Below are positions 1 through 26,942 of a stretch of DNA of 26,942 bases, piece after piece (position 1 is the first letter of the stretch; the number at the start of each line of letters is the position of its first letter). Made by a program: the position numbers and the translations under genes. Location: positions 231,066 to 258,007 of the forward strand of contig MU646405.1 in the NCBI GenBank assembly GCA_026770585.1, read 5' to 3'. A model generated the notes under the pieces. The model ran no database searches. It saw only the letters and a program-made list of their open reading frames with translations, and was not told where the DNA came from. The stretch is from Baffinella frigidus. Taxonomy: Eukaryota > Cryptophyceae > Cryptomonadales > Baffinellaceae.

Positions 1-408
1 TGGGGTTTGAGATTTGGGGTTTGGGGTTTGGGGTTTGAGGTTTGGGGTTTGGGGTGTAGGGTGAGGGGTGCGGGGTGAGGGGTGATGGGGTGAGGGGTGC
101 GGGTTGAGGGGTGAGGGGTGAGGGGTGAGGGGTTTGGGTTTAGGGTTTAGGGTTTAGGGTTTAGGGTTTAGGGTTTAGGGTTTAAGGTTGAGGGTTTGGT
201 GTTTATGGTTTAATGTTTAGGGTTTGGTGTTTGGTATTTAAGGTTTAGGGTTTAGTGTTTAGGGTTTGAGGTTTGGTGTTTGGTGTTGGGGGTTTAGGGT
301 TTTAAAGTTGAAGGTTTAGGGTTTAGGGTTTGGTGTTTGGTGTTCAGGGTTCAGAGTTGAAAAAGGTTTAAGGTTTAGGGTTTTAAGGTTTGTGGTTTGG
401 GGTTTCAC
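1..408 (-). repeat. intron made of degenerate TTTAGGG/CCCTAAA repeats
   Basis: The plus strand reads GGGTTTA, GGGTTTG and GGGGTGA variants throughout, with perfect GGGTTTA units around 127-180. It directly follows the donor of exon 409-540, so it is read as an intron with CCCTAAA on the sense (minus) strand. The degeneracy and exonic flank argue against a real chromosome end. Confidence 0.6.
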
Positions 409-540
409 CAGCAGCAGCACGTCGAGGACCAGCTGCGCGAGCTTGCGCTCATAACCTGAATTCCTCTCACTCATGCCCCCGGCGAGCGGCCCCTCCACGC
501 GCCGCGACTTGACGCACGCATTGTAGAGCGTCGCGAGCGC
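409..540 (-). CDS. second exon of the OPR-like gene (3' end lies beyond the window)
   Basis: This 44-codon exon is flanked by acceptor GACCAG|GCG at 541/540 and donor CTG|GTGAAA at 409/408. It is phase 0 at both ends and so joins in frame to the 1672-2742 exon. It begins ALATLYNACVKSRRVEGP and ends KLAQLVLDVLLL. The 'LATLYNACVK' segment fits an OPR-like helical repeat, supporting the link to the upstream exon. The intron between them (541-1671) holds a telomere-like array and a dispersed repeat. After this exon the minus strand runs into another CCCTAAA intron at 1-408, so the remaining exons are off the left edge. Confidence 0.55.
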
Positions 541-564
541 CTGGTCAAAACATGAGGATTATGT

Positions 565-680
565 CTTCTTCTTCTCTATTACTCTCGATACAAGTCCTAA
601 GTGAGGCCCTTGAGCCTTGAGTTGAGTGATACAAAAGTCCATCAGCCTTAAGAAACGGGCCCGCCTCAGAGACAAGAGCT
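565..680 (+). repeat. dispersed repeat, copy 1 (inverted copy at 8760-8871)
   Basis: The stretch from the TTCTTCTTCTCTATTACTC region to GGGCCCGCCTCAGAGACAAGAG recurs in reverse complement at 8760-8871, with matching CTCGATACAAGTCCTAA and GATACAAAAGTC blocks. It carries no coding signal and sits inside the OPR-like gene's intron. Confidence 0.75.
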
Positions 681-699
681 ATGCCATTTGGCATAGCTC

Positions 700-1329
700 T
701 CGGCGCTGCCAAATTACCAGGAGGATAATGTCAGCGCTGCCCCACTCGAGAATGCAAAAGGGGCCTATTTATATGTGGGGCTGTGAACATTTGTACAAGG
801 ATAGGGTATTCCAACCTCGCGACTGGCCTAATTTGGGGTGGAATGGCTCTCAAGGCAATAAAATCTACTACACAAAGGATACATCTCGGATTTAGTCGGA
901 CCTCTCTAGCATTCTCGTGTGGTCAGGCGTCTCTTTCGCGTGTGTGCGTGCGAGAGAGCGCCTGTTTTTGTATGTCATTCCGGTCATCCTACAAAAAAAG
1001 TCATTCCGGTCATCCTACGAGAGCGCCTGCGTATACGTATATGCCGTTTCGGATACGTGTGTGAGGTCCCGGGGGAGGATGCTGTCAGCGCTGGTAGGCT
1101 TCGCTCTCTCGCGTAGTGAAAATTTCTCTCTCTCTTTGCCGCACACACACACTCTCTCTCGCTCTCCCTCTGTCTCTGTCTCTCTCTCTCTGCGTGTTTC
1201 GGCGACGGGGCTAGACGATGCTAGACGATGCCGGAAAAGCCACGCGCGGCACACCACCGCGGGAATAACGTCCGGGGGGCAGACACAGGCTGTCCAGGGG
1301 AAATACGCAAAGTGCTTCGAATCAGGGTT
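700..1329. other. non-coding intron filler with CT-rich microsatellite
   Basis: I see no credible exon here. It contains two near-identical GTCATTCCGGTCATCCTAC units at about 976-1017. The same CGGTCATCCTACA sequence occurs in the hairpin at 6745-6780. A TC-rich run lies at about 1122-1195. The short ORFs in it are consistent with chance. Confidence 0.5.
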
Positions 1330-1650
1330 GGGGTTTTAGGGTTGTGGGTTTAGAGTTTGGGGTTTAGAGTTTAGGGTTTAGGGTTTGGGGTTTAGGGTTT
1401 AGGGTTTAGGGTTTGGGGTTTAGGGTTTAGGATTTAGGGTTTAGGATTTAGGGTTTAGGGTTTAGGGTTTAGGGTTTGGGGTTTAGGGTGTAGGGTGTAG
1501 GGTTTGGGGTTTTGATTTTGATTTTAGAGTTTAGGGTTGAGGGTTTGGGGTTTGGGGTTTGGGGTTTAGGGTTTAGAGTTTAGGGTTTAGGGTTTAGGGT
1601 TTAGGGTTCAGGGTTTAGTGTTCAGAGTTTCGGGTTTAGGGTTCAGGGCT
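1330..1650 (-). repeat. telomere-like intron array (CCCTAAA on the minus strand)
   Basis: About 320 bp of GGGTTTA/GGGTTTG units on the plus strand lie just inside the donor of exon 1672-2742. CCCTAAA therefore faces the sense direction of the minus-strand gene, as in the dehydrogenase introns on the opposite strand. Confidence 0.75.
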
Positions 1651-1671
1651 AATGGTGTAAGATTGGGGCAC

Positions 1672-2742
1672 CTGGGTATTGTTCGCCCAGTCATCGAGCG
1701 GCTCTTCCACAGCCAGCCACACCACATCCTGCATCACCCCCGACAGCGCCTCGTACGCCTTGCCGCCTTTCCCGCCGCTCCGCGCGCGCCCCTGCACGCC
1801 TCGCTCGTGGTCCAGCACAGCGTTGGCGATCAACGCCACGTTCTGCGCCCCGGCCCTGCGAACCCTCTCCGCGCCGTCCCACCCCCAACCCTTCGCCTGC
1901 TCCCCCGCCGTGGAGCCCCGCGGAGCAGTTTCCCGCGCGGCAGTCTCGCCCCCCTCACCCCCCGCCACGCCGCCGTCGAGGCTGCCCCCGGCCGCCGAAG
2001 CTGTCTCAGCCATCAGGCGGACCGCGCGGAGGCGGAGCGCCGCGGCGCGGAACAGAGCCTCGTTGGCGTTTGTTGGCACACGCTTCGCGCTGTTGAGCGA
2101 CCATGCGACGTTTTTGAGCGAGAGGTCCTCCATCACCGCCGCCACCACCGCGCCCAGAACCTCCATGTTCCGGCGCGCACGTGCCATCAGCTCCAACCCG
2201 CCCCGCCCCGCCCCCCGCCGCTGGTCTTCGCGCCGCGCGGCGACTCGCGCCAGCTGGTTCATCAGCAGCGACGCTTCCCAGGGCAGCGGAGGTTCCTTCC
2301 CGAGCTCAGCCAGGGGGTCCAGCGCCGAGACGAATGGTTCGATTGCGTCTAACATCTCCTCGAGGTCTGTGACCCCTGACAGACGCGGGAGCTGGCGCCG
2401 TTGCGATGATCCATTGGCGACCCACTGCTGGGGCTCCTCACCGATCTCGCCTTTATGAGTAGCGTCTCCAGCTGATCCTGGAGCTCCAGCCCTCAGCGCC
2501 AGCCGCTGGTCCCTCCCGGACAGGCCGCGGAATGTCGCAGCGCATAAGGGAAACAGCGCGCTGCGAAAAACGACCGCTGGACGGCCCTGGGGTGGGCCAC
2601 CAGAGACGGCGGCGAGGCGCAGCGAAGGCACGAACGAGGGCGGGCAGAACGCCAGTGGGCGTGGGCCATGGCGGGAGGGGAGCGACGGGAGGAGAGCGGA
2701 TAGGAAGATGAACACACCGGCGTTCAGCCGGATCCGTGACAT
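1672..2742 (-). CDS. 5' exon of OPR-like helical-repeat protein with putative bipartite plastid presequence
   Basis: This is a 357-codon open exon read on the minus strand. It starts at ATG 2742-2740 and ends at a donor (CAG|GTGCCC) at 1672/1671 in phase 0. Residues 1-23 look like a signal peptide: basic MSRIR start, then a hydrophobic stretch with VFIFLSALL. A PRPLAF|CPPSF segment follows, resembling the phenylalanine-marked signal/transit junction of complex-plastid algae, and then an Arg/Ala-rich region. The body is Ala/Leu-rich and helical. Two segments, SLKNVAWSLNSA (about 208-219) and AQNVALIANAVL (about 299-310), resemble the conserved core of OPR/RAP-type organellar RNA-binding repeats. 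The family call and plastid location are inferences from these short motifs. A TTG three codons upstream is less likely as the start. A long plus-strand ORF over the same DNA is a GC-rich shadow. Confidence 0.6.
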
Positions 2743-3371
2743 CCCAGCCAATCCTGGGGGGGCGAGGACGCCGATCCGATCCAGCCCCCGTTTGCGTATA
2801 CCTCAGTATACGTATATGGAGTTTGAAGGAAAGGCCCGCCGCAGGACAATGGCCCGTATACGTCATTTCGCGCTGAATAACCTGTGTGTCTCCACATTCG
2901 TATATTATCCTCTCTAAAAAAACAATCCTCGGGCCCGCCTCGGACCTCACGAAACGCCGCGCCATGCTGGGGAGGGCAATGCAGCTACAGTACACTCCCG
3001 GGCGAGCAATGGATAAGATGACCTGCCAGGCACCCTCTCCTTCCAGTACCCCTTCCTCCCTTGCTGCGTGGAGCCGCGCCCGAGCGACCTCTCCCCGTGG
3101 ATGCCAGGGTGGAATGTGCGGTTGTGAGGGGTCGGGTGACAGGGCTCCGCAGCTGTGGCTGCGCAAAACAGAGTGCCTGGGCGCGCTGGGCACGGTTCGG
3201 GGCTGTTTCTTTTGGCCCATGGTGTGCGGTTGGCCGCCTGCGCTTGCGGGCGAGGATGCTTCGGTGGTTGAAGAGGCTTCTGCTGTGCCGATGCCAGTTC
3301 GGCTGCGCTCGCTGGGTCGGGGACTCGGAGACATCGGATGAGTGCTGAGCCACGGTGTCAACCTGCTGCAG
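2743..3371. other. upstream/intergenic region without a clear gene
   Basis: This lies between the start of the minus-strand OPR-like gene and the first supported plus-strand exon. It holds GTATAC-rich sequence near 2790-2820. No ORF has domain-like content. It may contain the promoter of one or both divergent genes, but no specific element can be defined. Confidence 0.4.
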
Positions 3372-3437
3372 GTGTACGAGGGGCACCCGTGCCCCTGGCA
3401 CTTCACGGAGCCGGTGGAGGTTGACAAGTACCAAGAT
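3372..3437 (+). CDS. 22-codon exon of an unidentified plus-strand gene
   Basis: Acceptor CTGCAG|GTG and donor GAT|GTAACC bound 66 nt in phase 0. The translation is VYEGHPCPWHFTEP followed by VEVDKYQD, which looks like real protein. The frame upstream is open back to a stop at 3339-3341, so the exon could start earlier. It splices in frame over a short intron (3438-3518) of ACCCGAAA/CCCTAA units to the exon at 3519. I do not recognise the family. Confidence 0.45.
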
Positions 3438-3518
3438 GTAACCCTCCCCGCCCCCGGCTGATTACCCTAACCCGAAACCCGAAACCCGAAACCCGACTTG
3501 AGCCCTGGCCCCTGCCAG

Positions 3519-3590
3519 TACGTAGGGTTGGCGCACGAGCACCACTCTGCCAGCACGCCGCGGGCGCAGGACGCCCTGATCCTCCACCCT
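3519..3590 (+). CDS. 24-codon exon, copy A, of the unidentified plus-strand gene
   Basis: This 72-nt exon lies between acceptor CTGCCAG|TAC and donor CCT|GTACGC, phase 0 on both sides. It begins YVGLAHEHH and ends DALILHP. The xVGLAHEHH pattern slightly recalls core strands of algal glycan-active beta-propeller or transferase-like proteins, but this is too weak for a call. An independent full-length copy lies at 4432-4503. No later exon was found. Confidence 0.5.
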
Positions 3591-3982
3591 GTACGCGCGC
3601 ACCTCATTCGCCGAGCGCACCAACCACCACCAGGCTATCGCCATCCTGATGGCGCCTAGGAGGTAGGGGTCACGGGTGTGTGCCTGGTTGATGGAGACAG
3701 TCGACTTTATCGCCGCGATATATATCCCAGCTGAGCCGGGCACCTCTTCTGCAGGAGTGGCTGGGGTCCGTCATCAACATTTACTAGGAGAGAGGGAGGA
3801 GCCATGCGGCTGTGCTAGGACTGGAGGGGAGGTGGCGAGCGGCTGCTGAGGGACTGGCGAAGGCGCGGGTGTGTGAGTGAGTGAGAGGGCTACAGGAATG
3901 AAACGCGGAATTTCGAGCGGTGGCAACCACGTACACAGGTTGGCTCGAGAATTCATGTACACGTACAGGGGTATCTGGGTTA

Positions 3983-4082
3983 TCCCTCAAGTGACCAGGC
4001 CTCCAAATTTGGGGGCCTGAGGTCCTAGGCTGGTCCTAGGGCCCTACCGTAGGGCGTATGAGCCTACTGGTCACTTAAGGGA
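3983..4082. mobile_element. 100-bp TA-flanked MITE, family 1, copy a
   Basis: It begins TCCCTCAAGTGACCAG, ends CTGGTCACTTAAGGGA and has TA on both sides. The centre is rich in CCTAGG. Close copies lie at 23118-23218 and 26681-26780, with a diverged one at 5041-5144. TA flanks and short inverted termini suit a Stowaway/Tc1-mariner-type non-autonomous element. Confidence 0.8.
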
Positions 4083-4098
4083 TAAGAAACCATAACTT

Positions 4099-4237
4099 GA
4101 GAACACAGACCGGATTCAGGCCCCCCCGTTTTCTTAATTTAGTACCAGAGTGTTGACTAAATCTTGCGTTTCTTCAACCCGCTGGTAACTAATTTAAGAA
4201 AACAGACACCGACCGATGTCGGAGCACCCGTGTTCTT
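4099..4237. mobile_element. inverted-repeat element, family 3, copy a
   Basis: Ends are GAGAACACAGACCGG and GTGTTCTTA. The core is a hairpin pairing TTTTCTTAATTTAGTACCAG with CTGGTAACTAATTTAAGAAAA. Related copies lie at 23990-24134 and 25384-25500, all ending in GATGTCGGAGC plus GTGTTCTTA-like sequence. Confidence 0.75.
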
Positions 4238-4431
4238 ATCGCCCAGATACCCCTGTACTGGGGTGTTCGGGCTTCACGAACACCCTTGGTCGAGCCTCGG
4301 TCGGTGGTTGTGTTATTAAACCAGTACCTGCTTGTCCTGCTTGCTCAAGGACCACTTTGCGCCAGGACCCTTCATCTGCCCCCAGAAAGCCCCGTGCTAG
4401 CTTTTATCGAGCCTTGACTGGCCCCTGCCAG

Positions 4432-4503
4432 TACATAGGGTTGGCGCACGAGCACCACGCTGACTGCACGCTACGGGCGCAGAAACCCCTGATCCTCCAC
4501 CCT
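4432..4503 (+). CDS. 24-codon exon, copy B (duplicate of 3519-3590)
   Basis: It has the same length and phase as copy A and its own acceptor (CTGCCAG|TAC) and donor (CCT|GTAAGC, a better consensus than copy A). It begins YIGLAHEHH and ends KPLILHP. It shares the motif frame, but the middle (ADCTLRAQK versus SASTPRAQD) has several substitutions and no stop. It could be an alternative exon, a second gene copy, or a remnant still open by chance. Confidence 0.45.
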
Positions 4504-4519
4504 GTAAGCACGCACCTCG

Positions 4520-4581
4520 CCTAGGGTCCTATGGTGGTCCTAGGGGGGGCGGCGGTTTCTTATGAGCGAGGTACTCCTGTA
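4520..4581. mobile_element. truncated family 2 element
   Basis: Only the right part of the TACAGGGGTACCTCGCTCAT family is present (CCTAGG core, then TTTCTTATGAGCGAGGTAC and TCCTGTA). It starts 16 bp after the donor of exon copy B. Confidence 0.65.
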
Positions 4582-4667
4582 GTGTGGCCGACGAGTCAGG
4601 GCGAAGTCCACCCATCAGTTTTTGAGCACAAGACAAGGCTACCCATCAGTTTCTTACACCCAGCATT

Positions 4668-4718
4668 CTGGGCCAGTTTTTAAGTCGAAAAACTGAAGAA
4701 GAGACCCATGTCACAGGC
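4668..4718. repeat. dispersed repeat (inverted copy at 21321-21369)
   Basis: The segment containing GGGCCAGTTTTTAAGTCGAA and AGACCCATGTCACAGGC matches the reverse complement of 21321-21369 with few differences. No coding capacity is seen. Confidence 0.65.
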
Positions 4719-4778
4719 AATACCACTCCCCCCTGAATCTCCAAGCGCCCCGAAAAAAGACCCCGCAAACTGAAGCGC

Positions 4779-4818
4779 ACACAACAGCGGACATGGCGCA
4801 CTGCGACGTTCACCGTTC
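4779..4818 (+). pseudogene. displaced copy of NSE1 exon 1 start
   Basis: About 40 bp read GCGCACACAACAGCGGACAT then GGCGCACTGCGACGTTCACCG. They match the minus-strand sequence around the NSE1 start codon (about 13239-13278) with roughly three differences. The copy would encode MAHCDVHR, then TCA TAA, so it stops almost at once. It lies 8.4 kb away on the opposite strand. It is a fragment carried by a duplication or transposition, not a working start. Confidence 0.7.
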
Positions 4819-5040
4819 ATAATCCGCGCCTTGATTTCCGCTGCTCTCGTTGCTCTCGCGACGACCCCCCCCCTCACTCTTAGATGCAGCATGTACCTAG
4901 GCTCTCAGCAGACGTCTCTATCCCCTCTTCACTAATATCACACGCGCGCTCAACCGAGAGCGACACACCACAGAGGTTGCTCGCTCTCGCAGGCAAGGCC
5001 CTACACTGCTCGTACGATGCTCCTAGGCACACAGGCATCG

Positions 5041-5144
5041 CCTATCTCAACTGGCTAGGGGGTCAAAATTGACCCCCGACAGGTCCTAGGCAGGTCCTTG
5101 GGCCCTACGGCAGGGCGTATGAGCCTACTGGCCACTCAAGGGAC
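5041..5144. mobile_element. diverged family 1 MITE
   Basis: The right half (AGGTCCTAGGCAGGTCC through GAGCCTACTGGCCACTCAAG) matches the family of 3983-4082. The left half is recognisable but decayed (CTATCTCAACTGGCTAGG). Confidence 0.6.
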
Positions 5145-5308
5145 AAGCTCCCACGGCGTCTGGGACCTTTCGAGCATCTCCAGTAGCCCCCCCCCCAGAC
5201 GCCCGCAGGAAGCACCCCTGGCCTCCAACTTCGTAGCCAGCCCCCCCCCTCTGTGAGGAGCTTACCCCGATTACAGTCGACCTATTGGCCCGCGGCGGGC
5301 TCGTGGAC

Positions 5309-5430
5309 TACAAGGGTACCTCGCTCATAAGAAACCGCCTTCCCCTAGGAGCCTACAGTAGGCCCATGCCTAGGGCCCTATGGTGTTCCTAGGGGGGGGG
5401 GCGCTTTCTTATGAGCGAAGTACCCCTGTA
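5309..5430. mobile_element. family 2 inverted-repeat element, copy a
   Basis: The termini TACAAGGGTACCTCGCTCAT and ATGAGCGAAGTACCCCTGTA are inverted repeats around a CCTAGG-rich core and a G-run. Further complete copies are at 5841-5962 and 25502-25610. Confidence 0.8.
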
Positions 5431-5453
5431 GGTCCTGACAACCCCCCCCTAAC

Positions 5454-5618
5454 CTAATCGGAATCGTCGTCGTCGTTGTCGTAGAGACGCGCGGGGCCGC
5501 CCTCGCCAACGCCCGCAGCGCTCTTCTGGCTCGCTTGCCCCTGGGCCTGTTGAAAAGGTGTCAGCTGGTCATGCACCCGCCGGGCCCGCGCCAGGGACAA
5601 TGACAGCGTGCGAGAAGA
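5454..5618 (-). CDS. terminal exon with acidic C-terminal tail, unidentified gene
   Basis: This 55-codon minus-strand frame runs from a probable acceptor CCAGAG|TCT at 5619/5618 to TAG at 5456-5454. It contains LARARRVHDQLTPFQQAQGQ and ends GGPARLYDNDDDDSD. The acidic tail and the run of charged and polar residues look like a genuine C terminus. An alternative acceptor (CAACAG|GCC at 5547/5546) would shorten it without changing frame. A degenerate copy of its 5' part (reading LARVRRVHHHLTP) lies upstream in transcript sense at 5730-5790. No family was recognised. Confidence 0.5.
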   Translation of the reverse strand, partial: SSRTLSLSLARARRVHDQLTPFQQAQGQASQKSAAGVGEGGPARLYDNDDDDSD

Positions 5619-5729
5619 CTCTGGGGTTTTCTGACAGGCGTGCGGAGGTGCGTGCGAGAGGAATCTTGCTTGGCCGCAAGCCTTTCCAACAGCCCCAGGG
5701 CGGCCTTAAGACCCCGCCACGGACTTGGT

Positions 5730-5790
5730 GGCAAGGTGTGAGGTGGTGATGCACCCGCCGCACCCGCGCAAGGGGCGATGCGTGCGAGAG
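5730..5790 (-). pseudogene. partial upstream copy of the 5454-5618 exon
   Basis: The plus-strand sequence GGTGATGCACCCGCCGCACC and its flanks match 5557-5613, which encodes the first third of the terminal exon. It lies upstream in transcript sense and lacks the exon's 3' part. Confidence 0.6.
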
Positions 5791-5840
5791 GGCTCCGGTG
5801 TGAGGACCGATCCAGGGCTCATCCCCGGATACTGTCCATC

Positions 5841-5962
5841 TACGGGGGTACCTCGCTCATGAGAAAAAGCCCCCCCCCGGAGCCTACAGCAGCCCTATGC
5901 CTCGGGCCCTATGATGGTCCCTAGGGGGGGGGGCGGTTCCTTATGAGCGAGGTACCCCTGTG
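5841..5962. mobile_element. family 2 inverted-repeat element, copy b
   Basis: It begins TACGGGGGTACCTCGCTCAT and ends ATGAGCGAGGTACCCCTGTG. It has the same internal order as the copy at 5309. Confidence 0.8.
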
Positions 5963-5989
5963 ATGACCCGAGGCGGGCTCGTCCTGGAC

Positions 5990-6055
5990 CCGGTCCTCAA
6001 CACGGTCTTCACATCCGGGGGTTTCTGGTAGATGGTCCAGGAGATGGGCGCAGAG
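5990..6055 (-). CDS. possible internal exon of the unidentified minus-strand gene
   Basis: The minus strand reads ISWTIYQKPPDVKTVLRTG in an open frame between the terminal exon and the exon at 6471-6581. A donor could be AAGACC|GTGTTG. Boundaries are not fixed and the link to the neighbouring exons is only positional. Chance is a real alternative. Confidence 0.25.
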
Positions 6056-6345
6056 AGGTGTGCGCGAGAGGAATCGGGGGTTGCTGTATCAGAAGAATCC
6101 AATTTCGGAACACGCCAGAATCTGTGCCGCTTCTTAGGATTCCATCAGTGAAAATAAGGGTAGATATGACACTTTAGGCATAAAAAGATGGCTTTGAATA
6201 GCATGAACCAGGACAGATTCTGGTATATTCCGTGATGAGATCGGGGGTTCCTCTGAGAGAAGAATCGGGGGGTGCTCTCGCAGAGATATCAGGGGTGCCT
6301 CGCACAGATGGACGCAGAGGGGTGGACCTGGGGAAGCTGGGGGTT

Positions 6346-6440
6346 CTTTCAGAATCTGGCAACGAAAATTGCTAAACAATTCGTTCTTACTAGTAACATT
6401 AAATTATTTGTGTAGTAATTTTCGTTGGAGGTTCTGAAAG
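6346..6440. mobile_element. 95-bp hairpin MITE
   Basis: The ends CTTTCAGAATCTGGCAACGA and CGTTGGAGGTTCTGAAAG are imperfect inverted repeats. The loop (AATTCGTTCTTACTAGTAAC) is nearly the same as in the 140-bp element at 25832-25971, although the outer arms differ. Confidence 0.75.
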
Positions 6441-6470
6441 GGAATTGGGTTTCGCCGGATGAGGGCGGAC

Positions 6471-6581
6471 CTGGGGGGCGGGGGCGCCCCACGTGAACTT
6501 GAAATCGTTGACCCAGTCGCAGTACAGCTCCTCCCTGCCGACTCGCCGCGTGTTAGTGTCACAGAGGAAATCGCCCAACGC
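6471..6581 (-). CDS. 37-codon exon of the unidentified minus-strand gene
   Basis: Acceptor TTTAG|GCG at 6582/6581 and donor CCCCAG|GTCCGC at 6471/6470 bound 111 nt in phase 0. It reads ALGDFLCDTNTRRVGREELY, then CDWVNDFKFTWGAPAPQ: aromatic-rich with two Cys and clearly protein-like. The exon at 6866-6939 ends in phase 0 and joins in frame. Its first 35 nt or so are copied inside the intervening intron at 6682-6716. No family was recognised. Confidence 0.5.
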
Positions 6582-6599
6582 CTAAAGTAGCCCGCGGTG

Positions 6600-6890
6600 G
6601 GACGCGCTCCAGAATGCGAGGACAGACCCTAGGACGGGCCCGCCTCGGCCGGAGAGAAGTCATTTATGTAGACACTACCACGCCGCGTGTTAGCGTCACA
6701 GGGGAAATCGCCCAACTCTGGGGATGCAGCCCCGTGTAGGATGACCGACTGTGTAAAGTCACTCCGGTCATCCTACACGGGGCTTTATCCCCAGAACAAC
6801 GCCGAAAGTCTACATACATGACTTCTCTCCGCCCGAGGCGGGCCCGTCCTAGGGTCTGTCCTCACAGTCAGGAGCGCGTCGCACAAGGTG
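6600..6890. mobile_element. nested inverted-repeat element filling an intron
   Basis: The outer arms GAGGACAGACCCTAGGACGG and CCGTCCTAGGGTCTGTCCTC are inverted. Further inside, CTGGGGATGCAGCCCCGTGT pairs with ACACGGGGCTTTATCCCCAG. Between the left outer and inner arms lies a copy of the exon 6471-6581 start. On the minus strand the outer arm provides the donor ACT|GTGAGG of the upstream exon, so element and intron almost coincide. Confidence 0.7.
6682..6716 (-). pseudogene. partial upstream copy of exon 6471-6581
   Basis: The minus strand reads TTGGGCGATTTCCCCTGTGA and on through CACGCGGCG. It matches the exon from its fourth base with about two changes. The copy lies upstream in transcript sense and stops mid-exon. 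Confidence 0.75.
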
Positions 6891-6939
6891 GTTCTGAATG
6901 TGGCTATCCACTCGGTGGGCTTCGAGGGTTTCGGGACCC
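6866..6939 (-). CDS. 24-codon exon of the unidentified minus-strand gene
   Basis: Acceptor CTAG|GGG at 6940/6939 and donor ACT|GTGAGG at 6866/6865 bound 74 nt, phase 2 to 0. It reads VPKPSKPTEWIATFRTTL, then CDALLT. The donor sits at the edge of the inverted-repeat element at 6600-6890. Joining to exon 6471-6581 keeps the frame. No family is recognised and earlier exons were not found. Confidence 0.4.
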
Positions 6940-7203
6940 CTAGATTTAGCGGTAACACCACCAAATTTGCATTAGCAAATCCTTCAAGTTAACTGCCCAC
7001 AGAGTAAGTTGACTTTGATGAAAGGTCCGTAGTCCAATGTGTGGCTAAGCTCTAAGGGCACCTGGGATCCCATGGCACGCGGGGCGTGTAGCGTTGACAC
7101 TGAGCAGCCAAGTCTCGGCACTCAAGGATCTGTGGTGGCGAGGCACCGGCGGCGCAGGAGGGACACGGGCGGCGCAGGAGGGGTCAAGTGTCCTTTCGGT
7201 TTA

Positions 7204-7326
7204 GGCTGTTGGGTCCTAAACCCTAAACCCTAAACTCTAAACCCTAAACCCTAAACCCTAAACCATAAACCATAAACCATAAACCATAAACCAAAACCCT
7301 ACACCCTAAACCCCTAAACTCTAAAC
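7204..7326 (+). repeat. CCCTAAA/ACCATAAA array
   Basis: Telomere-type CCTAAAC units grade into AACCATAA units, with CCCTAAA on the plus strand. It is not adjacent to any exon I can define. If it belongs to an intron, the gene would be on the plus strand. Confidence 0.7.
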
Positions 7327-7334
7327 GCAGTGCA

Positions 7335-7380
7335 CCGGTTCCACTTGTTCCGGATCCGTCGCTTGAGGTCCAGCACAGAT
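7335..7380 (-). pseudogene. 3'-part copy of NSE1 exon 6 (copy 2)
   Basis: The minus strand reads SVLDLKRRIRNKWNR, matching the end of the 8185-8285 exon with one substitution. It lies downstream in transcript sense and lacks the 5' part of the exon. Confidence 0.65.
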
Positions 7381-7390
7381 ATACAGACTC

Positions 7391-7512
7391 TAGCTCTGCC
7401 TGAGTCTTATTCTGGCTCGTCCTTAAAAATATTCAAGAGCAGACAACCAGTACAAAAGGGCGGATAGAAAGCCTTTAGGACGAGCCAGAAAAAACCTCAG
7501 GCAGAGCCAGAC
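7391..7512. mobile_element. MITE with AGCTCTGCCTGAG arms
   Basis: The left arm TAGCTCTGCCTGAGTC plus TTCTGGCTCGTCC pairs with GGACGAGCCAGAA and CCTCAGGCAGAGCCA on the right. The arm start resembles the element at 12095-12224 (CTAGCTCTGCCTCAG). Confidence 0.75.
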
Positions 7513-7689
7513 CTCCATTACGGGCGGACGGCCTCATTCCGGCGTCAACCTAATTCCGGCCGGGTGTGGCCGAACATCATTACGGGGACCTCCGTCCAGA
7601 CATGATTACAGGGATTACAGGGAACGCCGACCAGATCACGTGTAAATGGGCTGCGAACTTCGCACGACGGGCCCGGCCGGCAGGCTGGT

Positions 7690-7782
7690 GGAGGGTGGGA
7701 GAGGGAGAGAGAGGAGAGAGGAGAGAGAGGGGGGGGAGAGAGAGGAGAGAGAGAACAGAGAGAGAGGAGAGAGAGAGGAGCT
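7690..7782. repeat. GA-rich microsatellite
   Basis: An irregular GAGAGAGGAGAG run. It gives rise to long low-complexity ORFs on both strands that should not be called genes. Confidence 0.85.
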
Positions 7783-7809
7783 TCCCCTCGCCCCCCCGCG
7801 AGGGGGGGG

Positions 7810-7864
7810 CGTGACCTGTTCCACTTTTTGCGGATCCATCGCCTGGGGTCGAGGACGGATCGGA
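7810..7864 (-). pseudogene. 3'-part copy of NSE1 exon 6 (copy 1)
   Basis: The minus strand reads VLDPRRWIRKKWNR followed by the donor-like AACAG|GTCACG. It matches the 3' part and donor of exon 8185-8285. A third, shorter trace is at 7964-7990. Confidence 0.7.
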
Positions 7865-8184
7865 CCCTACACCCCAAGCCCTGAACCGCAAACCACAAAC
7901 TGCAAACCCTGTGCCCTGTGCCTAAAGACCCAAACCCTCAACGTTCTCAACCCTCAACCCCAACCTGTTCCATTTGTTCCGGCACGGATTTTCAGACTGT
8001 GAACACTGCACGAAGCCTCAGTGGATCTACTTTGGAGGCCTCACAACCTTGCATCATTAGGTGCCGTTAGAGCCTGGATACCCACACGGACGCACGGCAC
8101 GAGAGACACGGATGCCGAACATGATTACGGGGACCTCCGCCCACATCACGCTGTACATGGACAGCGAACGAGGGGGGGCGTTAC

Positions 8185-11100
8185 CTGTTCCACTTGTTGC
8201 GGATCCATCGCTTGAGGTCGAGGACGGATCGGATGCCGAGCGTCAAGCGTTCGATCTTCTTCCCACTCCGGTCCGTCTCCTCCATCTGCAGAGAGAGAAG
8301 GACCCTTTATTGAATACCCGCTTATTGAATATGAAGGGAGGTTTCGTTTTGTTGGGTAGTCGAGGGCGTTAGGTTATGAGGGTGGGCAGAGCGCGAGGTG
8401 GACGAGGTCGCCCTGAACCGCGCTAGGTCGGTCTTCCTCCTGCTCCTATTCGTCTCCTCCATCAGCCTCCCCGCGTCGTTTCAGGGTTGTTCTAGAACAT
8501 TCTAGAACATTCGATAAGACCGTCGTATGTCTAATAATGGATATTTCCAACAATATAACATTCTAGAGCATTCCAGAATGTTCGACAAGACAGTCGTATG
8601 TCATATAAAGATGCCGACAGTCAAGCACTCGATCTTCTTCCCGTTCCGATGCTTCTCCTCCATCTGCACCCAGCATGTCAACTTAGGATCAGTCAACCAG
8701 TAAGGCAGCGCTAGAGATCAAGCTAGCTGGGTCTTTCCGAACGATGTGTCGACCAACACAACTCTTGTCTCTGAGGCGGGCCCGTTTCTTCAGGCTCATA
8801 GACTTTTGTGTCACTCAACTCAACGCTCCACGGCCTCATTTAGGACCTGTATCGAGAGTAATAAAGAAGAAGCTGATGATGAAGCAACACAACTGCCTGA
8901 TTATCCCCCATCTGCCTCTCCGCGTCGTTTCAGGGTGTGGGGTTCTGTCAGGACTATCCGGGGATAGGCCCGCCCCGGCCCCCGTCTCCAGCCAATGGCT
9001 CCAACGTCTGCCGAGGCGGGCCTATCCCCGGATAGTCCGCACAGGCTCACGGTTTCGTACACCATCTTCGATGGCCGCGCCGAAAGGCGGTGAAGCGGTA
9101 GGCGCGCACGTGGCTGTTCAGGAGAAGGCGTCTAGCATCAGCGCCCACCACACCCCACTCAACGCGCAACGCGGTGGGGGGTTGGCACTTCGGATCCGAG
9201 CTTGTTGCCGAGGTAGTTTCGAAAGGCGTTAGCCTTTTATGGCTTTCTGGCCCCTCTTGCAGACAGGCTCGTGGTACAAGTGCTAAAATAGGTAAATCTA
9301 AGAGTCTTGTAACTCGTTAAATGGTAAACTTTGTCTCACAAAACAAACAAACAAACAAACAAACAAACAAACAAACAAACAAACAAACAAACAAACAAAC
9401 AAACAAACAAACAAACAAACAAACAGCGGGGCGAGAAAGCCCTGCATGGATAAAGCCGTGGGTTCCGAGATGGTGGGGAGTGACCAGCAGCCACTGATCG
9501 CCCACAAGCTTGTCGATGCATCGGATCGAGTCCTGCAACGCGCAAATCGAGCGTCAGCCACTTAGCAGCCACCGGGGGCTTCAAGGATACAGTCCATTTG
9601 AACGATTCGTACTAGAATCTTATCCTTTTGCATTGGATTATAACCGCATTTCCCCCAGATATCCGGGGGGAACGGGACTCGACCGCGATGCATCGGATCG
9701 AGTCCTCCAACGTGCGAAACGAGCGTCAGTATCCGTCTTCAGGCTCACGGTGCAATGCGCTCCTGACCTGGGATGGCCCCACCTCGGGCGGAAGTGAAAA
9801 CTCTCTCGCAGGACCTGCCTAGAGCGCAGCCACAACTATGTGTTTGTATCCATCACGCGCTTTGGTGGTAGCAATACAGGGGTTTGTTGGCATCAACGAC
9901 GGTCTGCGGTAGTATTACGCAAGCTCCTTGTTCCCGCTGACGCGCAGGCTTGATCCTCTCCACGCGACACATTCCAACCCGCAACTCGGGCAGCGCCACA
10001 GCAGCGTGAGAATGACAGGGTGTAGATGCAAGGGAGCAGCATGCAGGCGGCAGGGGGCAGAGATGCAAGGGAGCAGGAGAGATAGCGAGCAAGAGAGAGC
10101 GAGAGAGGGAGAGCGAGAGAGCGAGAGAGAGAGAGAGAGAGAGAATGAAGGTCACAGGGGCAGAGAATTAAGGGCGCAGACCTCTCCCCCGAGGCTGACC
10201 TCCTTATGCATCGAAATGCAAGGGAGCAGAAGAGAGAGCGAGAGAGCGAGAGAGCAAGAGAGCGAGAGAGAGCGCGCGCGAGAGAGAGAGAACGAAGGTC
10301 ACAGGGGCAGAGAATTTAGGGCGCGGACCTCTCCCCCGAGGTTGACCTCCTTGCCGAGGTTGATCGCCACGTTCTTCTCGATCGTCCCCCCGATCTTCTC
10401 CAGAATCACCGGCCGCGTCACCTACGCCGCAGGCCAATATGTGTGTTATGTTAAGGGTTGACCTTGCTATCTTAGCACCTATGTGTGTCATATTGAGGGT
10501 GGCCTTTGCTATCTTAGCGTCACCTACGCCGAACGCCAATTCAATCTCGGAACATGAACCAGTTTTATGCTATCTTACGCCTGGGGGTCGTGTCTAAAAT
10601 AGCATATCCACCCTTATGGAAGTCCTAAGATACGCATTCTCGATGCCCCCCCCGATCTTGTCCAGTACCACCGGCCTCGTCACCTACGCCGAGGGGCAAT
10701 TTAACGCGGACAGGGTCAATTCTGAACACCTTTTTGTGTTATATTAAGGGGGTGTTTTGCTATCTTAGCCTCGACGTTGCGTCACCTACGCCGCAGGCCA
10801 ATTTAACGCGGGACGAGATTCGATGTTCAGCACCTCTGTGTGTCATATTAAGGGTGGGCTTTACTATCTTAGCATCACCTACGCCCAAGGCCAATTTAAT
10901 CTCGGAACATGACAGAATCTGTGGGTAAATACACTCATCTTAGCCTTCATGTTATGCCTAAACTAGTTGACCCACCCTTATCTTCGGCGTTGGAAGCCTT
11001 AAGATCGCCACAGATTATGTTATCTTCTGGAATGATATTTAACGCGGAGACAGGTTCGATGTTGAACACCTTTTTGTGTTGTGTTAAGGGAGGAATTTGC

Positions 11101-13260
11101 TATCTTAGCCTCGACGTTGCTTTACCATGCCACAAAATTCACCCGTAAGATAGCAGAAAGGTGTTTTGAATCAAGTATGTTTCCATACGCGATTCAGCAC
11201 GCCCGGGGGTGGTCGCCATGCCACACGAGGCTACCCATGCGAACAGAATAAATGTCGATTGTAAACGTGTGTAGTAATTTTCAGATGAAAAGCAGCGACT
11301 TTACACAGGTCCGACCGCTCAGCGGGCGGAAACGTGATCATGTGCCCACAAAACTTTAAAAGTCCGTTTTATTCTGTTCGCCTCGGTAGCCTCGTGTGGT
11401 GCGGTCTGTGCGTGCGAGGTGGTTGCCACGCGGTTTTCATCTCGGAAGATAACTGAATCAGTTCCTTTTCAATAGGAGGTTGAATAGGATAAATTAGCTA
11501 GGGCATAGTAAACTTAATGAGGCGTCCTAATTAAATGAGAAACGCTAATTAGGGAACTGGTTCAGTTATCTTTCGAGATGAGTTTGGTTGCCTTGCGGTC
11601 TGTCATTCCAGATTGTGCCAGCTAAGCTGCCTGCAGACAAAGCGTGCGGCGCAAGGCAAACCAGTACCATCCAACCCCACCAGGGCCACACCGTGTGAAA
11701 AGAGGTGGGGGGGAAATGAGCAACCGAGAGCCCAACGCATGTTGACTGGTCCGACGATTTTCTGGAGGAGCGTTTGCGGTAATTGTTGGCCGCTTTTTGA
11801 TTTCCAGTTATCGAGATTTCGAGAGTTTCTTTGTACCAGGAATGTCCGTGTCAAACGTTTTACGACCTCCACAATCAATTGAAAGGTCTCAAAATCTCGA
11901 AAACTGAAAAATCGGCCAACAATTACCGCAAACGCTCTACTACGCATGCCCGGATTAGTTACCGTCCAGGCCCAGTTGACACAACATTCGACCATTTTCA
12001 GTCGCCCGCTCCCGGCAGCCGCTAGCCGGGACAACCCGCTACCTCCAGGGAAGCGAATGCAAGGTCACTTGTTCGCCGAGTCTTTGCAGTACTCCTAGCT
12101 CTGCCTCAGTTAATTTCTGCGCCTCATTAAATACATTTAGACAAGGACTCCGTACACACGCTCCAGTACAAAGAGCATCTAAATGTATTTAATCAGGAGC
12201 CCAGATTAACTGAGGCATAGCTAGCACTGTTCCGTCGCATATCTGCACTGAACATGAGCTTTCCGCGGTCGTGCCACAGGATTTACTAAATTTAGGAAAC
12301 CGTGGGGGGGGTGGAGCAACCAGGTGTTCGACGATCTTCTTGAAGAGACCGAGCTCTGCGTCGCTCAGCGCTGCCGAGGCTTTCACGTGCAAGATCTCCG
12401 CTTCCTTCTGCCTGCGGGAACCGTGTAAACTTGAGTGGACGTGAGGGGGGATATTTTGCGGGGGGGTGCTGGGTTTGTGGCTGGTGGGGGTGGTGCATAT
12501 CGGGCCTGAGGGGAGACAACGCGTCGCAGCGCCTCCTCCTCCCGCAGCAACTGCTGTGCTTGGTGGGAGGCGTCTTGTCTGGACGATGCGTGGTGCAGCA
12601 CAGCAAGGCACCGGGTGCTCCGATTGCGGGAATGTCGGTGGGTGCGGGGGGGGGGCGCAAGGGGGAGCTGGGTGGGCCGGTACTTGGTGTCGGCAGACCC
12701 CGACAGGTCGCAGCTCTCCAGACCCCTGATTCGAGCAGGGTAGCTCAGGCGCTGGAACCTGCTGGGCAGCAGCCCACCCACCGCTATATCCCAGGCTGGC
12801 AGGAAGGGAGGCGTTCAGGGCAATGTGGCTGGGGCGGCGGGCGCGAGCACCAGAACTTTTGTTTGGTGGCCTCCATCGTCGCTTCCTTGACAATCGCCCA
12901 GTTGATACCGTCCGGACCGATCTCTTTGTTTACTACGTTGAAGAACTTCCTGCCACAATCAGTCCCAGATCCTCAGCGCCCGACAGGGGGGTTGGGCAGG
13001 GGGCGCCCGACAGCCGCTCCCCGACACCACACACTCACGGCACGGCACGGCGTCTCTGGGGGGGAGCATCGTGGCTTCATCGGGTGGCAGCGGGCGGGCG
13101 CGTACTTGAGTCCCTTGTCATTGGCGGGAACGTCCGTCTGATCCAAGCCAGGGAGCTTTTGTGCCAAGCTCTGGATGGTCCTGAGCGTCTCGTCCTCCTC
13201 CATGGCGCCCCGATGCATCATGACCTGCAGCGCCGCGCGGTGAACGTCGCAGTACGCCAT
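8185..13260 (-). CDS. NSE1: NSE1-like SMC5/6 complex subunit, six exons recovered, RING end missing
   Basis: NSE1 pairs with NSE3 and NSE4 in the SMC5/6 complex, which acts in DNA repair; it has winged-helix domains and a C-terminal RING. Exons on the minus strand: 13260-13106 (ATG start, MAYCDVHRAALQVMMHRGAM), 12949-12851, 12411-12321, 10421-10347, 9532-9485 and 8285-8185. All junctions keep phase and the joined frame is about 189 codons, close to the pre-RING length of known NSE1. Family-like blocks are NKEIGPDGINWAI, SDAELGLFKKIVEHL, IDKLVGDQWLL and LTLGIRSVLDLKRWIRNKW; the last two fit the second winged helix. After the donor AACAG|GTAACG at 8185 no convincing zinc-binding exon was found. 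Several introns hold MITEs and broken exon copies. The gene may be complete further left, or decayed. Confidence 0.65.
8611..8670 (-). pseudogene. 5'-part copy of NSE1 exon 6
   Basis: The minus strand reads QMEEKHRNGKKIECLTVGI against QMEETDRSGKKIERLTLGI in the exon at 8285-8185, then diverges. It lies upstream in transcript sense and keeps only the 5' half. Confidence 0.75.
8760..8871 (-). repeat. dispersed repeat, copy 2 (inverted relative to 565-680)
   Basis: Reads CTCTTGTCTCTGAGGCGGGC through ATCGAGAGTAATAAAGAAGA, the reverse complement of the copy at 565-680 with scattered changes. Confidence 0.75.
8951..9039. mobile_element. MITE with GGACTATCCGGGGATAGG arms
   Basis: GGACTATCCGGGGATAGGCC at the left pairs with GGCCTATCCCCGGATAGTCC at the right, in perfect inversion. 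A copy with a single arm lies at 21095-21150, sharing the internal GACGTTGGAGCCA. Confidence 0.8.
9339..9425. repeat. (AAAC)n microsatellite
   Basis: About 21 perfect AAAC units. Minus-strand ORFs reading VCLFVCLF are its translation and not genes. Confidence 0.95.
9687..9729 (-). pseudogene. 5'-part copy of NSE1 exon 5
   Basis: About 43 bp match 9515-9557, covering the acceptor region and first 18 nt of exon 9532-9485. It lies upstream in transcript sense. The acceptor is changed from TTGCAG to TTGGAG. Confidence 0.75.
10063..10350. repeat. tandem duplication including the NSE1 exon 4 donor end
   Basis: Two units of about 150 bp (10063-10203 and about 10216-10353) share ATGCAAGGGAGCAG, a GA-rich run, AAGGTCACAGGGGCAGAGAA and CCTCTCCCCCGAGG. 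The second unit ends in the functional 3' end of exon 10421-10347. The first carries only the last few exon bases and the donor, downstream in transcript sense. Confidence 0.7.
10430..11160. repeat. decayed tandem array carrying repeated NSE1 exon 4 acceptor regions
   Basis: Units contain GTGTTATATTAAGGG or a variant, GCTATCTTAGC and TCACCTACGCC(GC)AGGCCAATTT. The CACCTACGCC block, which is the exon 4 acceptor on the minus strand, recurs at about 10420, 10520, 10681, 10782 and 10876. The unit at 10639-10701 also carries the first 45 nt or so of the exon, reading VTRPVVLDKIGGGIE. Confidence 0.7.
11221..11399. mobile_element. 179-bp MITE with CCACACGAGGCTACC arms
   Basis: The left end CCACACGAGGCTACC then GCGAACAGAATAAA pairs with TTTATTCTGTTCGC then GGTAGCCTCGTGTGG. 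No ORF is inside. It lies in the long NSE1 intron between exons 3 and 4. Confidence 0.85.
11438..11580. mobile_element. 143-bp MITE with CATCTCG arms
   Basis: CATCTCGGAAGATAACTGAA pairs with TTCAGTTATCTTTCGAGATG, with a further internal TCAGTTCC/GGAACTGG match. Both flanks carry GGTTGCC...GCGGT. It lies in the NSE1 exon 3-4 intron. Confidence 0.85.
11767..11940. mobile_element. MITE with GAGCGTTTGCGGTAATTG arms
   Basis: GAGCGTTTGCGGTAATTGTT and its complement AACAATTACCGCAAACGCTC form long arms that continue through a GATTTCGAGA/TCTCGAAAAC region. The ORFs crossing it are palindrome artefacts. Confidence 0.85.
12095..12224. mobile_element. 130-bp MITE with CTAGCTCTGCCTCAGTTAAT arms
   Basis: CTAGCTCTGCCTCAGTTAAT at the left pairs with ATTAACTGAGGCATAGCTAG at the right. 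An inner ATTAAATACATTTAG/CTAAATGTATTTAAT pair is also present. Confidence 0.85.
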
Positions 13261-14299
13261 CTCCGCTGCTGTGTGCGCCCGCGGAGTCGCCCCAGCTGCC
13301 CCGTTGTTCCTCGTTCGCAGCGGCAAAGTGGCGGGAAAACTGCTCCAAGAGGTCGGGGAAAGACGGAGCTGGGGGTCCTCGTTCTCGTTCTGGGTCAGAT
13401 TTGGCGGTCTCGTTCGGAACGTGGAGCACGACCGAGCGACAGAACGATGGGGCAGTAGACACAGTCACGGCGCGGGACCTCGTTCGCCGCGCTCCTGGGA
13501 AAGTCACAAGTCAATTTGTCAACTTACTAGGATGCACCGCTTGAGCCATTTGAGGGCATTTTACTAATAATTTTACTTGAAAGGACACTTACAATGATTG
13601 TACGGGAAAGGACACGTACAATGATTTTAGCTCGTAGTAATGTTCGTACGGCCTCCTCAGGACACTGGAATAAAGACGCAGAGGAGCCGACCGGAGTCCC
13701 AAGAACCTCTCGCAACACGATGCTGCGGACCAGAGCCGTGCAACGCGGCGTGATGCGGGTGTGTACCGCACCCTGCACCCGCCACACCCTGCGACGGTTC
13801 CGCGGTGGCCGCGTGTGGCGCCGGGGCCTTCGCGTGCGCCGCTCCTTGCTGCCTTAGTGGAGGGACGTAAGGGATGCGTCCGCTCGCATTGGGTCACTAT
13901 CTTGGGGCCGATCTGGCTCTGGGGGGGGGATTCGCGGGCGCGCGTTGCGTGGGCGCCCTCACGGCCGTGTTTCGGGAGCCAGGGCGTGCGCTTCTCTGTG
14001 TGCGGCCAGCGCGGGCAAGCGAGGGGTCGTGGATACGGCCACGAAATCTTTGGTCTCGCTTGCATATCCGCCCCGAAAATTGCATATCCACACAAGGCGC
14101 AGTTCGTCGAGCTCGAAAATGCCTGCCTGTGTGGGCCCAGCACCTACGAGGGAATGTACCGAAGACGCTTCTTGCCAGATCCGGTTCGGCGGTAGGTCGC
14201 AGTTGTCCCAGGATCCGTTTTGACGATAGGTCGAACTTGTCCCTGATGATACCTGGATTTGGTACCTGGAATTAACCTGGTGCACTCGCGACGTGGCAG
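13261..14299. other. intergenic region between NSE1 and the dehydrogenase
   Basis: It holds the upstream region of the divergent NSE1 gene. Near 13590-13625 is a tandem GAAAGGACAC(T/G)TACAATGAT. A dispersed GC-rich repeat lies at 13893-14030. ORFs are present but none shows recognisable protein character. The first exon(s) of the dehydrogenase, encoding about 65 N-terminal residues, must lie here or upstream and were not identified. Confidence 0.45.
13893..14030. repeat. dispersed GC-rich repeat, copy with uninterrupted GGCC site
   Basis: The sequence from GGGGCCGATCTGGCTCTGGG to CTCTGTGTGCGGCCAGCGC matches 25775-26030, where the same repeat is split by a 140-bp MITE. A third partial copy is at about 26085-26130. 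Confidence 0.75.
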
Positions 14300-17200
14300 G
14301 CGATCGCCAGAGCGGCGACCCGCACCCCGACGCAGCGCACCTACATCACGCCGGCTTACAACCTGGCCAAGCGCATCATGCCCAAGATCTCGCCGACGGA
14401 GGAGGCCGCTCTCAACTCTGGCACGATCTGCTTCGACCGGGACCTCTTCAGCGGCGACCCGACGACCAAGTCGCTCCTCGCGCGCTACAAGATCTCGCTC
14501 TCGGCCGAAGAGCAGTCGTTCATCGACAACGAGACCCACGTGCTCTGCGAGATGCTCGACAACAACCAGATCGATGAGGACCAGAACCTCCCGCCCGCGG
14601 TCTGGAAGTTCATCCGCGAGAAGAAGTTCATGGGCCTCGTCATCCCCAAGGCCTACGGCGGCATGGGTAAACACCAAACCCTGAACCCTACACCCTACAC
14701 CCTGCACCCTCAAACCTCAAAACCTCAAACCTCAAACCTCAACCCTCAACCCTCCCTCGACACTCGACCCTCAACCCTCAACACCCTCAACACTCAACAC
14801 TCAACACTCAACCCTAACCCAGGTTTCTCCGCCACCCTACACCCTACAACCTAAACCTCAAACCTCGAACGTCAACACTCATCACTCAACCCGCAACGCA
14901 GGCTTCTCCGCGCACGCGCACTCCGTGGTCGTGGAGAAGGTCGCGGGGCGCAACACCTGCGCGGCCGTCACGGTCTGACCTTCACCCTACACTCTACACC
15001 CCACACCCCACACCCCACACTCTACACCCTAGACCATTAACCCTACACCCGGCACCCGGCACCCGGCACCACACACCCTACACCCTAGGCCATCAACCCT
15101 GAACCCTGACCCCCCCCAGGTGATGGTGCCGAACTCCCTCGGGCCGGGCGAGCTGCTCTACCACCACGGGACCCCCGAGCAGAAGGACCACTACCTCCCG
15201 CGCCTCGCGCACGGCATCGACATCCCGTGCTTCGGGCTCACGGGCGCCGCGTCGGGCTCTGACGCGGCCAGCATGCGCGACGAGGGCGTCGTGTGCATGC
15301 AGGCAACCCTAAACCCTTAACCCTAGACCCCGAGTGTACTTTCAGGCAACCCTAAACCCTGAACCCCCAAGCCTACCCTAAACCCTAAACCCTACCTAAC
15401 CCTACCTAACCCTACCTGCCCCTACCCAACCCTAAATCCGTAACCCTAAACCCTAAACCCTAAACCCTCAATCCTAAACCCTGAACCCTCAACACAACCG
15501 TGCAGGACGGCGTGCTGGGCATGCGCGTGAACTTCTCGAAGCGCTACATCACCCTCGCACCCGTCGCGACGTGCGTCGGTAAAACCCCAACCTCTGACCC
15601 ACAACCCTAACCTCTGACCCCTCAACCCCCTACACCCTAAACCGTCAATCTCTGAACCTTCAACCCCCTTAACCTCCTTAACCCTAAACCCTCAACCCTA
15701 AACCGCCAAACCCGTAAAACCCAAACCCCCGCAACCCTCAACCCTCAACCCTAACCCCCACCACCCCCCAACCAGGCCTCGCGTTCAAGCTCCGCGACCC
15801 CGAGAAGCTGCTCACGATCGGCAAGGAGGGCATCACCGTCGCGCTCCTCCCCACGGAGGCAAACCCTAAACCCTGAACCCTCATTCCTCAATCCTAATCC
15901 CTAAACCTCAAACCCTTAACCAGGCCAACCAGTTCGCGCCCAACGGCCTCCCCGGCCTCATCACCGGTCAAACCCCTATTCCCCAAACCCTAAACCCTAC
16001 ACCCTACACCTTAAAGCGGGTTTAGTGAACCTAAACCCTGAACCCTAAACTCCAAACCCTAAACCCTAAACCCTAAACCTTAAACCCTAATCCCTCATCC
16101 CCAACCCAGGCCCCCGGCACAACCCGCTCGGCACGGCGTTCATGAACGGCACGGTGGTGGGGACCGACGTGTTCATCCCCATGACGTGCGTCATCGGCGG
16201 CGAGAAGCAGACGGGCTTCGGGTGGAACATGCTCATGGAGTGCCTCGGGGAGGGCCGCGGTAGAGCCTAAACCCCAAACCCAAACCCTAAACCTGACCCC
16301 TAAACCCTAAACCCTACACACCGAACCCCACACTCTAAACCCTACACCCTACACCCTTAACCTCAGACCCTGAACCCTGAACCAGGCATCTCGCTCCCCT
16401 CGCTCGGCTCTGCGCAGGCCAAGGTTCTAACCCCCAAACCGAAACCCCAACCCCTACCCTAAACCCTTACCCCCACACCTTGAATCCTAAACCTAAACCC
16501 TAAACCCTAAACCCTAAACCTAAACCCTTAACCAACCCGAAACCCTAACCCCCCCAAACCCCCTTATCCCGAAACCGTAACGCAGGTGGCGACGTTGGCG
16601 GTGGGCGGGTACGCGCGCATCCGCAAGCAGTTCAAGGTTCCCATCGCGAGCATGGAGGGCGTCCAGGTACTCTCTCTCTCTATCTCTCTCCCTCCATCTC
16701 GTGCTTCCTTCTCCCCGAACCTGTCCCCATCGCGAGCATGGAGGGCGTCCAAGTACTTGACCTGAGAATCCCCCCCCACACACTCTACACCCTACATCCC
16801 AAACCCTAAACCCTAAACCCTAAACCCTAAAATACTCGCTCGCCGTTTCGGTCCTGCAGGGTGTGAATGCTCCCAACGTAGGCGGCCACCTTGCCCTTCC
16901 GTGCTTGTCCCCGAAACTCCCTCCCGGCATGAACCTTGCACTCACCCGAGGCCCTGCCAGCACTCGCCCTGGGTTTCCTCGGCCTTTCTAGCTGATCAAT
17001 CATGGGCTCTCCCCCCACTGAGGTTTCTGCGGTGGTTGGTGGCCCAGGTACAGCCTCGGTGGGGGTGCACAAACATGGCGACCGTGTGGGTCTCTCACTG
17101 AGCATGTGGTGACCAACGTGTTGTCGCCCCCCCCCCCTTCTCAGGAGAAGCTGGCGAACATCGGGATGAACACGTTCCAGATCACTGCCGGGCGCAACCT

Positions 17201-20200
17201 CTTCAACGCGATCCTCGCGGATAAGGAGAAGCCCCCCGTCCTCTCCGCCATCATGAAGGTTACACCCTAAACCCTAAAACCTAAACCCCAAAACCTAGAC
17301 CCTAAACCCTCAAACGTGTCTTCTTCTGCTTCTTTTTCTTCATATTACTCGCAGCAAGGTCCTAAACCCTGACACCTAAACCCTAAACCCGGACCCCTGA
17401 ACCTTACACCCTACACCCTACACCAGCTGATGTGCACGGAGAAGGGGCGGGTGTGCACCAACGAGGCCATGGACGTGGTCGGCGGCGCGGGCATCTCCAA
17501 GGGCAAGATGAACTTCGCCGCGACGTGAAACCCTACACCCCCAAACCCTAAACCCTAAACCCTTAACCCTAACTCTGGCGGACAACCCTGATCCCTAATC
17601 CCTAATCCCTAATCCCTAATCCCTAATCCCTAATCCCTAATCCCTAATCCCTAAACCCCCTTCACCATAACTCTGAACCCTAAACCATAAACCATAAACC
17701 ATAAACCATAAACCTCAACCTGAAACCCCACTTCCTGAATCCTCAAAAAATCTAAACCCTAAACCCAACACCCTACAGGGCGTACGTCGCGACGCCGATC
17801 GCCATCACGGTCGAGGGCGCCAACGCGCTCACGTGAGCACCCTACACCCTACACCATAAACCCTAACCCATGAACCTTAAACCATAAACCTCGACTCCAA
17901 ATCCGACATCGCCACCACGGTCGAGGGAGCCAACGCGCTCGCGTGAACCCCAAACCCCAGACCCTAATCCCTACCCGAGCACCCTACATCCTCGAACCTC
18001 AATCCTACCCCCTCAACCCTTACCCATAAACCACAACACTAAACCCCAAACCCCAAACCCTGAACCCTAAAACCTAAAACCTAAAACCTAAAACCTAAAA
18101 CCTGACCTAAAGACCATACACATACACCATACACCACATGCTGCAGACCATAACCCGAATCCCGAATCCCGAAACCAGGCGCTCGCTGATCGTGTTCGGG
18201 CAGGGCCTCACGCGCTCGCACCCCCACCTCCTCAAGCTCATGCAGGCAACCCCCAAACCCAAAACCGACTGTTCTAGAAGCTTTTGGGGGTCGTACCGAT
18301 GGGGGTCGTACCGAATGGTCTAGAAGCTTTACGGGGTCGTACCGAATGTTCTAGAAGCTTTGAGGGGCTCGCGAATCGCGTTCGGGCAGAGCCTCACGCG
18401 CCCGCACCCCCACCCCGTCAAACTCATGCAGGCCAACCCCCGAAACCCTAAAACCCTGTACCCTAAAACCATAAACCATAAATCATAAATAATTAGATCG
18501 ACGATAAACAATATACAATGATAAACAATGAACCTGAAACCCTTAACCCGCACCAGGCGATCCAGCACGGCGACGACATGCCCACGTTCAACAAGGAGCT
18601 CACCAACATCATCAAGCACGCCTTCACCAACCTCGGGTAAAACCCCACAACCCAATCCCTAAAACCCAAACCCTTAACCCTAAACTCTAAAACTCTAAAC
18701 TCTAAACTCTAGACATTCAACCCTCAACCCTAATCCCAAACCCTTAACCCTAAACACCATACCCCAAATCCCAAACCTCCAACCCCTACTAACCCCAAAC
18801 CCCAAACCAAGCGCGGCGTGACGAACCCACACCCCAAAGCCTCACCCCCACACCCAACACCAGGCGCGGGGTGACGCGCGGCCTCGCCGTGCAGATCCAG
18901 TCCAAGGGCAGTGACATCGCGGGGTACTACTCCTGAACCCTAAACCTCACACCCCACACCCTGCCTCACACCCTAACCCCCACACCTCCCACCCTAAACC
19001 CTACCCCACACCCTAAACCCCAAACCTTGCACCTTAAACCCTACCCCACACTCTAAACCCCAAACCTTAAACCCTAAACACTACCCCACACCCTAAACCC
19101 CAAACCTTACACCCTCAACCGTACACCCTACACTCTGAACAATAAACAACACACGATCAACTAAACCCTCAACGCTCAAGCAGGTACTATGAGAACAACC
19201 TCTCGCGGCTGGCTGCCAACTTCGCCTTCTGCTCCGACGTTGGCCTCACCATGGGTAAAACCCCTCAACCATAAAACATAACCCATAAAAATATAAAACA
19301 TAGAACCCTAATCTCTAAACACTCAGCCCTGCACCCTGAACCCTGAACCCTGAACCCTAAACCCTGGACCCTGAACCCTGAACACCAAACGCTACACCCC
19401 AAACACTAAACACTCAACACTACACACTCATCCCCAACCCCTAATCCCTAATCTCCAAGCAATAACGCCTGACCCCTAACGCAGGCGGCGCCATCAAGAC
19501 GGGCGAGTTCATCTCGGGGCGCTACGCGGACATCCTCTCCAACCTCTACATGGTTCAACCCGAAACCCTCAACACTAGACCCTAGACCCGAAACCCGAAT
19601 CCCGCTAAACCCGCTAAAACCGAAACCCGCTTAACCCTAAACTGTGAACCACCACGCAAGAGTGTAGGGCAGACCTGGGAAAACAAGCCAGTTCACACGG
19701 AATTTGTCACAACTTTCCGAAATTTCGATTTTTCTGTGGGAAGAATGTCCACTTATGAACTTAAGAAATAGTAGAATTCTACTATTTCTCCTGTGGGTCA
19801 CTCTGCCCTACACTCTTGCGTGGCAGGGGTACGCGTGCCTGTGGTTCTACGAGCAGAACAAGCACGTCAAGGGCCTGGACAAGCTTCTTGATCTCGCCAT
19901 GGTACTCCCTAAACCCTAAACCTAACCCCTAAACCTTTGGTACGTAATACCTGAACCCTAAACCTTTGGTACGTAATACCTGAACCCTAAACCTAAACTC
20001 TGAACCCAAAACTCTGCACTCTAAAAACGAAACCTGAAACCCGAAACATTTTTACTCTGGAGACACTGATTCTGACGCTGGGGCCTGAACCCCAAATCTC
20101 AAACCCTAAAGCCCGAACCCTACACCAGGCGGACGTGTGCAAGAACATCCAGGAGGCCTTCTTCGGCCTCTTCACCAACTTCCCGGTAAACCCTTAACCC

Positions 20201-21061
20201 CAAACCCCAAACCCCACACCCCCACACCCCCACACCCCCACACCCCCACATCCCCACATCCCCACACCCCCACACACCAAACCCTAAATCCCAACCCCCA
20301 CACCCCACACCCCAAACCCCAAACCCTAACCTCCAAACCTCCAAACCTTACACCAGGTCACCCTCGTGGGCCCCGTGATGCGCGTGTACACGCTCCCGCG
20401 AAACCACTGACCCCAAACCCTAACCCCCAACCCGTGCACCAGGTCCCCCTGATGGGCCCGGTGATGCGTGTGGCCACGTTCCCGCGCGGCCGCGAGTACC
20501 ACGCTGCCTCGGACAGCCTCCGCCGCCAGGTGCCGACCCCCCTCTTCTCTTCCTATGCCAACGCTCTCGCCTGCCTACCTGCGTACAGAGTTCCGCGCGC
20601 CCCTTCCCCGCGCTCCCGCCCCCCGACTGACTCGCTGGCTGGCTGGCTGGCGGCACGAACACCGAACACCGAACACCGAAACCCACAACTCTGAATCCGC
20701 AACTCTCAACATTTGACCCCAACAGGTGGCGAACCTGATCACGACGCCGACGGAGGTGCGGGCGCTCCTCACGGACGGCGTCTTCGTGTCCGAGGACCCT
20801 TTGGACCGCATCAACCAGATCGTGCGCGCGCTCCCGCTCGCCCACGAGGCGGACATGTACCTCGCGGCGTGCCGCAAGGAGAAGCGCCAGCCGTCTGCCG
20901 CCGAGCAGGCGGTCATCAACCAGGCCGAGGAGCTCCGCGAGCTCATCATCCAGGTGGACGTCTTCGACACCCTCGCGGGCAAGAACCACCGCGGCGAGGA
21001 CATGAAGGCCACGTGGTCCGTCGAGCCGTTCGAGGGCTCCAAGGCCCTGGCTGCGCACTAA
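14300..21061 (+). CDS. fadE-like: FadE-type acyl-CoA dehydrogenase, 21 exons, N terminus missing
   Basis: The family removes two hydrogens from acyl-CoA to FAD, the first step of beta-oxidation. Exons: 14300-14666, 14902-14972, 15120-15302, 15506-15578, 15776-15858, 15924-15966, 16110-16259, 16386-16423, 16586-16666, 17145-17258, 17427-17524, 17779-17832, 18179-18245, 18557-18636, 18864-18923, 19184-19254, 19485-19552, 19827-19901, 20129-20185, 20443-20529, 20726-21061 (TAA). Phases match at every junction; the total is about 751 codons, against 814 in E. coli FadE. Diagnostic blocks: [51 protein letters not shown] (flavin/substrate region), [15 protein letters not shown] and [13 protein letters not shown], whose Glu matches the catalytic-base position; the DUF1974-type C-terminal part follows. 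Donors after exons 3, 5 and 13 are GC. Twenty of 21 exons start with G after AG. The first exon may begin a few codons earlier. About 65 N-terminal residues are not visible. Confidence 0.9.
14818..14833 (+). pseudogene. short upstream mimic of dehydrogenase exon 2 start
   Basis: CCCAGGTTTCTCCGCC resembles the acceptor and start of exon 2 (GCAGGCTTCTCCGCG). It is only about 13 bp long, so it is weak on its own and is listed because it follows the pattern of the longer copies. Confidence 0.35.
16724..16757 (+). pseudogene. downstream copy of the 3' end and donor of exon 9
   Basis: CCCCATCGCGAGCATGGAGG followed by GCGTCCAAGTACT repeats the end of exon 16586-16666. The donor has changed from CAG|GTAC to CAA|GTAC. 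It lies in the following intron. Confidence 0.85.
17903..17942 (+). pseudogene. downstream copy of the 3' half and donor of exon 12
   Basis: It repeats the second half of exon 17779-17832 (ACGGTCGAGG and CCAACGCGCTC) with about five changes and ends GC|GTGAAC. It lies about 70 bp after the real donor. Confidence 0.85.
18269..18366 (+). repeat. about 40-bp tandem repeat between exon 13 and its copy
   Basis: Three TTCTAGAAGCTTT units (one reads GTCTAGAAG) alternate with GGGGTCGTACCGA. The array is not telomere-like and lies exactly between exon 13 and its duplicate. Confidence 0.85.
18366..18431 (+). pseudogene. almost full-length duplicate of exon 13
   Basis: It matches exon 18179-18245 over nearly its whole length, reading [20 protein letters not shown] against [21 protein letters not shown]. 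It ends CAG|GCCAAC, so the GC donor is preserved. The frame is open and a weak TTTGAG|G acceptor would keep phase. An alternative exon cannot be excluded, but the substitutions at conserved positions suggest decay. Confidence 0.75.
18805..18824 (+). pseudogene. upstream copy of the acceptor and start of exon 15
   Basis: ACCAAGCGCGGCGTGACG repeats ACCAGGCGCGGGGTGACG at 18860-18877. The acceptor AG|G has become AAG|C. Confidence 0.65.
19652..19823. mobile_element. 172-bp MITE inside intron 17, abutting the acceptor of exon 18
   Basis: CCACGCAAGAGTGTAGGGCA and TGCCCTACACTCTTGCGTGG are perfect inverted ends, with an internal AGTAGAATTCTACT palindrome. Only CAG separates the right end from exon 19827-19901, so the element supplies the pyrimidine-rich tract before the splice site. 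Confidence 0.9.
20351..20400 (+). pseudogene. upstream 5'-part copy of exon 20
   Basis: Fifty bp including the CACCAG acceptor match 20437-20486 at a constant offset of 86 bp with roughly eight differences. It would read [15 protein letters not shown] against [15 protein letters not shown]. It then runs into AAACCACTGA with no donor, so it is not a usable exon. Confidence 0.85.
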
Positions 21062-21970
21062 GCGTGCCAGAGTGCTGTCGTCGGGCCGCATGTGAGGACT
21101 ATCCGGGGATAGGCCCGCCTCTGCAGACGTTGGAGCCAGTGGTCGTGCGTCAGTGACTGACGACAGCCAAGTGAGACTAGGGCAGGTGTAGAAGTAGTGC
21201 CGGGGTAATAATAAATTCGGGATGCCCCCAGACAACTCTCGACTCCTGCTTTAGTTTTCGGGTTCTGTTTTCGGGGTGCTCGGAGATTCAGGGGCGGGTG
21301 GTACTGGGCGGGGTTGGGGCCTGGGACATGGGTCTGTTATTCAGTTTTTCGACTAAAAAACTGGCCCAAAATGGCGGGTGACAGCCCCCGCCTCTGCGTG
21401 CGCCCCCTCGGCGCTCCGCTATCTGATGAGGTTGTTGGCGAGAGAGGGACAGAGGCGTGTTGGGGGGGGGTGAGAGGTTGTTGTGGAGGGATGTCCGGGA
21501 GAACACCCTTGATCGAGCCTCTGTCGGTGTCGGCGTTCATACATGTTGATCACAAGGCGGTCCCAGAAGGGAGCGTGCAGGCTGCAGGTGCCCTGCAGGG
21601 TCATCTCATGCGCCTCTGCGTGCGGTTCGGCGCTCCCCTACAGGGATCTCTGGGCGCTGCGTGTCCTTAGTCACGAGTCACCCCTGTACATGCTCTGAAC
21701 AGCAAGCATCGACTCCGTGTTTTCAACAATCTGACACGGGGAGGCAGTAACGGCTCAGAGGACATTTAATCACACCTGGGGGCACGGTGGACTGGCGACG
21801 CGCAGAGCAGCTCCAACGCCGCGCCTCCTCGCTGTCCCAGAACTGCCAAGGGTCGGGATCTTAGAGATTGAATCCTCCCGGAGAATGCCATTGGGAACTC
21901 CGACCACATCGTCATTTTGAGCCCCTTTATTCCAGTTTTCCGCTCTTCGCGCCAAATCAATAAGTGTTAA
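21062..21970. other. 3' flank of the dehydrogenase gene, no gene seen
   Basis: It holds a one-armed copy of the 8951 MITE (21095-21150) and a repeat shared with 4668-4718 (21321-21369). A short GAACACCCTTGATCGAGCCT segment is similar to 4277-4296. The ORFs are low-complexity or antisense and none is convincing. Confidence 0.5.
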
Positions 21971-22345
21971 GTGGTAAAGGACCTAAAACACATATCCCCC
22001 AAAACAAATTCCGCGCTTCGCACAAAAAGCACTCACCCACAGATCCTCCAAAAAAATCCCGCCCTTCGCGCGGAAAACTCTTTCCCGGTAAGCCCCCCAA
22101 AAAATACCGCGGGAAAACACTATCCCCCCCACAAAATACCAACTCCCGCAACTCACTGTTTCCAGTCTCCTGCCTCGAGTTTGCTCCACTTTTTCCATCT
22201 GATTGCCGCAAACGACGTACAAAGAGCTCCTTCTTAAAAGAGTCGCAACCCCCCTTGTGCAGGGGGGTTTAAGAGGGTCGTGATCCCCATACAAGGAGGT
22301 CGCGACTCACTTACAAGGGAGTCGCGACCCCCTTATCATGGGGGT
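21970..22345. repeat. two minisatellite-like tandem blocks
   Basis: At about 21985-22130 the unit is roughly CCCCCAAAAAAT(T)CCGCxCTTCGCGC. At about 22240-22345 it is roughly GTCGCGACCCCCTTATxxxGGG, three to four units. Periodic ORFs here are artefacts. Confidence 0.65.
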
Positions 22346-22627
22346 CTGAAAAATTGCGCTTAGAGTAATTGGACCCTTCCGCGTCGTTTGCGCGTATTTT
22401 CAGGTCCCTGGGAGTCCGTAAACTTGCCGTCGAAGTCCATAATTAGTCCCAATTCGAGATCCGGACCTTGAATATTTGCACTTAGGGTGTGATCCTGTAA
22501 AAACAGATTTCGACCTTGGAGGGACATGTTTATCTATCAGATTGTTCCTAAGTTTGTCTGTGGGTCCCATCTACAAAAGGATTCATCCATATTCTTCCAT
22601 CTAGTCACTATTCCTCTTTTATCAAAC

Positions 22628-22654
22628 AAATAGCGCGCCGAAGGCGCGCTATTT
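22628..22654. repeat. perfect 12-bp stem hairpin
   Basis: AAATAGCGCGCC, loop GAA, GGCGCGCTATTT. It looks like a bacterial terminator but has no gene before it. In this genome it is more likely the tip of a decayed inverted-repeat element. Confidence 0.8.
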
Positions 22655-22954
22655 ATTGTTTTTGTGAAACCACTTTCTGCAGGATAAGTTCCGGTGTCCG
22701 CCTATCCACACAGCGGACTTCGAAGTGGGTTTGAATAAAGCCGGGGTTTTGAGCGCCTAAAGGACCTAAAGGCCTGATCCACATAACCTGTACAAACGGT
22801 CATCTGAAGCCTGAATTTTTTTGAATTTTTGTTTCAGGGTCCAGGCGGGGGGGGTGGGCTAGGTGGGGGGGGAGGGTCAGTTGAGGGGCGGGGGGGGGGG
22901 GGGCGCCATGCGGGGGGCCATGGGCTGAAAAAAATGGGCAAAACTGTTTTTGCG

Positions 22955-23000
22955 AAAAGACTTAAAATTGTAAGGGCCCCTTACAATTTCAAGTCCTTTT
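22955..23000. repeat. inverted repeat around GGGCCC
   Basis: AAAAGACTTAAAATTGTAAG pairs with CTTACAATTTCAAGTCCTTTT with one extra base. It resembles a short MITE without obvious target duplication. Confidence 0.7.
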
Positions 23001-23117
23001 CAAAATCGTTTCCGGCCATTTAAAATTTTGGGCCTAAGGGAAAATGTGAGGATCTCCGGCCATTTTAAAAAATTGAGGTGACCGTTTTTCAGATCAGCCC
23101 GCTCAAAAAATCAACTA

Positions 23118-23218
23118 TCCCTTAAGTGCCCATGCCGCCAAATTTGACAGCCAAGAGGTCCTAGGCAGGTCCTAGGGCCCTACCGTAGGGCGTATGAGCC
23201 TACTGGTCACTTAAGGGA
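23118..23218. mobile_element. family 1 MITE, copy c
   Basis: TCCCTTAAGTGCC at the left and GGTCACTTAAGGGA at the right, preceded by TA. The right half is identical to the other copies; the left half is diverged. Confidence 0.75.
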
Positions 23219-23990
23219 CAACCCCTAAGCGATAAGACCCAGGACCCTACGGTAGGCAGCCCGTAACGGAAAGGTGGCCCAATTTGGGCCGAAAATGCTT
23301 TCGTAGCCCGCTGTGTAGTGGTACGAGCTCGTAGGACTTGCCAAATCGAACTTCTATTGGATATGCAGTGTTTTAAATTCAAACAAGCCGCTCCCTCCGA
23401 GTCCCTCGCCTCGCCCCGATATTGATTTCCAAATTCATCAATCCGGTTAAACCTTGCACCAGATGACAAGTTTCCCAAAGTACGACTTGCGACACGATAT
23501 TTTTCCTCAACTGTTCCCCACACATTGCCAGATGAGAGGGTTACAACCTCAGGACGGAACCGCGATCGCAGCCTATCCTTCAAACCACCGTTGCCACATC
23601 AGGCTTCGTCCTCGGAGAGCAGCCCCGGCGCGAAGGCACTCCAACAGGAGAAGGCGCGAAAGCACTCAGGACGGAAGCATCAGAGGATCCTCTCCTATCT
23701 ACGATGCAACACCGCGATGCGCCGGTCAAGACCGACTCCTGCATCTCGTATCTCTCGTTAGATATGAAGACCAAGTGAGGTGCGAGCAAGAGGCGATGTG
23801 AGTATAATACAAAGCACCAAAACACCAAATGTGTAAGCACCCCCACAAACGCCCAGGTTACGTAGGACTTAGAATTGTACACGTTGTGTACAAATGCATT
23901 GGGGGTAACCATGTTCAGTGTCGTGTCGAGTTTTTTATGGCCCAGATCTTCCTGTACATGGGGTGTCGGGGCTATGCAATCAGACCTTCA
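23219..23990. other. region without an established gene
   Basis: A minus-strand frame over about 23300-23580 (including LSSGNVWGTVEEKYRVASRT and FNRIDEFGNQYRGEA) has ordinary amino-acid composition and could be an exon remnant. It has no clear ATG, and its 3' end runs into repeat sequence. I do not assign it. Confidence 0.3.
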
Positions 23991-24134
23991 GAACACTGCC
24001 CGGATTTGGGTCCCCCGTTTTCTTAATTTAGTACGAGCTCGCACCAGAGAGTTGACTAAATATCGCGTTTAGACAACCCTCTGGTACTAAATCAAGAAAA
24101 TAGATACCGACTGATGTCGGAGCCGTGTTCTTAT
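23990..24134. mobile_element. family 3 element, copy b
   Basis: AGAACACTGCCCGGATTTGG through CGACTGATGTCGGAGCCGTG and GTTCTTA, with the TTTTCTTAATTTAGTAC hairpin core. Confidence 0.7.
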
Positions 24135-24443
24135 ACACTCCTGTTCTTTCCAGATCCCTGTACCTCGCTCATAAGACAGCGCCACCCCCTATGACCCTAC
24201 AGTACAGGGGTTACATGTACTCGCGGTTAAGAACAAGCATCTCTGAGTCGGTCGCTGTGTGTTCTCAAAAAATTATGGTACAACGGAATCCGCGTTGCGG
24301 TCCTTAAATTGCGGTCCTTAAATTAAGGCACGCATGCACATATCCGCTCGCTGTGGTCCTTGATTTCATCAAATTCGAGGACCGCGCCCAACTCGGTCCG
24401 TGTGCGTTCCTTATTTCGACCAAAGGCGAATCTCACTTCTCTC

Positions 24444-24505
24444 CAACCTTCAACCCTCAGGGTTGAAGGTTGAGGGTTGAAGGCTGTGGGTTGAGTGTTG
24501 AAGGT

Positions 24506-24537
<32 letters not shown>

Positions 24538-24543
24538 GGTTGT
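24444..24543. repeat. GGGTTGA array with an inverted start
   Basis: CAACCTTCAACCCTCA is followed at once by GGGTTGAAGGTTGAGGGTTG and further GGTTGA units. It is a telomere-like variant not attached to a recognised exon. Confidence 0.7.
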
Positions 24544-24949
24544 AAAATGGTCACATGGTGAGTTGGGTGGGGGGTTGGTGCAATTTTCAGGCTGCACCAC
24601 TCGGGAACCCAGTTTCTCCCGGGAAATCTTTGCACTTTTTTCGTCTTCAAAACGCGGTGGCTCCATTCTCCGGGGGTGAACAGCGATGTTGGTCCAAAAA
24701 TAATTCGCGGTCGGTCACGGTCCTCAAAAAAATAAGGTCACCGAAATCCGCTCGCTTTGCGGTCTTTAAATTAAGGCACGCAAGCACATCCGCTCGCTTC
24801 AGAATCCGCTCTGTGTTCTTAAATTGTGTGTCCTGAATCGCGAGTAACCCCTGTACGCCTATGCCTAGGGCCCCATGATGGTCCTAGGGAGGGGGGGTGG
24901 GAGGTCACAGATTTTTTAGCGAGGTACTTATGTACAGGGGTATCTGGGC

Positions 24950-25359
24950 TACAGGGCTTACTCGATCATAAGGTCACACACTTTTTTGTTGTGTCGTGTG
25001 GGATCTTAAATAATTAAGGTCCACAGAAGTGTGGTGTGGTGTGGGACCTCAAATATGCACCTGAAAATTTTCATCGAAAAAAGTGCTTTTTTCGATTTTG
25101 TTTGTCGAAAGTGCCTTTTCCAGCACCTTTTCGGCTTTTTGAGAACCGGAAATTGGGAAACGTAGGCCCGTTTCGACCCGAAAATTCGCCAGCTCCATTC
25201 TCCGGGGGGGTTAGCACTCAAAAGACCAATTTTTTTCCGCTGTGTCAAGGTCCGCATTTTTTGTGGTGTGGTGTGGGACCTTAAATAATTAAGGTCCACA
25301 TCTCAGTTTACGGTATGTGGCCATCTATTGTGTGACCTTATGCTCGAGTAAGCCCTGTA
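24950..25359. mobile_element. 410-bp inverted-repeat element
   Basis: TACAGGGCTTACTCGATCAT and AAGGTCACACA at the left pair with TGTGTGACCTTAT and GCTCGAGTAAGCCCTGTA at the right. Inside, TAAATAATTAAGGTCCACA occurs twice near GTGTGGTGTGGTGTGGGACC. No transposase frame is seen. Confidence 0.8.
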
Positions 25360-25383
25360 CATGTATGTTACGCAACCAGAACT

Positions 25384-25500
25384 TAGGAACACAGACCGGA
25401 TTTGCCCCCCCCGTTTTCTTCAATCAGTACCAGAGGATTGACTCATCGCAAGATTTTTTTATCAAAACAGACACCGCCCGATGTCGGAGCACCAGTGTGC
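25384..25500. mobile_element. family 3 element, copy c
   Basis: GGAACACAGACCGGATTTGC to CGATGTCGGAGCACCAGTG. The central hairpin is partly lost. Confidence 0.7.
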
Positions 25501-25501
25501 T

Positions 25502-25610
25502 TACAGGGGTACCTCGCTCATAAGAAAACGCCCCCCCCCTAGGGCCCTACAGTGGGGCCCTATGGGGTCCCTAGGGGGAAGCGTTTTCTTATGAGCGAGG
25601 TACCCCTGTA
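25502..25610. mobile_element. family 2 element, copy c
   Basis: TACAGGGGTACCTCGCTCAT and ATGAGCGAGGTACCCCTGTA are perfect 20-bp inverted ends. This is the best-preserved copy. Confidence 0.85.
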
Positions 25611-25831
25611 TCCCAGATACTCCTGTTCCTGTATCTATAGTAGGAGGTGGAGTTAGAATCCATCCGGAAAATGCTGGTATGAGCGGCCGACACGGGGTAC
25701 AGTAAGTGGCACAACGCGTCGAGCATGTGCGGCGCTGACGCTGGTTGTTTGGCAATAAATTATCAATCTCTCTGGGGCGGATCTCGCTCTGGTGGGAGGG
25801 ATTCGCGCGAAGCTTGGGCGCACTCACGGCC

Positions 25832-25971
25832 TTATCCGGGGAAACCTATTTTTCTTTAGTTTGATGGCAAGGAAAATTACTACACAATTCGTTCTTATTA
25901 GTAATATTAAAGCATTTATGTTGTAATTTTCCTTGCCATCAAACTAAAGAAAAACAGGTTTCCCCGGATAA
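25832..25971. mobile_element. 140-bp MITE with GGCC target duplication, nested in a dispersed repeat
   Basis: TTATCCGGGGAAACCTATTT and its near-complement AAACAGGTTTCCCCGGATAA head arms of about 49 bp with one mismatch. It is flanked by GGCC at 25828-25831 and 25972-25975. The same host repeat at 13893-14030 reads CTCACGGCCGTG with a single GGCC, which is the empty site. Confidence 0.9.
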
Positions 25972-26680
25972 GGCCGTGTCTCGGGAGCCAGGGCGTGCGC
26001 TTCTCTGTGTGCGTTCAGCGCCGGCTAGCGAACGCTTGGAACACTCGTTGATACACCCCACCATGTTTTTTGTCTCGCTCATCTTGCTCTGGTCGGAGGG
26101 ATGTGCGCGATGCGTGGGCGCACTCATTGCATCTCCTTGTTTACTTTCGAGTGCATGCAACCTCCCACAAAACGCTTGCAACTCTAAGCACCGGCCGCGC
26201 GCAACGCGGCGGGTGCATACGTCTGTTGAAACAGCGCTCGGGCAGCCACCCTTCTAGGACACTCGATGGCTAGCTATGCCCGAGGCGCCTCTATGGCCAA
26301 GGAGTCACTTAAGTGGCGGACGGCCACTTACGGGACAACCGAGGCGCTCTTGAGTCACAAAGGCTGGCACCGAGGTAGCCTCGGGAAGACAAGAGACCCG
26401 ATGAGCCTCTCACCCCCTCAGAGACACTCTCGAGGCGGGCCCGACGTAAACCCGGTCCCGCGGCGGGGCTCGTCCAGGACGAGCCCGCCTCGGGACGTTG
26501 GAGCCACTGCTCTATCTCTCAAGTGGCGAGGGGATCTTCTAGGACCCCCCACAGCTCCAACGCTCCTACGTATGGCCTACGGTAGGAGCGTATGAGGCTA
26601 CTCGCAACTGAAAGGAGCGTATGAGGCTACTCGCAACTTAAGGCCCAGTCCGCGGTGTCCACGTTGGAGTCACTGCTCTA

Positions 26681-26780
26681 TCCCTTAAGTGACCAGGCCT
26701 CCAAATTTGGGGGCCTGAGGTCCTAGGCAGGTCCTAGGGCCCTACCGTAGGGCGTATGAGCCTACTGGGCACTTAAGGGA
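26681..26780. mobile_element. family 1 MITE, copy d, TA-flanked
   Basis: TCCCTTAAGTGACCAG to CTGGGCACTTAAGGGA, exactly 100 bp, TA on both sides. Almost identical to 3983-4082, suggesting recent movement. Confidence 0.85.
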
Positions 26781-26805
26781 TATATATCGGGGGAGATTGT
26801 GAGGC

Positions 26806-26886
26806 TTAGTCCGCGGTGCCGCCGAAGAGGTCATCGAGGTTGTCGAAGGCGAAGGGCATGAACTTGTACCCGTCTCCGAAGTAGAA
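26806..26886 (-). CDS. terminal exon of an unidentified minus-strand gene
   Basis: Acceptor CGCACAG|TTC at 26887/26886 leads to 26 codons and TAA at 26808-26806. It reads FYFGDGYKFMPFAF, then DNLDDLFGGTAD. The preceding intron carries CCCTAAA and CCCTCTA units on the minus (sense) strand. The GC-rich codon use matches the other exons. I do not recognise the family; the rest of the gene is to the right of the window. Confidence 0.6.
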   Translation of the reverse strand, partial: FYFGDGYKFMPFAFDNLDDLFGGTAD

Positions 26887-26942
26887 CTGTGCGGAGGGCA
26901 GGACGGTCAGAGCAGGGTTTAGGGTAGAGGGTAGAGGGTTGA

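Follow-up and report, generated by a model that had tools for sequence, protein, structure and literature searches.

Genes and exon copies at the locus

The window, the entire stretch of 26,942 nucleotides of Baffinella frigidus DNA that was analysed, contains an acyl-CoA dehydrogenase gene on the forward strand and, on the reverse strand, an NSE1-like gene and a putative gene at 5454-6939, all with copies of exon parts lying in introns (Table 1). The dehydrogenase product displays ACDH_C and Acyl-CoA_dh domains, and 20 of the 21 gene-body exons are matched by the transcript-derived relative P0001, the unmatched one being the 38-base exon 8. The NSE1-like product scores 21.5 bits against SMC_Nse1, under the family cut-off of 23.3.

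All six dehydrogenase copies listed in the initial annotation are present, and a seventh, derived from exon 3, had been overlooked. The acceptor of the exon 2 copy is intact (cccag/GTTTC), while the copy of exon 13 differs from its source at 9 of 67 bases, with all 9 changes on the copy side. In the NSE1-like gene the three upstream copies previously noted for exons 4, 5 and 6 and the two downstream copies of exon 6 were recovered; the copy placed at 10140 proved to be the duplicated intron part of the exon 4 copy at 10205-10182, and a further upstream copy at 8462-8428 had been missed, so that exon 6 has four copies. Two copies had also been proposed for the 5454-6939 gene. The one near 6682 holds (6716-6681; 34 of 36 bases identical, beginning at exon base 3, given the acceptor tttag/GCG), and is flanked by inverted-repeat arms at 6597-6673 and 6808-6884 in a region where the gene model is only putative. 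The one at 5730 was rejected as an exon copy, since it duplicates nothing but intron: 5801-5733 matches 5627-5555 and stops 8 bases short of the exon.

Table 1. Gene models and exon copies, with positions counted from the first base of the window.
Feature	Position	Strand	Remarks
Acyl-CoA dehydrogenase, putative coding exon 1 (MLRTRAVQRGVMR)	13720-13758	+	39 bases; length, phase and donor equal those of paralogue exon 1
Acyl-CoA dehydrogenase gene body, 21 more exons	14300-21061	+	frame open across every junction
Dehydrogenase exons, first third	14300-14666, 14902-14972, 15120-15302, 15506-15578, 15776-15858, 15924-15966, 16110-16259	+	
Dehydrogenase exons, middle third	16386-16423, 16586-16666, 17145-17258, 17427-17524, 17779-17832, 18179-18245, 18557-18636	+	
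Dehydrogenase exons, last third	18864-18923, 19184-19254, 19485-19552, 19827-19901, 20129-20185, 20443-20529, 20726-21061	+	
Dehydrogenase exon 2 copy, upstream	14816-14835	+	acceptor and 5' part; score 25
Dehydrogenase exon 3 copy, downstream	15334-15355	+	3' part and GC donor
Dehydrogenase exon 9 copy, downstream	16723-16757	+	3' part and donor, CAG to CAA
Dehydrogenase exon 12 copy, downstream	17908-17950	+	3' part and donor
Dehydrogenase exon 13 copy, downstream	18363-18441	+	almost entire exon
Dehydrogenase exon 15 copy, upstream	18802-18823	+	acceptor AG to AA
Dehydrogenase exon 20 copy, upstream	20351-20400	+	5' part and intact acceptor
NSE1-like gene, partial model, 6 exons	8185-13260	-	exon 5 end unsure
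NSE1-like exons	13260-13106, 12949-12857, 12411-12321, 10421-10329, 9532-9425, 8285-8185	-	
NSE1-like exon 4 copy, upstream	10637-10683	-	acceptor and 5' part
NSE1-like exon 4 copy, downstream	10182-10205	-	distance 147 bases
NSE1-like exon 5 copy, upstream	9686-9704	-	
NSE1-like exon 6 copy, upstream, first	8610-8663	-	
NSE1-like exon 6 copy, upstream, second	8428-8462	-	acceptor AG to TG
NSE1-like exon 6 copy, downstream, first	7816-7864	-	donor intact
NSE1-like exon 6 copy, downstream, second	7338-7380	-	
Copy of exon start, putative gene (5454-6939), upstream	6681-6716	-	within inverted-repeat element

Adjacency, orientation and side of the copies

The dehydrogenase copies lie next to the exons from which they derive. 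Only 40 of the 420 exon-by-intron pairs of this gene are adjacent, and the seven top-scoring pairs all belong to them (hypergeometric p = 4e-8), with best scores of 25-106 versus at most 24 for non-adjacent pairs; exons 2, 3 and 15 have copies that rise above the background only with the splice flanks included. With copy thresholds set from shuffled exons, the 27 window exons yielded 11 direct copies and 0 inverted ones. The full sample comprised 64 exons of four genes, namely the dehydrogenase, the NSE1-like gene, a P4-ATPase gene (locus L017) and a bestrophin gene (locus L015), the last two coming from stretches picked blind. It contains 38 direct copies and no inverted copy. Fourteen lie upstream and retain only the 5' exon end, 17 lie downstream and retain only the 3' end, 3 are whole and 4 fall short of both exon ends by more than 3 bases; of these four, two retain an acceptor (2393 and 3002) and the other two score at the threshold or one point above it. 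Not one of the 31 one-ended copies carries the wrong end (Fisher p = 3.8e-9). The side rule put forward for the window, 5' parts upstream and 3' parts downstream, thus recurs in other genes.

Similarly, the nine best exon-intron matches of the P4-ATPase gene and the seven best of the bestrophin gene are all between neighbours, the eighth bestrophin match being a fused two-exon copy. At least one copy was found for 7 of the 12 bestrophin exons tested, one of the seven at threshold; this count leaves out the final exon of L015 and the stretch 2-58 of that locus, which is 79% like the annotated bestrophin P0241 and truncated where the locus ends. Copies recognised by eye are outside the 38 (NSE1-like 7963, included in the flank test below, and in L017 one at 7715, 4345 and 6801). 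Introns with copies are the longer ones in three genes (p = 0.008, 0.0001 and 0.03), and longer introns also offer more room.

The partial, same-direction copies of the near exon end are best explained as the product of short, local tandem duplications whose two breakpoints fell one within the exon and one within the intron, a reading to which we give a probability of roughly 0.85. The side rule follows from the geometry of such an event together with a preserved reading frame, and in effect the neutral filter offered earlier as an alternative was right. Since one exonic breakpoint is enough to force the rule, it speaks for tandem duplication and not for any targeting of exons. Counts of local direct-repeat pairs, 41 in L005, a stretch in which no clear gene was found, versus 35 and 33 in two gene stretches, weakly favour duplication without exon targeting.

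Extent of the repeated units

For some copies, homology at an unchanged offset extends past the exon part into non-repetitive intron. The NSE1-like copy at 10182 is accompanied by intron homology of 45 points over 59 bases, which is the length tested; in L017 a unit of about 138 bases (7525-7663) shows 118 identities and the repeat runs on into the intron; and in the exon 9 array of L015 the intron segment 7210-7288 recurs at 7808-7886 with a score of 123, whereas none of 44 control introns exceeds 59. A systematic test for contiguous homology past the splice site ranked the expected flank first in 4 of 15 and 3 of 24 copies (7 of 39), one of the seven spanning just 6 bases, and was uninformative or negative in the other 32. 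The test has low power for many introns because they consist of telomere-like repeat, a CCCTAAA-like repeat being the only sequence common to the introns as far as seen in the genes examined. Failures also occur for some copies that adjoin complex sequence, as at 16723, where homology ends 5 bases past the donor.

Two observations leave some room for a templated insertion of the polymerase-theta type, in which a short stretch of the adjoining exon end would be copied into an intronic break without any tandem duplication: detectable intron flanks are missing for most copies, and unrelated sequence can separate a copy from its exon (for example 18280-18362). Templated insertions, however, should occur in either orientation and should pick up internal exon pieces as well as either end. 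The absence of inverted copies among the 38 and of contrary ends among the 31, together with intron-including units in three genes, makes this origin unlikely.

Splice sites, boundary repeats and divergence

A splice dinucleotide (AG, GT or GC) is retained in 31 of 39 copies. The splice site had been described as mutated in most copies, which these counts contradict; decay of the outer splice site was accordingly rejected as a rule and is not supported as a needed step, while the tandem duplication with an exonic breakpoint to which it had been attached stands, all 38 copies being direct and adjoining their source.

The retained sites also bear on the Rogers model, according to which the copies would be remnants of intron birth, an exonic AGGT segment having been duplicated in tandem with the intron arising between the copies. 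The dehydrogenase has a paralogue without 18 of its 21 introns, as intron birth would have it, in 2 of 61 introns the opening 6 or 8 bases are those with which the following exon begins (p = 0.0015), and prefix repeats total 88 versus 76.3 in shuffles (p = 0.002). But those two are the only intron starts of the 61 to reach 6 bases, the boundary repeats of the dehydrogenase scarcely exceed chance (62 versus 57.2, p = 0.045) and suffix repeats show no excess (p = 0.56). A splice site in 31 of 39 copies, moreover, means that the intron existed already, and we regard this origin as highly unlikely. Target-site-like boundary repeats were rejected as a general feature of the dehydrogenase and the 61 introns, with the same two exceptions.

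Retained splice dinucleotides would equally suit functional alternative or mutually exclusive exons, and a gene-finding script called exons within two dehydrogenase copies (18390-18431 and 20357-20383). In contrast, 35 of the 38 copies are not entire exons, and the annotated bestrophin P0241 uses no L015 copy. The dehydrogenase copies drift free of protein constraint: among 27 polarised differences in the seven copies, 20 are copy-side (15 nonsynonymous and 5 synonymous), 4 exon-side (1 nonsynonymous) and 3 ambiguous. A role as exons is thus very improbable. Least credible is an assembly artefact through merged haplotypes or polymerase stutter, for which the repeat-rich genome could be invoked, as copies recur across unrelated genes, reach four per exon and mostly diverge from the exon by 3-20%, with changes mainly copy-side (two short copies are identical to their exon).

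Proposed intron growth by border duplication

Under the tandem-duplication reading, a duplication crossing the exon-intron border would leave two copies of a splice site, and the spliceosome would continue with the exon-proximal one of each pair. The outer copy, along with the intron sequence duplicated with it, would then be spliced out as intron, so lengthening the latter. Use of the inner sites is suggested by the annotated bestrophin P0241, which fits the inner junctions uniquely at 12 of 12, the annotation itself being a prediction. The underlying mutation would most likely be replication slippage or break repair, acting genome-wide and not directed at exons.

Tandem duplication across a splice junction is a plain mutation whose mark in the intron can be dated, and such exon traces can help to distinguish gained from lost introns when only one species is studied. 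Intron lengthening is usually ascribed to transposons and simple repeats. The exon traces may also help to explain the size of the Baffinella genome, which is given as 534.5 Mb, or 6.1-fold the Guillardia theta genome, in a paper whose main text does not contain the word 'intron' (PMC9756366).

Age of the introns and the fused bestrophin copy

Among the seven dehydrogenase copies, only that of exon 3 sits in an intron common to the paralogue, and it is missing from the corresponding intron there. The four introns of the paralogue contain no exon copies, the best score being 23 (reverse-strand control 16) and the others 10-22 versus 10-21. The protein tree places P0001 outside the group of the window protein, P0002 and P0003, with support of just 84/85. 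Because the paralogue is without all ten 3' introns, loss of the 18 introns via cDNA is possible. P0002 and P0006 appear to be single open frames read out of a first intron, which would favour gain, introns 3 and 10 then needing separate loss.

An earlier gene state may be preserved in L015, where 8843-8920 holds two bestrophin exons joined without the present intron, the one clear case; a second match (1213-1262) overruns an exon junction by 10 bases, and no junction-spanning copy was found in the other three genes. Processed, RNA-derived copies were rejected as the source, joined exons not being the pattern outside this one case.

Together, the paralogue without 18 introns and the fused bestrophin fossil hint at intron birth after the gene duplication, and many of these introns may themselves be young. 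We tentatively suggest, at somewhat less than even odds, that Baffinella introns form a readable record of birth and growth, most of those in some genes (18 of 21 in the dehydrogenase) having been born after duplication and then swelled by tandem duplications at their borders, with fossils that keep earlier gene states such as the fused bestrophin exons.

Comparison with known systems

No description of this pattern of exon copies in introns was found among literature titles and abstract openings, a survey whose scope excluded preprints and most subscription journals. Bulk, lineage-specific introns as plausible here are known from Amorphochlora amoebiformis, where they lie at AG/GN-like sites, are thought by the authors not to derive from introners and, in half of those examined, have simple repeats; exon copies in introns are unmentioned in the passages covered (PMC12730881). 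Introner elements (Gozashti 2022, PMC9860276, with no cryptophyte or telomere terms in its main text) offer a similar likeness, bulk intron gain being plausible in Baffinella because 18 introns are missing from the paralogue, but no general boundary duplication accompanies the 61 introns tested here. The Rogers/Hellsten model, in the parts of PMC3443670 covered, likewise derives intron sequence from tandem duplication of exonic AGGT; most copies described here, in contrast, include the splice site of a pre-existing intron, with one breakpoint outside the exon.

The closest known kind is intron gain by tandem duplication. In the junction-crossing form of tandem genomic duplication, as far as the sources covered describe it, the 3' intron side and the 5' exon side are copied directly and splice signals are inherited, as here. 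The known case splices in the outer copy and forms a new intron, whereas in Baffinella the outer copy is likely skipped and the old intron grows, with dozens of events in four genes. What looks new is how many copies there are and what record they preserve.

Gene models

The genome set searched comprised 1,364 contigs and 382,457,362 bases; the published draft of strain CCMP2293 is given as 534.5 Mb (PMC9756366). The acyl-CoA dehydrogenase gene (14300-21061) displays a single open frame across 21 exons, and segment 13720-13758 is likely an extra first exon. Its nearest named relatives are cryptophyte proteins (Rhodomonas salina, 78%; Hanusia phi, 72%), and P0001, a protein named as a transcript product, shares 86% identity with it; 20 of the 21 exons have a match in P0001. 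The second window gene scores 21.5 bits against a family cut-off of 23.3, and its NSE1 label is weak.

Genes from other contigs were drawn from a blind sample of 20 stretches, taken at one fixed position on contigs 1-20, of which 16 were wholly N and four wholly or partly readable. Through the homologue P0121, the gene in stretch L017 was recognised as a P4-type ATPase; L015 carries a bestrophin gene. Against the annotated Baffinella frigidus bestrophin P0241, all 12 junctions of the L015 gene were uniquely solved and the exons used are identical save for alignment overruns, while a stretch at the end of the locus (2-58) is only 79% alike. This match identifies the genome as B. frigidus or a very close cryptophyte relative. 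No clear gene was found in L005 or L013, and the first codon scan showed little in L015 as well. Gene-model scores over half of L005 were 94 and 96 for the two strands; over twice that length they reached 517 for the L017 gene and 217 for the L015 gene, with 198 and 175 on the opposite strands.

Exon copies are mostly one-sided in four genes

The exon-copy pattern is real and present in all four genes tested. When all 420 exon-intron pairs of the dehydrogenase (21 exons by 20 introns) were aligned, the seven highest scores fell on adjacent pairs. At copy-calling thresholds set from shuffled exons, the dehydrogenase and the NSE1-like gene (27 exons together) hold 11 direct copies and none inverted: five upstream copies with the 5' part, five downstream copies with the 3' part and one nearly whole, classed by eye with the 3-base tolerance used for the other genes. 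None of these runs counter to the initial annotation's rule that copies preceding their exon keep its 5' part and copies following it the 3' part. The L017 gene (25 exons, defined with the homologue) carries 14 direct and no inverted copies, comprising seven upstream 5'-only, five downstream 3'-only and two upstream whose alignment begins only at exon base 7. The L015 gene (12 exons, delimited with the annotated protein) carries 13 direct and no inverted copies, namely seven downstream 3'-only, two upstream 5'-only, two downstream whole and two retaining neither end, the last two scoring at threshold or one point above. Pooled over the four genes, the 38 direct and zero inverted copies divide into 14 upstream and 17 downstream with the expected end, none with the wrong end, three whole and four with neither end (Fisher p 3.8e-9 for side against part kept among one-ended copies).

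In a head-to-tail duplication, breakpoints in an exon and the preceding intron must leave a copy of the exon's start and acceptor upstream of the intact exon, and breakpoints in the exon and the following intron must leave a copy of its end and donor downstream. The side rule is thus forced by tandem duplication and needs no selection on the splice site, and the exon copies are probably explained by an ordinary type of mutation. Because the geometry forces the rule, it supports tandem duplication over insertions of any piece in any direction; on targeting of exons it is uninformative. Local direct-repeat pairs number 41 in L005, 35 in L015 and 33 in L017, and the density in L005, a stretch with no clear gene, fits a genome-wide process weakly. 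One L005 repeat pair matches at 97% identity over 127 bases, with a separation of 659 bases.

Some duplicated units include intron

Duplicated units include intron for some copies in complex introns. Homology of the downstream copy of NSE1-like exon 4 continues 59 bases past the splice site (rank 1 of 26), and three more copies in this gene extend 16-25 bases, also at rank 1. The flank of the L015 exon 2 copy extends 46 bases (rank 1), the unit at L017 exon 20 spans about 138 aligned bases with 118 identities, and at L015 exon 9 the intron stretch 7210-7288 recurs at 7808-7886 (score 123; none of 44 control introns scored above 59). Among 15 copies, extension running unbroken from the splice site ranked first in four; among a further 24 it did so in three, one of them extending 6 bases only. 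For the remaining copies such extension was not above that in other introns, many tests being blinded by telomere-like repeat. The copy at 16723, however, lies beside ordinary sequence and its match still ends 5 bases past the donor, which may reflect a templated patch or insertions at a later time.

Copies drift and splice dinucleotides mostly persist

With the paralogue as outgroup, the bases at which seven dehydrogenase copies depart from their exons were polarised. Of 27 differences, 20 lie on the copy side (15 nonsynonymous), four on the exon side (one nonsynonymous) and three are ambiguous, so copies drift while exons are conserved. The exon 20 copy retains three bases found in the paralogue but not in the exon. 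Of 39 copies, 31 have an intact dinucleotide, so decay of the outer splice site, proposed earlier as a regular step, need not occur. Preference for the inner site is likely, since that site alone would pair with the opposite end of a proper exon.

The paralogue and intron age

The intron-poor paralogue encodes 762 of the 765 residues of P0001, and the three mismatches (within 757-762) are the C-terminal residues of the window gene. P0001 is therefore likely a chimeric transcript assembly, whose end hints that the window dehydrogenase is transcribed. A genome search with P0001 gave 17 matches, all within these two loci. At 85.8% nucleotide identity the paralogue lacks 18 of the 20 window introns after the first; with the first counted by position, 3 of 21 are shared. 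From this pair alone, the 18 may be gains in the window gene or losses in the paralogue. Comparison with this related gene favours the earlier suggestion of intron growth by duplication, as the exon copy that the shared intron 3 carries in the window gene (203 bases) is missing from that intron in the paralogue (105 bases). In whole-sequence matches intron 3 ranked third and intron 10 fifth, other window introns matching at least as well, and the putative homology of intron 3 rests on position and alike ends.

In one L015 copy (8843-8920) the final 32 bases of exon 10 run straight into the full 46 bases of exon 11, and the present intron is missing (70/78 identical); the other three genes gave no fused-exon copies. 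Taken most simply, this one case would mean that duplication of the segment predates the present intron, although an RNA-derived origin or an exact loss of the intron is possible. Elsewhere, two introns open with a repeat of the bases that begin the next exon, 8 bases in L015 intron 1 (255-1050) and 6 bases in intron 15 of the window gene (18924-19183), resembling target-site duplications.

Repeats and elements

Many introns (window 14667-20725, L015 and L017) consist of a degenerate telomere repeat of plant type (CCCTAAA-like) whose C-rich strand is the sense strand, and A+C is at least 0.75 in 14 of the 20 dehydrogenase introns, compared with 0.54 for exons. The sense strand of the pure repeat contains neither AG nor GT, and so introduces no cryptic splice sites. 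In mammals, insertion of telomeric sequence at breaks has been reported (PMC7215372, PMC2246262). The inverted repeat in the window resembles an element that has picked up part of a gene.

Paralogue and elements
Feature	Location	Description
Intron-poor dehydrogenase paralogue	G000:C276:114059-118106 (L001, L023)	4 introns, one private
Palindromic element family	window 5308-5431, 5842-5961, 25501-25610; L023, downstream of gene	GGGTACCTCGCTCAT(A/G)AG near ends; 25501-25610 and L023 members identified by eye
Inverted repeat	window 6597-6884	77-base arms (92%); exon-start copy between arms
Hairpin-forming element	window 19652-19825, dehydrogenase intron 17	by eye; right end abuts acceptor

Comparison with known systems

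The density of copies, their record of drift and the hint of a fossil older than its intron merit a genome-wide study. The literature searched yielded no account of exon fossils building up in introns. A review presents tandem duplication as the only route to intron gain that has been demonstrated in vivo (PMC3443670), and a potato gene is described with a duplication across an intron-exon border (PMC4974935). As described there, the potato duplication is of the same kind as those in Baffinella, with the opposite splicing outcome.
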